Shown: piece by piece, positions 1-64,000 of the stretch | How positions within the stretch are numbered: position 1 is the first letter of the stretch | Layout of the letters: every line of letters starts with the position of its first letter | Assembly (NCBI GenBank): GCA_002700095.1 | Contig: PACL01000059.1 | Location: forward strand, 62,001-126,000 | Direction: 5' to 3' | From: Fulvimarina sp. | GTDB taxonomy: Bacteria > Pseudomonadota > Alphaproteobacteria > Rhizobiales > Rhizobiaceae | Length of the DNA: 64,000 bases | Made by a program: the position numbers and the translations under genes | Notes under the pieces: generated by a model | What the model saw: the letters and a program-made list of their open reading frames with translations, nothing else | Database searches by the model: none | What the model was told of the DNA's origin: nothing

Positions 1-225
1 CTCACCCAGCTGCAGGCCGAGATCGGCGGCAGTCAGAACCGCGTCGAGCTTGCCAACGAGAGCCTGGAGGCGCGCAAGAGCGTGTTGACCATTTCGATCT
101 CCGATCTCGAGGGCGTCGACCAGTACGAGGCGAGCACCCGGGTGACCGGCCTCGAGACGCTGCTCGAGACCTCCTATGCGCTCACGGTCCGGATCTCGCG
201 GCTGAGCCTGTTGAACTACCTCTGA
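1..225 (+). CDS. flgL: Flagellar hook-associated protein FlgL, C-terminal fragment
   Basis: The window opens inside this gene; 74 codons are visible, ending at a TGA at 223-225. The visible tail is a helical, flagellin-like C-terminal segment ending RISRLSLLNYL, which suits the C-terminal D0 helix of the hook-filament junction protein FlgL (HAP3). The order flgL-flaF-flbT-flgD-fliQ-flhA-fliR is standard in Hyphomicrobiales and supports FlgL over a flagellin. The protein would be exported through the flagellar apparatus to the hook-filament junction. The start, promoter and N-terminal half lie outside the window. Confidence 0.8.
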   Translation, partial: LTQLQAEIGGSQNRVELANESLEARKSVLTISISDLEGVDQYEASTRVTGLETLLETSYALTVRISRLSLLNYL

Positions 226-597
226 GCCGAGGCGGAGCGATGACGATGCACAGCTCGCAACACCGCACCGACCGCCCGCCCTGTCACCGGCGCTGCCTGG
301 CGCAGGACGACCCCACCCCCCTTCTGCCGCTGCGCCGCGCGTGGATCGATCGCCTGCACCCGGGCGAGCGTCCGACGGCCTCGATCGGTCGGGCGGGAGA
401 GGAGGGCGATGCGGCCGGACTGCCGGCGATCCGCCGGTCGGTCCTCGGGCCCGGCCAGGACAAGACCTTCGTCGGAGCGCTCTTCTAGGCGCTCCGCCAA
501 TCAGCGATCGGACGGCGGCGTCCCGGCGCCGATCAGTAGCTTCATGAAGCCCGACACCGGCCGCAGGCCGAGCAACGGGTTGGATCAAGGGGTAGGA
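226..597. other. Intergenic stretch between flgL and flaF with a short hairpin
   Basis: This 372-base stretch has open frames on both strands, but none resembles a protein I know and none has a convincing ribosome site. It contains a perfect 8-bp inverted repeat, CGGAGCGC at 473-480 and GCGCTCCG at 489-496, with an 8-base loop. No T-run follows, so it could be a processing or attenuation hairpin rather than a terminator. I see no clear promoter for flaF. Confidence 0.4.
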
Positions 598-945
598 ATG
601 TACCAGTTCTCCTATGCGGAAATCTCCGAGGACGTGGAGATCAACGCACGCGATCGCGAACGTCAGGCGCTCGACCATTCGATCGACCTGCTGGAACGGG
701 CGGAGAAGAACGGCCCGCGGTCCCGCGATGCGATCGAGGCCATCTACATGACGCGCAGCCTGTGGGCGATCCTCGTGGAGGATCTGTCCAGCTCCGAGAA
801 CGGTTTGCCTGAGAACCTGCGGGCAGAGCTGATCTCGATCGGCCTCTGGATCATGCGGGAAGCCGAGGCGATCCGGCTGGGACGATCGAACAACTTTGCA
901 GGCATCATCGAAATCACCACTCTGATCCGCGATGGATTGAACTGA
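598..945 (+). CDS. flaF: Flagellar biosynthesis regulator FlaF
   Basis: This 115-aa helical protein has the usual FlaF size. FlaF is needed for flagellin production or secretion in alphaproteobacteria and acts opposite FlbT on flagellin mRNA and protein. The frame is open upstream as far as 409, but the ATG at 598 is preceded by GGGGT at the right distance and begins the family-typical MYQFSYAEISED; the upstream extension is low-complexity. The stop lies two bases before flbT, so the pair is probably translated together. Confidence 0.9.
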   Translation: MYQFSYAEISEDVEINARDRERQALDHSIDLLERAEKNGPRSRDAIEAIYMTRSLWAILVEDLSSSENGLPENLRAELISIGLWIMREAEAIRLGRSNNFAGIIEITTLIRDGLN

Positions 946-947
946 CC

Positions 948-1403
948 ATGGCAACTCTCCGCATTTCCCTCCGCGCCGGCGAACGCATCTTCGTCAACGG
1001 CGCCGTCCTCAAGGTCGATCGCAAGACGACCCTCGAGTTCCTCAACGACGTGACCTTCCTCCTGGAGAGCCACGTGATGCAGGCCGAACAGGCGAAGACG
1101 CCGATGCGCCAGCTCTACTTCATCGTCCAGATGATGCTGATGGATCCCAACAGCGTCGAGGCGGCGACGGGGCTGTTCGCCAAGGCCCATCCGGCGATGC
1201 TCAAGACCTACAGCAACCGCGACATCATCGACGGCCTGCTCGAGGTCGAGGATCTGATCGGCCGCGGCCGCAGCTTCGAGGCGCTGAAGCGGGTCCGCTC
1301 GATGATCCCGATCGAGGACAACGTCCTCGGCGAGACACCGGTGGATGCCGGGACCACGGTCGCCAAGTTCGAGCCGCCGATGCGCCTGGCCGCGGGAGCC
1401 TGA
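948..1403 (+). CDS. flbT: Flagellin mRNA regulator FlbT
   Basis: The protein has 151 aa and starts MATLRISLRAGERIFVNGAV, the hallmark N-terminus of FlbT. In Caulobacter, FlbT binds the 5' leader of flagellin mRNA and promotes its decay until the hook is finished. The family-typical segment RQLYFIVQMMLMDP follows near residue 55. It starts 2 bases after flaF and ends 1 base before flgD, so it sits in the middle of a tight operon. Confidence 0.93.
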   Translation: MATLRISLRAGERIFVNGAVLKVDRKTTLEFLNDVTFLLESHVMQAEQAKTPMRQLYFIVQMMLMDPNSVEAATGLFAKAHPAMLKTYSNRDIIDGLLEVEDLIGRGRSFEALKRVRSMIPIEDNVLGETPVDAGTTVAKFEPPMRLAAGA

Positions 1404-1404
1404 C

Positions 1405-1812
1405 ATGACCGTCAGCGGCGTCTCGTCGACCACATCGACCACCAACACGTCGAGCTCGCTGTCCAGCGCGACGTCGAAGACCGGGATGGACTACGATTCC
1501 TTCCTGAAGCTTCTCGTCGCCGAGATGTCCAACCAGGATCCGCTCAATCCGACGGATTCCACCGAGTATGTCGCCCAGTTCGCAACCTTCGCCAATGTCG
1601 AACAATCGATCGCGACCAACACCAAGCTCGATTCGATGATGGCGGTCTCGGCGTTGACCCAGGCCAATTCCCTGATCGGCCGGACCATCACCTCGGCGGA
1701 CGGCTCCACCACCGGCGTCGTCGCCGCCGTGCGGGCGGGGTCGTCGGGCATCGAGGCCGTGCTGGAACAGGGCGGCACCGTCGCCCTCGAAACCGGAACG
1801 AAGGTCGAGTAG
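1405..1812 (+). CDS. flgD: Flagellar hook capping protein FlgD, short form
   Basis: The 135-aa product begins with a Ser/Thr-rich leader, then the conserved FlgD core YDSFLKLLVAEMSNQDPLNP around residues 30-49 and the FANVEQS motif. FlgD scaffolds hook assembly at the distal end and is removed when the hook is complete. It lacks the Tudor/FnIII-like C-terminal half of the roughly 220-aa enterobacterial protein; short FlgD proteins are usual in Hyphomicrobiales, so this is not damage. The frame is open upstream, but the ATG at 1405, one base after the flbT stop, fits the operon. Confidence 0.92.
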   Translation: MTVSGVSSTTSTTNTSSSLSSATSKTGMDYDSFLKLLVAEMSNQDPLNPTDSTEYVAQFATFANVEQSIATNTKLDSMMAVSALTQANSLIGRTITSADGSTTGVVAAVRAGSSGIEAVLEQGGTVALETGTKVE

Positions 1813-1814
1813 CC

Positions 1815-2087
1815 ATGAACCAGGCGGAAGCCATCGAGATCGTCCAGAGCGCCGTCTGGACCATCGTCGCAGCCTGCGGCCCGGCCGTCGCGGCGGCCAT
1901 GATCGTCGGCGTCGTCATCGCCCTGTTCCGGGCGCTGACGCAGATCCAGGAGGTGACGCTCACCTTCGTCCCGAAGATCCTGGCGATCTTCGTCGTCATC
2001 GCCATGACCGCCTCCTTCACCGGCGCCCAGGTCTACGCCTTCACCCAGGAATCCTATTCGCGCATCGAGACCGGCTTCACCAACTGA
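1815..2087 (+). CDS. fliQ: Flagellar export gate protein FliQ
   Basis: This 90-aa integral membrane protein has two hydrophobic hairpin helices (about residues 15-38 and 52-74) and the family motif ALTQIQEVTLTFVPKI between them. FliQ is part of the FliPQR export gate of the flagellar type III secretion system in the inner membrane. It begins 2 bases after flgD. A terminator-like hairpin follows at 2129-2162, separating it from flhA. Confidence 0.95.
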   Translation: MNQAEAIEIVQSAVWTIVAACGPAVAAAMIVGVVIALFRALTQIQEVTLTFVPKILAIFVVIAMTASFTGAQVYAFTQESYSRIETGFTN

Positions 2088-2128
2088 CGCCGGAGACGAT
2101 TTCGCGCCTGGCCTTGAGGCCGACATCG

Positions 2129-2162
2129 AAGCCCGCCTTCCGGACGCCCGGGAGGCGGGCTT
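2129..2162 (+). terminator. Hairpin terminator between fliQ and flhA
   Basis: A perfect 10-bp stem is formed by AAGCCCGCCT (2129-2138) and AGGCGGGCTT (2153-2162), followed by TCGTTTG. The strong GC stem with a short T-rich tail looks like an intrinsic terminator inside the flagellar cluster. If it works, flhA and later genes need partial read-through or a promoter in 2163-2283, where I see none with clear consensus. Confidence 0.65.
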
Positions 2163-2283
2163 TCGTTTGCGCTGCGCCGGCGCCGGGCCGGACCAGCCTG
2201 AAGCAACCTTGATCTGCGACGACGACGGCGGTGGGCGGTGCGCGCGCACCGACATCTTTCGTTAAAGATCATTGGGTGGCACG

Positions 2284-4395
2284 ATGGCCGTCGACATTCT
2301 GAAGCCGAGCGCATCCGCCGCGCAGCAGGCCAAGGACCTGAAGACCGCAGGCAATCGCGAAATCGGCTTCGCCCTCGTCGTCATCCTGATCCTGACGGTC
2401 CTCTTCATCCCGATCCCGCCCTTCCTGATCGACATCGGGCTGGCCTTTTCCGTCGCCCTGTCGATCCTGATCCTGATGGTCGCGCTGTGGATCAAGAAGC
2501 CGCTGGAGTTCTCGGCCTTTCCGACGATCCTGCTGCTCGCCACCATGCTGCGGCTGTCGCTCAACATCGCCACGACCCGCGTGATCCTGTCCCACGGCCA
2601 CGAGGGCGTGAACGCGGCCGGTCACGTCATCGGCGGCTTCTCGCAGTTCGTCATGGGCGGCGACTTCCTGATCGGCATCATCGTCTTCCTGATCCTGATC
2701 ATCGTGAACTTCCTCGTCATCACCAAGGGCGCGACGCGCATCGCCGAGGTCGGCGCGCGGTTCACCCTCGACGCCATCCCCGGCAAGCAGATGGCCATCG
2801 ACGCCGATCTGTCGGCCGGACTGATCGACGAGAAGGAGTCCCAGCGCCGGCGCAAGGAGCTCGAGGAGGAGAGCTCGTTCTTCGGCTCGATGGACGGCGC
2901 CTCGAAATTCGTGCGCGGCGACGCCATCGCCGGCCTGATCATCACCGCCGTCAACGTCTTCGGCGGCATCGTCATCGGCATCACCCGCCACGACATGGAT
3001 GCGGGCGCCGCGGCGGACGTCTTCACCAAGCTGTCGGTCGGCGACGGCCTCGTCTCGCAGATCCCGGCGCTGATCGTCTCGCTCGCCGCAGGCCTCCTGG
3101 TCTCCAAGGGCGGCACCCAGGGCGCCGCCCAGACGGCGGTCCTCGGTCAGCTCGGCTTCTATCCCCGCGCGCTGTCGCTGGCCGCGGGCCTGATGGCGAT
3201 CCTCGCGATCCTGCCGGGCCTGCCCTTCATCCCCTTCATCGTGACCGCCGCAGCGATGGCCTTCGTCGCCTGGACGGTGCCGAAGAAGCGGCGCCAGGAG
3301 GAGGACGCCGTTGCGGCGCAGAAGGTCGCGCAGGACAAGCTCGCGGCCGAAGCGGAAAAGGATTCCGTCAAGGAATCCCTCAAGATGGTCGAGATCGAGC
3401 TGGTGCTCGGCAAGCAGACCTCGGCGCACATGATGGCCAAGCGCGAGGAACTCGCCCGGCGCGTCCAGAAAATGCGCAAGCGCTTCGCCTCGCGCTACGG
3501 CTTCGTCGTTCCCGAGATCAAGCTCTCCGATGACCTGACGATCGAGCCGAAATCCTACCAGATCAAGATCCACGGCACGACCATCGCGGCCCAGCCGCTG
3601 CGCCTCGGCGAGATGATGATCGTCCTCGGCGACGCACCGGGGCCGGACGTGCCCCACGACATCACCAAGGAGCCGGCCTTCGGCATGCGCGCCGCCTGGG
3701 TCTCGGAGAGCTTCACCACCGAACTGAAGCGCCAGGGCTTCGAGCCGATCGACACCCTGTCGATCGTCCTGACCCACCTGTCCGAGGTGATCCGCAACAA
3801 CCTCGCCCAGCTCCTGTCCTACAAGGACATGCGGGTGCTGCTCGAGCGGCTGGAGAGCGAGTACAAGCGGCTGATCGACGAGATCATCCCGACGCACATG
3901 TCCTATTCGGGCCTGCAGGCGGTGATGAAGCTGCTGCTTGCGGAACGTGTCTCGATCCGCAACCTCAACCTGATCCTCGAAGCCATCGCCGAGATCGCGC
4001 CGCATGTGCGCCGCTCCGAGCAGATCGTCGAGCATGTGCGCATGCGCATGGCCCAGCAGATCTGCGGCGACCTCCTGCACAACGGCAAGCTCTCCGTGCT
4101 GCGCCTCGGCAACCAGTGGGACCTCGCCTTCCACCAGGCGCTGAAGCGCGACGGCAAGGGCGACGTCGTCGAGTTCGACATCGACCCGCGGCTGGTCGAG
4201 CAGTTCGCCACCGAGGCGACCAAGGTGATCCGCGCCAAGATGGACCAGGGCGAGTCCTTCGTGCTCGTCTCGGCGCCGGACGCCCGGCCCTACGTGCGGA
4301 TGATGATCGAGCGGATCTTCGTCACCCTGCCGGTGCTCAGCCATGTCGAGATCGCCCGCGGCGTCGACATCCGCCCCATCGGTTCGATTTCGTGA
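2284..4395 (+). CDS. flhA: Flagellar export apparatus protein FlhA
   Basis: The 703-aa product is the main membrane component of the flagellar export gate. About eight transmembrane helices occupy residues 20-320 and contain the conserved [14 protein letters not shown] and the FHIPEP-type cytoplasmic loop with [18 protein letters not shown]; the rest is the cytosolic domain that docks chaperone-substrate complexes. The ATG at 2284 is preferred; an in-frame TTG lies at 2272. GGGTGG sits just upstream. The stop codon overlaps the GTG of fliR in GTGA, so the two are translationally coupled. Confidence 0.96.
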
Positions 4396-5147
4396 TCGGC
4401 GATCTGCCCGATATCGTCCTGTCGCTGTTCCTGATCTTCTGCCGGGTCGGGACCTGCCTCCTGGTGATGCCGGGCATCTCGTCGGCGCGCATTCCCGCGC
4501 AGGTGCGCCTGTTCCTCTCCTTCGCGGTCTCGCTCGCCCTGGCGCCGGGGCTGCTGCCGGTGGTCGAGCCGCTGGTGAAGTCCGCCGACGAGAGCCAGCA
4601 CCTCTATCTGATCTTCTCGGAAGCGATGGTCGGCTTCTTCATCGGCATGCTCGGCCGCAGCTTCATGCTGGCCCTGAGCTTCGGCGGCCACGTCATCGCC
4701 AACTGCATCGGCATGGGCCAGTCGCTCGGGCCGGCGATCGAGGAGCAGGAGCAGTCCTCGGCGATCACCTCGCTCGTCACCATGACCGCGACGACGCTGA
4801 TCTTCGTGCTCAACCTGCATGCCGAGATCGCCAGGGCGCTGGTCGCCTCCTATTCCACGATCACGCCGGCCCTCGGTTTCACCGCCAGGACGAGCCTCGT
4901 CGCCATCACCGACAATCTGTCGGAGGCGTTTCTCCTGTGCCTGCGGATCTCCAGCCCGTTCATCTTCTACGCGGTGATCGTCAACCTGGCGATCGGCCTC
5001 GCCAACAAGATGACGCCGACCATCCCGATCTACTTCATCTCCATGCCCTTCGTGCTGGCCGGCGGCGTCGTCCTGTTCGGCTACACGATCGGCGACTTCC
5101 TGACGATCTTCATGCAGGAATTCCAGAACTGGGTGCTGCGCGGATGA
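4392..5147 (+). CDS. fliR: Flagellar export gate protein FliR
   Basis: This 251-aa membrane protein of the FliPQR gate has about six hydrophobic segments and the family motifs [19 protein letters not shown] (about residues 27-45) and [15 protein letters not shown]. The start is a GTG at 4392 overlapping the flhA stop by 4 bases; the frame is open further upstream, but that stretch is an off-frame reading of flhA. The stop overlaps the ATG of the next gene (ATGA), continuing the coupled series. Confidence 0.94.
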
Positions 5148-5539
5148 GCGAGACGACGGACCGGGTCAAGCGCCTGAACCGCATCCTCAAGGTCCAGGCG
5201 CAGAAGCGGCTGCTGGAGGAATGGCGGATCGGCCAGCTGCGCGAGAAGAGCGTCGCCCTCGAGCGCGCCGACGCCGAGATCCTCGGCAGCCTCGGCGTCG
5301 AAAACGCCCTGCATGGCCTGTTCATCGGCGCCAAGGTCGCCAATCTGCGGCGCAACGAGGTCGAGCGCCAGAAGCTGGCCGGCGAGGAGGTGGTCGCGCA
5401 GGAGCGGCTGCGGCAGGTGCGCCGGGTGGAGAAGAGCCTCGAGAAGGAACGCGACAAGTCCGGCCGGGTCGCCAATGCCGAAGCCGAGGCGGACCAGCGC
5501 GACGCCAGCATCGACGCGTTCCTCGCCCGCTGGGTCTGA
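5144..5539 (+). CDS. FliJ-like coiled-coil protein of the flagellar operon
   Basis: The 131-aa product is almost entirely charged alpha-helix with heptad character, rich in Glu, Arg and Ala from residue 5 to 125. It has no cysteine pair, signal peptide or membrane helix. Small coiled coils in flagellar operons are commonly FliJ-type export escorts, and a hypothetical protein follows fliR in many Hyphomicrobiales. The ATGA overlap with fliR implies coupled expression. FliJ is an inference from size, composition and position only; a chaperone for the next gene products is an alternative. Confidence 0.6.
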   Translation: MSETTDRVKRLNRILKVQAQKRLLEEWRIGQLREKSVALERADAEILGSLGVENALHGLFIGAKVANLRRNEVERQKLAGEEVVAQERLRQVRRVEKSLEKERDKSGRVANAEAEADQRDASIDAFLARWV

Positions 5540-5681
5540 CCGGCGGCGCGCCTTGTCAGCGGCCGCGACTGACCGCTGCCTGGGATCCCGCAGGACCGGC
5601 GCCCGATCAAGCCTCGAATAAGCCGGGCGCAATAGAACGGGAGCAACCGATCGGCACTCCAACGCGGTACAACGTTCCTCC

Positions 5682-6239
5682 ATGACGGTTTCCACCGACT
5701 TCTCCATCGCCCCGCTCGCGCTCGCGAAGATGCAGGCGGACCCCCGGACGGCGCGCCCGGCGGCCGCGGAGGCGACGGGCGAGAGCTTTTCGGCGGCGAT
5801 GGAGACGGCCCGCGGCAGCGCCGCGCCGGGGGCAGGTGCGGGTTTGGCCGCGGCTTCCCCCGAGGCGCCGCAGATGGAGACGACGATCCGCCCGCTGGTC
5901 AAGCACGAGGCCCGCAAGGCAGCGCCACTGGAGCAGTTCGAGGGCTTCGTCCTCAGGACCTTCATCGAATCCATGCTGCCGACCGAGAACTCGGCGTTCT
6001 TCGGCGAGGGCACGGCCGGGTCGATCTGGCGCTCGATGATGGCCGAGGAGATCGGCAACGAAATCGCCAAGGGCGGGGGCATCGGCATTGCCGACACCAT
6101 CGCCAAGAAGGGCGCGCCGGAAGGCGACCGGGCCCGGGCCGAGGCGAGGGCCGAGGTCAAAGACGGCATCTCGACGCTGCGCGCGGCGGACGGCGCCGAC
6201 GCGGCGGCGAGCCTTCGGGCGGGCAAGCCGGGCATCTGA
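5682..6239 (+). CDS. Rod-binding protein, FlgJ N-terminal domain type
   Basis: The 185-aa product has a disordered Ala-rich first third, then the FlgJ rod-binding domain at about residues 85-145, visible as LEQFEGFVLRTFIESMLP and FFGEGTAGSIWRSMMAEEI, ending GGGIGIADTI. FlgJ-type proteins cap the growing flagellar rod. The peptidoglycan hydrolase domain of enteric FlgJ is absent, as usual in alphaproteobacteria. Oddly, the bases before the ATG read CCTCC, the complement of a ribosome site; an internal ATG at 5730 is an alternative start. Confidence 0.82.
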   Translation: MTVSTDFSIAPLALAKMQADPRTARPAAAEATGESFSAAMETARGSAAPGAGAGLAAASPEAPQMETTIRPLVKHEARKAAPLEQFEGFVLRTFIESMLPTENSAFFGEGTAGSIWRSMMAEEIGNEIAKGGGIGIADTIAKKGAPEGDRARAEARAEVKDGISTLRAADGADAAASLRAGKPGI

Positions 6240-6313
6240 GCCCGGCACCAGAGAGATCGCGCCGACGAGGCGCCGGGCAGGAACGACTGGCGCCGCTCGA
6301 ACGGGAGGCGACC

Positions 6314-6685
6314 ATGAACACGAAAAGGACGGCTGGCATGTATCAGGTCATCGAAAAGGCGGCGGAGCGTCTGGAATCCATCCTCTCTTTGGAAATCGAC
6401 ACGCTGCGCGGCCGCGCGAGCGAGCCGCTGGCGGAGCTGACGACGCGCAAGAACCACTGCCTGCTCGAACTCTCCCGGCTGTCGCGCTCCGTCGCCAGCC
6501 TCGGCGACCGCGACCCGCGCATCGAGGACCGGCTGCGCCTGCTGCAGAAGGCGCTGAAGGAGAACCAGCGGGTGCTCGGGCTGCACGTCAAGGCGAGCCA
6601 CGAGATCGGCGGCGTGATCGCGGCGACCATCGCGGCGGCCGATTCCGACGGCACCTACACCACCGCCTCCGTCCGTCGGGGCTGA
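6314..6685 (+). CDS. FlgN-like small flagellar protein
   Basis: This 123-aa, mostly helical protein is preceded by a good GGGAGG site for the ATG at 6314. It has the layout of FlgN-type export chaperones for hook-associated proteins: an amphipathic helix pair about 100 residues long with a leucine-rich middle (LAELTTRKNHCLLELSRLSR) and a flexible C-terminal tail. Position in the flagellar cluster, after the rod-binding protein, supports a role in FlgK/FlgL export. The assignment rests on size, helicity and neighbours; no diagnostic residue was seen. Confidence 0.55.
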   Translation: MNTKRTAGMYQVIEKAAERLESILSLEIDTLRGRASEPLAELTTRKNHCLLELSRLSRSVASLGDRDPRIEDRLRLLQKALKENQRVLGLHVKASHEIGGVIAATIAAADSDGTYTTASVRRG

Positions 6686-6689
6686 GAGC

Positions 6690-7208
6690 GTGATCAAGCT
6701 CATCGGCATCGGCGTCTGGGCGGCCCTCGTCGCGCTCGGCTCGAGCTATGTGATGGCCTCGGTCTTCGCCCCGACCCCCGAAGCGGCGGAGGAGAAGGCG
6801 CCGACCTATTTCGAGGGGCTCGACTACAAGTCGACCGACAGCGTGACGATCCCGATGATCTCCAACGAGACGATCAAGGGCTACATCCTGGCGCGCTTCG
6901 TCTACACGATCGACGGCACCGTCGGGAACACGCTGAAGGTGCCGCCGGATCCGTTCATTCTCGACGAGGTCTTCCGCCGTCTCTATTCGACCGACAGCTT
7001 CGATTTCGACCGGCCGGAGAAGTTCGATCTCACCGCGCTGACCACCTCGATCCGGGACTCGGTCAACACCCGCTTCGGGCAGGAGCTGATCCACGAGCTG
7101 CTGGTCGAGCAGTTCGACTACATCGCCAAGAAGGACGCCCGGGCGGTCAATCCCGCCGAGGGACAGACCGAAGAGGCGGTCCAGATCGACAAGTCCACGA
7201 ACCACTGA
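6690..7208 (+). CDS. Membrane-anchored protein of the flagellar cluster
   Basis: The 172-aa product starts at a GTG 4 bases after the preceding stop. Residues 2-25 form one hydrophobic anchor; the rest (about 145 aa) is soluble and probably periplasmic. The soluble part is rich in beta-type segments, with ETIKGYILARFVYTIDG and a Phe/Asp-rich centre. FliL has a similar layout (N-terminal anchor, periplasmic beta domain, C-terminal helix), so a FliL-like role at the stator is possible, but I see no sequence hallmark. Conserved position suggests a flagellar function. Confidence 0.55.
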   Translation: MIKLIGIGVWAALVALGSSYVMASVFAPTPEAAEEKAPTYFEGLDYKSTDSVTIPMISNETIKGYILARFVYTIDGTVGNTLKVPPDPFILDEVFRRLYSTDSFDFDRPEKFDLTALTTSIRDSVNTRFGQELIHELLVEQFDYIAKKDARAVNPAEGQTEEAVQIDKSTNH

Positions 7209-7274
7209 TGCCACCGGCCCCGGCCGTCGACCGGCGCCGAGGGGGTGCCGCTCCGACCGGGCGGGCCGCTGGTA

Positions 7275-7619
7275 TCACTCCGGCAGGGCGTAGTAGCGCC
7301 CGGTCAGGCGCCGGATCTCGGTCCGGTTGGGCGTGATGCCGGCGCCGACGAAGCGCACGCCGATCTCGCAGCCGTTGATCCAGACGACCGCGACGGGCAG
7401 GAGCTTCAGCTCGATCTCGTCCAGCACCAGGAAGCGTGGCGGCAGCGGACGCCCGGTGCAGCGCCGGATGCGCGCCCCGCCCTTGGACTCGTCGAACAGC
7501 GTGCCTTCGTCGAGGAACCGGCGGGAGAGGTCGGCGAGCTTGACCGGACGCAGCCGTGTGCGGCGCCGCGAGAAGTGGCGGCCATCGCTGCGGGAAGGGG
7601 CGTCGCCGGGCTGCTGCAT
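7275..7619 (-). CDS. PilZ domain protein
   Basis: The 114-aa product starts at an ATG at 7619 (MQQPGDAPSRSD); the frame is open further upstream but low-complexity. The first third is basic (FSRRRTRLRPVKL); a central ESKGGARIRRC stretch and a C-terminal beta segment ending VWINGCEIGVRFVG are typical of the PilZ fold. The canonical c-di-GMP motif is RxxxR followed by D/NxSxxG. An RRRTR is present, but the second motif reads ESKGGAR, so c-di-GMP binding is uncertain. It lies convergent to the flagellar cluster, where PilZ proteins often modulate motility. Confidence 0.7.
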   Translation of the reverse strand: MQQPGDAPSRSDGRHFSRRRTRLRPVKLADLSRRFLDEGTLFDESKGGARIRRCTGRPLPPRFLVLDEIELKLLPVAVVWINGCEIGVRFVGAGITPNRTEIRRLTGRYYALPE

Positions 7620-7904
7620 GGCGAAACGATAGGGCGTGGGCGCAAACAAAGTCTGAAGGCCGCGAGGCGAAATTGGCCTGCCGGTGACAGGGGCCTCCAC
7701 CGAAACGCCACTCTCGTGAAACGTTTGCCGGGCGCTCCGGCGCCGACGGGCGCGCCCGGCTACGGCGCCGAAGGTCAGCATCACTGATTGCGGGCCTTGG
7801 AGGCGTGCCGGCGAGGAAAGATTAACCCGCGCCTGCGATGGTCGGGGTATCGAAGCCGCATGAAGCCGCTTCGACCCGTTCCCCACCGATCGAGGCCGTC
7901 CGTC

Positions 7905-8411
7905 ATGAGTGCAAGCGCGACCACCATGTCCGCGAACGAGGCAGGTTCCGCGGCGCAGAGGCTGCGGGCCGCCACCCAGTCCGACCGCATGGTGAGGCTG
8001 CTCTCACTCTGCCTGTTCGTCTTGTCGACCGGCTTCTTCACCGCCGTGACCGCGATCTCCTACATGGATCCGGGCTATTTCGACCGGCTCCTGATGGCGC
8101 GCATGGCCGAGATCGAGATCGACCCGATCGCCGTCGGCTCGACGGCCAAGGCGGGCGACGGCGAGGCCCCGGCCGAGGGCGCGGCGCTGCCCGTGCCGGA
8201 GCTGGTGCGCCCCTGGGTGCTGCGGCCGCAGGATTTCTCCATCGTCATGGTCTATGGCCACGAGGCCCATCTCGCTTCGCCGGGCGAGCTCTGGCACATC
8301 CAGGTCGGCTCGACCGTTCCCGGCCTCGGCAAGATCCTCGCCATCGAGGCCAGCAAGGATGGCGGCCTCGTCAAGGCGGAGAAGGCGACCCTGAAGGGCA
8401 TGCCGCAATAA
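7905..8411 (+). CDS. Single-pass membrane protein, unknown function
   Basis: The 168-aa product has one hydrophobic segment near residues 30-52 (LLSLCLFVLSTGFFTAVTAI), preceded by a positively charged N-terminus, so the C-terminal domain should be periplasmic. That domain ends GELWHIQVGSTVPGLGKILA, resembling a short beta-sandwich. A GAGG motif 9 bases before the ATG at 7905 favours that start over an in-frame ATG at 7860. It may belong functionally to the flagellar cluster just upstream, but I do not recognise the family. Confidence 0.55.
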   Translation: MSASATTMSANEAGSAAQRLRAATQSDRMVRLLSLCLFVLSTGFFTAVTAISYMDPGYFDRLLMARMAEIEIDPIAVGSTAKAGDGEAPAEGAALPVPELVRPWVLRPQDFSIVMVYGHEAHLASPGELWHIQVGSTVPGLGKILAIEASKDGGLVKAEKATLKGMPQ

Positions 8412-8434
8412 ACGTCGTCATCTGAAACGACACC

Positions 8435-8457
8435 GGGGCCGGCGCTTCGCCAGCCCC
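8435..8457. terminator. Hairpin between convergent genes
   Basis: GGGGC-C-GGCG (8435-8444) pairs with CGCC-A-GCCCC (8448-8457) around a CTT loop, with one internal mismatch. It lies between the plus-strand gene ending at 8411 and the minus-strand gene ending at 8538, where a bidirectional terminator is expected. No T-run is present on either strand. Confidence 0.5.
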
Positions 8458-8537
8458 GCACGCCAAGGTACGGGCTCAAAGCCCGCCGACGCCGGCACGT
8501 CCGGGTCCCGCCCGGCCGCATGCCGGCGCTGCCGCGA

Positions 8538-8849
8538 CTACTTCTTGGAAAGCAGCAGCGTGCCTTCCTTCTGCAGCTTGCCCTTGAGCTTGCCGGCGAT
8601 GGCCGCGAGGAAGCCCGGCAGGTCGATCTCCACATGGACGTTGTCGTCATGGACGTCGAGGCGGCCGGTGACGGACTGGCCCATCACCCGCGCCCGGAAA
8701 TCGAGATGGTCGCCGTCCCAGGTGTCCTCGAACTTCACCATGCCGCCGAGCATGTCCTGGCGCAGGCTGGCGAAGCCGCCTTCGATGCGCCCCCTCGCGG
8801 CCTCGCGGGTCAGCTTGTGGGGAATGTCGACCTTCACCGTTTCGGCCAT
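8538..8849 (-). CDS. Polyhydroxyalkanoic acid system family protein
   Basis: The 103-aa product starts at an ATG at 8849 with a strong AGGAG upstream. It begins MAETVKVDIPHKLTREAARGR and has alternating beta strands with a glycine-rich C-terminus. This matches the small 'putative polyhydroxyalkanoic acid system protein' family found in many proteobacteria; its biochemical role is not established. The frame is open upstream, but the extension is low-complexity and the ribosome site decides the start. No phasin or PHA synthase gene is near, so PHA linkage is by family name only. Confidence 0.72.
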   Translation of the reverse strand: MAETVKVDIPHKLTREAARGRIEGGFASLRQDMLGGMVKFEDTWDGDHLDFRARVMGQSVTGRLDVHDDNVHVEIDLPGFLAAIAGKLKGKLQKEGTLLLSKK

Positions 8850-8945
8850 CGGGTTCTCCTGAATTGTCACTGACGAGTGATATGGCGACCGAGCCGACCG
8901 GCTGCAACGGCGCTCGGGTGTCGGGCGACCCGCATCCCTGGAACG

Positions 8946-8979
8946 CGAAAGGGCGCGGGATGGCTCCCGCGCCCTTTCG
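8946..8979 (-). terminator. Strong terminator hairpin downstream of the DEAD-box helicase
   Basis: A perfect 15-bp inverted repeat, CGAAAGGGCGCGGGA (8946-8960) and TCCCGCGCCCTTTCG (8965-8979), with a 4-base loop. It lies 22 bases beyond the helicase stop at 9001, read on the minus strand. Stems with an A/T-rich base and GC core of this kind are common terminators in high-GC alphaproteobacteria. Confidence 0.85.
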
Positions 8980-9000
8980 ATGTCAATGATCCGGTTCGGC

Positions 9001-10368
9001 TCAGGCGCCGGCGAAGGCCGGGCGCTGGGCGCCGTTGCCGCCGCTGCGGCGACGACGATTGCCCTGACGGGCACCGCCGGGGGCGTCCTGGCGGCGGTTC
9101 TCGCCGCCACCGGCATTGCGCGGCGCACCCTGGCCGCCATTGCCGCGGCGCGGCTGCTGGCCGGGGCGACCGCGGGCCGGGCGCGGGCCGCGGGCGGGCC
9201 GGTCGTCGCTGTCGAGGGCAGCGCCCTCGGGAATGACGAAGTCGGTCTTCTGCGGCTCCAGCGTCTGGCGGGTCAGCCGGGCGATGGCCTTCAGCTTCGA
9301 GCGCTCGGACGGATCGACCAGCGCGATGGCGCTGCCCGACTGGCCGGCACGGGCGGTCCGGCCGATGCGGTGGACGTAGCTCTCCGGCTCTTCCGGCAGC
9401 TCGAAATTGACGACATGGGTGATGCCGTCGACATGGATGCCGCGGGCGACGATGTCGGTCGCGACCAGCACCCGGGCCGAGCCCTTCTGGAACGAGGCGA
9501 GCGCCTTCTGGCGGGCGGCCTGGCTCTTGTTGCCGTGGATCGCGAGGGCCGGGATGCCGGCCTTCTCGAGATCGCCGGCCAGCCGGTTGGCGCCGTGCTT
9601 GGTGCGGGTGAAGATCACCACCTTGGACAGGGCGGCGTCGGCCAGACGGTCGATCAGCCAGTGCTTCTTGGCCTTCTGGGGCACCAGATAGACGCTCTGG
9701 TCGATCTTCTCGACGGTGATGACCTCGGGCGTCACTTCGACGCGCACGGGCTTCTTCAGGATCTTGGCGGCGAGATCCTCGATCGACTTCGGCATGGTGG
9801 CCGAGAACAGCAGCGACTGGCGCTCGTTCGGGAGCTTGGCGACGATCTTCATGACGTCGCGCACGAAGCCCATGTCGAGCATCCGGTCGGCCTCGTCGAG
9901 GACGACGTGCTCGACGGCCGACAGGTCGACGGCGCGCTGGTTCATCAGGTCGAGGAGCCGGCCCGGCGTTGCGATGACGATGTCGGTGCCCTTGGCGAGG
10001 GTGGCGATCTGCGGGCGGATCGAGACGCCGCCGAAGACGACGGTGTGGGTGATCTTGGTGCCGACGGTGTAGGACTTGACGTTATCGGCGATCTGCGAGG
10101 CGAGCTCGCGGGTCGGGGTGAGGATCAGCACCTTCACCTGGCGGGGCGCCGCGCGGCTGCCCTTCTTCAGGAGCGCATGGATGACGGGCAGCGAAAAGGC
10201 CGCCGTCTTGCCGGTGCCGGTCTGGGCGATGCCGAGGACGTCACGGCCCTCCATGACGACGGGAATGGCCTTCGCCTGGATCGGCGTCGGCTCGGTGATG
10301 GAAAGACGCGCAAGCGCGGAAAGGAGCGTCTCGGCAAGGCCGAACGCCTGGAAATTCTGAGAGGTCAA
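9001..10368 (-). CDS. DEAD-box ATP-dependent RNA helicase (RhlE-like)
   Basis: The 455-aa product has all helicase signatures in order: Q motif region (FQAFGLAETLLSAL), Walker A AQTGTGKT, PTRELA, TPGR, DEAD within VLDEAD, SAT, and in the second RecA domain ARGIHVDG and HRIGRTARAG. The C-terminal 90 residues are Arg/Gly/Pro-rich with RGPRPARGR-type repeats, typical of RhlE-like unwinding factors in ribosome assembly and mRNA decay. The start is taken as a TTG at 10368, since no ATG fits the conserved N-terminus; the frame stays open to 10515. A promoter and a leader of about 200 bases precede it. Confidence 0.92.
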   Translation of the reverse strand: MTSQNFQAFGLAETLLSALARLSITEPTPIQAKAIPVVMEGRDVLGIAQTGTGKTAAFSLPVIHALLKKGSRAAPRQVKVLILTPTRELASQIADNVKSYTVGTKITHTVVFGGVSIRPQIATLAKGTDIVIATPGRLLDLMNQRAVDLSAVEHVVLDEADRMLDMGFVRDVMKIVAKLPNERQSLLFSATMPKSIEDLAAKILKKPVRVEVTPEVITVEKIDQSVYLVPQKAKKHWLIDRLADAALSKVVIFTRTKHGANRLAGDLEKAGIPALAIHGNKSQAARQKALASFQKGSARVLVATDIVARGIHVDGITHVVNFELPEEPESYVHRIGRTARAGQSGSAIALVDPSERSKLKAIARLTRQTLEPQKTDFVIPEGAALDSDDRPARGPRPARGRPGQQPRRGNGGQGAPRNAGGGENRRQDAPGGARQGNRRRRSGGNGAQRPAFAGA

Positions 10369-10544
10369 AGGATGCCTATGGCTACGTGCGGGCCGCTCGG
10401 GCTCCGCAGAAGATGTCGATCGTCTTCGCGCGGGCGGACGTTTCGACGGGCCGTGTCGGGCTGGCTGGCGGCGGGATGCCACTGGGCAGATCCGAATTCG
10501 CCGGGGAATTTCCAAATTTCGGAAACGAAGCTTGAAAGGTCGGC

Positions 10545-10601
10545 GATCGCGCGATCACGGCGTGATGGGGCTCATATCGTCTTTTTGCTGCGCCGCGTCA
10601 A
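10545..10601 (-). promoter_or_regulatory. Promoter with palindromes at the start of a long helicase leader
   Basis: On the minus strand TTGACG (10601-10596) and GATATG (10578-10573) are 17 bases apart, a plausible housekeeping promoter. Just downstream, near the expected transcript start, lie ATCACG-G-CGTGAT (10554-10566) and the 12-base palindrome GATCGCGCGATC (10545-10556). The mRNA would carry about 195 untranslated bases before the TTG start. A structured leader is common for cold-regulated RNA helicases, but no specific fold was modelled. Confidence 0.5.
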
Positions 10602-10676
10602 GGTGCAATCGGCGGTCCCGGCAGGACGGGGCCAGCTTGGCACGGGCAACCGTTCCAGCCGGCCCGGCGCTGACGC

Positions 10677-11867
10677 TCAGGGCTGGTCCGGTCGGAACTG
10701 GGCGGCCACCGTCTCGGCGATGCGCGACAGGACGCCGGCACGGGCAACGCCGTCCGCGGCGTAGAGCGGCACCTGGCGCATCGTCTCGCCGCCGCGGGTG
10801 AAGATCGCCCAGCCGGCGCGCTGCCCCTTCTGTACCGGCGCAGGGAGGGGGCCGTTGCTCTCGATGCGGCGGGTCACATCGGCGAGGCTGCCGCGCGGCA
10901 CCAGTACCTTCAGGGTCTTTGCGGGAACCAGCGGCACGCTCGCCGCTGCTCCCGCCGAGACCGCCGCCTCGCCGACCGGCTGGCCAACCTCGACCAGCGT
11001 CACCTCCTCGAAGTCCTGCAGGCCGAAATCCACCAGCCGGCGGGCTTCGCGGGCGCGTTCCTCGGAGGACTGCATGCCGGACATGGCCAGGACGATGCGC
11101 CGCCCGTCGCGGGTCGCCGAGGCGACGAGGCCGTAGCCCGACGCGCTGGTGTGGCCGGTCTTCAGCCCGTCGGCGCCGAGGGCCAGGAGCGGGTTGCGGT
11201 TTTTCTGGGTGATCCCGTTGAAGGTGAACTTCTCCCGGGAGAACAGCGCGTAGTCCTCGGGATAGGTCTCGATGAGATGCTCGGCGAGCACCGCGAGATC
11301 GCGCATCGTCACCTTTTGGCCGGGGGCGGGGAGGCCATGCGGATTGACGAAATGCGAATGCGACAGGCCGAGAGCCGTCGCCTCGGCGTTCATCCGGTCG
11401 GCGAATGCCTCGACGCTTCCGGCGAGGCCCTCGGCGATGACGATGGCCGCATCGTTGCCGGACTGGATGATCAGGCCCTTGATCAGGTCGTCGAGGCTGA
11501 CCTGCTTGTGGACGGGCAGGAACATCGTCGAGCCGCCGGAATTGGCGCCGCCCTCCCGCCAGGCCTTTTCGGAGACCTCGAAGGTCGCGTCCCGCGTCGT
11601 CTCGCCGGACTTGAGCATGTCGAAGACGACGGTGGCGGTCATCAGCTTGGCGAGGCTCGCCGGCGGAATCGGATCGTCGGCATTCTTCTCGTAGAGGACT
11701 CGGCCCGTGCCGACGTCGATGAGGATCGCCGTCGGCGCCTTGGTCTCGAAGGCTCCAGCCGGACCGGCGGCGATCACCGCGAGGAACAGGAAGCCGGCGA
11801 GCCGGGCGAGGGAGGCCCGGAGGCTGCGGGGAAGAAGGCGGCGGGGAAGGGGGCGACGGGTCCACAT
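10677..11867 (-). CDS. D-alanyl-D-alanine carboxypeptidase (DacA/DacC type)
   Basis: The 396-aa product has a basic N-terminus, a hydrophobic signal peptide and AGA-F cleavage near residue 39. Serine penicillin-binding motifs are complete: SLAK with Ser71 and Lys74, SGN at 136-138 and KTG at 236-238. The C-terminal PBP5-type beta domain (residues 285-385) follows. It trims the terminal D-Ala from peptidoglycan pentapeptides in the periplasm. It is divergently oriented from the DUF2946-like gene at 12096, with an 18-base tandem repeat between them. Confidence 0.92.
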   Translation of the reverse strand: MWTRRPLPRRLLPRSLRASLARLAGFLFLAVIAAGPAGAFETKAPTAILIDVGTGRVLYEKNADDPIPPASLAKLMTATVVFDMLKSGETTRDATFEVSEKAWREGGANSGGSTMFLPVHKQVSLDDLIKGLIIQSGNDAAIVIAEGLAGSVEAFADRMNAEATALGLSHSHFVNPHGLPAPGQKVTMRDLAVLAEHLIETYPEDYALFSREKFTFNGITQKNRNPLLALGADGLKTGHTSASGYGLVASATRDGRRIVLAMSGMQSSEERAREARRLVDFGLQDFEEVTLVEVGQPVGEAAVSAGAAASVPLVPAKTLKVLVPRGSLADVTRRIESNGPLPAPVQKGQRAGWAIFTRGGETMRQVPLYAADGVARAGVLSRIAETVAAQFRPDQP

Positions 11868-11902
11868 GGTCCTTGCGTAGCCGCCGGCCGCAAGGGCTTC
11901 AA

Positions 11903-11938
11903 GCGCTTCACGAAAGTTTGGCGCTTCACGAACGTTTG
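11903..11938. repeat. 18-bp tandem direct repeat, two copies
   Basis: Copies at 11903-11920 and 11921-11938 are directly adjacent and differ at one base (GCGCTTCACGAAAGTTTG, with C for A at position 13 in the second). They lie in the 228-base divergent region between the carboxypeptidase start (11867) and the DUF2946-like gene (12096), 36 bases upstream of the carboxypeptidase. A double operator or a replication-slippage duplication are both possible. Confidence 0.75.
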
Positions 11939-12095
11939 GCGCGGGACAAGGCCGGCGTGAAGCTTGGGGGAGGTCTCGCCGCAGGTCGGGTCGGTACGCG
12001 TCGAGCCGGCGGCGCTCCGGTCATCGGCCGGATCGCCGGGCTGGATGCCGGTCAGCGGGCATGACAAGCGCGGCATTCTCTGCCAGAAACTGCGC

Positions 12096-12500
12096 ATGGG
12101 CGGATTCCGGCGGTTTCTTCGTGACAGGGTTTCGGCTGCGGCCTTCGCCGTGGTCCTGACGCAGCTCATGCTGCTGCAGGCGCTGGTCGGGGCGCAGGGG
12201 TGCCTTGCGGCCGTTTCCGGCGGTAACCCTCTGATCCTGTGCTCCGGCGAGCCTCTGTCCGCCGAAGAGGCCGGGACGGGTGCGGGCCGGACCAGCGGTG
12301 GATCCCATTGCGCCGACTGCCCCTGTGCCACGGCCTGCGGCGGATCGGCGCCGCTCGCCCTGCCGTTTGCCGATGCCGGACAGGCTTTCGCCGCTCCCGA
12401 GGCTGTGCCGGGCCGGCCGATCCAAGCCGAGGCCGCGATCGCGCGCCTGCCGCCGTCCGGCCTGTTGCGACTGCGCGGCCCGCCGGCCTTGGCCGCCTGA
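12096..12500 (+). CDS. DUF2946-like Cys-rich exported protein
   Basis: The 134-aa product has a hydrophobic N-terminal segment (residues 13-33, AAAFAVVLTQLMLLQALVGA), then a cysteine cluster HCADCPCATACGG around residues 70-82. Short exported proteins with an HCxxCPC-type cluster before a PCu(A)C gene are frequently annotated DUF2946 and thought to be copper-related; the latter is inference. It lies 69 bases upstream of the copper chaperone, in the same direction. The frame is open to 11964, but the ATG at 12096 gives a natural signal sequence. Confidence 0.65.
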   Translation: MGGFRRFLRDRVSAAAFAVVLTQLMLLQALVGAQGCLAAVSGGNPLILCSGEPLSAEEAGTGAGRTSGGSHCADCPCATACGGSAPLALPFADAGQAFAAPEAVPGRPIQAEAAIARLPPSGLLRLRGPPALAA

Positions 12501-12569
12501 CATCGTCATCGCGAACCCGCGGCCGCAGGACGGCGCGCGGTTCTTCCCAGATTTTCCCGGAGAATATTC

Positions 12570-13085
12570 ATGCGTCTGATCACCACGGCCTTCGCGGCCG
12601 CAGCGCTCCTGTCTGCCGTCGTCACGGCACATGCCCATGGCTACAAGGTCGGCGACCTCGAGATCGGCCACCCGTGGAGCCGGGCGACCCTGCCGAACGC
12701 GCCGGTCGCCGGCGGCTACATGACCATCACCAATACCGGCGACACCGCCGACCGGCTGATCGGCGGGTCGACGCCGGCAGCCGCGGAAGTCCAGATCCAC
12801 GAGATGCAGATGGACGGCGACGTGATGAAGATGCGGCAGATCGACGGTGGCCTGGAGGTCCCCGCCGGCGAGACCGTGACGCTTGCGCCCGGCGGCTATC
12901 ACCTGATGCTGATGAAGCCGGAAAAGCGCCTGATGGAGGGCGACCGGGTCCCGCTGACGCTGCGGTTCGAAAAGGCGGGGACGGTCGAGGTCGAACTTGC
13001 CGTCGACAAGCCGAATGCGAGGGGCCCGGAGGGCACGGCGCCGGAGGGCGAGCATGCGGGGCACGGCGCGATGCAGATGAAGTAG
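12570..13085 (+). CDS. Periplasmic copper chaperone PCu(A)C
   Basis: The 171-aa product has a signal peptide (MRLITTAFAAAALLSAVVTA, cleaved before HGYK). The metal-binding pattern of the family is visible: H in VQIHEMQMDGDVMKM and the later GGYHLMLM, i.e. His-Met pairs flanking a conserved loop. PCu(A)C proteins carry Cu(I) to the CuA centre of cytochrome c oxidase in the periplasm. The C-terminus adds a His/Met-rich tail (HAGHGAMQMK) that could bind extra copper. It is likely cotranscribed with the DUF2946-like gene upstream. Confidence 0.9.
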   Translation: MRLITTAFAAAALLSAVVTAHAHGYKVGDLEIGHPWSRATLPNAPVAGGYMTITNTGDTADRLIGGSTPAAAEVQIHEMQMDGDVMKMRQIDGGLEVPAGETVTLAPGGYHLMLMKPEKRLMEGDRVPLTLRFEKAGTVEVELAVDKPNARGPEGTAPEGEHAGHGAMQMK

Positions 13086-13101
13086 GGCGGGGGGCTCGCC
13101 A

Positions 13102-13110
13102 GGGGGGGGG
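13102..13110. repeat. G9 homopolymer
   Basis: Nine consecutive G residues sit in the 174-base gap between the convergent copper chaperone and phosphatase genes, 20 bases after GGGCGGGGGG. It is outside coding sequence. It may vary in length between clones or reflect a difficult read; no functional role is evident. Confidence 0.5.
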
Positions 13111-13259
13111 AGGCGTCACGGCCACAGCCATGCGCTGTCGTCGCTCTCGTCCGCAGCGGCAGAAAGCCGGCGATGCCCTTGCAGCGTCGCCGCCCTCGGC
13201 TCGTTCTAAGGATCGCCGGTGGCTCACGACGGAGGGACGGTGGCAACCCCGCCCTGCCA

Positions 13260-13583
13260 TCAACCGAACATGCGTTTCAGAGCAGGGCGAAGCCGCTCGA
13301 TCAGCGCCGGCTCCATGAAGTCGTAGCGGTCGGGAATGTTCAGGCAGACCACCCGCTTGCCCGGCGGGGCGGGGCCAAGAAGCCGGGTCAGCCGCGCATG
13401 CTGGCGCTTTTCCATCAAAACGATCGTTTCCGCCCATTCCAGATGCTCGGCGGTGACACGCTCGTCGGCATCGGCGCTGAGGCCGGCATAGTCCGGCTCG
13501 ATGCCGGGCATCTCGGCGGCAAGGGCGGCTGCCGTCGGGCTGCGCCGCCGCGCCTTGCCGCAGACGAACAGGACCCGCGTCAC
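13260..13583 (-). CDS. Small low-molecular-weight phosphatase-like protein (COG4551 type)
   Basis: The 107-aa product starts at a GTG (13583) overlapping the stop of uup in GTGA, so it is probably coupled. It opens VTRVLFVCGKARRRSPTAA, carrying the phosphatase loop C-x5-R-S (Cys8, Arg14, Ser15). The conserved EHLEWAETIVLMEKRQ and a C-terminal NIPDRYDFM-PALIE fit the short 'predicted protein tyrosine phosphatase' family rather than the 150-aa Wzb type. The usual catalytic Asp-Pro loop is not obvious; IPDRYDF may play that role. Substrate unknown. Confidence 0.75.
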   Translation of the reverse strand: MTRVLFVCGKARRRSPTAAALAAEMPGIEPDYAGLSADADERVTAEHLEWAETIVLMEKRQHARLTRLLGPAPPGKRVVCLNIPDRYDFMEPALIERLRPALKRMFG

Positions 13584-15430
13584 CCTTCCATCTCGGCCTT
13601 CAGCATTTCCAGCTCCAGCCATTCGTCCTCGGCCCTGGCGAGCGCCGCGCGCTTGTCCTCGACCGTCTTGGCGAGTTGCTGGAAGCGTTCGGGCTTCTTC
13701 GAGAAGAGCTGCGGGTCGGCCATCTCGGTCTCGGCCCTGGCGATCGCCGCTTCCAGTTCGGCGATGGTCTTCGGCAGGGTCTCGAGGGCAAATTTCTGCT
13801 TGTAGGAGAGCTTCGCCGCGCTGGTGGAGCCGGCGGCGGGCGATCCGCCGCCGCCGGAGCCCGACGCGGCTGGCGTCTTGCCGGCGTTCTGGCGGGCGGG
13901 CGCGGTGGGCTTCGCCGGCTTCTTCGCGGCGGCGGCCGCGTCGCGCTTCTGGGCGAGCATGTCGGAATAGCCGCCGGCATATTCCAGCCAGACGCCGTCT
14001 TCCTGAGGCGAGATCACGCCGGTCACCGTGCGGTCGAGGAAGTCGCGGTCGTGGCTGACCAAGAGGACGGTGCCCGGATAGCCGGCGATCAGCTCTTCGA
14101 GAAGATCCAGCGTCTCCATGTCGAGATCGTTGGTCGGCTCGTCGAGCACGAGAAGGTTGGCGGGCGTTGCCAGCGTCTTGGCGAGCAGAAGCCGGGCCCG
14201 CTCGCCGCCCGACAGCTGGCCGACGGGGGTGCGGATCTGCTCGGGCGAGAACAGGAAGTCCTTGAGATAGCCGGCGACGTGGCGCGGCTCCCCATTGACC
14301 ATCACCTGGTCGCCGCGCCCGTCGGTCAGCGCCTCGGCGACGCCGACGTCGTCCTTCAGGCTGGCGCGCTTCTGGTCGAGGAAGGCGAGGTCGAGATTGG
14401 TGCCGAGGCGGATCTTGCCGGAATCCGGCTTCAATTCGCCGATGAGCATCTTCAACAGCGTCGTCTTGCCGGCGCCGTTCGGCCCGACGAGGCCGATCCG
14501 GTCTCCCCGCGCGATGCGGGTGGAGAAGTCCCTGACCAGCGTGCGGCCGTCATAGGCCTTGGAGATGCCTTCCGCCTCGATCACCAGCTTGCCGCTCTCG
14601 CGGGTCTCGCCGGCCTGCATCACCGCCTGGCCGACGGCGCGCCTTGTGTCGCGGCGCTGCTGGCGCATGGCGTGCAGTTCGCCGAGGCGGCGCATGTTGC
14701 GGGTGCGCCTCGCGGTGACGCCGTAGCGCAGCCAGTGCTCCTCGCGGACGATCTTGCGGTCGAGCTTCTGGAGGTCGCGCTCCTCCTCCTCCAGCACCTT
14801 GTCGCGCCAGGCCTCGAAGGCGCCGAAGCCCTCGTCGATGCGCTTCACCCCGCCGCGGTCGAGCCAGACCGTCGCCTTCGTGACCGTCTGCAGGAAGCGT
14901 CGATCATGGCTGATGACGACGAGGGCGCTCTTGATCTGGCGGATCTCGCCTTCCAGCCACTCGATCGTCGGAAGGTCGAGATGGTTGGTCGGCTCGTCGA
15001 GGAGGATGATGTCCGGCTCGGGGGCGAGCGTCTTGGCGAGCGCCGCGCGGCGCGCTTCGCCGCCGGAGAGATGGGCCGGCGACATGGTCTCGGTGAGGCC
15101 GAGCGATTCGATCAGGAAGGTGACTCGGTAGGGATCGTCGGCCGGCCCGAGGCCGTCGGCGACATACTCGCCCACCGTCTGGAAATCACCAAAGTCCGGC
15201 TCCTGGGCGAGATAGCGCAGGGTCGTGCCGGGTTTGAGGAAGACCTCGCCGCGATCCGGCTCGACCTGCCGGGCGGCAATTTTCAGGAGGGTCGACTTGC
15301 CGGAGCCGTTGCGCCCGACCAGCGCGATGCGATCGCCCGGCAGGACGTTCAATTCGACGCCGGACAAGAGCGGTGTGCCGCCGAAGGTGAGCGCGACGCC
15401 ATCGAGGCGCAGAAGGGGAGGAAGTGCCAT
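13580..15430 (-). CDS. uup: ABC-F family ATPase Uup
   Basis: The 616-aa soluble protein has two ATP-binding cassettes and no membrane helices: Walker A GRNGSGKST and GPNGAGKTT, signatures LSGGEARRA and LSGGERARL, and LLDEPTNHLDL / VLDEPTNDLDM. Between them is the P-site tRNA interaction linker. After the second cassette come an Ala/Pro/Gly-rich linker (about residues 505-545) and a C-terminal coiled coil (about 550-615), the hallmark of Uup. ABC-F proteins act on the ribosome; Uup also affects DNA junction stability in E. coli. It overlaps the small phosphatase by 4 bases. Confidence 0.94.
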   Translation of the reverse strand: MALPPLLRLDGVALTFGGTPLLSGVELNVLPGDRIALVGRNGSGKSTLLKIAARQVEPDRGEVFLKPGTTLRYLAQEPDFGDFQTVGEYVADGLGPADDPYRVTFLIESLGLTETMSPAHLSGGEARRAALAKTLAPEPDIILLDEPTNHLDLPTIEWLEGEIRQIKSALVVISHDRRFLQTVTKATVWLDRGGVKRIDEGFGAFEAWRDKVLEEEERDLQKLDRKIVREEHWLRYGVTARRTRNMRRLGELHAMRQQRRDTRRAVGQAVMQAGETRESGKLVIEAEGISKAYDGRTLVRDFSTRIARGDRIGLVGPNGAGKTTLLKMLIGELKPDSGKIRLGTNLDLAFLDQKRASLKDDVGVAEALTDGRGDQVMVNGEPRHVAGYLKDFLFSPEQIRTPVGQLSGGERARLLLAKTLATPANLLVLDEPTNDLDMETLDLLEELIAGYPGTVLLVSHDRDFLDRTVTGVISPQEDGVWLEYAGGYSDMLAQKRDAAAAAKKPAKPTAPARQNAGKTPAASGSGGGGSPAAGSTSAAKLSYKQKFALETLPKTIAELEAAIARAETEMADPQLFSKKPERFQQLAKTVEDKRAALARAEDEWLELEMLKAEMEG

Positions 15431-15473
15431 GGCGCGCTTCTAGCGACTGCCGGGCGACGCGGGAAGGGGGCGT

Positions 15474-18400
15474 CTACTCCGCCGGTGCCGGATGCCCGCG
15501 GTGCCCCTTGCCGTGGTCCGTCTCTTCGTCCTCCTCCAGCGCATGGCGACGTTCCGCCGCCGCGACGTCGCGGTGGAGTTCGGCGGTGCGCTCGGAGATC
15601 GGCGTCGAAAAGCGGCCGAGGATGAGATAGGCGACCGGGGTGATGTAGAGGGTGGAGAAGGTGGCGAGGCCGAGGCCGCCGACGATGACGTAGCCGAGGG
15701 CGACGCGGGCCTCGGCGCCCGCCCCGGAGGCGAAGACCAGCGGCAGGCCGCCGACGACGGTCGCGACCATGGTCATCATCACCGGCCGCAGGCGGATCAG
15801 GCAGGCATCCTCCACCGCCTGTCGGAGCGGCACGCCGCGCTCGCGCAGCTGGTTGGCGAATTCGACGATGAGGATGCCGTTCTTCGCCATGATGCCGACG
15901 AGGAGGACGAGGCCGATCTGGCTGTAGAGATTGAGGCTCATGCCGAAGAAGGCGAGGGCGAAGATCGCGCAGGCGACGCCCATCGGCACCGTGGCGATGA
16001 TGATCAGGGCCGAGACGAAGCTCTCGAACTGGGCGGCCAGCACGAGCAGGATGATGACGATGGCGAAGCCGAAGACGAGGGCGAGGCCGTTGTTGGTCTC
16101 GCTCAGCGTCGCGGCTTCGGCCAACGGAATGAGGCGCTGGGTCTGGGGCAGGAGGTCCTGGGAAAAGGCCTGCACGTCGTTCCAGGCGTCCTGGATGGCG
16201 TAGTCGTCCGGCAGCTGCGCGGTGACCGCGACGGCGCGGCTGCGGTTTTCCCGCTCGAGGCTCGGCGCGATCGGCTTTTCTTCGATGGTCGCCACCGTCG
16301 ACATCGGCACGATGCGGCCGTCGGAGGCCTTGAGGAAGACGTTGCGCAGATCGCCCGGATCGTTGACCGGATCGCTTGTGGTGATCAGCCGGATCGGCAC
16401 TTCCTTGTCGCCGATATAGGTCTGGCCGATCTCGCGCCCGTCGAGCAGCGCCTGCATCGCGGTGGCGAGGCCGTCGATGTCGATGCCGAGATCGGAGGCG
16501 CGGGCGCGGTCGATCACCACCGAGAGCTGTGGTTGGGTGGCGTCGTTGGAGAGCCGCACGGTGCCCCAGCGCCCGTCGGCCTGCATCGCCTGGACCAGCT
16601 TGTCGGCGCTCGTCGCGAGCTCGTCGAAATTCTGCCCGGCGATGGCGAATTGCAGGCCCTGACCGCCGCCGCGGATGCCGAGGGAATTCGGCTGGATGGC
16701 GAAGGCCCTGACGCCGGCGATGTTCCGGAGCTTGCCGTTGATCTCGGCGACGATCTCCTGCTGGGTTCGGACCCGGTCGGCCCAGTCGGCGAGGCTGACC
16801 ACCATGAAGGCCTGGTTGGCGCCGCCGCGGCCGGTGATGGCGAAGACGTTCTTCGCCTCGCCGCTGCCGACATAGGGCATCAGGATGTCCTCGACCCGGC
16901 GGGTCTGGGCGTTGGTGTAGTCGAGGCTCGCCCCCTGCGGGCCGCTGACCCGCATCAGGACAACGGCGCGGTCCTCCGACGGGGTGAGCTCCTGGGGCAT
17001 GGTCTTGAAGACGGTGTAGGCGCTGAAGGAGAACAGCCCTGCCGCGACGACGACGATCAGCGGAAAGGCGAGGCAGAGCCGCAGCGTCACCGCGTAGAAG
17101 CCGGCGAGGCGGCCGCCGATCCAGCCGACGGCCCGGGCGAAGAGGCCCGGCTTTCGCTCGTCCTCGCGGGCCTTCAGGAAGGTCGCGGCGAGCATCGGGC
17201 ACAAGGTCAGCGCGATGAAGGACGAGATGACCACGGATGCCGCGAGGACGTAGCCGAATTCCTTGAACAGACCGCCCGCCTGGCCGGGGAGGAAGGAGAT
17301 CGGCACGAAGACGGCGGCGAGGGTCGCGGTGGTGGAGATCACCGCGAAGAACATCTCGCGCGCCCCGATGACGGCGGCGGCGCGGGGCTTGGCGCCCATG
17401 TCGCGCCAGCGCACGATGTTTTCCAGAACGATGATGGCGTCGTCGACCACCATCCCCGTCGCCAGGACGAGGGCGAGAAGCGTCAGGATGTTGATCGAGA
17501 AGCCGGTGATATAGATGAACGAGACGACGCCGATCAGCGCGATCGGCATGGTGACGGCCGGGATGAAGGTCGCGCGCAGATTGAGCAGGAAGAGGAAGAT
17601 GACGGCGATGACGATGACGACGGCGAGCACGATGGCGAGCTCGACCTCGTGCAGGGCGCCGTTGATGAATGTCGCGTCGTCGCTGGTTACCTCGACATGG
17701 ACGCCCTCGGGCAGGGTGCGGTTGAGGTTGGCGACCTCGCGGCGAACGCCGTCGGAGATGTCGAGGGTGGAGGAGCCGGCCTGACGCACGATGCCGAGGC
17801 CGATGCCGGTCTCGCCGTTGCGCCGCAGCTGCGAGCCGGCCTCGTCCGGGCCGAAGCGGACGGAGGCGATGTCGCCGAGGCGGGTGCGCTCGTCGAGATA
17901 GATCGCCTCGAACTCTTCCGGCGAGGTGACGTTGGCGTCGGCCCGGACGATCAGCTGCTGGCTCGGCGAGGCCAGCGAGCCGGCGGGCACGTCCATCGCC
18001 GCATTCTGCAGCGAGGTCGCGACGTTGCCGAGGGTGAGGCCGCGGGTCGCGAGCTTGTCGGGATCGATGTCGACATAGATGAGCTTCTCGCGCTCGCCAT
18101 AGACCTGCAGGTCGGCGACGCCGTCGACGGCGGCGAGCTGGTCGGCGATCCGGTCCTCGACGAGGGTCGTCAGGTCCTCGATCTTCATCGACTTCGCCGT
18201 CACCGCGAGGCGCATGATCGCCTGGGCGTCGGCGTCGGCCTTGACGATGCGCGGCTCGTCGGCGCCTTCGGGAAGCTGGTTGGAGATGCGGCTGACGGCG
18301 TCGCGTACATCACTCGCCGCGACGTTGAGGTCGGTCGTGTCGGAGAATTCGATCGTCACCCGCGCGTCGCCGAATTCCGACTGCGACGACATGGATTCGA

Positions 18401-18659
18401 TGCCGGTGACGCGGGCGACGGCGCTCTCGATCTGGCTGGTGATCTGGCGGTCGATGGTTTCCGGGCTGGCGCCCTCGAAATCTACAGACACGGTGATCAC
18501 CGGCCGGTCGACATTCGGCAGTTCGCGGATCTCGACGGCGTTGAGCGCGGCGAGGCCGGCGACGACGATCAGGAGGTTGAGGACGATGGTGAGGACCGGC
18601 CTGCGGATGAACAGGCTGGTGAAGGCCGTCAGGCCGTCGATCTGCTGCTCCGGCTTCAC
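15474..18659 (-). CDS. RND efflux pump inner-membrane transporter
   Basis: The 1061-aa product has the hydrophobicity pattern of an AcrB-like hydrophobe/amphiphile exporter: TM1 near residues 20-40, a long periplasmic domain, a TM bundle at about 340-560, and a second half repeating this. TM4 contains LATGMVVDDAIIVLENIVR with the paired Asp of the proton relay. The pump exports substrates from inner membrane or periplasm. The ATG overlaps the stop of the fusion protein gene (ATGA). No TolC-type channel gene is in the window, so the outer-membrane partner must be elsewhere. Confidence 0.95.
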   Translation of the reverse strand: MKPEQQIDGLTAFTSLFIRRPVLTIVLNLLIVVAGLAALNAVEIRELPNVDRPVITVSVDFEGASPETIDRQITSQIESAVARVTGIESMSSQSEFGDARVTIEFSDTTDLNVAASDVRDAVSRISNQLPEGADEPRIVKADADAQAIMRLAVTAKSMKIEDLTTLVEDRIADQLAAVDGVADLQVYGEREKLIYVDIDPDKLATRGLTLGNVATSLQNAAMDVPAGSLASPSQQLIVRADANVTSPEEFEAIYLDERTRLGDIASVRFGPDEAGSQLRRNGETGIGLGIVRQAGSSTLDISDGVRREVANLNRTLPEGVHVEVTSDDATFINGALHEVELAIVLAVVIVIAVIFLFLLNLRATFIPAVTMPIALIGVVSFIYITGFSINILTLLALVLATGMVVDDAIIVLENIVRWRDMGAKPRAAAVIGAREMFFAVISTTATLAAVFVPISFLPGQAGGLFKEFGYVLAASVVISSFIALTLCPMLAATFLKAREDERKPGLFARAVGWIGGRLAGFYAVTLRLCLAFPLIVVVAAGLFSFSAYTVFKTMPQELTPSEDRAVVLMRVSGPQGASLDYTNAQTRRVEDILMPYVGSGEAKNVFAITGRGGANQAFMVVSLADWADRVRTQQEIVAEINGKLRNIAGVRAFAIQPNSLGIRGGGQGLQFAIAGQNFDELATSADKLVQAMQADGRWGTVRLSNDATQPQLSVVIDRARASDLGIDIDGLATAMQALLDGREIGQTYIGDKEVPIRLITTSDPVNDPGDLRNVFLKASDGRIVPMSTVATIEEKPIAPSLERENRSRAVAVTAQLPDDYAIQDAWNDVQAFSQDLLPQTQRLIPLAEAATLSETNNGLALVFGFAIVIILLVLAAQFESFVSALIIIATVPMGVACAIFALAFFGMSLNLYSQIGLVLLVGIMAKNGILIVEFANQLRERGVPLRQAVEDACLIRLRPVMMTMVATVVGGLPLVFASGAGAEARVALGYVIVGGLGLATFSTLYITPVAYLILGRFSTPISERTAELHRDVAAAERRHALEEDEETDHGKGHRGHPAPAE

Positions 18660-20050
18660 GGGCGTTTGTCCGTCGCGGTGGCGGAAGAAGGCACGGCGCG
18701 GGCGGTAAGGGCCGGTGTGCCGGAGAGATCTCCCGGCGGCGGAGCCGGCAGCTCGGCGGCGACGGCGGCGGGGACGAAGCCGGCGGAACCGGTGCTCGCC
18801 GCGCCCGACGAGGAGCGGCGGCCATCGGCAGACGCATCGCCGCCGCGGGGGCCGGGGGCCGAGGCCCCGGCGACCGGCGAACGCGGCTCCTCGCCTTCGA
18901 GGCGCACCTTGATGCCCGGACGCATCGACTGCAGCCCCTCGATCACCACGCGGTCGCCGGCCTTCAGTTCGCTCGAGGAGACGAGGACGCGGTCGATGTT
19001 GCGCTCGACGATGGAGACCGGCGCCTTGACCGCCTCGTCGCCGACCACCTTCCAGACGATCGGCCCGGTGCGCTCCCAGACCACCGAGAGCGGATCGACC
19101 GAGAGATATTCCCGGCCGTCGAGGGACAGCGAGACGGTGAAGGACATGCCGGGGCGCAGCGTGTCGCCCTCGTTGTCGATGAGCGCCTCGGTCCGCAGCG
19201 TGCGGCTGGCCTCGTCGAGGCGGCTGTCGATGGCACTGATGTGGCCGTCGAACACCCGGTCCGGCTGGGCAGTCGGAACGGCCTTGACGGGCGCGTCGAT
19301 CTCGAGTTCGGCAACGAAGCTCTCGGGGGTGTAGAACACCACCTTGATCTCCCGGCGGTCGTCGACCTTGGCGATTGCCGTCGTCGCGCCGACGAGGTCG
19401 CCCTCGTCGACGGCGATGATGCCGACCCGTCCGGCGATGGGGGCTTTCACGGTGCGCTTGTCGAGGGCGATCTGGGCGGCGCGCAGGTCGAGCTTGGCGT
19501 TGTCGCGTTCGCGCACGACGTCGTTCACCTCGACACTGGAGATCGTGCGCGACTGGGACAGCCGGGCGTAGCGGGTGAGCTTCTCCTCCGCCGCGTCGAC
19601 CGCGATGCGGGCGCGGCTGACCGCGAGCTCTTCCGAGGAATGCTCGAGGACGATCAGGGGCGCGCCGGCCTCGACGGCGTCGCCGGACTGTACCGCGACG
19701 GTCTCGATGATGCCGGTGGTGTTGTCGGGATAGACGGTGACGGAGCGGGCCGCTTCGCCGGTGCCGATGGCCCGCATCTCGGTCTGGGTGCGGCCGGCCT
19801 CGACGGGATTGGCGACGACGAGCTGGGCGCCGCCGGAGCGGCCGCCACGCGAACGCCCCTCGGGGGTCCCTGCCACCGGAGCCTCGCTTTCAGGCGGCGC
19901 CAGCCAGGCGATCGCCTCGCGCACCGGCGCCGGCAGCGGCAGCCCGGCGGACAGCAGCGCGCGCCCGGCTGTGGGCTCGATCTTGATGTACACGGCACCG
20001 ACCACGATCAGGAGGATCAGGGTGACGAGGATCTGCCGAAGCATGGCCAT
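18656..20050 (-). CDS. RND efflux periplasmic adaptor (membrane fusion protein)
   Basis: The 464-aa product starts at an ATG at 20050 with GGAGA eight bases upstream. An N-terminal anchor (MAMLRQILVTLILLIVVGAV) is followed by a lipoyl/barrel-sandwich domain, with the half-motif AVQSGDAVEAGAPLIVLEHS, a coiled-coil hairpin (about 165-215), the second half-motif TVKAPIAGRVGIIAVDEGDLV, and a beta barrel. The last 70 residues are a Pro/Gly/Ser-rich tail. It bridges the transporter encoded next to an outer-membrane channel. A palindrome lies upstream at 20176-20193. Confidence 0.92.
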   Translation of the reverse strand: MAMLRQILVTLILLIVVGAVYIKIEPTAGRALLSAGLPLPAPVREAIAWLAPPESEAPVAGTPEGRSRGGRSGGAQLVVANPVEAGRTQTEMRAIGTGEAARSVTVYPDNTTGIIETVAVQSGDAVEAGAPLIVLEHSSEELAVSRARIAVDAAEEKLTRYARLSQSRTISSVEVNDVVRERDNAKLDLRAAQIALDKRTVKAPIAGRVGIIAVDEGDLVGATTAIAKVDDRREIKVVFYTPESFVAELEIDAPVKAVPTAQPDRVFDGHISAIDSRLDEASRTLRTEALIDNEGDTLRPGMSFTVSLSLDGREYLSVDPLSVVWERTGPIVWKVVGDEAVKAPVSIVERNIDRVLVSSSELKAGDRVVIEGLQSMRPGIKVRLEGEEPRSPVAGASAPGPRGGDASADGRRSSSGAASTGSAGFVPAAVAAELPAPPPGDLSGTPALTARAVPSSATATDKRP

Positions 20051-20175
20051 ACGGCGCGATTCTCCAGGACTGCTGCGCATGTCTCGGGAAACCGCGAGGG
20101 GCCTCACCGAAGGTCCATGCTGAAACGATGACATCGGGCGGAGCGACACCGGACTGCCCGTGGCCGATCTCTCTC

Positions 20176-20193
20176 ATATGCTCACCAGCATAT
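20176..20193 (-). promoter_or_regulatory. Palindromic operator candidate in the RND operon promoter
   Basis: ATATGCT-CACC-AGCATAT is a perfect 7+7 inverted repeat with a 4-base centre. On the minus strand TTGTCG lies at 20202-20197 and TATGAG at 20180-20175, 16 bases apart, so the palindrome fills the promoter spacer. TetR-family repressors of RND pumps often bind there. No regulator gene is adjacent in the window. Confidence 0.55.
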
Positions 20194-20351
20194 TCGACAA
20201 TCGGGCTCTTTTACTCTCATTCTGTAACGAATTGTAATTGATCCGAAGCATGAGCGAACGCGCGAGGCCTGCCGCCATGGGGCGCCGCGCGGCCATCGAT
20301 CTGCGGCGTCCCGGCCGCAGCCCCGGGGCCGACATTAGCGGGTCGCGCACG

Positions 20352-20378
20352 AAAAAGGGCCCGCCTTGCGGCGAGCCC
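20352..20378 (-). terminator. Intrinsic terminator of the PRC-barrel gene
   Basis: On the minus strand GGGCTCGCC (20378-20370) pairs with GGCGGGCCC (20365-20357) around a GCAA tetraloop, with one G-U pair, followed directly by five T. It lies 27 bases after the stop at 20405. This is the most canonical rho-independent terminator in the window. Confidence 0.9.
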
Positions 20379-20404
20379 TCGATCATTTTCACGCGATGGA
20401 CGCG

Positions 20405-22135
20405 TCAGTTGGCCGGCTGGGTTCCGGTCTGGCCCGACATGTTCGAGCCGGTGGACGCGCCACCCTCGAGCCGCATGGTGTCGCGGTTCTCGGCATAGGT
20501 GTCCTTGTTGTACTCCGGCGCGTTGTTCAGCTGGTCCTCGGTGAACTGCGTGTAGAGATACAGCGTGCCGCTCTGGTCCCGCATGAAGTTCAGGTTGTCC
20601 ATGCCGACCGCAACCGGCTTCTCGCCAATACCGAGGAAGCCGCCGACGTCGACGATGACCGCATCGACCTGGCCATCGGCGTTGAGGGCGATGTCGCCGA
20701 TGTCGCCGACGCTCTGGTCGTTCGGCCCGTAGACCGTCGTGCCCATCAGGTCGTCCGCCGTCAGCTGCGCGTCGTCGCCGATCCGGGTCATGCCCTGGCG
20801 CTGGTCGCCGCCGGTCGAAGCCGTGGTCGTCGCATCACCCTGGGTGTCCATGGTGTTCTGCGCAGCCTGCTGCGTCTGGTCAGCCGCATTGCCCATGGCC
20901 TGGCCGGTGTTCTGGGCAGTCTGCTCGACCTGCTCGCCAGCATTGTCCATGGTCTGGCCGGCCGAATTGGCGGCCTGCTCGGTGCCGCTCATGGCAGAGC
21001 CCGCCGCTGCGCCACCGGCGGCAGCACCACCGGCCGCGACGCCGGGAATGGCTGAGGCCGACTGTTGGTCAGCGGTCTGCTGGTCGGCCGGCTGCGCGGT
21101 GTTCGCCGCCATCTGATCGTTGCCGCCGTCGGCATCGAAGGACGGCGCCTGCTCGAGGGCCTCCTTGTCGAGGGCGGCAGTGATGCGCGGCTCGGCGTCG
21201 TCGTCGCGGGTCATCTGCAGCTCGCCGAACGGGACGGCGACGTCCTTCTCGCCGATGCCGAGGAAGCCACCAACGCCGACCACGGCCGCATCGATCTGGC
21301 CGGAGGAGGCGAGGACGAGGTCGTTGATCCCGCCGAGATCGCTGGCGTCGTCACCCGGGCCCGAATAGACGTTGGTGCCGATGAGGTTCTCGGTCAGGTA
21401 CTGGTCCGGACCAACGGTGGCCGGATAGGAGCCTGCGCCGGCGGTATCGGTCGACGCTTCACGGTCGGTCTTGCCGGCCGCCATGTTGCCGGCGTCGCTC
21501 GAGGCCATCGACTGGCCAGTGTCGGTGCCGGTCGCCGTGCCATTGCCCGTCGCGGTGCCGGTGGCCGGCTGGGTCGCCGCCATCTCGTTACCGGCCGGTG
21601 CGGTCGTGCCGCCAGCCGACGAGGCGTCGGTCGAGGCCTGCTGCTGGGCCGCCTGCTGCTCTTCCATGGTCTGGAAGGTCGGCGCGCTGGACAGCTCGTC
21701 CATGCTCGCCTTCAGGATGGCGCGCGGCTCATTGTCCTCGCCCATGGTCCAGCCGATCTGCTGGAAGGGAATGGCGACGACCTTGGACTCGTCGTTGACG
21801 GTCGCGTTGACCACCGCGGCGACGACCTTGCCGTCGCTGCCCACGAGGAAGTTCTGAATGTCGCCGACCGACTGCGCGTCCTCGCCTTCGCCGTCATAGA
21901 GCGACTTGCCGGTGAGGTTCGACGCCAGATACTGGTCGCTCGACAGGTTGGTCAGGTAGTTGCCCGAGGCAGCCGCCTTGGTGGCATCACCCGACATCGC
22001 GCTACCCGACATCGTGCTGTCGGACTGGGTGGCTGCCGGCTGCTGCGTCTGGCCGGAGGTGGCCGCGTCCTGGGCCATGGCCGGCGCGGTGAGAAGAGCG
22101 GCAATCGCCGTCGTTGCGAGTAGCTTGCGGATCAT
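20405..22135 (-). CDS. Secreted triple PRC-barrel domain protein
   Basis: The 576-aa product has a signal peptide (residues 1-22, ending PAMA-Q) and three PRC-barrel domains at about 67-155, 244-334 and 457-542; domains 2 and 3 share VGGFLGIGEK exactly. Linkers are rich in Gln, Ala, Ser, Thr and Gly. Residues 388-430 form an Asn/Gln/Ala repeat (AGQTMDNAGEQVEQTAQNTG) resembling amphipathic helical stress proteins. PRC barrels often mediate protein or surface interactions. Function unknown. An EcfG-type promoter candidate lies 87 bases upstream of the start, suggesting stress induction. Confidence 0.85.
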   Translation of the reverse strand: MIRKLLATTAIAALLTAPAMAQDAATSGQTQQPAATQSDSTMSGSAMSGDATKAAASGNYLTNLSSDQYLASNLTGKSLYDGEGEDAQSVGDIQNFLVGSDGKVVAAVVNATVNDESKVVAIPFQQIGWTMGEDNEPRAILKASMDELSSAPTFQTMEEQQAAQQQASTDASSAGGTTAPAGNEMAATQPATGTATGNGTATGTDTGQSMASSDAGNMAAGKTDREASTDTAGAGSYPATVGPDQYLTENLIGTNVYSGPGDDASDLGGINDLVLASSGQIDAAVVGVGGFLGIGEKDVAVPFGELQMTRDDDAEPRITAALDKEALEQAPSFDADGGNDQMAANTAQPADQQTADQQSASAIPGVAAGGAAAGGAAAGSAMSGTEQAANSAGQTMDNAGEQVEQTAQNTGQAMGNAADQTQQAAQNTMDTQGDATTTASTGGDQRQGMTRIGDDAQLTADDLMGTTVYGPNDQSVGDIGDIALNADGQVDAVIVDVGGFLGIGEKPVAVGMDNLNFMRDQSGTLYLYTQFTEDQLNNAPEYNKDTYAENRDTMRLEGGASTGSNMSGQTGTQPAN

Positions 22136-22221
22136 GATGGAAACCTTTGTCTATATTATTGATAGACCAGTCGCGTGTCCGGCCTTGGCGGGCTGGAGCA
22201 CGCGACATTGGATGCCTAGAC

Positions 22222-22247
22222 AACCAGCGTCCGGGCATTTCGGTTCC
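22222..22247 (-). promoter_or_regulatory. EcfG-type promoter candidate for the PRC-barrel gene
   Basis: On the minus strand GGAAC (22247-22243) and GGTT (22225-22222) are separated by 17 bases. The alphaproteobacterial general stress sigma factor EcfG typically uses GGAAC-N16/17-CGTT. The site points to the PRC-barrel gene, whose ATG is at 22135. Confidence 0.65.
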
Positions 22248-22298
22248 CGATAAAACCGCAGCTTGGCGCGAAATCGGACGATGCGGCGCGGAAGTTTC

Positions 22299-22463
22299 CT
22301 AGCCTAGGACCAGAACGCCGAAGAGGATCAGCAGGAGCAGCCCGGCAAGAACAATGAAGATGAGGATCTTCGCGATGCCCGCCGATACGCCGGCGATGCC
22401 CCGAAAGCCGAGCAGGCTGGCAATCGCCGCAACAATCAAGAGAATGATGATCCATTCGAGCAT
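22299..22463 (-). CDS. DUF1328 small membrane protein (YtjA-like)
   Basis: The 54-aa product starts at an ATG at 22463 with a strong AAGGAG. It is almost wholly hydrophobic: two helices (about residues 3-24 and 29-52) with the family signature [19 protein letters not shown] between them. DUF1328/YtjA proteins are widespread small inner-membrane proteins of unknown function, often among stress genes. It sits next to the PRC-barrel gene in the same direction, but that gene has its own promoter candidate. Confidence 0.88.
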
Positions 22464-22684
22464 GCTGAACTCCTTCGACCCTGGTTCTTGGCGGAGCGGC
22501 CCCTCGGCCTGTCTCGCAAGAGGCATCTAGGGTGCGCGCGCGAAAGTTGGATGGAGGAGCGCGCCGACTGGCGGGAATGCGGTAAGAGCGGGCGTTCGCC
22601 CGTCGACAAGCCGCGGCGACTTCCTAGCTGATGCGGTTCGGCCGGCCCGGAGCGGGCGGCCTCTTGTTCGAATGGTTTGACCCG

Positions 22685-23647
22685 ATGCGAATACTGGCGC
22701 TCCTCAACCGCGACGGCGGCACGCTGAAGACCACGGATCTCGACTGGCTGTCGGCGCTGATCCGCGACGAATTCGCCGTCCATGGCCACGAGGTCACAGT
22801 CGAGCTCTGTGCCGGCTCGGACATCGTACCGGCGATCAAGAAGGCGGCCGCGACCGACGATCTCGACGTCCTCCTGGTCGGCGGCGGCGACGGCACGGTC
22901 TCGGCGGCCGTGGGTGCCTTGTATGAAGGCGATACGGCGCTCGCCATCCTGCCGGCGGGGACGATGAACCTGTTCGCCCGCACGCTGCAGATCCCGCTCG
23001 ATCTCGAGGAGGCTGTGAAGGCGCTCGCCGGCGGCCGGACCACGAAGGTCGACGTCGCCACCGTCAACGGCAAGCCCTTCGTCCACCAGTTCGCCACGGG
23101 CCTGCATGCCCGGATGGTGCGGTTTCGCGAGCGGATCAGCTACCGCTCGCGGCTCGGCAAAATGTGGGCGACGACGCGGGCCATCGGGCTGGCGTTCCGC
23201 AGGCTGCCGAAGGTGGAGCTGGTGATCGACGTGGACGGCCGCAGCGAGCGGCTGAAATGTTCGGCGCTGGCGATCTCGAACAATCTCTACGGCGACCGCC
23301 ACCTGCCCTTCGCCGACAATCCGAAGGGCGGCCAGCTCGGCGTCTACATCTGCACCGAGCGCCGGCTGGCGCGGGTCGCCAAGCTGACGGCCGACATCTT
23401 CGCCGGCCAGTGGCGCAAGAATCCGGATCTGGTGGTGAAATCGGCGACGCGGGTCGATCTCGCCCATCGCGGCAAGCCGCGGTCGAACCGTGCGGTGCGC
23501 GACGGCGAGCTGGAGGCGCTCGACGATCTGTCGCGGGTGGAGATCCACCCGCTGGCGCTCACCGTGCTGGTGCCGGCGGAGGCGACCTATCTCGAGCAGG
23601 AGGTCGAGGTCGGGAGCAGGCCGCAGGTGGAAGCCGCGGCGCGCTGA
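22685..23647 (+). CDS. Diacylglycerol/sphingosine kinase-family lipid kinase
   Basis: The 320-aa product has the catalytic-domain motif LLVGGGDGTVSAAVGAL (about residues 66-82) and LAILPAGTMNLFART shortly after, typical of the DAGK catalytic superfamily. The C-terminal beta-sandwich follows. Such proteins phosphorylate lipid hydroxyls at the membrane with ATP; the substrate (diacylglycerol, sphingoid base or other) cannot be told. The start is uncertain: the ATG at 22685 (MRILALLNRDGG) gives the family-like N-terminus, but an in-frame ATG lies at 22631 and neither has a clear ribosome site. Confidence 0.85.
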   Translation: MRILALLNRDGGTLKTTDLDWLSALIRDEFAVHGHEVTVELCAGSDIVPAIKKAAATDDLDVLLVGGGDGTVSAAVGALYEGDTALAILPAGTMNLFARTLQIPLDLEEAVKALAGGRTTKVDVATVNGKPFVHQFATGLHARMVRFRERISYRSRLGKMWATTRAIGLAFRRLPKVELVIDVDGRSERLKCSALAISNNLYGDRHLPFADNPKGGQLGVYICTERRLARVAKLTADIFAGQWRKNPDLVVKSATRVDLAHRGKPRSNRAVRDGELEALDDLSRVEIHPLALTVLVPAEATYLEQEVEVGSRPQVEAAAR

Positions 23648-23718
23648 ACGGGCGCGGCGGCACCGTTGGCCGGGAAAGCGGGCCAGCAGGCCGCTCCCCG
23701 CATCGGCCGGCTCTCGCA

Positions 23719-23997
23719 TCAGTGGTTGCGCAGGGCCTCGATAAGATCCGCCTTGGACATGTCCGAGCGGCCTTCGATTCCGAGTTCTTGGGCCCGGCCG
23801 TAGAGATCGTCCTTCGTCCAGTCCTCATAGGCCGGCGTCTTGCCGCCCTTCTTCGACGGGTGCATGTGCGGGTTCGCCTTGGCGTTGGAAATCCGCGCGG
23901 CCTTTTCCCTGGAATTTCCTTCCTCTCGCAGGGTCTCGTAGAGATCCGGGTCCTTCAGCGCAGGGTTGCCGCTGCTTGCGGAGGATGATTTGGCCAT
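23719..23997 (-). CDS. Small stress-type protein with Rho N-terminal-like domain (DUF7218-like)
   Basis: The 92-aa, hydrophilic product has a first half rich in Lys, Asn and Glu (YETLREEGNSREKAARISNA) that resembles plant-type KGG/stress peptides. The second half is a SAP/Rho-N-like helix-turn-helix (YEDWTKDDLYGRAQELGIEG, MSKADLIEALRNH). Such proteins may bind nucleic acid. It lies inside the stress island on the same strand as most stress genes. Upstream only a weak EcfG-like match was found, CGAAC-N15-CGTT at 24016-24039. Confidence 0.75.
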   Translation of the reverse strand: MAKSSSASSGNPALKDPDLYETLREEGNSREKAARISNAKANPHMHPSKKGGKTPAYEDWTKDDLYGRAQELGIEGRSDMSKADLIEALRNH

Positions 23998-24137
23998 GAC
24001 ACGTCTCCCTGGTTGAACGGGCGACGACCGTGACGTTCGGGAACGCCGCCTGCCCGGATGCCTCGATTGGCGGTCGGCCGCGACGGCGGTTGCCCGCCGC
24101 GGCCGTGCCGGGTTCTCGTCTGTTCGAGCCTGACGGC

Positions 24138-24410
24138 TCAGTTGGCGGTGCCGGCAGCCGGCCCGTCCTCGTTGCTCGGCGCGACAACGGTCGCGTCATT
24201 AGCGTCGGCCGCGCCCCCCGCAGTCCCGGCGACCGGCGGCTCGCCGGTGGTCTCAGGGCCGGCACCGATCGAGGAGTCCGGCTGGCTGGCGCCATAGATC
24301 TGCACGCCGATGAACACCACCACGCACAAGGCCAGTGCGGCGATGAGGATCATCAGGACCGGGGTTCCGCGTCGGCCCTGCCTGGCCTTTTCGTCGTCGA
24401 GTTTGGTCAC
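24138..24410 (-). CDS. Small single-pass membrane protein under an EcfG-type promoter
   Basis: The 90-aa product has a charged N-terminus (MTKLDDEKARQGRRGTP), one transmembrane helix at about residues 17-40, and a disordered Gly/Ala/Pro/Thr tail that should be periplasmic. I do not recognise the family. A consensus EcfG promoter candidate (GGAAC-N16-CGTT) lies 137 bases upstream at 24547-24571, the best such match in the window, which argues that this is a real, stress-regulated gene. Confidence 0.65.
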   Translation of the reverse strand: MTKLDDEKARQGRRGTPVLMILIAALALCVVVFIGVQIYGASQPDSSIGAGPETTGEPPVAGTAGGAADANDATVVAPSNEDGPAAGTAN

Positions 24411-24546
24411 CGGGTATTTCCTCCTGTTTCGATGTTCGGAATTTTGGGGATCGGCTGCATGGGCTCGTCCGCAAGGCCCTGTGCCCCGGACGACGCCTTG
24501 CCGGCTGCCGTGTTCGAGCCCGCTGATGCGGGCATGTCATGGTGAA

Positions 24547-24571
24547 AACGTCCCGGACGCCAAGCCGTTCC
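24547..24571 (-). promoter_or_regulatory. Consensus EcfG promoter candidate
   Basis: On the minus strand GGAAC (24571-24567), 16 bases, then CGTT (24550-24547): an exact match to the general stress response consensus. The next gene in that direction starts at 24410. The long leader (about 130 bases) holds no recognised element. Confidence 0.7.
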
Positions 24572-24696
24572 CGGCTGCTGCCGGAGTGGCGGGGCGATGA
24601 CGGAAGCTGTTTGCCGCAAGCATGTGAAAACGGGCACCGTCCTCCGCGAAGGCTGATACCCGTCATTTCACTGGCCGAATGACTGAACGGAGAGGC

Positions 24697-25143
24697 TCAG
24701 ACCTCGCCGCCCCTGCGGTAGGAGGTGATCGCCCGCCAGACGGCCCAGCCGACGGCGCCGACGACCGGGACCAGCAGAAGCTTCTTGTTCCGCTTGGCGG
24801 ACTGGAACAGCAGCGGCGCGTTGGAGAGCACTGCAACCCCGGCGATCGAGGCGATGTCGCGCTGCAGCCTGTCGTCGGCCCGCTTGCGGGGCGGGCGCCT
24901 GACGACGATCGTCGCGATCCATGTCGCGACGATCAAGACGAAGAAGCCCGCGGCAAAGCCGAGAGACGCCGCCAGCGGCCCGTAGAGCCAGGCGATCCAG
25001 ACATAGAGGGCGCTCATCAGATAGGTGAGCATGAGGATGGCGAACAACGCCATCGCCGCATACAGCACCGCCAGCCGGCGCATGCGGGCGACATAGACGC
25101 CCGCCTCGCCGGTCACCAGCTTGGCGACGAGTTGCCAGATCAT
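24697..25143 (-). CDS. Membrane protein of the DUF883-like pair (phage holin superfamily III-like)
   Basis: The 148-aa product has an N-terminal amphipathic part, two adjacent transmembrane helices at about residues 28-52 and 54-80, a basic loop (RRPPRKRADDRL) and a C-terminal segment with a further hydrophobic stretch near 121-135. The arrangement resembles holin-like YqjE/YqjK-type proteins that follow DUF883 genes in many bacteria. It starts 6 bases after the DUF883-like stop, so the two form an operon under the EcfG-type promoter at 25597. Confidence 0.65.
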   Translation of the reverse strand: MIWQLVAKLVTGEAGVYVARMRRLAVLYAAMALFAILMLTYLMSALYVWIAWLYGPLAASLGFAAGFFVLIVATWIATIVVRRPPRKRADDRLQRDIASIAGVAVLSNAPLLFQSAKRNKKLLLVPVVGAVGWAVWRAITSYRRGGEV

Positions 25144-25149
25144 CGGGCC

Positions 25150-25515
25150 TTACCGGAACAGGCGAGCGTAGAGATAACCGACGCCGGCCGCGATCAGCAC
25201 CGCCTTGATCGGCTCGGCGCGGATACGCTCGGTCACTTCTTCCTCGAGGTCTGACGCCGCGTCCTGGGCCTGGCGCAGATACTGCTCGCCGCGCTGGCGC
25301 ACGTCCTCGCGCAGCGCCGAGGCCTGGCGTCGGACGTCGTCGGCCCCATGGGTGGCCATCGACCTCACCGCGTCGGACAGCGCCGCCACGTCCTCGCGCA
25401 GCCGTCCCAGCTGTTCCTCGACATTGGCCCGGTCGGCCTGGGTCTTCGGATCGGAACCCGGGGTGTGGGCAGCGCCACCGGGCATGGTGGGATCGTTGGC
25501 CATGTTGTCGCTCAT
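25150..25515 (-). CDS. ElaB/YqjD/DUF883-like membrane-anchored helical protein
   Basis: The 121-aa product is a long amphipathic helix (about residues 28-95, including VEEQLGRLREDVAALSDAV) followed by a C-terminal glycine-containing hydrophobic anchor (PIKAVLIAAGVGYLYARLFR). This layout is that of ElaB/YqjD proteins, which in E. coli are stationary-phase, membrane-bound and bind ribosomes. It is first in a two-gene operon. An EcfG-type promoter candidate lies 82 bases before its start, matching stationary-phase or stress expression. Confidence 0.8.
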   Translation of the reverse strand: MSDNMANDPTMPGGAAHTPGSDPKTQADRANVEEQLGRLREDVAALSDAVRSMATHGADDVRRQASALREDVRQRGEQYLRQAQDAASDLEEEVTERIRAEPIKAVLIAAGVGYLYARLFR

Positions 25516-25596
25516 TGATCAGTCCGTTCGTGGTCTGTGCGTTGCTGGAGAAGGCGTTGCTGAAAAGCCGGGGATGCGGATCGCATCTTCGTGAAT

Positions 25597-25621
25597 AACA
25601 AGGCGAGGGCGCTCCGGTTCC
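25597..25621 (-). promoter_or_regulatory. EcfG-type promoter candidate for the DUF883-like operon
   Basis: On the minus strand GGAAC (25621-25617) and TGTT (25600-25597) are 16 bases apart. It lies in the gap after ecfG (stop at 25660) and before the DUF883-like start at 25515, so these genes can be transcribed apart from ecfG. Confidence 0.62.
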
Positions 25622-25659
25622 CGCGGGTGGTCCCGCCGCGTCCGGTCTCCCGCCGCCGC

Positions 25660-26211
25660 TCAGGCGGCCGGTGCGACGCCGATGATCTGGCTGGAGATCG
25701 AATCCGGCCCGTAGTCGCCGTCGCCCTCGACGCCGAGGATCTCGGCAATGCGCGTGCGGGCCCGCGACACCCGGCTCTTGATCGTGCCGACGGCGCATTT
25801 GCAGATCTCGGCCGCTTCCTCATAGGAAAAGCCCGATGCGCCGATGAGGATCAGCGCCTCGCGCTGGTCGTCGGGCAGCAGCTCGAGCGCCTTGCGGAAG
25901 TCCTGCAGATCGAGATGGCCCTGCTGCTCCGGGTGGCCGGCGAGCTGCATGGCGTGGATGCCGTCGACGTCCTGAACCTCGCGGCCCTTCTTGCGCATCT
26001 GGGTGTAGAACTCGTTGCGCAGGATCGTGAACAGCCATGCCTTCAGATTGGTGCCGGGCTGGAAGGTGTGCTGCTTGTCCCAGGCCTTGACCAGTGTCTC
26101 CTGAACGAGATCATCGGCGCGATCGAAAGACCCCGTCAGCGACGTCGCGAAAGCACGAAGGTTCGGGATGATCGTGATGAGTTCCTTGCGGAAATCGAAC
26201 TCTACGCTCAT
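25660..26211 (-). CDS. ecfG: General stress response sigma factor EcfG
   Basis: The 183-aa ECF sigma factor has a sigma-2 region (about residues 10-75, FDRADDLVQETLVKAWDKQ) and sigma-4 (about 115-170, LPDDQREALILIGASGFSYEEAAEICKCAVGTIKSRVSRAR). The CAVGTIKSRVSRAR helix and the link to nepR identify the EcfG family. EcfG directs RNA polymerase to GGAAC/CGTT promoters when released from NepR. The ATG at 26211 has GAGGG upstream; an in-frame GTG at 26223 overlaps the nepR stop and is less likely. It is the second gene of the nepR-ecfG operon. Confidence 0.95.
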   Translation of the reverse strand: MSVEFDFRKELITIIPNLRAFATSLTGSFDRADDLVQETLVKAWDKQHTFQPGTNLKAWLFTILRNEFYTQMRKKGREVQDVDGIHAMQLAGHPEQQGHLDLQDFRKALELLPDDQREALILIGASGFSYEEAAEICKCAVGTIKSRVSRARTRIAEILGVEGDGDYGPDSISSQIIGVAPAA

Positions 26212-26219
26212 GGATGCCC

Positions 26220-26432
26220 TCACTCCCGATTTTTCTTCGTTGCCGACTCCGCCTGATCCAGCGCATCGAGAAGGCTGAGGAAACGGTCCGGGACCGGCTC
26301 GCTTGCGACGTCGTCGTAATAGGCCTTCAACTGCTTTCCGATCGCCGTATTGATGCCGAACTCGGCGGGCGGCTGGGTCTTTGGGGTCTGTCCCGTCTGC
26401 AACTTGTCATCCTCATTTTCGCGATCGCTCAT
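26220..26432 (-). CDS. nepR: Anti-sigma factor NepR
   Basis: The 70-aa product carries the NepR core at about residues 24-62: INTAIGKQLKAYYDDVASEP followed by VPDRFLSLLDALDQAE. NepR binds EcfG and is displaced by phosphorylated PhyR through sigma mimicry. The ATG at 26432 (MSDRENEDDK) is chosen; an in-frame ATG at 26453 is possible. It lies 8 bases upstream of the EcfG start, the standard nepR-ecfG order, and diverges from phyR. Confidence 0.95.
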   Translation of the reverse strand: MSDRENEDDKLQTGQTPKTQPPAEFGINTAIGKQLKAYYDDVASEPVPDRFLSLLDALDQAESATKKNRE

Positions 26433-26625
26433 CGACCATCTCGATACTGGCATCGGCCGCTCGTGCGACGGCAATTGATTTTCAAACGTCTCATCGGGAT
26501 CCTGCGCGCTTCCAATTTCTTGGCCGAGAGATAAATCGGTAACTGCATCCCGCAAGCCGTCAGATGGATATGGATGCAATTTTCGGCCAGCTCTTCACAC
26601 CGCGCGCCAACTGTCCCATTTAGGC

Positions 26626-26653
26626 GGAAACTCACGGCACGCGGCCTTGTTCC
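26626..26653 (-). promoter_or_regulatory. EcfG-type promoter candidate between nepR and phyR
   Basis: On the minus strand GGAAC (26653-26649) and AGTT (26632-26629) are 16 bases apart, about 197 bases before nepR. Read on the plus strand the same element offers GGAAAC (26626-26631), 17 bases, GTT (26649-26651), a degenerate match facing phyR. The stretch GGAAACTC...TTGTTCC is thus nearly symmetric. Autoregulation of nepR-ecfG and phyR is known in related bacteria. Confidence 0.5.
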
Positions 26654-26729
26654 CGGCCTCGCTAACGCGGCCTGTGCCGAATTCGTCAATAATTGAACGT
26701 CTTGTCCAAGGGACACGAGGGGAGTCTAA

Positions 26730-27524
26730 ATGTCGATGTCATCCCGCATAGCGCCGCACATTCCCTATCTGCGCCGCTATTCCCGGGCCCTTACCGGTTC
26801 GCAGGCGAGCGGCGATGCGTATGTCGCTGCGGTTCTCGAGGCGCTGATTGCCGATCCCTCGCTGTTTCCGGAAGACCAGTCTCCCCGCATCTCGCTCTAC
26901 AAGCTGTTCTCGTCGCTCTGGCAGTCGCTAGATGTGAACATTCGCGAAGACGCACCGACGTCGGCCTGGGAAGAACGCGCGGCGAAGAACCTGAAGGCGA
27001 TCGCGCCGCTGCCGCGCCAGGCCTTCCTGCTCGTCGCCGTCGAGGGCTTCACCAGCGAGGAGGCGGGGCTGATTCTCGGCGTCGACCAGGCGCGCTTCTC
27101 CGAGATGATCGACCAGGCCGGATCCGACATCGGCCGGCAGGTCTCGACCAACATCATGATCATCGAGGACGAGCCGCTGATCGCGATGGACATCGAGCAG
27201 ATGGTCGAGAGCCTCGGCCACAAGGTGACCGGCATCGCCCGCACCCACAAGGAGGCGATGGCGCTCTTCGAGAGCCACAATCCGGGCATGGTGCTCGCCG
27301 ACATCCAGCTCGCCGACGGCAGCTCGGGCATCGACGCGGTCAACGACATCCTGGCCAAGGTCTCGGTGCCGGTGATCTTCATCACCGCCTTCCCGGAGCG
27401 GCTTCTGACCGGTGAGCGCCCGGAGCCGACCTTCCTCGTCACCAAGCCCTTCAATCCGGACATGGTAAAGGCGCTAATCAGCCAGGCGCTGTTCTTCGAC
27501 AGCGGCGATCGCGCCGCCGCCTGA
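26730..27524 (+). CDS. phyR: General stress response anti-anti-sigma regulator PhyR
   Basis: The 264-aa product is a fusion of an N-terminal sigma-like domain (about residues 1-135, with sigma-2- and sigma-4-like parts that mimic EcfG) and a C-terminal receiver domain (141-260). The receiver carries the acidic pair Glu146/Asp147, phospho-acceptor Asp191 in LADIQL, Thr219 and Lys239 in TKPF. Phosphorylated PhyR binds NepR and releases EcfG. Divergent from nepR-ecfG, as in most Hyphomicrobiales. A GCCGCC-TGA-GGCGGC hairpin places the stop codon in its loop. Confidence 0.96.
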   Translation: MSMSSRIAPHIPYLRRYSRALTGSQASGDAYVAAVLEALIADPSLFPEDQSPRISLYKLFSSLWQSLDVNIREDAPTSAWEERAAKNLKAIAPLPRQAFLLVAVEGFTSEEAGLILGVDQARFSEMIDQAGSDIGRQVSTNIMIIEDEPLIAMDIEQMVESLGHKVTGIARTHKEAMALFESHNPGMVLADIQLADGSSGIDAVNDILAKVSVPVIFITAFPERLLTGERPEPTFLVTKPFNPDMVKALISQALFFDSGDRAAA

Positions 27525-27844
27525 GGCGGCCGCCCCGCGCATCCCTGCAGGATACCGGGGCATTCGTCACGCTCGCCCGCGCCGCGCGGCCGAGGGACGC
27601 CGGTCGAAACGGTCGGACGGCGTTTCGAGGACCGCTGGCGGAGATGGTCCGGATGGCGAGGCAATGTCGTCGCCTCCGGATGTGCCTCGCAAACGCCGTG
27701 CCGCGATGTCGGGAAACGGTGCCGGTGAGATCGCTGCCGGCAGGCGGGCTTCTGCCTCGCTGCCTCTTCCGGCAGGCGCCCTTTGCAAGAACGGATCCGG
27801 GTCGTCTGGACGATCCGGTCTCAGCCGGAAATCTTCGGCTGGAA
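27525..27844. other. Gap between phyR and the kinase promoters
   Basis: These 320 bases follow the phyR stop. Short open frames exist on both strands, but none has a convincing ribosome site or recognisable product. Two promoter candidates for the kinase follow directly downstream (27845-27869 and 27970-27995). Confidence 0.4.
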
Positions 27845-27869
27845 GGAACGCAATCCCATCGCCCGGGTT
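27845..27869 (+). promoter_or_regulatory. EcfG-type promoter candidate, distal, for the HWE kinase
   Basis: GGAAC (27845-27849), 16 bases, GGTT (27866-27869), pointing to the kinase gene about 175 bases downstream. It matches the EcfG pattern except that the base before GTT is G rather than C. Confidence 0.5.
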
Positions 27870-27969
27870 GACCTCGGCCTTACCGGGCCCTTTGTAGTCG
27901 TGGCTATCGAACCTCTTCAGCGCGGCGCGGCGGGATCATCACGGTGGGGGACTGGAAGGCAATTGCCGT

Positions 27970-27995
27970 GGAACCGTGTGTCGTATTCGAAGGTT
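27970..27995 (+). promoter_or_regulatory. EcfG-type promoter candidate, proximal, for the HWE kinase
   Basis: GGAAC (27970-27974), 17 bases, GGTT (27992-27995). The kinase ATG is 49 bases beyond the -10, an ordinary leader length. With the distal site this makes two EcfG-like promoters in tandem before the same gene, implying positive feedback on the sensor. Confidence 0.6.
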
Positions 27996-28044
27996 TCACA
28001 GGCGAGAACACGGTGTTGCACCGGATCGTTGTGAGCGTCGGTTA

Positions 28045-29022
28045 ATGTTGGCAAAGAAAATCTTGAGAGCGATCGAAAATACGGAGATGTCCGTATTCGC
28101 CCAAGATTTGGATTTGCGATATTCGTGGGTCTCGAATGCCGGGCAGTCCTGGCTTGCCGGAGCGCGCGAAGGCACGAGCGATGCCGATATCCTCGGCGAA
28201 GTGGCGGCCCAGCGGTCCACCGAGATGAAGCGCGAGGTTCTGACCACCGGTCAGCCGCTGCGCTACGAGATGTCGATCAACCAGGGCAACCAAGCCCGCT
28301 GGTACGACATCTGCGTCGACATCGACCGCGACGAGAATGGGGTCGCCTGCGGTATCATCGGGACATCCTTCGACATCACCGACCAGAAGCGGCGCGAGGA
28401 GACGCTCAAGACGCTGCTGCGCGAGCTGTCGCACCGCTCCAAGAACCTCCTTGCCATCATCCAGAGCCTCGCCAGCCAGACCGCGCGGCACTCGCTGACT
28501 GTGCCGGAATTCCTCGTCCGCTTCCGCGGGCGGATCCAGTCGCTCTCCTATTCCCAGGACATCGTCACCGACGCGGACTGGCGGGGCGCCGACCTGCAGA
28601 GCCTCGTCACCACGCAGGTCGAGCGCTATGCGCCGGACGGGATGGACCAGATCGAGTTCAGTCCCGTCGACGTCTATCTCTCCCCCACCGCTTCGCTGCA
28701 TGTCGGGCTCGCTTTGCACGAGTTGGCGGTCAACGCCGCGTCCTACGGCTCCCTGTCGGTGCCGGGCGGCAAGGTGTCCATCGACGCCCGGATCGAGGAT
28801 CACGGCGAAGAGACGGCGCTGGTGATCGCGTGGCAGGAGCGCGGCGGCCCTCGCGTCAGGCCGGAACGCGACGCCCGTTTCGGGACCTCCACCCTCGAGC
28901 GCATCGTGCCGAACGCCGTCGGCGGTTCGGCGCGGCTGGAATATCTGTCGGAGGGCATCCGCTACACCCTGACGGTTCCGGAAGCCCAGTACGAGGTGAT
29001 GCAGGGCGGCGCGGGCGACTGA
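28045..29022 (+). CDS. PAS-HWE histidine kinase, likely PhyR kinase
   Basis: The 325-aa soluble protein has an N-terminal PAS domain (about residues 8-115, ending GIIGTSFDITDQKRREE) and a HWE/HisKA2-type kinase: H-box LLRELSHRSKNLLAIIQSLA with His130, N-box HELAVNAASYG (His225, Glu226, Asn230), and the defining Trp-x-Glu (IAWQERGG, Trp263 and Glu265), then a G-box RFGTSTLERI. It has no membrane helix, so it senses a cytosolic or redox/light signal. Kinases of this class phosphorylate PhyR. Linkage and EcfG-like promoters support that partner; it is inferred. The ATG at 28045 is chosen. Confidence 0.88.
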   Translation: MLAKKILRAIENTEMSVFAQDLDLRYSWVSNAGQSWLAGAREGTSDADILGEVAAQRSTEMKREVLTTGQPLRYEMSINQGNQARWYDICVDIDRDENGVACGIIGTSFDITDQKRREETLKTLLRELSHRSKNLLAIIQSLASQTARHSLTVPEFLVRFRGRIQSLSYSQDIVTDADWRGADLQSLVTTQVERYAPDGMDQIEFSPVDVYLSPTASLHVGLALHELAVNAASYGSLSVPGGKVSIDARIEDHGEETALVIAWQERGGPRVRPERDARFGTSTLERIVPNAVGGSARLEYLSEGIRYTLTVPEAQYEVMQGGAGD

Positions 29023-29501
29023 TATCGATGCTGCGAGTGGTCGGCTCCCTGCCAACTGGCGTCGAGCCCGCGCGGCTTGAGCGACAGGCTCTCTCTTGTC
29101 AGTCGAAGACCGCCCCGGACGGTCGTCCGGAACCTCGCATGCCGATCCCTCTCGGCTGCTGGCCCGCCTGAAGCAGGCGCAGAGGCCGCGACTTCTGCTC
29201 CCACCCGGAACCCGCCTGCGAGCTCGATCGATCTGCTTCTCCGTCGCCGAAGACCGGGCAGCGCCCTGGATCGCGGACCCACGGCCCTCTTTCTTTCCGA
29301 ATGGTAAATTCCGGTGTGCCGCGATGCTCCTCGGCGCAATCGGCTCTGCTGCTTCCATTTTTTCGTGGAACGCGGGCTACGGCGGAGCCAGCCGATTGGC
29401 ATCGGATCCGTGTGTTTCACGCTAACGTGAGCCCACTTTTCGCTTGCGTGCGGAACTGGGGCCACAGCTCATGTATTGTTCTTCCCGAAGGAGAGCTGGA
29501 G
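29023..29501. other. 479-base gap after the kinase
   Basis: No gene is supported here. Open frames exist on both strands but read as Arg/Ser/Pro-rich off-frame translation without ribosome sites. No terminator hairpin or promoter was clear. GGAAC occurs several times (for example 29367-29371 and 29452-29456) but without a GTT at 16-17 bases. Confidence 0.4.
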
Positions 29502-29792
29502 ATGGAACACGTCGCTGCATTCATGCTGCTGGTCGGTTGCTCGGGGGATCTTTCCGTTTGCAAGGAAATTCCCGTCCCCGTGCCCGCCTATGAAAATGTC
29601 GCCGAATGCCGCCAGGAACTGCCGCTGCAGATCCGCCTGAGCGGAACGACCGACAAGCGCGTCTATGGCGCCTGCAAGGAAGTGTCCGAGGATGTCTTCC
29701 AGCAGTCGGCGACCGTCGACTGGTCCGTTTCGCGCGACGGCCAGCTGTCGATCACTTTCGACGCCGAGCCGAGCCTCGTCGCGTCGCGCTGA
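29502..29792 (+). CDS. Short conserved protein with signal-like N-terminus
   Basis: The 96-aa product has a good AAGGAG site before the ATG at 29502. It opens MEHVAAFMLLVGCSGDLSVC, a hydrophobic stretch followed by two Cys, with further Cys at about residues 39 and 58; the middle VPAYENVAECRQELP recurs in small Hyphomicrobiales proteins as I remember them. Four cysteines suggest two disulfides after export. Function unknown. The frame is open upstream to 29301, but the ribosome site fixes this start. Confidence 0.7.
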   Translation: MEHVAAFMLLVGCSGDLSVCKEIPVPVPAYENVAECRQELPLQIRLSGTTDKRVYGACKEVSEDVFQQSATVDWSVSRDGQLSITFDAEPSLVASR

Positions 29793-30625
29793 CCGCTTCA
29801 AGTCGTGGGGCGACCAGAAGAGAATTTGCCGGCGCTCAGGCCCCCGGGGCTTGGGTGGAACCGTGAAGGGCTCAGACTGCTTGCATGGCCGCGCCGACGC
29901 TAAACGATTCCCGGTTCCGCGGTAATCGCGCATCACGCTGGGATGGACGAGCGGTCGCAGAATGGGAACCTGATCTTCGTGGCCCGGAGCCTTACAAACT
30001 TCACATCATTTGAAGGCGCTTCGTTCTCGACCGATGCCCAGCGGCGTTTTGGTGGGCGCATGGTGATGAGACCTCGCGGCCCCGTCACTCACGGCCCTCG
30101 TACCGAAAATCCGACGGCGCCCGTCGCGACGTCGTCCTCTGCCGCCATTTTGACCTGAAGCCGCCTGCTGTAGCTGAAGCCAATCGCTCCCGACGATCTT
30201 AGGATCCTCGGGGCATGGCCCGGAAACGGCAAAGCGTTGGGGTTGTTACCCTCCCGCTGCAGCGTGACGTTGGCTGTGTATGCGGGCGCTGGAGATTGCT
30301 TTCGGGCCCGGCAACAGCGCTGAATTTGCCCGGACATGGCCGCTTTGAAATTTTTTTGCCTGCGCGGCGAATTGTCCCGGATCGCAGCCGGCTAGCCTTT
30401 TCATTGATCCAGCGAGACGGATATACCGTAGTCCGTCTGCCCGCCACCACCCGCCATTCGTCGAGCTTTTCGGCTGAGTTCGGGCTGCCTTGCGCAAGTG
30501 TCGGCCAATCATCCCACATTCAGGGCGCTCGCTCTGCCAGCGCGGCGGGCGAGCCGTTCGGATATCGGCGCGCGGTTCACCAGGAATGTTGGCAGCCTTT
30601 CCGGATGCCAATTGCAGCGGGGGTG
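29793..30625. other. Long gene-poor stretch
   Basis: These 833 bases hold no gene I can support. A plus-strand open frame at 30215-30652 (145 codons) has no ribosome site and odd composition (many Arg, Ser, Cys, Trp), and a minus-strand frame runs through the next gene in antisense. The stretch looks less GC-rich than its neighbours, with tracts such as TGAAATTTTTTTGCC near 30346. It may be decayed coding DNA or hold an untranslated RNA. Confidence 0.4.
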
Positions 30626-30653
30626 GTGACGTCGCCGCCGATCCCCCTATAAC
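30626..30653 (+). promoter_or_regulatory. Promoter candidate for the glycine-zipper lipoprotein
   Basis: GTGACG (30626-30631) and TATAAC (30648-30653) are 16 bases apart, resembling a sigma-70 promoter. The ATG of the lipoprotein gene is at 30697, giving a leader of about 37 bases. Confidence 0.45.
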
Positions 30654-30696
30654 AATGACGACTGGGGACATCACAGTGAAGAGTGAGAGACGACAC

Positions 30697-30981
30697 ATGT
30701 TTCGCAAGATTTCTTTCGCGACGCTCGCGGTTGCCGCCATGCTGACGGCAGGCTGCACCACGGAAGACCGGTACACGGGCGGCGGCGCGCTCGCCGGTGG
30801 TGCCGTCGGCGCTCTTGCTGGCCAGGCCATCGGGGGCAATACCGGCTCGACCCTGGCGGGTGCGGCCATCGGTGCCGGCGTCGGCGCCGTGGCCGGCAAC
30901 GTCATCGGCCGGTCCAGGGAAAATCCGGGCTATTGCCGTTACTCCGACGGCAACGTCTACCGCTGCCCGGACGGCTACTGA
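30697..30981 (+). CDS. Glycine-zipper 2TM lipoprotein
   Basis: The 94-aa product has a lipoprotein signal (FATLAVAAMLTAGC, lipidated Cys at about residue 20). Next comes a double glycine zipper: GGGALAGGAVGALAGQAIGG and AGAAIGAGVGAVAGNVIG, as in the 17-kDa antigen/SlyB-like family. The end, YCRYSDGNVYRCPDGY, holds two Cys likely to form a disulfide. It should be outer-membrane or periplasmic. Glycine zippers insert in or pack against membranes. The next gene shares the SCPDGY-type ending. Confidence 0.85.
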   Translation: MFRKISFATLAVAAMLTAGCTTEDRYTGGGALAGGAVGALAGQAIGGNTGSTLAGAAIGAGVGAVAGNVIGRSRENPGYCRYSDGNVYRCPDGY

Positions 30982-31113
30982 TCCAGCTTCCGCGACAGCG
31001 GCGGGCGCCCGGCAGCATTGGCGCGAGGCGCTCCGGCACGACATTTCGAGATCCCGCCCAAGTGGCGGGATTTCACGCAAACAGACCCGGTGGACAACTG
31101 GAGAATGCCGGTG

Positions 31114-31470
31114 ATGGCCGGAAGCAATCGGCTGCGGCCATGCACAAGGGGCGGAGACTTGGCGGCGGGGGGCGCGGCAAGGTCCGGAACCTCGCGCCGG
31201 ACGCATCGCGCGGCCGCGGCCCTTGCAGCGAGCTGCCTGCTCCTCTCCGCCTGCGGCAGCGGCCCGCGCTCGCCCGTCTTCGGGGCGGTGTTCGGCCTGG
31301 AAGATGCCGAGACCATCCCGTTCCGCTCCGGTCGGATTCCAGAGCCCGCGCCGGAGCTCGGCGATCGGGTCCTCGGCCTTGCGGCCAACGCCCCCGGACA
31401 ATGCATCTTTCTGCGCGCCAATGGCAGGCACCGATTCATCGCCAGCTGCCCCGACGGCTACGACGTCTGA
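31114..31470 (+). CDS. Putative lipoprotein with CPDGY tail
   Basis: The 118-aa product has a basic, unusually long n-region, a hydrophobic core and lipobox (ALAASCLLLSAC), then a 75-aa mature domain ending CIFLRANGRHRFIASCPDGYDV. The tail resembles that of the glycine-zipper lipoprotein just upstream (YRCPDGY), suggesting a shared C-terminal disulfide motif. The start is uncertain: ATG 31105, GTG 31111 or ATG 31114; GGAG at 31100 best serves the last two. Function unknown. Confidence 0.6.
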   Translation: MAGSNRLRPCTRGGDLAAGGAARSGTSRRTHRAAAALAASCLLLSACGSGPRSPVFGAVFGLEDAETIPFRSGRIPEPAPELGDRVLGLAANAPGQCIFLRANGRHRFIASCPDGYDV

Positions 31471-31557
31471 CGCGCGGTCCCTCTGGCCGCGACGCCTGAA
31501 TGCGATTGCCCGCGTCGATCGCCCGGCCGCTCGGACCGAGCTGGCGGCGCGTGGTCA

Positions 31558-32169
31558 TTAGGCCGCGCCGGCGTCCGGCTGCGGCGGGCGCAGGAGATGG
31601 ACGAAGGCCTTGCGGTAGCCGCCTTCGCCAGCCGGGCTGGTGCCAAATTCGATGCGTGCCAGCCGGTCGCCCCGAGCGATCTCGAAGCCGCGAACGTCGA
31701 CCGTGACGATCTGCCAGCCCGTGCCGTCCTCTCCATGCATCGTCGCCAGCGTGTCGATCGCGTCGCCATGGTCCGCGTTCATGTGGTCGCGGGCCCGGAT
31801 CCCCGCAGCGGCGAGGGCGCCGGCGGGCGCATCGACGAGGTCCGTGGCGCCAAGCTCGAAGGCGCGGGCGAAGCCGCCGTTCAGCGAGGCACCGACAGGC
31901 GTCAGCCGCAGGAAGCGGAAATCGGGAAAATCGACGTAGAGCTTCGCCTTCGGATGGCGCGACAGGAACCGTTCGCGCACAGCGGCGGCTTCGCCGGCGT
32001 TGAAACCGACTGCGGCGGCTTCGCCGCCGCCGGGACTAGCCAGGGCGGCATCGCCGCAGCGGGCAAGAGCCAAGGCGCCATCGTCGCCGCCGGGGGCAAC
32101 CGGAACGGCCTCGGCGAAGATCGTCATGCGCGGATGGGCGAGGGGATCGCCCTTGCCGCTGCGTGTCAC
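31558..32169 (-). pseudogene. HugZ-like heme utilisation/flavin-split-barrel protein, C-terminal part
   Basis: This 203-codon frame opens at a GTG overlapping the stop of the N-terminal part (TCGTGACA). It contains VTRSGKGDPLAHPRMTIFA, FLSRHPKAKLYVDFPDFRFLRL and a C-terminal DUF2470-like domain with RDHMNADHGDAIDTLA, exactly what should follow the preceding frame in a HugZ/PNPOx-type protein. So the gene is split by a frameshift at about 32166. An Ala/Gly-rich insertion of about 35 residues sits between VPV and the FLSRHPKAK segment and is built from imperfect DNA repeats (31980-32100). Decay or a sequencing error are both possible. Confidence 0.72.
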
Positions 32170-32483
32170 GAGGAGCGAGGGTCGGCGGCAAGGGCCCTGG
32201 CGTGCAGCGACAGGCCGGAGACGAGGATGATCGGACAGCCGGAAACGTCGGTCGCCAACAGCGTGCGGCTGACGGCGGGAAAGCCGTCACCCGGTCGCAA
32301 CACGCCGAGCGCGCCCTCGCGGGCGGAGCGCAGCAGCATGCGCGCCAGATGCCGCGCCGCCTCGTCCACCGGCTGCAGCAGCGGCGTCCCGGCAGCCTCG
32401 CCGGTGGCGGTGCCGGCGGTGTCCGGACGAAGGTCCGGCTGCGGATCGGTGCCGGTCGGGGGAGGCGGGGCGGCTGAGGTCAT
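32166..32483 (-). pseudogene. HugZ-like protein, N-terminal part before the frameshift
   Basis: This 105-codon frame starts at an ATG at 32483 (MTSAAPPPPTG) and holds the first half of a flavin/heme split-barrel domain: AARHLARMLLRSAREGALGVL, then GCPIILVSGLSLHARALAADP, breaking off at DPRSS-stop where relatives continue into LLV-GKGDPLAHPR. The continuation lies in another frame from 32169. Because stop and GTG overlap as GTGA, two coupled polypeptides could still be made, so loss of function is not certain. Confidence 0.7.
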
Positions 32484-32704
32484 GGCGAGATCCGGCAGGT
32501 CGCGAAGGAAATCTGGACCTGGCTTCGATGCCATCGTCGGTCGGTTCCGGCAAGACGGCGCCCGAGGCGCCAGCGGCAATTGGCGGAGGGAACCCCGCGC
32601 CGGAGCCGCCGGCGCCGGTCCGTCGGCGGTTTTTCTTGGACGTTCGGGGGGCGCCGCGATATCTGCGGTGCAAATGGACAGGATTTTCCTGGGAGATTCT
32701 CGAT

Positions 32705-33871
32705 TTGGCTGACGAACTCAAGGCCCGCATCCTCGACATCCTGCGGCAGATGACGCCGCCGGACGGCGGGGCGGACGTGGTGACGCGGTCGCTCGTCTCG
32801 GACATCTTCATCGCCGACGGCAAGGCGTTCTTCTCCTTGACCGTGCCGGCGGCCGAGGCCCAGCGCTTCGAGCCGTTCTGCCGGAAGGTCGAGGCCGAGG
32901 TGGCGAGGCTCGACGGCGTCTCGAAGGCGATGGTCGCGCTGACGGCGGAAAAGACCGCGGGCGCCGGCGGCCGGGCCTCCGCGCCGCCGGCGCCCCAGCC
33001 GCGCCAGGCGCCGGCACAGGCCGCCTCCCAGGCGCCTGCCCCCGGGCGGCGTCCCGGCGCCGCCAAGCCCGGCATTCCCGGCATCGACCGGATCATTGCG
33101 GTCGCCTCCGGCAAAGGCGGGGTCGGCAAGTCGACGACGGCCGTCAATCTTGCCCTCGGCCTCGCCACCTTCGGCCTCAAGGTCGGCATCCTCGACGCCG
33201 ACGTCTACGGCCCCTCGATCCCGCGGCTCCTCGGCCTCAAGGACAAGCCGAAGACCAGCGGCGGGCGCACCATCGTGCCCCTGGAGGCCTTCGGCCTGAA
33301 GGCGATGTCGATGGGGCTGATGGTCGACGAGGAGACGCCGATGATCTGGCGCGGGCCGATGGTGATGTCGGCGCTGACCCAGATGCTGCGGGAGGTCGAG
33401 TGGGGCGAGCTCGACGTTCTCGTCGTCGACATGCCGCCCGGCACCGGCGACGCGCAGCTGACCATGGCCCAGCAGGTGCCGCTGGCCGGCGCGGTGATCG
33501 TCTCGACGCCCCAGGACCTGGCGCTGATCGATGCGCGCAAGGGTCTGGCGATGTTCCAGAAGGTCGAGGTGCCGCTGCTCGGCATCGTCGAGAACATGAG
33601 CTACTTCGTCGCTCCCGACACCGGCAACCGCTACGACATCTTCGGCCATGGCGGGGCGCGGGCGGAGGCGACGCGCCTCGGCGTGCCCTTCCTCGGCGAG
33701 GTTCCGCTCGAGATGGCGATCCGCGAGAGCTCGGACGCCGGACGTCCCGTCGTCGCCTCCGATCCGGACGGACCCCACGCCGCCGCCTACCGCGACATCG
33801 CCGCGAAAGTTCTCGCCGAACTCGAGAATTCGCGACCAAAGTCGCGGGCGCCGAGCATCGTTTTTGATTGA
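32705..33871 (+). CDS. mrp: Iron-sulfur cluster carrier Mrp (ApbC/NBP35 family)
   Basis: The 388-aa product starts at a TTG (32705) with GGGAG upstream. An N-terminal MIP18-like domain (residues 1-95) and an Ala/Pro/Gln linker precede the P-loop ATPase: ASGKGGVGKST at about 132-142, DADVYGPSIPRLL, and VVDMPPGTGDAQLT. Mrp proteins carry Fe-S clusters to target enzymes. The CxxC pair that many family members have after GIVENMSYF is here VAPDTG, with no cysteine at either place, so cluster binding must differ. The frame is open to 32528, but the upstream part is low-complexity. Confidence 0.92.
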   Translation: MADELKARILDILRQMTPPDGGADVVTRSLVSDIFIADGKAFFSLTVPAAEAQRFEPFCRKVEAEVARLDGVSKAMVALTAEKTAGAGGRASAPPAPQPRQAPAQAASQAPAPGRRPGAAKPGIPGIDRIIAVASGKGGVGKSTTAVNLALGLATFGLKVGILDADVYGPSIPRLLGLKDKPKTSGGRTIVPLEAFGLKAMSMGLMVDEETPMIWRGPMVMSALTQMLREVEWGELDVLVVDMPPGTGDAQLTMAQQVPLAGAVIVSTPQDLALIDARKGLAMFQKVEVPLLGIVENMSYFVAPDTGNRYDIFGHGGARAEATRLGVPFLGEVPLEMAIRESSDAGRPVVASDPDGPHAAAYRDIAAKVLAELENSRPKSRAPSIVFD

Positions 33872-33974
33872 ATGGTCAAAGAACGGGGCTTGCCATCGGC
33901 TGCCAAAAGCTGTCGGATGCGGACTCAGTGAGCGGACGAAAAGATCCGCCCCATCCTGACAGGAGGCATGCTGA

Positions 33975-35570
33975 ATGAATTCCCTGACCCGGCTTCTCGC
34001 CGCGACGGCCCTGACCTTGGCCCTCGGTTCGGCGGCGTCGGCCAAGACGCTCGTCTATTGCTCCGAGGCTTCGCCGGAAGGCTTCGACCCGGCGCTCTAC
34101 ACCGCCGGAACCACCTTCGACGCATCCTCGCGCACGGTCTACAACCGCCTCGTCGAGTTCAAGCACGGCTCCACCGAGACCGAGCCGGGTCTGGCCGAAT
34201 CCTGGGAAATCTCCGAGGACGGCACGGTCTACACCTTCAAGCTTAGGCCCGACGTGAAGTTCCAGACCACGGACTTCTTCACGCCGACCCGCACGCTGAA
34301 CGCCGACGACGTGATCTATTCGTTCGAGCGACAGCTGAAGAGCGACAATCCGTGGAACCAGTACGTTCCCGGCGCCAGCTGGGAATATGCCAGCGGCATG
34401 GGCTTTCCGGACCTGATCAAGTCGATCGAGAAGGTCGACGACCTGACCGTCAAGTTCACGCTGAACCGGCCGGAAGCACCGTTCCTCGCCGATCTCGCGA
34501 TGGACTTCGCCTCGATCATGTCGAAGGAATATGCCGACAGCCTCGCCGAGGCCGGCAACGAGGCGACGCTCAACCAGCAGCCGCTCGGCACCGGGCCGTT
34601 CCAGTTCGTCGCCTACCAGCCGGACGCCGTCATCCGCTACAAGGCCAATCCGGACTACTTCAAGGGCCAGCAGCCGATCGACGACCTGATCTTCGCGATC
34701 ACCACCGACGCGTCGGTGCGGGCCCAGAAGCTCAAGGCCAACGAGTGCCAGATCTTCCCCTATCCGAACGCCGCCGATGTCGAATCGCTGAAGAGCGATC
34801 CGAACCTCGAAGTGCCGAGCCAGGAAGGCCTGAACGTCGCCTACATGGCGTACAACACGACGCAGGCGCCCTTCGACAAGGTCGAGGTCCGCAAGGCCCT
34901 CAACATGGCGATCAACAAGCAGGCGATCATCGACGCGGTGTTCCAGGGCGCGGCGGTGCCGGCCAAGAATCCCATCCCGCCGACGATGTGGTCCTACAAC
35001 GATGCCGTCCAGGACGATCCGTATGATCCGGAGAAGTCCCAGCAGATGCTGAAGGACGCCGGCGTCGAGAACCTCTCGATGAAGATCTGGGCGATGCCGG
35101 TCTCGCGGCCCTACATGCTCAACGCCCGCCGCGCGGCGGAGCTGATGCAGGCGGATCTCCAGAAGGTCGGCGTCTCGGCCGAAATCGTCTCCTACGAATG
35201 GGGCGAGTATCTGGAGAAGTCGAAGGCCAAGGACCGCGACGGTGCCGCGATGCTCGGCTGGACCGGCGACAACGGCGATCCGGACAACTTCCTCGACACG
35301 CTGCTCGGCTGCGAAGCCGTCGGCGGCAACAACCGCGCCCAGTGGTGCAACGAGGAGTTCGACGCGCTGGTCAAGAAGGCCAAGACGACCTCGGACCAGG
35401 CCGAGCGCACCAAGCTCTACGAAGAGGCGCAGGTCGTCTTCAAGCGCGAGGCGCCCTGGCTGACCATCGACCATTCGACGGTGTTCATGCCGATGCAGAA
35501 GTCGGTCAAGAACTTCTACCAGGATCCGCTGGGCTATCACCGGTTCGACGACGTCGACATCGAACAGTAA
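33975..35570 (+). CDS. Dipeptide/oligopeptide ABC transporter substrate-binding protein
   Basis: The 531-aa product has a signal peptide (cleaved after SAASA, before KTLVYCSEASPEG). It is a family-5 solute-binding protein: EGFDPALYT, the LAESWEISEDGTVYTFKLRPDVKF block at about residues 72-95, and DGAAMLGWTGDNGDPDNFLD near the end. AGGAGG lies 9 bases before the ATG at 33975. It binds peptides in the periplasm for the permeases encoded downstream. Similarity in layout is to DppA. A hairpin follows the stop, giving the usual excess of binding protein over permease. Confidence 0.93.
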   Translation: MNSLTRLLAATALTLALGSAASAKTLVYCSEASPEGFDPALYTAGTTFDASSRTVYNRLVEFKHGSTETEPGLAESWEISEDGTVYTFKLRPDVKFQTTDFFTPTRTLNADDVIYSFERQLKSDNPWNQYVPGASWEYASGMGFPDLIKSIEKVDDLTVKFTLNRPEAPFLADLAMDFASIMSKEYADSLAEAGNEATLNQQPLGTGPFQFVAYQPDAVIRYKANPDYFKGQQPIDDLIFAITTDASVRAQKLKANECQIFPYPNAADVESLKSDPNLEVPSQEGLNVAYMAYNTTQAPFDKVEVRKALNMAINKQAIIDAVFQGAAVPAKNPIPPTMWSYNDAVQDDPYDPEKSQQMLKDAGVENLSMKIWAMPVSRPYMLNARRAAELMQADLQKVGVSAEIVSYEWGEYLEKSKAKDRDGAAMLGWTGDNGDPDNFLDTLLGCEAVGGNNRAQWCNEEFDALVKKAKTTSDQAERTKLYEEAQVVFKREAPWLTIDHSTVFMPMQKSVKNFYQDPLGYHRFDDVDIEQ

Positions 35571-35599
35571 GCACTTCGTTTTGCCATGATCTTGCAGGG

Positions 35600-35621
35600 A
35601 GGGGCGGCATCGGCCGCCCCT
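35600..35621 (+). terminator. Hairpin after the peptide-binding protein gene
   Basis: AGGGGCGGC (35600-35608) and GCCGCCCCT (35613-35621) form a perfect 9-bp stem with an ATCG loop, followed by TCTCGATTT. It lies 30 bases after the stop and would lower transcription of the HAD and permease genes relative to the binding protein. Confidence 0.75.
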
Positions 35622-35646
35622 TCTCGATTTGAAAGAGCCTGATGTC

Positions 35647-36495
35647 ATGACGGCGACCCATCCGTTCACCCGAAAGATCCTGCTCGCCTTCGACTTCGAC
35701 TGGACGCTTGCCGAGGACTCGTTCGAGCGCCTCGTCGTCCTCAAAGGGTTCGACGTCGACGCGTGGAAGTCCCATCACATGCGTCCGCTGAGCGAGGCTG
35801 GGTGGGACGAAATCCTGGCGAAGTTCGAAAGCCTTCGGCGGATGTGCGCGGCAGCGGGAAAGTCCGTCACGCTGGCCGACGTGCAGGAAGCCGGCCGCTC
35901 GACGAAGGGCTTTCCCGGCGCCGAGACCATGCCGGAGCGGCTGCGCGCCGTTGCCCGCACCGTCGATCCGTCGGTCGAACTCGAATTCGCCATCGTCTCT
36001 GCCGGCTATCTCGATGTGTTCTCCGCCCATCCCGTCGCACCGGTTTTCGACCTGCACTACGGATCGGCCTTCGACATCGGCGACGACGGGGCTGTGCGGG
36101 GCGTCAAGACGATGATTTCCCATCCCGAGAAGGTTCGCTATCTCCAGGCGCTCGCCAAGGGGATCGATCTGGGCGGCTCGAATGCCCCGTCTCGCACCGA
36201 GGCGGAGACGCCGGAGGCGGATCGTCGTGTCCCGCCGGACCAGCTGATCTATGTCGGCGACGGCGCTTCGGACCTCCAGGCCTTCGGCTTCGTCCGCGAG
36301 AAGGGAGGCTTTGCCATTGCGGTTTCCCGGGATGGCGAGTTCTCGGCGACGGACGAGATGCTCGAAGCCCAGCGACCGGACGCGCTGGCTCCGCCCAACT
36401 ACGAAGACGGCGAGCCGCTGTTCGAAGTCCTTGCCCACGCGGTGCGCTCGCACGCGTCCCGCATCGCGCTCCGCCGGATCGGGCGGGACGACTGA
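35647..36495 (+). CDS. HAD-family phosphatase inside the peptide-transport operon
   Basis: The 282-aa product has the haloacid dehalogenase motif I as FDFDWTL (nucleophile Asp and second Asp at about residues 15 and 17), a motif II Ser in AIVSAGYLDVF, a Lys in SHPEKVRYL and motif IV YVGDGASDLQAF. The glycine of the usual DxDGT is replaced by Trp. It resembles phosphoserine/phosphocholine-type phosphatases; the substrate is unknown. It lies between the binding protein and the permeases in the same direction, 76 and 65 bases away. ATG 35647 is chosen; a TTG at 35629 is in frame. Confidence 0.85.
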   Translation: MTATHPFTRKILLAFDFDWTLAEDSFERLVVLKGFDVDAWKSHHMRPLSEAGWDEILAKFESLRRMCAAAGKSVTLADVQEAGRSTKGFPGAETMPERLRAVARTVDPSVELEFAIVSAGYLDVFSAHPVAPVFDLHYGSAFDIGDDGAVRGVKTMISHPEKVRYLQALAKGIDLGGSNAPSRTEAETPEADRRVPPDQLIYVGDGASDLQAFGFVREKGGFAIAVSRDGEFSATDEMLEAQRPDALAPPNYEDGEPLFEVLAHAVRSHASRIALRRIGRDD

Positions 36496-36560
36496 ACGAC
36501 CAAGGACCGACCAGCAAGGCCGGCCTGAAACAAACAACTCGACCTGACCATAGGGGCACC

Positions 36561-37568
36561 ATGCAGCGCTTCCTTCTCTCGCGCATCGCGGTCCTGATTC
36601 CGACCTTCATCGGCGTCTCGATCGTGGCCTTCGCCTTCATCCGGCTCCTGCCCGGCGATCCCGTCCAGATGCTCGCCGGCGAGCGGGTCGTCTCGCCCGA
36701 GCGCCACGCCGCGCTGATGCAGCAGCTGGGCTTCGACCGGCCGCTGGTGATGCAGTATCTCTCCTATCTCTGGGGGCTGCTGCAGGGCGATTTCGGCACC
36801 TCGATCGTCACCAAGCGGGGCGTCGCGGACGAGTTCTTCACGCTGTTCCCGGCGACGCTGGAACTGTCCCTCTGCGCGATCTTCATCGCCGTCTTCCTGG
36901 GCGTGCCGGCCGGCGTCTTCGCCGCGGTCAAGCGCGGCTCGTGGTTCGACCAGTCGGTGATGGGCGCGGCGCTCGTCGGCTATTCCATGCCGATCTTCTG
37001 GTGGGGCCTGCTCCTGATCATCTTCTTTTCCGGCATCCTGCAGTGGACGCCGGTCTCGGGTCGCATCTCGCTGCTGTTCTATTTTCCCCAGGTCACCGGC
37101 TTCATGCTGATCGACTCGCTGCTGTCCGGCCAGAAGGGCGCGTTCACCTCGGCGGTGTCGCATCTGATCCTGCCGTCGATCGTGCTGGCGACCATCCCGC
37201 TCGCCGTCATCGCGCGGCAGACCCGCTCGGCGATGCTCGAGGTGCTCGGCGAGGACTATGTGCGCACCGCCAGGGCCAAGGGCCTCGCCAAATCCCGCGT
37301 CGTCGGCGTCCACGCGCTCCGCAACGCGCTGATCCCCGTCGTCACCACCATCGGCCTGCAGGTCGGCGTGCTGATGGCCGGCGCGATCCTGACCGAATCG
37401 ATCTTCTCCTGGCCGGGCATCGGCAAGTGGATGGTCGACAGCGTGTTTCGCCGCGACTACCCGGTGGTCCAGGGCGGTCTTCTGTTGATCGCGATGATCA
37501 TCATGTTCGTCAATCTGGCGGTCGACCTCCTCTACGGGGTCATCAATCCGCGCGTCAGGGCCGGGTGA
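36561..37568 (+). CDS. Peptide ABC transporter permease, DppB type
   Basis: The 335-aa product has six predicted membrane helices and the permease motifs LLPGDPVQMLAGE near residue 30 and EDYVRTARAKGLAKSRVVG (about 234-252), the EAA loop that contacts the ATPase. AGGGG precedes the ATG at 36561. It forms the transmembrane channel with the DppC-type permease encoded 10 bases downstream. Confidence 0.94.
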   Translation: MQRFLLSRIAVLIPTFIGVSIVAFAFIRLLPGDPVQMLAGERVVSPERHAALMQQLGFDRPLVMQYLSYLWGLLQGDFGTSIVTKRGVADEFFTLFPATLELSLCAIFIAVFLGVPAGVFAAVKRGSWFDQSVMGAALVGYSMPIFWWGLLLIIFFSGILQWTPVSGRISLLFYFPQVTGFMLIDSLLSGQKGAFTSAVSHLILPSIVLATIPLAVIARQTRSAMLEVLGEDYVRTARAKGLAKSRVVGVHALRNALIPVVTTIGLQVGVLMAGAILTESIFSWPGIGKWMVDSVFRRDYPVVQGGLLLIAMIIMFVNLAVDLLYGVINPRVRAG

Positions 37569-37578
37569 GGAGACCGAG

Positions 37579-38517
37579 ATGAGCCATATTTCAGCCCAGG
37601 AAGCCGAAGAAGGCGTCGGCACCGACATTCCGGATCGTCCGAAGAAAAGCGTCCGGCGGCAGATGCTGCAGGAGTTCTGGTACTACTTCTCCGAAAACAA
37701 GGGCGCGGTGCTCGGCCTCGTGGTCTTCGTCCTGATCGTCGCGACGGCCATCGCGGCGCCGCTGATCGCGCCCTATTCGCCGATCGCCACCAACAGCCAG
37801 GCCCAGCTGGTGCCGCCGGTCTGGGCGGACGGCGGCAGCTGGAACTACCTCCTCGGCACCGACGCGATCGGCCGGGACATGCTCTCGCGGCTGCTCTTCG
37901 GTGCCCAGTATTCGCTGTTCATCGGCGTCGTCGTCGTCTTCGTGGCGGTGACCGTCGGCATCTCGGTCGGTCTGATCGCCGGCTACTACGGCGGCTGGAT
38001 CGACACCGTCATCATGCGGGTGATGGACGTCATCCTGGCGTTTCCCTCGCTGCTGCTGGCGCTGGTCCTTGTCGCCGTGCTCGGGCCGGGCCTGACCAAT
38101 GCGATGATCGCCATCGCCCTGGTGCTGCAGCCGCATTTCGTCCGTCTGACGCGGGCCTCGGTGATGGCCGAGAAGCGGCGGGAATATGTGACGGCGGCCA
38201 AGGTTGTCGGCGCGGGACCGTTCCGGCTGATGGTGGTGACGATCCTGCCGAACTGCCTCGGCCCCCTGATCGTCCAGGCGACGCTGTCCTTCTCCAACGC
38301 CATCCTCGACGCCGCGGCGCTGGGCTTCCTCGGCATGGGTGCCCAGCCGCCGACACCGGAATGGGGCACCATGCTCGCCGAGGCGCGGGAGTTCATCCTC
38401 AGAGCCTGGTGGGTGGTGACCTTCCCGGGCCTTGCCATCCTCGTCACGGTGCTCGCCATCAACCTCGTCGGCGACGGCCTCAGAGACGCGCTCGACCCGA
38501 AGATGAAGCGGAGCTGA
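37579..38517 (+). CDS. Peptide ABC transporter permease, DppC type
   Basis: The 312-aa product has a short soluble N-terminus, six membrane helices and the EAA motif REYVTAAKVVGAGPFRLMV, with the DppC-type signature LLGTDAIGRDMLSRLLFGAQ near residue 93. GAGGAG precedes the ATG. It is the partner of the permease just upstream. The next gene starts 8 bases after its stop. Confidence 0.94.
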   Translation: MSHISAQEAEEGVGTDIPDRPKKSVRRQMLQEFWYYFSENKGAVLGLVVFVLIVATAIAAPLIAPYSPIATNSQAQLVPPVWADGGSWNYLLGTDAIGRDMLSRLLFGAQYSLFIGVVVVFVAVTVGISVGLIAGYYGGWIDTVIMRVMDVILAFPSLLLALVLVAVLGPGLTNAMIAIALVLQPHFVRLTRASVMAEKRREYVTAAKVVGAGPFRLMVVTILPNCLGPLIVQATLSFSNAILDAAALGFLGMGAQPPTPEWGTMLAEAREFILRAWWVVTFPGLAILVTVLAINLVGDGLRDALDPKMKRS

Positions 38518-38525
38518 TACCTCCC

Positions 38526-39505
38526 ATGACCCTTCTCTCCCTCCGCAACCTGTCCGTCACCTTCGACACCGCCTCCGGCCCGTTCAAGGCCGTGGACGGT
38601 GTCGACATCACCGTCGAGCCCGGCGAAGTGCTCGGCATCGTCGGCGAAAGCGGCTCCGGCAAGTCCGTCGCCATGCTCGGCCTGATGGGCCTCCTGCCGC
38701 CGTCCGCCACGGTCACCGCCGACGAGATCGCCTTCGAGGGCCGCGACATGCGGCAGATGTCTGGCCGCGAGAGGCGCAAGATCATCGGCAACGAGGTCGC
38801 GATGATCTTCCAGGAGCCGATGTCGAGCCTCAACCCGTGCTTCACGGTCGGCTTCCAGATCAAGGAGGCGCTGAAGGCGCACACCGATCTCGACCGCAAG
38901 GCAAGGCAGGCGCGGGCGATCGAGCTGATGCAGGCCGTCGGCATCCCCGAGCCCGAGCGACGCCTGTCGGCCTTTCCGCACCAGATGTCCGGCGGCATGA
39001 GCCAGCGGGTGATGATCGCCATGGCGACCGCCTGCCGGCCGAAGCTTCTGATCGCCGACGAGCCGACGACGGCCCTCGACGTGACCATCCAGGCGCAGAT
39101 CCTCGACCTGCTGCTCGATCTCCAGAAGGAGCGCGGCATGGCGATGATCCTGATCACCCACGACATGGGGGTGATCGCCGAAACGGCCGAGCGGGTCGTG
39201 GTGCAATATGCCGGCCAGCAGGTGGAGCGCCAGCCGGTGGCGACGCTGTTCGACCAGCCGCACCATCCCTATACCTCGGCGCTGCTTGCCGCGATTCCCG
39301 AGCGCTCGTCGGGCGCCCGGCTGCCGACGATCCCCGGCGTCGTGCCGGGGCAGGGGGACCGGCCGGATGGTTGCCTGTTCAACCCGCGCTGCCCGAAGGC
39401 GGACGACCGCTGCCGCACGATCGTGCCGCCGCGCCAGCCGGCAAGCCTCGGCGAGGCGCTCTGCCACTATCCTCTCAATCATCCCGCCCAAGTGAGTGCC
39501 GCCTG

Positions 39506-39506
<1 letters not shown>
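38526..39506 (+). CDS. Peptide ABC transporter ATPase, DppD type
   Basis: The 326-aa ATPase has Walker A GESGSGKS at about residue 40, Q-loop IFQEPMSSLNP, signature MSGGMSQRV, and Walker B LIADEPTTALD. The C-terminal oligopeptide-type extension with CxFNPRCPKADDRC (about 285-298) is characteristic of DppD/OppD and can bind an Fe-S cluster in relatives. The stop overlaps the ATG of the next gene by one base (TGATG). Confidence 0.94.
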
Positions 39507-40492
<986 letters not shown>

Positions 40493-40707
40493 TCAGCAGC
40501 AGTGTCTCGCGTGGATTGCTGCGCGAAGACGAACGATGCCCAGCATGCCGATCATGCAACGGTCGGCGCTGGGCCTCGCTCCTTCGCCATGAAGCGAGTT
40601 TATTCGGAACGAAATCGCGCTGACATTCTTGGGTCTACTAAGCAGTGCGTTGGCCGGCACGATCCGGGCTGTGCACTATTCAGTGAACGACAGAAGGACG
40701 CGCCATC

Positions 40708-41274
40708 ATGAAACATCTTTATCTTGCCGCCTCTGCTGCCATGTTTCTCACGCTTGCGGCCTGCGGCGACAACAACGAGGCCCAGCTCACCGAGCTGCAG
40801 GGTCAGTTGGAGACCGCGCAGACCGAGAACGAGACGTTGCGGGGACAGGTCAGCGAACTCGAGGCCGCCCAGCAGTCGGCGGCGGGTCAGCTCGATCCGG
40901 CGACGCTGCGCGAGCCGCTGACGACGGCCTTTACGGCCCTCGGCAAGACGGAGCAGCAGCTGGACAGGTTTTCGGCGGCACTGACGCAGGAGGGCTACCA
41001 GGGCGTCTCGCTCGATCCGCTGCGCGAGAATCTCCTCCAAGCGAGCCAGGCCGTCGCCGGCGCGGCGCGGGATGTCGGCGTCGATGTCGATGCCGTGCTG
41101 GCCGAGGCGCAGTCGGCGATCGAGGAGGAAACCTCCGCGACGCAGCCAGCCATGGCGCCTTCGGGCGGAGCCTCGGATGCGAGCGGCACAAGCGGTGCCG
41201 ACACCGGCGCGGCGGGCGGAACGGCGTCCGAAGCGACTGGCGACGACACGCAGGCGACGCAGCCGGCCCAGTAA
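40708..41274 (+). CDS. Coiled-coil lipoprotein
   Basis: The 188-aa product has a lipoprotein signal (AMFLTLAAC, Cys at residue 19), a heptad-rich coiled coil from about 25 to 60 (LTELQGQLETAQTENETLRGQ), a helical middle and a disordered Ala/Ser/Thr/Gly tail from about 145. It should be attached to the periplasmic face of a membrane. The family is not recognised. GGAAC occurs upstream at 40606, but there is no GTT at EcfG spacing. Confidence 0.75.
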   Translation: MKHLYLAASAAMFLTLAACGDNNEAQLTELQGQLETAQTENETLRGQVSELEAAQQSAAGQLDPATLREPLTTAFTALGKTEQQLDRFSAALTQEGYQGVSLDPLRENLLQASQAVAGAARDVGVDVDAVLAEAQSAIEEETSATQPAMAPSGGASDASGTSGADTGAAGGTASEATGDDTQATQPAQ

Positions 41275-41503
41275 GCGCCAGCGGCAGCGGCGCATGATGC
41301 AGACAGACGAGGCCGAGCCGGGAACGCGTGACGTTCGCCGGCTCGGTGCTTACATGAAGGGTGTTGCGGGGCGTGGCCGGCTCATCGCTGTGTCGATTGG
41401 GAGCCGAGAGACGCGAAGACGTGGGGAGCCGAGCTTGCAGCGACCGGAGCCTTTGGGTCTCGATTCACCGGACGACCCTGTGCAACAGCCGATCCAAGAT
41501 CCC

Positions 41504-41785
41504 ATGCCCGATGCCGTCTGCGACAATGAGGGCTTTGCAGCGCGTCTCGACGCGATGAGCGCCGGCTATCATGAAGGGCTCTATGACGGCCGCCGCTACG
41601 GCGTAACCCTGAAGGTCTCGGCCGACGGGCGGCGCCGCTGGCTCTATGCTGAAGAGCTCGGAGGCACGGATTTCGTCAGTGCCAACGTCTTCCTCCTCGG
41701 CGGCGGGCGGGTGCTGCTGAAGCCCTGCGAGATGCCGCAGGAGAAGGTCGTGGCCTTCGTTCAGGGCTTCGTGTCGAACGACTGA
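41504..41785 (+). CDS. Small protein, unknown function
   Basis: The 93-aa product (MPDAVCDNEGFAARLDAM...) has a helical start and a beta-rich second half, YGVTLKVSADGRRRWLYAEELGG then FLLGGGRVLLKPCEMPQEKV, resembling a compact two-layer fold. It has no signal peptide or membrane helix. The start is uncertain: no good ribosome site precedes the ATG at 41504 and the frame is open to 41072. Codon use in 41504-41785 fits a real gene better than the upstream extension. Confidence 0.5.
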   Translation: MPDAVCDNEGFAARLDAMSAGYHEGLYDGRRYGVTLKVSADGRRRWLYAEELGGTDFVSANVFLLGGGRVLLKPCEMPQEKVVAFVQGFVSND

Positions 41786-41851
41786 TGCGGCGCAGAGTAA
41801 TGCAGGAGTGCCAGCCGGACGATCTGCCGCTCGGCACTCCCGCAGCCGGTC

Positions 41852-42223
41852 TCAGTTCACATAGACGTAGAGGTAGCTGGGATAGACCTCGACGCAGACA
41901 TAGGGGTTGCCGCCGACGATCTGCCGCAGGGTGCTCTGCTCGGTCTGGCCGTTGTCGAGAAGCGCCGGGATTCTCGCCCGCGCATTGGCCGATCCGAAGG
42001 TGCGGTCGCCCTGGTCGGTGCGGTCGGAATCCTGGAACTTGTGATAGTTCGCGCGGTCCTGGCGCAGGATCGAGCCGGCGTCGGTCAGCTCGAAGCCGTC
42101 GGACGCGACCTTGTCGTTGGCGCTGATTTCCGCGCAATATTCGTCGACGACGCCTTGCGCCGCGGCGTGAGAGGCAAGGGACAGGCCGGCCGCGAGCAAC
42201 GCGGCACCCAGGATCAGTCTCAT
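41852..42223 (-). CDS. Small exported protein
   Basis: The 123-aa product has a clear signal peptide (MRLILGAALLAAGLSLASHA, cleaved after AAA-Q). The mature part has Cys residues in VDEYCAEI and PYVCVEVYPS, probably one disulfide, and ends in a Tyr-rich strand SYLYVYVN. Secreted function unknown. The ATG at 42223 is preferred over an in-frame GTG at 42229. It lies downstream of prfC on the same strand, 303 bases away. Confidence 0.65.
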   Translation of the reverse strand: MRLILGAALLAAGLSLASHAAAQGVVDEYCAEISANDKVASDGFELTDAGSILRQDRANYHKFQDSDRTDQGDRTFGSANARARIPALLDNGQTEQSTLRQIVGGNPYVCVEVYPSYLYVYVN

Positions 42224-42526
42224 CGTCACGCTCTTTCGTTCGCGTCCCTGAAAAGCTCATCCTCCACCTCCGGGCCCCGTTTCCGAAAGGGGCATGTCTC
42301 CGGAGAGGGCCGGAGGCGGAGCGACGAGCGCCGACCGACCTGGCGCACGCGTCGGCGCATCCGGCCAAAGCCGGACACGCCCGCGCGGGCGCAATGTCGA
42401 TCGATCGCGGCAGAGCCTAGGGGCGGGCGCGGCGCGCCGGTATGTCTGGACGTCCAGTTCTTGCGCCCCTGCGTCCGCGATCGGTTTCGCTGGCGACGGC
42501 AAGAGCGAAGACAGGGAGGGCGGGGG
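42224..42526. other. Gap between prfC and the small exported protein
   Basis: The 303 bases hold no supported gene. GCCCC (42274-42278) and GGGGC (42289-42293) with an internal TTTC/GAAA could fold into a small hairpin just upstream of the small exported protein gene. No promoter matched well. Confidence 0.35.
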
Positions 42527-44179
42527 CTACTTGCCGGCCGCCTGCTGGCCGACGATCTCGCGCGTCGCGTCGAAGACGATGTCCTTGTTGCGGCTCATGA
42601 TGTAGCGCAGGTCCCAGTCGTCGCGGCACAGATAGACCGGCCAGCCGTCACGGTCGCGCACGACGTTCATGGTGTTCTGGCGGATGAATTCCTTCATCGC
42701 CGGCTCGTTGTCCGAGCGGATCCAGCGGGCGACGTTGAACTGCACCGGCTCGAAGGAGACGTCGGCCTTGTATTCGCCGGAGATGCGCGAGGCGAGGACG
42801 TCGAGCTGCAGCGGTCCGACAACGCCGACGATCCAGTCCGAGCCGATCGTTGGACGAAACACCTGGACGAGGCCCTCCTGGGCGAGATCCTCGAGGCCCC
42901 GGCGCATCTGCTTCATCTTCATGGAGTCTTCGAGCCGCACGCGGCGCAGCACCTCCGGCGCGAAGGCCGGCAGGCCGGTGAAGCGGAAATTCTCGCCCTC
43001 GGTCAGGGTGTCGCCGACCTGCAGCGTGCCGTGGTTGGGAATGCCGATGACGTCGCCGGCATAGGCCTCCTCGGTCAGGGCCCGCTCCTGGGCGACGAAG
43101 TAGATCGGGTTGGAGACGGCGATCGGCTTGCCGGAGCGCACGTGGTCGAGCTTCATGCCGCGCTTGAAATGGCCCGAGCAGAAGCGGACGAAGGCGACGC
43201 GGTCGCGGTGCTTGGGGTCCATGTTGGCCTGGACCTTGAAGACGAAGCCGGAGACCTTGTCGGTGGACGGGTCGACCGGGCCCTTGTCGGAGGGCTGCGG
43301 CCGCGGGCCGGGCGCGTGTTCGGCGATGAAGTCCATCAGCCGGTCGACGGCGAAGTTCTGCAGGGCCGAGCCGAAGACCACCGGGGTCAGGTGGCCCTGG
43401 CGGTAGGCGGCGGGGTCGAAGTCGGCATAGCCCTCGGAGGCGAGTTCCGCGGCGTCGCGGAAGCCGGCATAGGCGTCGGCGCCGAGGGCTGCCTGCAGCG
43501 CCGGGTCGTCGAGGCCGCCGGCATAATGCTCGGTCTTGTCGAGGCCGGCGAAGAGGAAGTCGTTCTTGACGAGGTCGTAGCACCCCTTGAACAGACCGCC
43601 CTGGCCGACCGGCCAGATCATCGGCGCGACGGAGAGGGCGAGCTGCTCCTCGATCTCGTCGAGCAGTTCGAACGGATCGCGCCCCTCGCGGTCGACCTTG
43701 TTGACGAAGGTGATGATCGGGATGTCGCGCAGGCGGCAGATCTCGAACAGCTTGCGCGTCTGCGCCTCGATGCCCTTGGCGGCGTCGATGACCATGATGG
43801 CGCTGTCGACCGCGGTGAGCGTGCGATAGGTGTCCTCGGAGAAGTCGCTGTGGCCGGGCGTGTCGAGGAGGTTGAAATTGATGCCTTCCTTCTCGAAGGT
43901 CATCACCGAGGAGGTGACCGAGATGCCGCGGTTCTTCTCGATGTCCATCCAGTCGGACTTCGCCCGACGGCCATTGCCCTTGGAGCGGACGGCGCCGGCC
44001 ATCTCGATGGCGCCGCCGGAGAGCAGCAGCTTCTCCGTCAGCGTCGTCTTGCCGGCGTCGGGGTGGGAGATGATCGCGAAGGTGCGACGCGTCTCGTAGG
44101 GGCGCTGCGCGGCCTTGGCCGCGGGCGATGCTCCGTTGGCCTGGCTGCGCGTTCCGACTTCCTCGGCGAGACGATCCAT
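42527..44179 (-). CDS. prfC: Peptide chain release factor 3
   Basis: The 550-aa GTPase has the translational-GTPase motifs in order: G1 SHPDAGKTT at about residue 40, switch I with RGISVTSSVM, G3 DTPGHSDF, G4 NKVD, followed by the RF3-specific C-terminal domains with RRGLEDLAQEGLVQVF and GVVGPLQLDVL. RF3 recycles RF1/RF2 after termination. The ATG at 44179 (MDRLAEEVG) is chosen; the frame is open to a TTG at 44206 near a GGGAG. It is transcribed alone. Confidence 0.95.
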   Translation of the reverse strand: MDRLAEEVGTRSQANGASPAAKAAQRPYETRRTFAIISHPDAGKTTLTEKLLLSGGAIEMAGAVRSKGNGRRAKSDWMDIEKNRGISVTSSVMTFEKEGINFNLLDTPGHSDFSEDTYRTLTAVDSAIMVIDAAKGIEAQTRKLFEICRLRDIPIITFVNKVDREGRDPFELLDEIEEQLALSVAPMIWPVGQGGLFKGCYDLVKNDFLFAGLDKTEHYAGGLDDPALQAALGADAYAGFRDAAELASEGYADFDPAAYRQGHLTPVVFGSALQNFAVDRLMDFIAEHAPGPRPQPSDKGPVDPSTDKVSGFVFKVQANMDPKHRDRVAFVRFCSGHFKRGMKLDHVRSGKPIAVSNPIYFVAQERALTEEAYAGDVIGIPNHGTLQVGDTLTEGENFRFTGLPAFAPEVLRRVRLEDSMKMKQMRRGLEDLAQEGLVQVFRPTIGSDWIVGVVGPLQLDVLASRISGEYKADVSFEPVQFNVARWIRSDNEPAMKEFIRQNTMNVVRDRDGWPVYLCRDDWDLRYIMSRNKDIVFDATREIVGQQAAGK

Positions 44180-44422
44180 AAGACGACTTTCTGGTGTTTC
44201 TCCCAACAGTCGCCGATGGCGGCGAACGGCCTGCGGCGAAGGCGACGGTCGGGCTGGTTTTGCCCGCCGTTTACAGCATCGGGCCGCAAATCGGAATCAT
44301 TTTCGAGGGAGCGGCAAGGCAAGGCCGGGCTCGAAGGCGGCGACCGCTGCCACGCGTGGGGTCATCGCCCGGTGTCCAGAGCAGGCCGGAGCACACGGCA
44401 GTGTCGGCAACGCCGATCCGCA

Positions 44423-45082
44423 TCAGGGCCAGGCGACATAGAAGCGCCTGGCGCCATAGACCGACAGGAAGACCGGATCGATCACGATCAGCCGGCCATA
44501 GCCGGCCTTCTCGAACAGCCGCAGCATCGAGGCCTCGGTGTGCCAGAACGAGGTCCTGTTGCCGATCGAGGCCATCGGATTGTCGCCCTCGGGAAAGTCC
44601 ACGCCGCAATAGCCGTCCCGCTCGACCAGCCGGTGCCAGTCCTTCGGCGCGTCCGCCACCATCTCTGCCACATGGACCTGCGTCTCGACGATCACCGGCG
44701 CGCCGTAGCAGCAGCGCCTCAGCAGGCTCTCCTGGTCGGCTAGCTCCAGATGATACAGGAGGCCGAGGATCGCCACGACCCCATGTCCGCGGGGGTCGTA
44801 GTCGCGCACATCCGCTTCGACGAAGCGGATGGAGCCCAGATCCTCCGGCAGACGCGCCGTCCGGCCGTCGACGGCGGTGACCTCGAAGCCGAGCTTCGTC
44901 GCCCAGACGCCGAACTTGCAATGCCCGGCGCCGAGATCGACCAGTGTTCGCTCGGGCGGGGCGACGACGTGCTTGAGGATATGGACGAAGGTCGCGATCC
45001 GGCGGACACCGATGTCGTCGCCCGGCACCGGAATCGTCAGCCGTTCGACGCGAAACGCGCCTTCGCCCGAGGTCGCTCGCAT
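44423..45082 (-). CDS. SAM-dependent methyltransferase coupled to the choline-type ABC operon
   Basis: The 219-aa product is a class I methyltransferase with motif I LVDLGAGHCKFGVWA near residue 48, acidic VDGRT after strand 2 and VEADVRDYDP for strand 3. Its ATG (45082) shares one base with the choV stop (TGATG), so translation is coupled to the transporter ATPase. The C-terminal region ends YGARRFYVAWP. The substrate is unknown. A role with betaine or choline methylation is an inference from position only; a general FkbM/sugar-type methyltransferase is possible. Confidence 0.75.
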   Translation of the reverse strand: MRATSGEGAFRVERLTIPVPGDDIGVRRIATFVHILKHVVAPPERTLVDLGAGHCKFGVWATKLGFEVTAVDGRTARLPEDLGSIRFVEADVRDYDPRGHGVVAILGLLYHLELADQESLLRRCCYGAPVIVETQVHVAEMVADAPKDWHRLVERDGYCGVDFPEGDNPMASIGNRTSFWHTEASMLRLFEKAGYGRLIVIDPVFLSVYGARRFYVAWP

Positions 45083-46134
45083 CACCCCGCGCTCTGGTGC
45101 CTCTGCAGGGCGTCGACGATCTCCTGCGGGCCGATCTGGCCGAGGATCTTGCCCTTGTGGCTGACGACCACCGCGCCCTTCGATCCGCTGACCGAATCCA
45201 TGATGCGCTTCAGGGGCGTCGTCGGCTCGGCCATGGCCGCGACATTGGCGGGTGTCGCGTCGTCCCGGTCGATCGGCTTCATCACGTCGCCGGCGGTGAG
45301 GACGTTGAGCGGGTTCATGTGGGCGACGAAGTCGGCGACGTAGTCGTCTGCCGGTCGCAGCACGATGTCCTGCGCCGTGCCGATCTGGACGATGCGCCCG
45401 CCCTCCATGATGGCGATGCGGTTGCCGATCTTGAAGGCCTCGTCGAGATCGTGGCTGACGAAGATGATGGTCTTCTTCAGCTTCTGCTGGAGGTCGATCA
45501 GCTCGTCCTGGAGCCGGGTTCGGATCAACGGGTCGAGGGCGGAGAACGGCTCGTCCATCAGGAGGATCGGGGCGTCGGTGGCAAAGGCGCGGGCAAGGCC
45601 GACGCGCTGCTGCATGCCGCCGGAGAGCTCCGAGACGCGCGAATGGGCCCAGTCCGAGAGGCCGACGAGTTCCAGCTGCTCCAGCGCGCGCTTGCGCCGG
45701 GCGGCCTTCGATTCGCCGGCGAATTCGAGGCCGAGCGCGACGTTGTCGACCACCGAGCGCCAGGGCAGGAGCGCGAACTGCTGGAACACCATCGCCACCT
45801 CGTGGCGGCGCAGTTCGCGCAGGCGGGCGGCGCCGCAGTCCTTGGGGTCGACGGGCTGGCGGCCGGTGTCGATGACGACGCGGCCCCTCGCCACCGGGGC
45901 GAGGCCGTTGACGGCGCGGATGAGGGTCGACTTGCCGGAGCCGGACAGCCCCATCAGGACGGCGATCTCACCCTCCTTCACCTCGAGCGTGGCATTGGTG
46001 ACGCCGAGGGTCGCGCCGGTCTCCTCGCGGATCTCGGCGCGGTTCCTGCCGGCATCGGCGAGTTCCAGCGCCTTGTCCCTGCCGCGGCCGAAGATGATCG
46101 AGACGTTTTCGAACGATACGACGGTCTTTGTCAT
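45082..46134 (-). CDS. choV: Choline/glycine betaine-type ABC transporter ATPase
   Basis: The 350-aa ATPase has Walker A GLSGSGKST, Q-loop VFQQFALLPWRSV, signature LSGGMQQRV and Walker B ILLMDEPFSALDPLIR; the N-terminal region with AGRNRAEIREETG before the cassette and a C-terminal CBS-like tail (about residues 270-345) mark the ProV/ChoV group. It energises import of a quaternary amine. It overlaps choW by 4 bases (ATGA) and the downstream methyltransferase by 1. Confidence 0.9.
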   Translation of the reverse strand: MTKTVVSFENVSIIFGRGRDKALELADAGRNRAEIREETGATLGVTNATLEVKEGEIAVLMGLSGSGKSTLIRAVNGLAPVARGRVVIDTGRQPVDPKDCGAARLRELRRHEVAMVFQQFALLPWRSVVDNVALGLEFAGESKAARRKRALEQLELVGLSDWAHSRVSELSGGMQQRVGLARAFATDAPILLMDEPFSALDPLIRTRLQDELIDLQQKLKKTIIFVSHDLDEAFKIGNRIAIMEGGRIVQIGTAQDIVLRPADDYVADFVAHMNPLNVLTAGDVMKPIDRDDATPANVAAMAEPTTPLKRIMDSVSGSKGAVVVSHKGKILGQIGPQEIVDALQRHQSAG

Positions 46135-46970
46135 CGCCCCTTCTCCTCGATCCGGAAGAAGCGATCGAGGATGATCGCCAGAAGCACGATGGCAAGGCCG
46201 GATTCGAAGCCGTTGCCGACGTTGATGGCGTTGAGGGCCCGCAGCACCGGCACGCCGAGGCCGGGGGCGCCGACGAGGGCGGCGATGACCACCATCGAGA
46301 GCGACAGCATGATCGTCTGGGTGAGGCCGGCCATGATCTGCGGCAGGGCGTAGGGGATCTCGACCTTGAACAGCCGCTGCATCGGCGTCGCTCCGAAGGC
46401 GTCGCCGGCCTCAAGGAGTTGCGTCGGCGTCGAGGCGATGCCGAGTCGGGTCAGGCGGATCGAGGCGGGCAGCGAGAAGATCACCGTCGCGACGAGGCCG
46501 GGCACCATGCCGAGGCCGAAGAGGATCAGCGCCGGGATCAGATAGACGAAGGTCGGGATCGTCTGCATCAGGTCGAGGATCGGCCGCAGGATGACATAGA
46601 CCCATTCCCGCCTGGCCGCCGCGATGCCGAGCGGCACGCCGATGACCATGCAGGTGACCGTCGCGGCGATGACGAGGGCGAGCGTCTGGGTGGTCGCCTC
46701 CCAGAAGCCGAGATTGATGATGAGCAGGAAGCCGAGCAGCGTGAAGATCACCGGGAAGATCGAGCGCCGGGCGAGCCAGGCGATCAGGCAGAAGGCGGCG
46801 ATGACGACAAACGGGTGCGGCCAGGTGAGGACGAACAGGATGGCGTCGATCACGGCCTGGAGAAATGCGGTCAGGCCGTCGAACAGGGGGGTGAAGTTCG
46901 CCGTCAGCCAGTCGACGAAATCCTCGGCGACGTCGCCGATCGGCAAGGGGTTGGCTTCAAGCCATTCCAC
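46131..46970 (-). CDS. choW: Choline/glycine betaine-type ABC transporter permease
   Basis: The 279-aa product has about six membrane helices and the ProW-type features: ITVMVIGVPLGIAAARR-like loop (TCMVIGVPLGIAAARR, about residue 95), PILDLMQTIPTFVYLIP and the EAA-type GDAFGATPMQRLFKVEIPYALP. The N-terminal amphipathic stretch (WLEANPLPIGDVAEDFVDWL) is typical. It forms the channel with ChoV as ATPase. The 144-base gap to choX contains a hairpin. Confidence 0.91.
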   Translation of the reverse strand: MEWLEANPLPIGDVAEDFVDWLTANFTPLFDGLTAFLQAVIDAILFVLTWPHPFVVIAAFCLIAWLARRSIFPVIFTLLGFLLIINLGFWEATTQTLALVIAATVTCMVIGVPLGIAAARREWVYVILRPILDLMQTIPTFVYLIPALILFGLGMVPGLVATVIFSLPASIRLTRLGIASTPTQLLEAGDAFGATPMQRLFKVEIPYALPQIMAGLTQTIMLSLSMVVIAALVGAPGLGVPVLRALNAINVGNGFESGLAIVLLAIILDRFFRIEEKGR

Positions 46971-47076
46971 GGGCTTCGACTTCCTATCGGATTTTCAGGG
47001 AGTTTGCGGCGGCGCCGCAGGTCGGCGCTGTGGTCGGAGCCGGCCCGGAGCCGGCCCCGCCTTGTCGGTCAGGTGG

Positions 47077-47093
47077 CCGGCCCGAAGGGCCGG
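47077..47093 (-). terminator. Hairpin between choX and choW
   Basis: CCGGCCC (47077-47083) and GGGCCGG (47087-47093) form a 7-bp stem with a 3-base loop, 22 bases beyond the choX stop in transcription direction. It could attenuate transcription after the binding-protein gene. Several further GCC-rich inverted segments lie nearby (47038-47060). Confidence 0.55.
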
Positions 47094-47114
47094 TCCGTCC
47101 CAACGGAACAATCC

Positions 47115-48080
47115 TCAGGACGTGATGCCGAGGGATTCCTTGACCGCGGCCAGAGCCGGCTTGCCGTCCATCGTCTCGACGCCGTCGAGCCACTTGTCCA
47201 GCCGGTCCGGATTGGCCTTCAGCCACTCGGTGGCCGCGGCCTCGGGCTCGTCGCCGTCGTCGAGGATCTTGCCCATGATCTGGTTTTCCAGGTCCAGATC
47301 GAAGGTCAGGTTCTGCAGGAGCTTGCCGATGTTCGGGCAGGCTTCCGAGTAGCCCTTGCGGGTGACGGTGTAGACCGTGGCGCCGCCGTAGTTGGGGCCG
47401 AAGGTGTCGTCGCCGCCGGTCAGATATTCGATCTGGTAGTTGGTGTTCATCGGATGCGGCGCCCAGCCGAGGAAGACGATCGGCTTTTCGGACTTCGTGG
47501 CGCGGGCGACCTGGGAGAGCATGCCCTGCTCGGAGGAGGCGACGAGATCGAAGCCCTTGAGGTCGAACTCGTTCTTCTCGATCATGCCGAGGACGAGGCT
47601 GTTGCCGTCGTTGCCGGGCTCGATGCCGTAGATCTTGTTGCCGAGCTGGTCGGCGAACTTGTGGATGTCGGCGAAGTCCTTCAGCCCCTGATCATAGAGG
47701 TATTTCGGCACGGCGAGGGTGTATTTTGCGCCCTCGAGATTGGTCTGCACCCGCTCGATCGTGCCCGCGTCGATGTATTTCTTGATGGGCTCGTTCTGGG
47801 CCGGCATCCAGTTGCCGAGGAAGACGTCGAGATTGTCGTCGGCCAGCGATGCGAAGGTGACCGGAACCGACAGGATCTTGACGTCGGGATCGTAGCCCAT
47901 GCCGTCCAGGAGCTTCGACATCACCGCCGTCGTTGAGGTGATGTCGGTCCAGCCGACGTCGGAGAGGCGCACCGTCTTGCAGCTTTCCGCATCCGCCGCA
48001 AAAGCAGCCGTCCCGACGGCCGGCAGCATCATGAAGGATGCTCCGACGACGAGGCCGAGAGCCTTCAGATTCCGTTTCAT
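47115..48080 (-). CDS. choX: Choline/betaine-binding periplasmic protein (ChoX-like)
   Basis: The 321-aa product has a signal peptide (cleaved after FAADA or AAFA near residue 29) and begins CKTVRLSDVGWTDITSTTAVM. It has FLGNWMPAQNEPIKKYID and VFLGWAPHPMNTNYQIEYLTGGDD, with aromatic residues (Trp, Tyr) spaced as in the aromatic box of choline/betaine-binding proteins. GGAGACC precedes the ATG at 48080. First gene of choXWV. Choline versus betaine cannot be distinguished. Confidence 0.88.
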   Translation of the reverse strand: MKRNLKALGLVVGASFMMLPAVGTAAFAADAESCKTVRLSDVGWTDITSTTAVMSKLLDGMGYDPDVKILSVPVTFASLADDNLDVFLGNWMPAQNEPIKKYIDAGTIERVQTNLEGAKYTLAVPKYLYDQGLKDFADIHKFADQLGNKIYGIEPGNDGNSLVLGMIEKNEFDLKGFDLVASSEQGMLSQVARATKSEKPIVFLGWAPHPMNTNYQIEYLTGGDDTFGPNYGGATVYTVTRKGYSEACPNIGKLLQNLTFDLDLENQIMGKILDDGDEPEAAATEWLKANPDRLDKWLDGVETMDGKPALAAVKESLGITS

Positions 48081-48219
48081 ACGGGTCTCCTTGAGATAGA
48101 TTGTCGAAAGATGGCGGGAAAAGCCGGGGCATGCCGCCAAGGTGACGGCAGCGCCGGCGCAATATCACCCCGCGCCATGGCCGGGCGCAACAGCCAGCCA
48201 CGACTTTGTCGCAAATAAT

Positions 48220-48798
48220 TCATCCCGGTTGATCTAAGCCGCGATCCGTGATCGGGGCCTGCCACCCGTGCGGCAGGTTCGGATTGCGAGCGTAGCCGGG
48301 GCCGACGGTCAGCGGTTCCGGCGGGACGATACGGTCGGAGATCTTCGAGGATACGGTGAAGGTCTCGCGAAACAGCACCGCGCCGTCGCCGTTCTGCACG
48401 AGACGCACCGACACATGATAGGGCCGGTTCGCCTCGATGCCACGCAGCGGCGGCGACCGGAGGCCGAAACGGCTCGAGCGCGGCGTCAGCCTGGCGGTGA
48501 CGCGGTGGGGCGGCCCGCCGGCGGGATCCTCGAATTCGGCCTCGATGCGGGAGTAGTTCCTGACCGGCTTCTGGACGACGGCCGTAAAGCCGTAATAGGC
48601 GTCGGCGACCCGGTAGTTGAAGATGAAACCTGCGCCGGCGATCTTCAGATAGGGCTTGTCGGCGACGTCCTCGCGGGTGAGCAGCCCGACGCCGAACAGC
48701 ACGAGCGCCAGCGCGACGAGGCCGACGGCGACATGACCGGCCGAGACATGACCGATTGCGACAGGGCGAATGCCGACCCGACGGAGAAGCTGCGACAT
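48220..48798 (-). CDS. Membrane-anchored protein with beta-type domain, unknown
   Basis: The 192-aa product has a hydrophobic anchor at about residues 16-40 (HVAVGLVALALVLFGVGLL) and a beta-rich periplasmic part (AGFIFNYRVADAYYGFTAVVQ... RETFTVSSKISDRIVPPEPL). The Tyr-rich strand pattern suggests an immunoglobulin-like or jelly-roll fold. I do not recognise the family. It lies 109 bases downstream of the autotransporter-like gene on the same strand and may be cotranscribed. Confidence 0.6.
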   Translation of the reverse strand: MSQLLRRVGIRPVAIGHVSAGHVAVGLVALALVLFGVGLLTREDVADKPYLKIAGAGFIFNYRVADAYYGFTAVVQKPVRNYSRIEAEFEDPAGGPPHRVTARLTPRSSRFGLRSPPLRGIEANRPYHVSVRLVQNGDGAVLFRETFTVSSKISDRIVPPEPLTVGPGYARNPNLPHGWQAPITDRGLDQPG

Positions 48799-48906
48799 GG
48801 CGAAACTCGGGCACCGAAGCTGCGCAAGGATCGCACAGGCTCAATCCGAGTGCAATCGCGGGCCGGCCACTGCGTAAGAGACCCGCAAGGCTCGATCGCG
48901 GCGGAT

Positions 48907-50166
48907 TCAGAAGCTCCAGCTCGAGGAGAGGCGCAGGGTCTTCGGCCGGCCTTTCTCGATCGGCCGCGACTCGAGGTCGAGGGCGAGGGACAATTCGTCG
49001 AACAGCCGCACCGAGGTGCCGACGTCGAGACTGAGGGTGCGGCTGGTGCTGAACGAGCCCGGCACGCTGCCAGCGACGGGGCCAACGATCTGGCCACTGG
49101 TCCGGCCCGTCGGGGCCGTGACGGCTGCCGCGGACCGGTGGTTCAGCGAATAGCCGACCTCCACGCCGGCCTTCGGCGTCACCGCGATCCAGTCCGGCAG
49201 CCGGCGCAGTGGCAGCGAGGCGTCGATGCCGACGGTGCCTGCGAGGCTGGCGGACACCCGGCCGCCGGTCCGGTAGCTGGTGGCGCCGATCCGCTGGCGC
49301 GCCGCGGCGAGCCGCACCATCTGGCCTGCAGCCTTGAGATAGGGTGAGATCCGCAGGTCGCCGAGGCGCTCCAGGCGACCGACGGACACCGTGGCGAAGC
49401 CGCCGAGCCCCTCCGGGTCGGCATCGCCGGCAAGGGCGTCCGCGTCGCCGTCGACGCGGTCGCTGAGATCGACGCGTGCGATCCCCACCGCCGCCTCGGC
49501 GAAGGACGCCTCGCTCGGATGATAGGAGGCATAGGCCGCAAGGGAGCCGAGGGCCGCCTTGCCGCGCACCTTTCCCTGGCTCTCGATGGTGTCGCCATTG
49601 GAGACGCCGAGCGCCAGGCCGACGGCGAGATCGGCGTCGAGCCGCGCGTCGAGCCCGGCTGCAAGGCTGCTCTCGACGCGCTCGAAGCCGCGGCCGGCGG
49701 CGTCCGGCCCATCGTTGGAAAGCGTCAGTGAGCCGCCGGTCCAGGCCCGTGCGGCATTGGCGCAGCGCTCGGTGGTGGTCGCCGTCTGCAGCGTCTTCCA
49801 GCGGGAGGCGTCGTCGGCGTCGGCGATCAGCCGCTCCCAGTCCTCGGTGGCGCTGGTCTGGCCAAGCGACAGGCGCACGGCCACCGGTCCGCAGGCATCC
49901 TTGCGCAGTCCCTCCAGATGGGTCTTGACGTTGTCGGTCTGGCCGCTCGTCAGCCGCAGCGCCAGCGCGTTCTGGCGCGAGATGGCGGCGACGGCGAAGG
50001 ACTGGCCGGCATCGTCGAGGCCATTGGCGTCGGCGGGCAGGGCGATCGGGAGGGCCATCGCCAGCGCGGCCAGCGCCGAGAGGAGGCCGGCGGCGCGGCG
50101 GCGGCGCCTGCCATGGGACGACTGCGCCGGAGTCGGGCGCTTTCGCACTATCGCGTTGATCTGCAT
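48907..50166 (-). CDS. Outer-membrane autotransporter-like beta-barrel protein
   Basis: The 419-aa product has a basic, twin-Arg-rich start, a hydrophobic signal (LLSALAALAMALPIALPADA) and a short helical passenger-like part (residues 48-130) before a C-terminal barrel of about 270 residues with alternating hydrophobic strands. It ends in Phe (TLRLSSSWSF), the outer-membrane insertion signal. An autotransporter translocator with almost no passenger suggests a surface or porin-like role. The ATG at 50166 is chosen. A perfect CtrA site lies 58 bases upstream. Confidence 0.78.
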   Translation of the reverse strand: MQINAIVRKRPTPAQSSHGRRRRRAAGLLSALAALAMALPIALPADANGLDDAGQSFAVAAISRQNALALRLTSGQTDNVKTHLEGLRKDACGPVAVRLSLGQTSATEDWERLIADADDASRWKTLQTATTTERCANAARAWTGGSLTLSNDGPDAAGRGFERVESSLAAGLDARLDADLAVGLALGVSNGDTIESQGKVRGKAALGSLAAYASYHPSEASFAEAAVGIARVDLSDRVDGDADALAGDADPEGLGGFATVSVGRLERLGDLRISPYLKAAGQMVRLAAARQRIGATSYRTGGRVSASLAGTVGIDASLPLRRLPDWIAVTPKAGVEVGYSLNHRSAAAVTAPTGRTSGQIVGPVAGSVPGSFSTSRTLSLDVGTSVRLFDELSLALDLESRPIEKGRPKTLRLSSSWSF

Positions 50167-50223
50167 GGTCCGCTCGTCTTCGCAGTTGCGAGAAAGTCTC
50201 GCCCCGAAGGACACCCTCCACGG

Positions 50224-50238
50224 TTAACGAGGGGTTAA
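50224..50238 (-). promoter_or_regulatory. CtrA-binding site
   Basis: TTAA (50224-50227), seven bases, TTAA (50235-50238): on the minus strand it reads TTAACCCCTCGTTAAC, an exact match to the full CtrA consensus TTAA-N7-TTAAC. It lies in front of the autotransporter-like gene (start 50166) and implies cell-cycle control of this surface protein. Confidence 0.75.
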
Positions 50239-50474
50239 ATCCGGGCCTGTTCACGCCGACGTGCGGTGGGCGGGGACGGCTGATCGGGCTCGGATCGACA
50301 TCGTCGAACCTCGCTCAAACCGCTGATGCGCTGGCCTGTCGGGCCACTGGGGAAGGGAGGGACGTGCAAGACTGCGGACGGCCGGCGGAGCGGCATTCAC
50401 CGTGCTGCGGTGCATCAATGCCACGCCCGCGAAGCCTCGATGGTGGCAAGGGGAGGGTATGGCCCCGCGCGGAA

Positions 50475-51407
<933 letters not shown>

Positions 51408-51900
51408 CGCTTTCTTTCCAGTCGATCGGGAGGCGGTGATATCTTTGTTGCGCAAGCTGCCATTCCTTCCGGACCAGATCGCAGGCAGGCGGCTCGAGAA
51501 ACGCTGCGAACGTCGCTGCCACCCGCGACCGTGGACGCCGCCGAACTCGATTTCGCCCCGCATGCCGACCGAGGCGTCGGGCGCGACCGTCAGGTCGTCG
51601 TGATGAGCGCCGCTCGCGCGGCCCGTCATCGTCCGATCTGCGCTGGACGCTCTAGCAGCCTTCGCCAAAACTTCAACCCGACTCAGCTGCACTGGGGCAT
51701 CGCCGGCCGAGAAATCGACGCTTGCTTTCCGCTTCCCTAACCCGCCGGGCTCACCCCGTCCAACAGCGCCCCACTCGCCGAAGCCTGCGTTACAGCGCTC
51801 TCGCCTTACGACGTTCCGGGCGAAAGGATAGGCCATTCCAGCGGGCGGCGGAGCCTGACGGGCCGCTAGCGGCGACCGTCGCGGCGGACAAGGGACAGGC
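51408..51900. other. Gap between the Ala/Pro-rich lipoprotein and prs
   Basis: No gene is supported in these 493 bases; open frames on both strands are Arg-rich and without ribosome sites. The palindrome GCCGCTAGCGGC sits at about 51862-51873, shortly after the lipoprotein stop, and may serve as its terminator. The prs promoter should be in the 51430-51500 region, but no pair of elements stands out. Confidence 0.35.
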
Positions 51901-52866
51901 TCAGCCGAGGCTGGCGGCCTGCCGCATCGTCTCCTGGGCGACCCTGCGCATCGTCTCGAGATCGATCTTTGCCCATGGATCGGCATCGGTGCCGGCGACA
52001 CGCTCCTGGCCCTGGATGCGGCGGATGCGCTGGTCGCTGGCGTCGAGCACGTCCCAGACATAGACAAGCACGGTGCCGCCCTCGCTGGTGAAGGCGGAGA
52101 AATAACCCTTCAGGCGGATCGGGGCGACCGGGCCGCTGGCCGGCCGGATCGACACGCCGGCCTGCTGCGATTCTTCCGACAAGGCCCGGGCGAGAAGCTC
52201 GGCCTCGCGCTGCGGGGGGCCGACGACGGGCAGAAACTGGACCTCGCGGGCGGCGCTGGCCGGGGCTTCACCGCCGCGCATCGAGGCCGGCCGCAGCGGC
52301 CCGGCATCGGCGGGAGCGAGCGCGGCCTGTTCCTGCTGGGGATAGTCCGGCGAGGCGGGTTCCTTCAGCGCCGGCTGGGCGTATTCGGGGCTGCCCTCCG
52401 CCGGTCCGGTGTCTGCCGGGTAGCCGGTGTCGGCCAGGCGCTCGGCCTGGGGCTCCGGTTCGGGGAGGGCGGCCAGCCGGGTGCGGGCCGGGGCGGGCGG
52501 CGCTGCCTGCGGATAGCCGGCCGGCGCGGGACCGACCTGCCACTGCATGTTCGACGACGGTGCGCTCGCCATCTGGCTGGACGGGGGTGCGAGGGAACTC
52601 CCCTCGATGGGCGACGGCGGCAGCGGCGCCGAGCCGATGCTGCCGGACGGGCTCGCGGCGAGGGGCGCCGCGGAGGCCAGCGCCGACGCCGAGGCCGACG
52701 CAGAAGCCGGAGGGGCCCCGTAGCTCGACACCGAGCCGATGCTTTCGGGCGGGATCGGGCCGTTCGGTCCCATGGCGATCGACATGTCGGTGCCGGTGCA
52801 GCCGGACAGCACCACACCGACGCCCGCGACGACGAGCGGGCCGCATCTGACGATTTTCGTTGCCAC
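51901..52866 (-). CDS. Pro/Ala/Ser-rich lipoprotein with conserved C-terminal domain
   Basis: The 321-aa product starts at a GTG (52866) with AAGGAG seven bases upstream; an ATG at 52896 is in frame but has no such site. A lipoprotein signal ([13 protein letters not shown]) is followed by about 150 residues of low-complexity Ala/Pro/Ser/Gly sequence, then a folded C-terminal domain (about 200-320) with [25 protein letters not shown]. The linker could span the periplasm. Function unknown. Confidence 0.7.
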
Positions 52867-53004
52867 GGGCGATCTCCTTCCGGCCGTCTTCGGCATCGAA
52901 GCAGGCCCGATCTTGCCGGGCTGGTCGGAAGAAATCGTTAAAGTCTGAGAGAATCGTCCGCTTGCGACATGCGCGATGTCGCTTTTGCGCTTCCGGTCAC
53001 CTGG

Positions 53005-54156
53005 TCAGCGAACCACCGTCAGGTCGAGGGAGAGGCGCGATAAGGGCTCCGGCTCTGTCTCGGTGGTGAGATAGGTGCGGCCGAGGGTCATCGCGGTTCC
53101 GGTGTCGGAATCCATGATGATCATATGGGCGAACAGCGTCATGTTCGGCTGGATGACGGCCTGGTTGCCGACATGGAACATCGGCATGTCCATCCAGGAG
53201 GGGGCATAGCGTGCGCCGAGCGAATAGCCGCAGGCGCTCAGACGGTGGCGCACCAGCTCGTGCTCCTCCATCACCGCCGCATGGGCGTCGAAGACGTCGC
53301 CGAAGGAATGCTCCGGCCGCATCACCGCCTCGACGGCGCTGAGCGCCTCGCGGGCGGCGGCATGGAGCTCGAGATGCCGGTCGGTCGGCTCGCCGAGGAT
53401 GACGGTGCGCATCAGGGCGGCGTGATACTGCGCCTTGACGCCGGCCCATTCGAGGGTGAGCTGGTCGCTGGCGTCGAGCCTGCGCCGGCCCGACTTGTAG
53501 CGGCAGAGGAGCGCATCGCGCCCGGAACCGACGATGAAGGGATTGGCCGGATAGTCGCCGCCCCGCTTCAGGACATGGCCCTGCATCGCGGCGAGAATCT
53601 CCGCCTCGTCGGCGCCCGGCACGATCAGCGGCTGCGCCGCCTCGAAGGCCTCGTCGGCGAGCAGCGCCGCCTCGCGCACATAGGCGATCTCCGCCTCGCT
53701 CTTGACCGCCCGCAGCATCGGAACGAGGTCGGAGGCGTCCTTCAGCGTCGCGAAGGAGCCGAGCCGCTCGTTGACGCCGAGGCCGGCCTGGCCGGTCAGC
53801 CCGTGGGTCAGCCACTCGACGCCGATCCTGGCGCCGAGGAGGTCCATGTCGCCGAGGAGGTTGCGCAGCTCGATGACCGGATCGGCATTGCCGCGGTCGC
53901 GCCAGATGACGATCGCCTCGAGGATCGAGGTGTGACGCGCCTGCCTGAGATCCGCCGAGCGGGTGAGCAGCTGCATCTCGCCGTCGGATTTCAGCACCAG
54001 GCACTGGAAGAAGCAGAAGCCGAAGGAATCGTAGCCGGTGAGCCAGTACATCGATTCCTGCGCGAACAGCAGCATGGCGTCGAGCTTGCGGTTCGCCATC
54101 TCGTCGAGGAGGCGCGCGCGGCGCGCATCGAATTCGTCGCGTTCGAAGTGAATCAT
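53005..54156 (-). CDS. M24-family peptidase/creatinase-like protein
   Basis: The 383-aa product has an N-terminal creatinase-type domain (residues 1-135, with MIHFERDEFDARRARLLDEM and ESMYWLTGYDSFGF) and a C-terminal pita-bread domain of M24 metallopeptidases, with GYSLGARYAPSWMD near residue 315. Metal ligands are not clearly in place: the usual Asp-Asp is replaced around LTLEWAGVKAQYHA. It may be a creatinase-type enzyme or an Xaa-Pro peptidase with altered activity. It follows pgeF by 5 bases in the same operon. Confidence 0.78.
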   Translation of the reverse strand: MIHFERDEFDARRARLLDEMANRKLDAMLLFAQESMYWLTGYDSFGFCFFQCLVLKSDGEMQLLTRSADLRQARHTSILEAIVIWRDRGNADPVIELRNLLGDMDLLGARIGVEWLTHGLTGQAGLGVNERLGSFATLKDASDLVPMLRAVKSEAEIAYVREAALLADEAFEAAQPLIVPGADEAEILAAMQGHVLKRGGDYPANPFIVGSGRDALLCRYKSGRRRLDASDQLTLEWAGVKAQYHAALMRTVILGEPTDRHLELHAAAREALSAVEAVMRPEHSFGDVFDAHAAVMEEHELVRHRLSACGYSLGARYAPSWMDMPMFHVGNQAVIQPNMTLFAHMIIMDSDTGTAMTLGRTYLTTETEPEPLSRLSLDLTVVR

Positions 54157-54161
54157 GGTGA

Positions 54162-54965
54162 TCAATCCCGCAGGGCGATCGCCGCGAGCTGCCGGCCGTA
54201 GTCGGGCTCGCCGCGATGGGTGGTGCGGCGGAAGGAGAAGAAGCTGTCCGGCTCGCCATAGGTGCAACGCCCGACAAAGCCGGCCGAGACGCCGGCCTTA
54301 GAGAGCACCGCGACGATGAAGCCGGGAAGGTCGAACTGCCGCTTGTCCGGACCGTTCCCCGGCTTGAAGAAGCGCTCGCGCGCGGCGTCGCCGTCGAGGA
54401 AGGCGGCCATCATGTCGAGGCCGACCTCGTAGTTCGGCTGGGTGATCGTCGGACCGAGGATCGCGGTGATCGAGTGGCGTTCGGCGCCGGCCGTCTCCAT
54501 CGCCGCGATGGTGGCCTCGAGGACGCCGCCGAGCGCCCCGCGCCAGCCGGCATGGGCGGCGCCGACGACGCGGTTCCTCGGGTCGCTGAACAGCACCGGG
54601 CCGCAGTCGGCGGTGACCACGCCGATCGCAAGGCCGGGCGTCGTCGTGACGATGCCGTCGACCTTCGGCCGCTCGCCGGAAAACGGCGCATCGACGACGA
54701 TCGCCGCACCGGAATGGACCTGCCAGGGGGTTGCGAGCCGGTCGGGCGAAACGCCCAGCGCTGCCATGGCGAGGGTGCGGTTGCCATGGACGCTGGCCGG
54801 CTCGTCCTTCGAGCCGATGCCGGCGTTGAGGCCGTCATAGAGCCCGGTGGAGACGCCGCCACGCCGGCCGAAGAAGCCATGGGCGATGCCGTCGTCCGAC
54901 AGTTCCGGCGCACGGATCACGTCCTCGTCCCTCAGCGGCTCGGCGTCGATCATGGGGTTCGCCAT
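54162..54965 (-). CDS. pgeF: Peptidoglycan editing factor PgeF (YfiH/laccase-domain family)
   Basis: The 267-aa product (from the ATG at 54965, MANPMIDAEPL) has HGFFGRRGGVSTGLYDGLN at its start and the metal-site motifs HSG, VVTADCGPVLFSD and AAHAGWRGALGG of the polyphenol-oxidase/laccase-domain family. PgeF removes misincorporated L-Ser from cell-wall precursors in E. coli. An upstream in-frame start at 54992 overlaps the midA-like stop at 54999. Part of the lgt-midA-pgeF-peptidase operon. Confidence 0.92.
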   Translation of the reverse strand: MANPMIDAEPLRDEDVIRAPELSDDGIAHGFFGRRGGVSTGLYDGLNAGIGSKDEPASVHGNRTLAMAALGVSPDRLATPWQVHSGAAIVVDAPFSGERPKVDGIVTTTPGLAIGVVTADCGPVLFSDPRNRVVGAAHAGWRGALGGVLEATIAAMETAGAERHSITAILGPTITQPNYEVGLDMMAAFLDGDAARERFFKPGNGPDKRQFDLPGFIVAVLSKAGVSAGFVGRCTYGEPDSFFSFRRTTHRGEPDYGRQLAAIALRD

Positions 54966-54998
54966 GGGGGCGGATGGTGGTCGAGGCGACATGGGAAG

Positions 54999-56102
54999 TC
55001 AATCCGGCTGGGTGGACGCGAAAGGTGGCAGGTCAAGCCGCTGGCTGGCGACAGCGAGCACCTTGAACAGCGCCCCCATCTGGCCCGGGCCGGAGCCGGC
55101 GAGGCGGGCGACGGCGACCTCGATCCGGCGCCGGCCGGCCGCGTCCATGGGGGCACCGAGGACGCCGGCCCGCTCCAGGAGCCCGAGGCCGAGCAGAAAT
55201 TCGCCCTGGGTCGCGAGCGGCGCCACAGCGAGCCGTCGCGAGGCGCAGATGTGGCCGAGCCGGCCGAAGTCCACATGGCTGGTGAGGTCGGCCTCCCCCG
55301 GCCGGTCAAGCGGGGCGGCATAGGCGTGGTCCCGGATCGCCTGCAGCGTGTCGCCGAAGGCGGTCTCGCCATGGCCGTAGTCGACGAGGAGGGCCGCGCC
55401 GCCCTCCGCCGCCAGCCGCTCGGCGAGGCGGACGGCGAGGGTGTCACGCTCCGGCGAGACTTCGAGGACGGCGCCGGCGGCCGGCGGATGCGGCAGGAGG
55501 GCGGCCGGCGGCTGCTGGGCAAGGGGCTCGCACAGGACGAATTCCAGCTGGCCGGCCTCGGAAAGCCCGACGCAGCGCTCGCGGAACGCCTCGCCGTCGA
55601 AGACGAACTGGCGGATGGCCAGCGCGTCGAAGAGTTCGTTGGCGACAACGATCGCCGGCCCGGGGGAAACCTCTCCGAGTGTATGGTGGCGCCGGATCGG
55701 CAGGTCGAGGGGCGCGAGCGTCTCGGCCTGGATCGCCGCGAGGGTCTCGCTGGTCTCGACGAGATGGATGCTGGCGGCGCCGAGGCAGGCGGGGGCGGCT
55801 CGTCGCAAGGTGCGCAGCATGTCGGCCATCAGCGTGCCGCGGCCGGGGCCGATCTCGACGAGGCGGAACGGCCGGGGCCGGCCGAGCCCGTCCCAGGCAG
55901 CGGCGACCCACGCGCCGATCAGCTCGCCGAACATCTGGCTGACCTCCGGCGCGGTGACGAAGTCGCCGGCTCGGCCGAAGGGATTCTTCGTCGCGTAGTA
56001 GCCGGCCCTCGCGTCGAACAGCGACAGGTTCCAGAACCGGTCGATGCCGATCGGCCCGCCGGTGCGGATGATTTCCGCGATCCTGGTGCCGAGATCGTTC
56101 AA
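54999..56102 (-). CDS. MidA/NDUFAF7-family SAM-dependent methyltransferase
   Basis: The 367-aa product starts at a TTG (56102) that overlaps the lgt stop in TTGA. It opens LGTRIAEIIRTGGPIGIDRF and has YYATKNPFGRAGDFVTAPEV, FGELIGAWVAAAW, LVEIGPGRGTLMADMLR (motif I), and VVANELFDALAIRQFV, all hallmarks of the DUF185/MidA family. The human homologue methylates an Arg of complex I subunit NDUFS2; a similar role for bacterial complex I is plausible. It is the second gene of the operon after lgt. Confidence 0.9.
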   Translation of the reverse strand: MNDLGTRIAEIIRTGGPIGIDRFWNLSLFDARAGYYATKNPFGRAGDFVTAPEVSQMFGELIGAWVAAAWDGLGRPRPFRLVEIGPGRGTLMADMLRTLRRAAPACLGAASIHLVETSETLAAIQAETLAPLDLPIRRHHTLGEVSPGPAIVVANELFDALAIRQFVFDGEAFRERCVGLSEAGQLEFVLCEPLAQQPPAALLPHPPAAGAVLEVSPERDTLAVRLAERLAAEGGAALLVDYGHGETAFGDTLQAIRDHAYAAPLDRPGEADLTSHVDFGRLGHICASRRLAVAPLATQGEFLLGLGLLERAGVLGAPMDAAGRRRIEVAVARLAGSGPGQMGALFKVLAVASQRLDLPPFASTQPD

Positions 56103-56989
56103 GGGCGGGTCGAATCCCTGTTGCCGGCGACGGCCTCCTCGGGGATGCGCGGCTCGTAGGTCACCGGCTTCGCGGTCACGATCGCCCAGATCCCGACCAG
56201 CAGCATCGGCAGGGACAGGATGATGCCCATCGTCAGCCAGCCGCCATAGAGATAGCCGAGCTGGGCGTCGGGAATGCGCCAGAAGGCTTCGACGAGGATG
56301 CGGGCGACGCCGTAGAAGAAGATGAACAGCCCGGCCGTCAGCCGCGGCCGGTGCAGCGACCGGAAGGCATGGGTAGCGATCCTGAGGATGATCCACAGGA
56401 GCACGCCTTCGAGCGCGGCCTCGTAGAGCTGGCTCGGATGGCGCGGCTCGGGGCCGCCGGTCGGAAACACCATCGCCCAGGGCACGGTGGACGGCGAGCC
56501 CCAGAGTTCGCTGTTGATGAAGTTGGCGAGGCGCCCGAAGAGCAGGCCGAAGGGCACCGAGGCGGCGACGACGTCGATCAGGCTGTAGAACGGCACCTTG
56601 TAGTGCCGGCAGAACAGGACCAGCGCCAGCGTGACGCCGACGAGGCCGCCATGGAACGCCATGCCGCCGTCCCAGACGGAGAAGACGGTGAGCGGATCGG
56701 CCAGATACTGCATCGGATCGTAGAAGATGACGTAGCCGAGCCGGCCGCCGAGGACGATGCCGAGGACGAGATAGAGGATCATGTCGTCGATCTGCAGCTT
56801 GGTGATCGGCGAGACGCCGTTCGGCCAGAGCTTCGCATTGCCGACGAGATAGCGCCCGTAGAGCCAGCCGCAGAGGATGCCGGCGACATAGGCGAGGCCG
56901 TACCAGTGCAGCTTGATCGGTCCGATCTCGAGAAACACCGGATCGATGTTCGGATAGGCCAGCACGCCGAAGGTCTGAAGGGAGAGCAT
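56099..56989 (-). CDS. lgt: Prolipoprotein diacylglyceryl transferase
   Basis: The 296-aa membrane protein has seven helices and the Lgt signature GGRLGYVIFYDP (about residues 80-91), plus GRLANFINSELWG and the C-terminal GLFIFFYGVARILVEAFWRIPDAQLG. Lgt adds diacylglycerol to the lipobox Cys, the first step in maturing the several lipoproteins in this window. The ATG at 56989 (MLSLQTFGVLAYPNIDP) is chosen; the frame is open upstream. The stop overlaps the next gene's TTG by four bases. Confidence 0.95.
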   Translation of the reverse strand: MLSLQTFGVLAYPNIDPVFLEIGPIKLHWYGLAYVAGILCGWLYGRYLVGNAKLWPNGVSPITKLQIDDMILYLVLGIVLGGRLGYVIFYDPMQYLADPLTVFSVWDGGMAFHGGLVGVTLALVLFCRHYKVPFYSLIDVVAASVPFGLLFGRLANFINSELWGSPSTVPWAMVFPTGGPEPRHPSQLYEAALEGVLLWIILRIATHAFRSLHRPRLTAGLFIFFYGVARILVEAFWRIPDAQLGYLYGGWLTMGIILSLPMLLVGIWAIVTAKPVTYEPRIPEEAVAGNRDSTRP

Positions 56990-57270
56990 GGTCGAAGCTG
57001 GCCTCGTCGTCCGTTGCGGTTGGGCGCGGCGGCCACCGAAACGAACGGCGCTGCGCGACGCCCTCATAGGCCGAAGCGGCGACGCTTTGAAGACCGCCGG
57101 CGGTCCGGCGCGGCCAAATGCCGTCCGACCGGCCGGCGCGCGAGGCACGGCCGGGGGAAAGGACGGGGTTCTGGAGCTGCCCCAAGCGGGCAGATAAGGC
57201 GGCGCCACTATTGTCTCAGGGACGGCGCGCCTCTACCTGCGGTGAAACCTTGCAAACCCCGGAGACGACG

Positions 57271-57540
57271 ATGCCGAACCGAGCCCCCAACCGCCTTCTC
57301 GACGAGTTCGCCCGCGTGATGACCGATGCGGCCGGCACAGCCCAGGGCGTGCGCCGCGAGGTGGAGACGCTGTTTCGCACCCAGGGCGAGCGCCTGCTCA
57401 ACCAGATGGATCTCGTCCAGCGCGAGGAGTTCGAGGCGGTGCGCGAGATGGCGATGAAGGCGCGGATGGAGAACGAGGCGCTGAAGAAGCGGCTCGCCGA
57501 CATCGAGGCGAAACTCGCCGGCGGTGGCGAAGGCGTCTGA
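57271..57540 (+). CDS. ubiK: Ubiquinone biosynthesis accessory factor UbiK (BMFP family)
   Basis: The 89-aa product is an N-terminal amphipathic helix (NRLLDEFARVMTDAAGTAQG) followed by a C-terminal coiled coil (about residues 45-82, LVQREEFEAVREMAMKARME), the layout of the UbiK/BMFP family. UbiK helps UbiJ/COQ9-type proteins in ubiquinone synthesis under oxygen. It diverges from the lgt operon with a 281-base gap. The frame is open to 57118, but the ATG at 57271 fits the family length. Confidence 0.88.
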   Translation: MPNRAPNRLLDEFARVMTDAAGTAQGVRREVETLFRTQGERLLNQMDLVQREEFEAVREMAMKARMENEALKKRLADIEAKLAGGGEGV

Positions 57541-57549
57541 TCGGGACTG

Positions 57550-57571
57550 CCGGCAGACGACGCTCTGCCGG
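57550..57571 (+). terminator. Hairpin after ubiK
   Basis: CCGGCAGA (57550-57557) and TCTGCCGG (57564-57571) form a perfect 8-bp stem with a 6-base loop, 10 bases after the ubiK stop. The following TTCCC is only weakly T-rich. Confidence 0.6.
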
Positions 57572-57658
57572 TTCCCTTCGGGGTTGGTCAGCCTTGCGAA
57601 GAAAATTCCGCTGGGCTCGCCGTGACATGGGAGCGTCGGTTTCAGCGGCTTCCGGCGC

Positions 57659-57851
57659 TTATCCACAGGCTATCGACAGGCTCGGCGGCGGCGTGCCGAG
57701 GCATCCCGATTCCGAAAGCCGTGGCCGCAGAGTCGCTTAAGTTCCGGACCTGCGCCGATTCCGGCGCCGCAAAACCCATCAACATGAAAAAACGGTTAAC
57801 GCCCTTAGCGTGAAGACTCCCCGTCTGTATGCTGATTCTCAAGGGTGATTC
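57659..57851. promoter_or_regulatory. DnaA box and cluster of six GANTC sites upstream of the YbjN-like gene
   Basis: TTATCCACA at 57659-57667 is an exact DnaA 9-mer. Within the next 184 bases are six CcrM sites: GATTC at 57708, GAGTC at 57730, GATTC at 57757, GACTC at 57815, GATTC at 57834 and GATTC at 57847. The span from 57780 includes AT-rich TGAAAAAACGGTTAACG. This gap (57541-57944) has no supported gene. It looks like a cell-cycle-responsive promoter region, possibly with DnaA and GcrA/CcrM input. Confidence 0.6.
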
Positions 57852-57944
57852 GTCGGCGGCGGCGAATGGATGACCCTGCGGGTGGCTGCCGCGGCGGGCG
57901 GCTGCCCGCCCATTCAGCTTCCGAGCATCTTACGGGGAATCAGC

Positions 57945-58445
57945 ATGCAATTCGACGAAATGGCCGTCATGCGACAGTCGAATCCTGTCGACGTGATCGA
58001 GTGGGTGGCGACGTCGCGGGAATGGGCGTTCGAGCGCTCCTGCGAGGACGAACTGGCGGTGGCGGTGGCCGGCGTCTGGACCGATTATTCGGTGTCCTTC
58101 TCCTGGATCGACGACATGGAGGCGCTGCATCTCGCCTGCGCCTTCGACCTGAAGGTCCCGCCCCACCGGCAGGACGAGATCCAGCGGCTCTTGGCGCGGA
58201 TCAACGAGAAGCTGGTGGTCGGTCACTTCGACCTGTGGCGCAAGGAAGGCGCGGTGATGTTCCGCCACTCCCTGCTGCTGTCGAACGGCCTCGACGCCAC
58301 CAGCGGCCAGGCCGAGCGCATGCTCGCCATGGCGCTGGAAAGCTGCGAGCGCTTCTACCAGGCGTTCCAGTTCGTCATCTGGGCCGACAAGTCGGCCGAG
58401 GACGCGCTGGCGGCGACGATGTTCGAGACCGTCGGCGAGGCCTGA
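57945..58445 (+). CDS. YbjN domain protein
   Basis: The 166-aa product begins MQFDEMAVMRQSNPVDVIEW and has the YbjN/type III chaperone-like fold: ELAVAVAGVWTDYSVSFSWIDDMEALHLACAFDLKVP as alternating beta strands, and LARINEKLVVGHFDLWRKEG then MFRHSLLL. Members of this family affect motility and stress phenotypes when altered in enterobacteria; the molecular role is unknown. The ATG at 57945 is chosen on family length. It lies downstream of the DnaA/GANTC region. Confidence 0.85.
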   Translation: MQFDEMAVMRQSNPVDVIEWVATSREWAFERSCEDELAVAVAGVWTDYSVSFSWIDDMEALHLACAFDLKVPPHRQDEIQRLLARINEKLVVGHFDLWRKEGAVMFRHSLLLSNGLDATSGQAERMLAMALESCERFYQAFQFVIWADKSAEDALAATMFETVGEA

Positions 58446-58511
58446 TCGCGGCGCAAAAGCCGACGCATGAGCCACGTGTGAGTTGAGGCGCATGATCCCG
58501 GCGGCCCGGGC

Positions 58512-58529
58512 GGCGGCCGCGAGGCCGCC
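58512..58529 (+). terminator. Hairpin between the YbjN-like gene and proC
   Basis: GGCGGCC (58512-58518) and GGCCGCC (58523-58529) around a GCGA tetraloop. It lies 67 bases after the YbjN stop and 135 before proC. No T-run, so its role as terminator is unproven. Confidence 0.5.
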
Positions 58530-58664
58530 CCGGCAAGCCCCGGCGGCGACGGGGCCTTGCGGCTGGCGATGGTCTCTCGCGTCTGGACCCGGGCGATGCC
58601 TCCGGTCTAGGGATGTCCCGGAAAGGGCGAGAGCGATCGCCCGGAGCTTCCGGAGGCAGACACC

Positions 58665-59471
58665 ATGATCGACGCGCGCATTCTCCTTCTCGGCGGCGGC
58701 AACATGGGCTCCGCCCTCCTCGGCGGCTGGCTGGACAAGGGACTGGCGGCCGAGAAGGTCACGGTGGTCGACCCGGCCGTCGGGCCGGCGCTGCAGCTGC
58801 TGATCGACAAGGGCGTCACCCATCGCACCGCGGTGCCCGAGGGCGACTTCGACATCGTCCTCCTCGCCGTCAAGCCGCAGATGATGACCGCCGCCGTGCC
58901 GCCGCTGAAGGCGGCGATGCGGCCGGAGACCTTGGTCGTCTCGATCGCGGCCGGAACCACCATCGCGGCGATCGAAGCCCTGCTCGGGCCGCATCCGGTG
59001 GTGCGCGCCATGCCCAACACCCCGGCGCTGATTGGCCGGGGCGTCACCGGCGCCTATGGCAACGCGCGCTGCGGCGAAACGGACCGGGTTGCGGCGACGG
59101 CGCTGCTCCAGGCGAGCGGGCCGGTGGAATGGGTCGGCGAGGAGCGGCTGATCGACGCCGTCACCGCCGTGTCCGGCAGCGGCCCGGCCTATGTGTTCCA
59201 CCTCGCCGAATGCATGGCGAAGGCGGGAGAGGCTCTCGGCCTGGCCCCCGATCTCGCCATGCGCCTCGCCCGCCACACGGTGGCGGGGGCGGGCGAACTG
59301 ATGATCCGCTCGGCCGACGCGCCGGCGCAGCTGCGCAAGAACGTCACCTCGCCCAACGGCACCACCCAGGCGGCGCTGGAAGTGCTGATGGACGACGAGC
59401 GGCTGGCGCGGCTGATGGAAGAGGCGATGCGCGCCGCCCGCGACCGGGCCGAGGAACTCTCGAGGGGATGA
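58665..59471 (+). CDS. proC: Pyrroline-5-carboxylate reductase
   Basis: The 268-aa product has a Rossmann start [20 protein letters not shown] and the family motif [17 protein letters not shown] (about residues 168-185), then the C-terminal helical dimer domain with [13 protein letters not shown] and [14 protein letters not shown], the P5CR signature. It reduces P5C to proline with NAD(P)H in the cytosol. The ATG at 58665 (GGAGGC upstream) is chosen. CsaA-like protein follows 101 bases later. Confidence 0.95.
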
Positions 59472-59572
59472 GCGGCGATCGGTGCCGGCCGGACGGCTTG
59501 CGGCAAGCGCCAAACCTGCCGCAGTCTCAGCCGGACGTGCAAATACCGCCAGATGCGAAAGAGGGACCAGAC

Positions 59573-59926
59573 ATGACCAGCGAACGCGCGCCGGACATTT
59601 CCTATGACGACTTCCTGAAGGTCGACATCCGCGTCGGCACCATCGTCGAGGCGGCGCCGTTTCCGGAGGCGAGAAAGCCGGCGATCAAGCTGATGATCGA
59701 TTTCGGCGGCGAGATCGGGGTGAAGAAATCCTCCGCCCAGATCACCGTCCATTATACGCCGGAGGATCTGGTCGGCCGGCAGGTGATCGCCGTCGTCAAC
59801 TTCCCGCCGCGCCAGATCGGCCCGATGCGCTCGGAGGTCCTGACCCTCGGGGTTCCGGACGAGACCGGCGAGGTGGTGCTGCTCGCGCCGGGCCACGGGG
59901 TGCCGAACGGCGGCCGCATGTTCTGA
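59573..59926 (+). CDS. csaA: tRNA-binding domain protein, CsaA type
   Basis: The 117-aa product is a single tRNA-binding OB domain: [56 protein letters not shown], and [18 protein letters not shown], ending [17 protein letters not shown]. This is the CsaA/TRBP111 family, thought to bind tRNA and, in Bacillus, to assist protein export. GAGGG precedes the ATG at 59573. It is convergent with lolA. Confidence 0.9.
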
Positions 59927-59950
59927 CGGCCGCCGGAGCAGGCAGCCGCC

Positions 59951-60598
59951 TCAGCGGTTGCCGGTCTGGCCCTGCTCGATCGCCGTATAGGGGATCTTGA
60001 AGGCGGAATCCTGGATGTTGCCGCCTTCCTGGACGTTGTAGATCATCACCGTGGTCTCCTTCCCCTGCTTGTCGCGGATGGTCCACTGCTTCAGGTCGGA
60101 GGACTTCGGGTCGAACATCATGGTGATGCGCGAATTGCCGAAGACCGAGCTGTCGCCCATGACGATCGTCGTCAGGTCAGGATCTTCCTTGATGCTCTGG
60201 ATGTTGGCGTTGGACAGGTTGATCCGGCGGTCGAGCAGCAGCTTCATCGGCGTCTGGGAGAGCGGATAGGTGTCCCAGGTGTTGAGCTTCTTGTTGTTGA
60301 TGGCGACGTTGGAGCCGTCGGCGATCACCCGCAGCGGCGAGTTCGTATAGTCGAAGCGGACCTTGCCGGGCCGCTCGATGTAGAACTTGCCCTCCGACTG
60401 GCGGCCGTTGGAATCGAACTGGACGAAATCGCCATGCATCGAGGGGATCGCGGCGAAATGGTCGGCGATCTTCTGGGCGGCGGCGCTAGCCTGGGCATGG
60501 GCGCCGGAAACGGCGGCGGGCAGCAGGAGGGCGGCGGTCGCCCCGGCGAGCAGGGCGCGGCGGCCCGCGCTGCGGATGAAGGTCATGATCTTGGCCAT
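59951..60598 (-). CDS. lolA: Outer-membrane lipoprotein carrier LolA-like protein
   Basis: The 215-aa product has a signal peptide (cleaved after AHA-Q) and the LolA-type pattern: KIADHFAAIPSMHGDFVQFD, GKFYIERPGKVRFDY, and VFGNSRITMMFDPKSSDLKQWTI. LolA carries lipoproteins across the periplasm to LolB. In many alphaproteobacteria it is linked to ftsK, which is not seen here; the upstream neighbour is metC. The ATG at 60598 is chosen. The upstream 253 bases hold no gene. Confidence 0.88.
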   Translation of the reverse strand: MAKIMTFIRSAGRRALLAGATAALLLPAAVSGAHAQASAAAQKIADHFAAIPSMHGDFVQFDSNGRQSEGKFYIERPGKVRFDYTNSPLRVIADGSNVAINNKKLNTWDTYPLSQTPMKLLLDRRINLSNANIQSIKEDPDLTTIVMGDSSVFGNSRITMMFDPKSSDLKQWTIRDKQGKETTVMIYNVQEGGNIQDSAFKIPYTAIEQGQTGNR

Positions 60599-60851
60599 CT
60601 GGATGCGGCTTCCTCTCGTTCATGCGCCTTGCGGCGTCGCGCCGACCGGCCGGTCGCATCTCAGCGCCGGTCCGCCTTGGTCGGGGCCGGTCATCGCCCG
60701 GACCCTCGCGCATTCGTTTCGAGCTTATCTCGGTAAAATTTCCTGTAGCTGCAATAGGGCCTAACCATGACGTGAAGCCGCCGTCTGCGGAGCAAGTTCG
60801 CTTGGCCGCGCAACGTCATGGGGAGCGGCCGGCGGGCCGATAGGCCCAGCT

Positions 60852-62033
60852 TCAGCCGACCTCGCGCGCCGCCGCGAAGCCGCGTTCGAGGTCCGCCTTC
60901 AGGTCGGCGACGTCCTCGAGCCCGACCTGCAGCCGGATGAAGGTGCCATCCGCCGGTCCCGTCGCGATCGTCCGGTCGGAGAGGTCGACAGCGACGGCGA
61001 GGCTCTCGTGGCCGCCCCAGGAATAGCCGAGGCCGATGAGGTCCAGCGCGTCGAGGAAGGCCGCGGTGCGCCGGAAGGAGCCTGGCAGGAGGAACGAGAA
61101 CAGCCCGGAGGAGCCGGTGAACTGCCGCTCGTAGAGCGCCCGGTCGAAGAAGGACGGCAGTGCCGGATGGCGTACCTCGGCGACCTCCTCGCGGGCCTCC
61201 AGCCACGTCGCCAGCTCCAGCGCCGAGGCCTGGTGGCGCTCCAGCCGGATCCCCATCGTCTTCAGGCCGCGAATGACGAGGTAGGTGTCGTCGGGGGCGG
61301 CGTTGACGCCGATCTGCAGCTGGGTCTCGCGCAGCTGCTTGAAGGTCGCCTTCGTGGCGGACACCGATCCCATCATCACGTCGGAATGACCGCCGGGATA
61401 TTTCGTCAGGGCGTGGATCGAGAGGTCGACGCCGTGTTCGAGGGGGCGGAAATACAGGGGCGTCGCCCAGGTGTTGTCGAGCATGGTGACGGCACCGCCG
61501 GCACGGGCCGCCTCGCAGACCGCCTTCACGTCCATCATCTCGAATGTGTTGGAGCCCGGCGCCTCGAGGAACACCACCTTGGTGTTCGGCTTCATCAGGT
61601 CGGCGATGGCGGCGCCGACATGCGGATCGAAATACTCGATCTCGACGCCCATGCGGGCGAGGGTGCCGTTGGCAAACTGGCGGGTCGGCGAATAGACCGA
61701 ATCGACGATCAGGCAGTGATCGCCGGCACCGAGGAAGGCAAAGAGGGGAATCGAGATCGCCGCGAGGCCGGACGGCACGAGAATCGTGCCATGGGCGTTT
61801 TCGAGCTCGCTCAACGCGTCTTCCAGCACGCTCGTCGTGGGGGTGCCGCGTAGTCCATAAGTATAAGGCAGCGACTTGCGGTTCTTCATCGCATCGGTTG
61901 ATTCGAACAGCACCGTCGAGGCGTGAATCACCGGCGGATTGACGAATCCATGCATCGACCGGGGATCGTAGGGCCCATGCGCGAGAAGGGTGTTGGGGCC
62001 GGTCTGCCGGGATTTTGAGCGATCCGTGGTCAA
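60852..62033 (-). CDS. metC: Cystathionine beta-lyase (MetC)
   Basis: The 393-aa PLP enzyme has YTYGLRGTPTTSVLEDALSE near residue 57, GLAAISIPLFAFLGAGDH, and the PLP-lysine region SIHALTKYPGGHSDVMMGSV. It cleaves cystathionine to homocysteine, ammonia and pyruvate. The first codon is a TTG at 62033 (MTTDRSKSRQTG); an ATG just upstream opens only a five-codon frame (ATGAGGACGAACAGT-TGA) whose AGGACG may be the ribosome site. It diverges from aapJ across a 218-base gap. Confidence 0.92.
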   Translation of the reverse strand: MTTDRSKSRQTGPNTLLAHGPYDPRSMHGFVNPPVIHASTVLFESTDAMKNRKSLPYTYGLRGTPTTSVLEDALSELENAHGTILVPSGLAAISIPLFAFLGAGDHCLIVDSVYSPTRQFANGTLARMGVEIEYFDPHVGAAIADLMKPNTKVVFLEAPGSNTFEMMDVKAVCEAARAGGAVTMLDNTWATPLYFRPLEHGVDLSIHALTKYPGGHSDVMMGSVSATKATFKQLRETQLQIGVNAAPDDTYLVIRGLKTMGIRLERHQASALELATWLEAREEVAEVRHPALPSFFDRALYERQFTGSSGLFSFLLPGSFRRTAAFLDALDLIGLGYSWGGHESLAVAVDLSDRTIATGPADGTFIRLQVGLEDVADLKADLERGFAAAREVG

Positions 62034-62077
62034 CTGTTCGTCCTCATGGCTACTTTGTCTGCAGAGTTTAGTTTTTC

Positions 62078-62140
62078 GCCGGTTTGCATTGCAAAAGAAA
62101 AAACCGGCCGCTTGACCTGATTATTTTTTTGTCATGTGAT
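62078..62140. promoter_or_regulatory. Operator and promoter candidates in the metC-aapJ divergent region
   Basis: TTTGCA-T-TGCAAA (62083-62095) is a perfect 13-base palindrome nested in a wider pair GCCGGTTT (62078-62085) / AAACCGGC (62101-62108). Downstream, TTGACC (62112-62117), 17 bases, TGTGAT (62135-62140) is a plausible promoter for aapJ. The gap is markedly AT-rich (a T7 run near 62124). Confidence 0.5.
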
Positions 62141-62251
62141 TGCCGCGGCTGGCGATGGTGCTGACGATCAAGCGGCGCCGCTGCCGCCGTGTCGCATGAA
62201 CTGCGACCCGGTCCAAGTTACAACGATAACCCAAATGGGGAAGGCTTCCTG

Positions 62252-63271
62252 ATGAAATCCAAGCTCCTGACCGCCGTGCTCGGCCTGACGATCGCGGGGC
62301 TCGCTGGCGGCGCTGCTTCCGCCCAGACGCTCCAGACCGTCAAGGATCGCGGCCAGCTTCGCTGCGGCGTCAACACCGGTTTGCCGGGATTTGCTTCCCA
62401 GAACGACCAAGGCGCCTGGCAGGGTCTCGACGTCGACTACTGCAAGGCCGTCGCCGCCGCCGTCTTCGGCGATCCGTCCAAGGTGCAGTACTCGCCGCTC
62501 TCCGCCGTCCAGCGCTTCCCGGCGCTGCAGAACAGCGAGATCGACATGCTGGCGCGCAACACCACCTGGACGATGGATCGCGACACCACGCTCGGCCTCG
62601 CCTTCGCCGGCGTCAACTACTATGACGGCCAGGGCTTCATGGTGAAGAAGGAGCTGGGCGTGAACTCGGCGCTCGAGCTGTCCGGCGCCACCGTCTGCGT
62701 CCAGTCCGGCACGACCACCGAGCTGAACCTCTCGGACTACTTCCGCATCAACAAGATGGAATACAACCCGGTCGTCATCGAGTCCCAGTCGGACGTCAAC
62801 TCGGCCTATGACAGCGGCCGCTGCGACGTGCTCACCACCGACGCCTCGGGCCTCGCTGCCTCGCGCCTCGAGATGGGCAGCCCGGACGATCACGTGATCC
62901 TGCCGGAGATCATCTCCAAGGAGCCGCTCGGACCTGCCGTGCGCCAGGGCGACTCGCAGTGGCTCAACGTCGTCAAGTGGACGCATTTCGCGCTGCTCGA
63001 CGCCGAGGAGCTCGGCGTGACGCAGGCCAATGTCGAAGAGATGAAGACCTCCGAGAACCCCGAGATCCGTCGCCTGCTCGGCGAGGACAAGGACTTCGGC
63101 GCCTCGATCGGCCTGTCCAAGGACTGGGCGGTCAACATCATCAAGGCCGTCGGTAACTACGGCGAGATCTTCGAGCGCAACATCGGCGTCGACACGCCGC
63201 TGAAGATCCAGCGCGGCCAGAACGCCCTGTGGACGAAGGGCGGCCTGCAGTACGGCATGCCCGTCCGCTGA
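62252..63271 (+). CDS. aapJ: General L-amino acid ABC transporter binding protein AapJ
   Basis: The 339-aa product has a signal peptide (cleaved after ASA-Q) and the family-3 solute-binding pattern: LQTVKDRGQLRCGVNTGLPGF, QGLDVDYCKAVAAAVFGD, and a SEIDMLARNTTWTMDRD segment; the QSGTTTELNLSDYF loop and C-terminal GLQYGMPVR are AapJ-like. It binds a broad range of L-amino acids in the periplasm. The ATG at 62252 is chosen; an ATG at 62189 is in frame. The next gene is aapQ. Confidence 0.93.
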   Translation: MKSKLLTAVLGLTIAGLAGGAASAQTLQTVKDRGQLRCGVNTGLPGFASQNDQGAWQGLDVDYCKAVAAAVFGDPSKVQYSPLSAVQRFPALQNSEIDMLARNTTWTMDRDTTLGLAFAGVNYYDGQGFMVKKELGVNSALELSGATVCVQSGTTTELNLSDYFRINKMEYNPVVIESQSDVNSAYDSGRCDVLTTDASGLAASRLEMGSPDDHVILPEIISKEPLGPAVRQGDSQWLNVVKWTHFALLDAEELGVTQANVEEMKTSENPEIRRLLGEDKDFGASIGLSKDWAVNIIKAVGNYGEIFERNIGVDTPLKIQRGQNALWTKGGLQYGMPVR

Positions 63272-63287
63272 GCCGACAGACGTGATG

Positions 63288-63313
63288 CGGACGCCCCGGT
63301 TTCGGGGCGTCCG
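63288..63313 (+). terminator. Hairpin between aapJ and aapQ
   Basis: CGGACGCCCC (63288-63297) and GGGGCGTCCG (63304-63313) form a perfect 10-bp stem, followed by TTTCTGA. It lies 17 bases after the aapJ stop and would make the binding protein more abundant than the permeases. Confidence 0.75.
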
Positions 63314-63431
63314 TTTCTGAGATCATGGCCAAACCGTCAGACCACGGGTCGTTTGCGCAAGGGGCGTGCCGCATCGCACGGATCCCGAGGGCTGCCATTT
63401 GCGGTTTTCTGCGTCACAGGAGTTCGTCGCC

Positions 63432-64000
63432 ATGAGCGTCGAGACAGAGGCCGCCCCTCGCGCCACATCCGGATCCTCGATCCTCACCAACCCGACCGTG
63501 CGCAGCATCGTCATCCAGGTCGGCCTGGTCGTCGCCCTGGTCGCTTTCGTCTGGTGGATCGTCTCCAACACCGCCCGCAACCTCGCCGACGCGAACATCG
63601 CTTCCGGCTTCGGCTTCCTGTGGTCGCGGGCCGGCTTCGACATCGCCATCACGCCGATCGCCTACACGGCCAACGAAACCTACGGGCAAGCGATCCTCGT
63701 CGGCATCGCCAACACTCTGATCGTCTCGGCCGCCGGCATCGCGCTGGCGACGATCCTCGGCTTCGTCGTCGGCATCGGGCGCCTGTCGCGCAACTTCCTG
63801 ATCCGCATGCTGTCGACGGTCTATGTCGAGACCTTCCGCAACATTCCGCCGCTGCTGGTCATCCTGTTCTGGTACTTCGGCGTCCTGTCGGTGCTCAGCG
63901 GCCCGCGGGGGGTGGAGCCGAACGCCGCCGGCATCTATCTGACCAATCGCGGCCTGCAGGTGCCGAGCCTGATCTTTAGCGCCCTGGCCTATGCGTCGCT
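63432..64000 (+). CDS. aapQ: General L-amino acid ABC transporter permease AapQ, N-terminal part
   Basis: The gene runs off the window end; 189 codons are visible. It starts MSVETEAAPRATSG with an ATG at 63432, has a hydrophobic helix at about residues 26-45, a conserved SGFGFLWSRAGFDIAITPI region and the first permease helices GQAILVGIANTLIVSAAGIALATILGFVVGIGRLS, then YVETFRNIPPLLVILFWYF, the EAA-type contact. AapQ pairs with AapM and the ATPase AapP, expected just downstream. Confidence 0.92.
   Translation, partial: MSVETEAAPRATSGSSILTNPTVRSIVIQVGLVVALVAFVWWIVSNTARNLADANIASGFGFLWSRAGFDIAITPIAYTANETYGQAILVGIANTLIVSAAGIALATILGFVVGIGRLSRNFLIRMLSTVYVETFRNIPPLLVILFWYFGVLSVLSGPRGVEPNAAGIYLTNRGLQVPSLIFSALAYAS

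Follow-up and report, generated by a model that had tools for sequence, protein, structure and literature searches.

A probable general-stress-response island with candidate EcfG promoters before small envelope genes in a Fulvimarina draft genome

The window, a 64-kb stretch of DNA from a member of the Jiella/Aurantimonas group analysed here at its full length, carries what is in our estimate (about 0.9) a general-stress-response island, comprising a PhyR-NepR-EcfG switch and predicted EcfG promoters before nepR-ecfG, a kinase gene, a PRC-barrel gene, a DUF883-like/Holin-X-like pair and the gene of a 90-aa membrane protein (s90). The parts of a general stress response locus are present: an EcfG-type sigma factor with NepR adjoining it, a PhyR that combines a sigma-like with a receiver domain and, upstream of nepR-ecfG, an EcfG site. 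The initial annotation had read the envelope genes as probable members of the general stress response placed beside their regulator, a reading supported by the excess of sites, their conservation and a genome scan. Given an EcfG start signal before small membrane-protein genes beside the master regulator, the envelope genes of the island very probably belong to stress defence.

The core of the island is formed by the regulators. The ecfG gene (25660..26223, - strand) matches PF04542, PF08281 and NF009199 (312.6 bits, cut-off 219); the title of the latter model is RNA polymerase sigma factor, and we take the protein to be of the ECF15/EcfG type from its context. At E <= 1e-15 the genome yielded no other copy. 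The anti-sigma factor gene nepR (26220..26432, - strand; PF18557, E 1.4e-17) overlaps ecfG by 4 bp and no second copy of it was found in the genome. Its EcfG site, GGAAC-N16-AGTT (26629..26653, - strand), lies 196 nt from the start. The response regulator with a sigma-like domain, phyR (26730..27524, + strand), matches PF22029, PF22233 and PF00072, is over the cut-off of NF006623 and is preceded in the window by a one-mismatch site only. The nepR site is near-palindromic, so that the + strand reads GGAAA instead of GGAAC, a candidate phyR promoter that recurs only in relatives L062 and L064. The PAS-HWE histidine kinase gene (28045..29022, + strand; PF07536, E 3.2e-23, and PF08448) has two sites, a distal GGAAC-N16-GGTT at 175 nt (27845..27869, + strand) and a proximal GGAAC-N17-GGTT at 49 nt from the start (27970..27995, + strand). 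The names first given to the NepR, PhyR, ECF sigma factor, HWE kinase and DUF1328 genes were all borne out by profile matches.

In the proposed mechanism, stress would lead a kinase to phosphorylate PhyR, phosphorylated PhyR would take NepR off EcfG, and the freed EcfG-RNA polymerase would begin transcription at GGAAC-N16/17-NGTT sites. EcfG would also read the promoter of its own nepR-ecfG operon, giving feedback, and the site before the PAS-HWE kinase may provide a further feedback upstream. EcfG binding, stress induction and the action of this kinase on this PhyR are elements that we infer from the known pathway.

The envelope genes lie on the - strand. The PRC-barrel protein (20405..22135) has 576 aa, a signal peptide-like N-terminus called by eye and PF05239 matches in two stretches (E 5.4e-25); it had been described as a triple PRC-barrel, and the family assignment stands with two of the three repeats scored by Pfam and the third recognised by eye. 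Its site, GGAAC-N17-GGTT (22222..22247, - strand), is 86 nt from the start. The DUF1328 membrane protein (22299..22475; PF07043) follows, and s90 (24138..24410) has an exact GGAAC-N16-CGTT site (24547..24571, - strand) 136 nt from its start. What had been called a DUF883-like pair consists of a first gene of that kind (25150..25515) and a partner (24697..25143) that resembles Phage_holin_3_6/Holin-X instead. The first protein is unmatched by PF05957 in the window, the model matching weakly in 11 of 17 relatives scanned and DUF883_C in 7 of the 17; the Holin-X-like membrane protein reaches 17.4 bits (E 0.0046) against PF07332, under the 28.4 cut-off, and is matched in 14 of 18 relatives scanned. 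The site before the pair, GGAAC-N16-TGTT (25597..25621, - strand), is 81 nt from the start.

Exact matches to GGAAC-N16/17-NGTT, counted on both strands of the window, amount to seven. Six are the sites of the initial annotation, with coordinates and strands all exact in the pattern scan; the seventh (54334-54358, - strand) falls inside an ORF (54162-54992, - strand) and by this position is ruled out as a promoter. Six sites were seen in correctly oriented intergenic DNA against 0.052 expected from dinucleotide shuffles, in a set of nine intergenic stretches of 2,128 bp in total that includes those of phyR, DUF1328, the lipid kinase and DUF7218, and the early estimate of far fewer than one chance match in about 2 kb agrees with this. 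These last four genes have no strict site in the window, and other spacings of the same two boxes (8-31 tried) gave no comparable peak in the nine stretches. At the genome rate, 5.8 kb would hold 0.14 sites (Poisson P(>=6) = 8e-9); once all windows are allowed for, the probability of the six-site cluster is about 8e-6. Of the 132 sites in the genome 100 were listed, and among these a 5.8-kb stretch elsewhere never contains more than two.

A motif scan of the genome, a draft of 5.62 Mb that is 93% complete, had been put forward in the initial annotation. The 132 matches, about one per 43 kb, compare with 129 for the reversed motif, and sites are enriched before genes: 33 of 94 classified sites outside the window point towards a gene start at most 300 nt downstream, against 7 of 75 controls (Fisher p = 1e-4). 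The classified sites come from 90 loci (from 100 listed places minus 7 in the window), one site being counted twice, and the controls from 70 loci that are part of the 129 reversed-motif matches. Genes were called with a simple codon-usage caller checked against the window only, and sites less than 400 nt from the locus start were excluded, except in three short loci. Ten hand-picked genes of the 33 were profile-scanned and gave three CsbD proteins, Pmp3, DUF3309, a PRC protein, a ferritin-like protein, TerB, topoisomerase IB and a sigma-70-family factor; this is a general-stress profile.

Most of the gene order recurs in 24 Aurantimonadaceae loci, and part of it in Mesorhizobium-like loci. 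In the Jiella-type genomes (the window and L061-L066) strict sites were identified before PRC, s90 and nepR in 7/7 and before the DUF883-like gene in 6/7. The PRC site is found at 86-90 nt with boxes invariant in the alignment and the s90 site at 125-202 nt, both in L061-L066, and the nepR site is kept at 193-197 nt in L061-L067 with both boxes conserved. The expectation that order and sites would be shared by relatives holds for gene order and for these four sites within the Jiella group; it fails for the PRC and s90 sites, which are mostly absent at these places outside the group, and for the proximal kinase site, common to the window and its closest relative L061 only. The distal kinase site is present in four of the seven Jiella-type genomes (window, L061, L062 and L065), and in kinase upstream regions the reversed motif also matches 4 of 24 relatives. 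The DUF883-like gene has a strict site in 13 of 24 Aurantimonadaceae relatives. DUF1328 is without a site throughout the Jiella group and has one in 11 of 20 Aurantimonadaceae relatives. Outside this family the PRC gene has a strict site in 5/23, the opposite strand likewise giving 5/23.

Footprint alignments show the two boxes kept while the surrounding DNA drifts. An unbiased dyad count over L062-L084, leaving aside the window and L061, took in 183 upstream regions, which are related by descent and in some cases overlap. GGAAC-N17-GTT came first with 52, the next unrelated dyad having 22 and the best of the opposite strand 24; counted by region, GGAAC..GTT was present in 66, where its nearest competitor reached 15 and the 89 permuted motifs averaged 1.5. 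That the six sites are chance matches which happen to fall before genes would fit the genome count, no higher than that of the reversed motif, and individual sites, above all 27970-27995, may indeed be of this kind. For the set, chance is refuted by the 0.05 expected matches and the corrected cluster probability, and the conserved boxes and the first place of the motif in relatives speak against it as well, making it the most improbable of the explanations considered.

The stress-response reading of the envelope genes has to be weighed against another in which nepR-ecfG and the kinase are the only functional EcfG targets, the envelope genes being transcribed chiefly from other promoters and their sites adding little. 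The envelope-gene sites stand 81-136 nt from the starts and are lost or relocated between genera, as this reading would have it. Against the stress-response island as a whole, three of the six window sites are 136-196 nt away, and the sites of Sphingomonas melonis are described, in the available part of PMC6599016, as preferring less than 100 nt. The restricted reading is nevertheless unlikely in view of the strict sites before PRC, s90 and DUF883 in the Jiella-type genomes, of s90 homologues that lie on other contigs or more than 50 kb from nepR and have their own sites, and of the Mesorhizobium loti PRC-barrel gene near an rpoE2-like gene, strongly heat-induced in the data accessible from PMC3989490.

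The s90 protein belongs by family alignments to a '[RK]QG' family of single-pass membrane proteins. No Pfam-A or NCBIfam model matches it, single relatives giving scattered weak matches. Five basic and three acidic residues precede the helix and none basic and seven acidic follow it; the prediction places the [RK]QG segment in the cytoplasm, with a single helix after it and, on the outside, an acidic tail that is probably disordered. A small upstream ORF that overlaps the s90 start (end 24407) was rejected, as stop codons break its frame in L063-L066.

In the sample of the order, the 29 best of 55 non-window s90 matches represent 11 genera, and each is preceded by a strict site no more than 300 nt away (3/29 on the opposite strand, 0/29 for the reversed motif). 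Plasmid homologues were identified in 20 records, with the strict site in 10 of the 12 examined, and one homologue (LZK74_23790, L314) is present on pSymB of Sinorhizobium meliloti strain Ak57. Outside the order the site accompanies 4/4 matches with the QG motif and 0/5 without it, a split made post hoc. The strict site is found in only 6 of 22 Aurantimonadaceae relatives and in only 2 of 12 ecfG-linked loci outside that family. Among 26 copies lacking it, 12 sit 81-213 nt and three 22-52 nt behind a Holin-X-like gene, six have GGAAC-N16/17-CATT 32-38 nt upstream and five have neither feature. Of the 16 Aurantimonadaceae without the s90 site, ten lack the strict site of the DUF883-like gene as well; five of these ten have a relaxed site there and the others (L073, L074, L077, L081 and L082) none. 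Members of the s90 family are probably regular targets of EcfG in Hyphomicrobiales, read either from their own promoter or as downstream genes of the DUF883-like operon. A bolder reading, about as likely as not, takes them for an uncatalogued family of small single-pass membrane proteins dedicated to the EcfG response, as effectors or on its sensor side, across Hyphomicrobiales and in a few further alphaproteobacterial orders, the genes keeping EcfG promoters even when carried by plasmids; its rating was lowered because of the 2/12 ecfG-linked loci.

Within the sample of the order all s90 matches come from genomes with NepR (55/55), which is present in 127 of the other 242 genomes; outside the order, one match with motif and site (G647) comes from a genome with no NepR match at E <= 0.001. 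This distribution bears on the reading that the sites are real and serve mainly another ECF sigma factor of overlapping specificity, for which a precedent is offered by Sinorhizobium meliloti, where RpoE6 targets overlap RpoE2 targets (PMC6180224, in the text available). The confinement of s90 to NepR genomes of the order sample, the single EcfG-type factor identified genome-wide at E <= 1e-15 (EcfG being the type surveyed) and the clustering of the sites at the ecfG locus make such a role for another factor very unlikely. The stress-response island remains the preferred reading, in which the switch stands beside a small envelope gene set very probably driven by it, and it yields a short list for knock-outs and, in s90, a family for annotation.

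With the alphaproteobacterial general stress response (PhyR-NepR-EcfG, ECF15) the island has in common the three regulators, the nepR/ecfG overlap, the site before nepR, the HWE kinase and the GGAAC-N16/17-NGTT motif; it differs in a phyR without a strict site and in having several site-bearing envelope genes next to the regulator. In Sphingopyxis granuli, nepR is likewise reported to overlap ecfG by 4 bp and to be preceded by an EcfG site, the consensus being GGAAC-N16-CGTT (PMC7083833, in the text available). For the EcfG regulon of Sphingomonas melonis Fr1, Table 1 of PMC6599016 lists GGAAC..GTT and GGAAC..CATT sites before genes for a PRC-barrel protein, for topoisomerase IB and for small proteins that are hypothetical or secreted. 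Transcripts #1442, #1446, #1462 and #1478 (PRC-barrel) carry numbers near that of nepR (#1444), so that a target cluster by the regulator may exist there too, as far as nearness can be read from numbers; the likeness is one of gene description and not of sequence, and the s90 family is unnamed in the part of the regulon accessible.

The partly available reports on Sinorhizobium meliloti give mapped GGAAC..GTT promoters for two RpoE2-dependent genes, the PRC-barrel gene SMb20522 and exsG, which encodes a sensor kinase (PMC6180224), gene types that the island also has behind this motif, and 150 of 202 RpoE2-raised protein genes without predicted function (PMC3616915). In Mesorhizobium loti MAFF303099 under heat shock, the accessible values (PMC3989490) are M 6.08 for mll3685 (PRC-barrel), 4.14 for mll3692, 4.98 for mll3694 and 2.4 for mll3697 (rpoE2-like), the neighbours of the rpoE2-like gene being heat-induced in what would be the same island, judged by locus tags and not by sequence. 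The Mesorhizobium loci compared here have a gene set similar to that of the window island. EcfG islands are of an already known kind, and the s90 family is new.

The six EcfG-type sites (GGAAC-N16/17-NGTT) claimed by the initial annotation within 22222-28044 are all exact, with coordinates and strands confirmed: 22222-22247 (-) before the PRC-barrel gene, 24547-24571 (-) before s90 (24138..24410, -), 25597-25621 (-) before the DUF883-like/Holin-X-like pair, 26629-26653 (-) before nepR-ecfG, and 27845-27869 (+) and 27970-27995 (+) before the kinase gene. The 64-kb window contains seven matches, six being these; the seventh, also exact (54334-54358, -), lies inside an ORF (54162-54992, -) and is probably a chance occurrence. 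The claim that far fewer than one site would arise by chance agrees with shuffling: the intergenic DNA in the correct orientation totals 2,128 bp, and 0.052 matches are expected there versus six found. Genome-wide (5.62 Mb draft, 93% complete) the strict pattern gave 132 matches versus 129 for the reversed control, so lone matches are mostly chance. The six-site cluster is not: a Poisson model gives a probability of 8e-9 for at least six in one 5.8-kb stretch, or about 8e-6 over all stretches of that length, and more than two sites per 5.8 kb occur nowhere else among 100 listed places of the 132. The proposed local EcfG regulon, which takes in stress regulators together with small envelope genes, is judged right, the envelope genes being very probable targets.

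The region encodes PhyR, NepR, an ECF sigma factor and a PAS-HWE kinase, NepR and the sigma factor being found once each in the genome. The envelope genes comprise a PRC-barrel protein, DUF1328, one DUF883-like and Holin-X-like pair, and s90 (90 aa); two genes without a strict site lie between them, one lipid-kinase-like (22631-23647) and one encoding DUF7218/Rho_N (23719-23997). The genus is Jiella/Aurantimonas; among the matches listed, Aurantimonas sp. 22II-16-19i is the nearest one with a name (PhyR identity 98%). The nepR site (26626-26653) is near-palindromic, its + strand giving GGAAA..GTT toward phyR, and a similar match toward phyR was identified in two Jiella-type loci (L062 and L064); it is a possible two-way promoter. 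An inverted repeat, GTCTAT-N7/8-ATAGAC (22149-22167), lies immediately 5' of the PRC gene's ribosome-binding site; the same stem was identified in 11/22 Aurantimonadaceae loci and 0/23 other loci with the gene, and because it never varies, operator and hairpin are not distinguishable. A glycine-zipper protein gene (30697-30981) has no EcfG site in the window; in four Aurantimonadaceae loci (L068, L071, L072 and L080) one lies 39-41 nt upstream of it.

Through PhyR, 80 named loci were fetched, 24 of them (L061-L084) Aurantimonadaceae by record names and our own placing. Together with upstream DNA, Holin-X, DUF883, ecfG, nepR, phyR and the kinase were present in all 24; the corresponding counts for the others were PRC (22), DUF1328 (20), lipid kinase (22), DUF7218 (10) and s90 (22). 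Mesorhizobium-, Aminobacter- and Aquamicrobium-type loci keep the gene set in part. Strict sites were counted within 350 nt upstream, with the opposite strand and the reversed motif as controls. Counts in Aurantimonadaceae and in the other 56 named loci (opposite strand in brackets) were 12/22 (1), some being the DUF1328 site seen from a greater distance, and 5/23 (5) for PRC; 11/20 (0) and 40/40 (0) for DUF1328; 6/22 (0) and 2/12 (0) for s90; 13/24 (0) and 30/36 (8) for DUF883; 14/24 (1) and 29/44 (1) for the kinase; and, with one intergenic region shared by the two genes, 11/24 (8) and 27/38 (37) for nepR and 8/24 (11) and 54/56 (27) for phyR. The reversed motif was absent upstream of every Aurantimonadaceae gene except the kinase (4). 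In the Jiella-type genomes (window and L061-L066), strict sites stand before PRC, s90 and nepR in 7/7 and before DUF883 in 6/7; most other Aurantimonadaceae lack the PRC and s90 sites at these places.

In alignments of relatives, GGAAC and GTT are islands of identity amid changing DNA. A dyad count over 183 upstream regions (window and L061, its closest relative, excluded) put GGAAC-N17-GTT first with 52 occurrences, versus 22 for the next unrelated dyad and 24 for the best opposite-strand one; the motif matched 66 regions versus 15 for the runner-up and an average of 1.5 for 89 permuted motifs, counts that are not independent because the regions share ancestry and overlap in some cases. A genome of the same genus (G003) has five sites within 5.5 kb around phyR, oriented as in the window.

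Promoters have turned over among these relatives. The Jiella group has the site before PRC and none before DUF1328; Aurantimonas, and most Aureimonas having DUF1328, have it before DUF1328. The kinase in L062-L066 is preceded at 117-134 nt by GGAAC-N16-CATT, outside the strict pattern; CATT behind GGAAC also occurs in the published Sphingomonas melonis list (PMC6599016). The window has a decayed CGAAC at that place, and its exact site 49 nt upstream is common only to L061. This proximal kinase site therefore appears to be recent, and the regulon claim is weakest there.

The s90 protein matches no model of Pfam-A or NCBIfam. Its alignment has [RK]QG, a G three residues further, one helix and a variable tail. 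By the positive-inside rule, its charges predict N-in, C-out. A profile search identified s90 in at least 55/297 genomes of the order Hyphomicrobiales, a lower bound because only part of the candidates is scored. NepR matched (E <= 0.001) in 55/55 s90 genomes, window's included, versus 127/242 others, with phylogeny uncorrected; in G144 the match lies only below the family cut-off. The best 29 of 55 non-window s90 matches, from 11 genera, are each preceded by a strict site no more than 300 nt away (controls: opposite strand 3, reversed motif 0). Several s90 genes of the order lie on another contig than nepR or more than 50 kb away; the sites are therefore not hitch-hikers of the locus. Nine matches outside the order were read (385 genomes of Alphaproteobacteria): divided after the fact, four with the QG motif had the site (4/4) and five without it did not (0/5). 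NepR was identified in 3/4 of the QG genomes; the fourth, G647, had none at E <= 0.001, and two other genomes of its genus match weakly. Plasmid matches occurred in 20 records, and among 12 that we chose to read, including pSymB of Sinorhizobium meliloti Ak57, a strict site lay within 350 nt in ten, one had a relaxed site only and one none. Most plasmid homologues (L314-L316, L318, L320-L324) share by eye a C-terminal end of the type DRDPT..GTGG..Q.VTP.GTEK, absent from the window s90.

Among named copies linked to ecfG, strict sites are far less frequent (6/22 Aurantimonadaceae and 2/12 others), which speaks against the s90 family as a regular EcfG target. All 12 outside Aurantimonadaceae carry the QG motif. 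The 26 copies without a strict site comprise 12 from Aurantimonadaceae placed 81-213 nt behind the Holin-X-like gene, three (L095, L099, L104) 22-52 nt behind it, six with GGAAC-N16/17-CATT 32-38 nt upstream, and five (L068, L069, L071, L080, L106) with neither. It is a fair guess that site-less s90 is read from the DUF883 promoter; against this, 10/16 site-less Aurantimonadaceae lack a strict DUF883 site too, five having a relaxed one.

The genome scan proposed as a check supports a wider regulon: 33/94 further sites are correctly oriented and no more than 300 nt upstream of a gene, versus 7/75 controls (p = 1e-4). The others were in coding DNA (42) or elsewhere (19; 94 classified, one counted twice), the remaining controls being 48 and 20. 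Ten genes chosen by us from the 33 are three CsbD, Pmp3, DUF3309, PRC, ferritin-like, sigma-70-family, topoisomerase IB and TerB. A second PRC-barrel gene, small and at a different place in the genome, is preceded by sites that overlap on both strands (L019, 1501-1527).

The literature searches listed no paper on the s90 family, but its genes may appear under locus tags in supplementary tables or in subscription journals. The island is a further case of a known switch, and s90 one promising unnamed family. Earlier work already describes the PhyR-NepR-EcfG switch together with its consensus and the way it regulates itself (PMC7083833, PMC6599016, PMC6180224 and PMC3616915). In Mesorhizobium loti, a PRC-barrel gene and its neighbours near an rpoE2-like gene are reported to be heat-induced (PMC3989490). 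The EcfG targets of S. melonis likewise include topoisomerase IB and a PRC-barrel gene, and some have numbers near that of nepR, which suggests a similar cluster in that species (PMC6599016).
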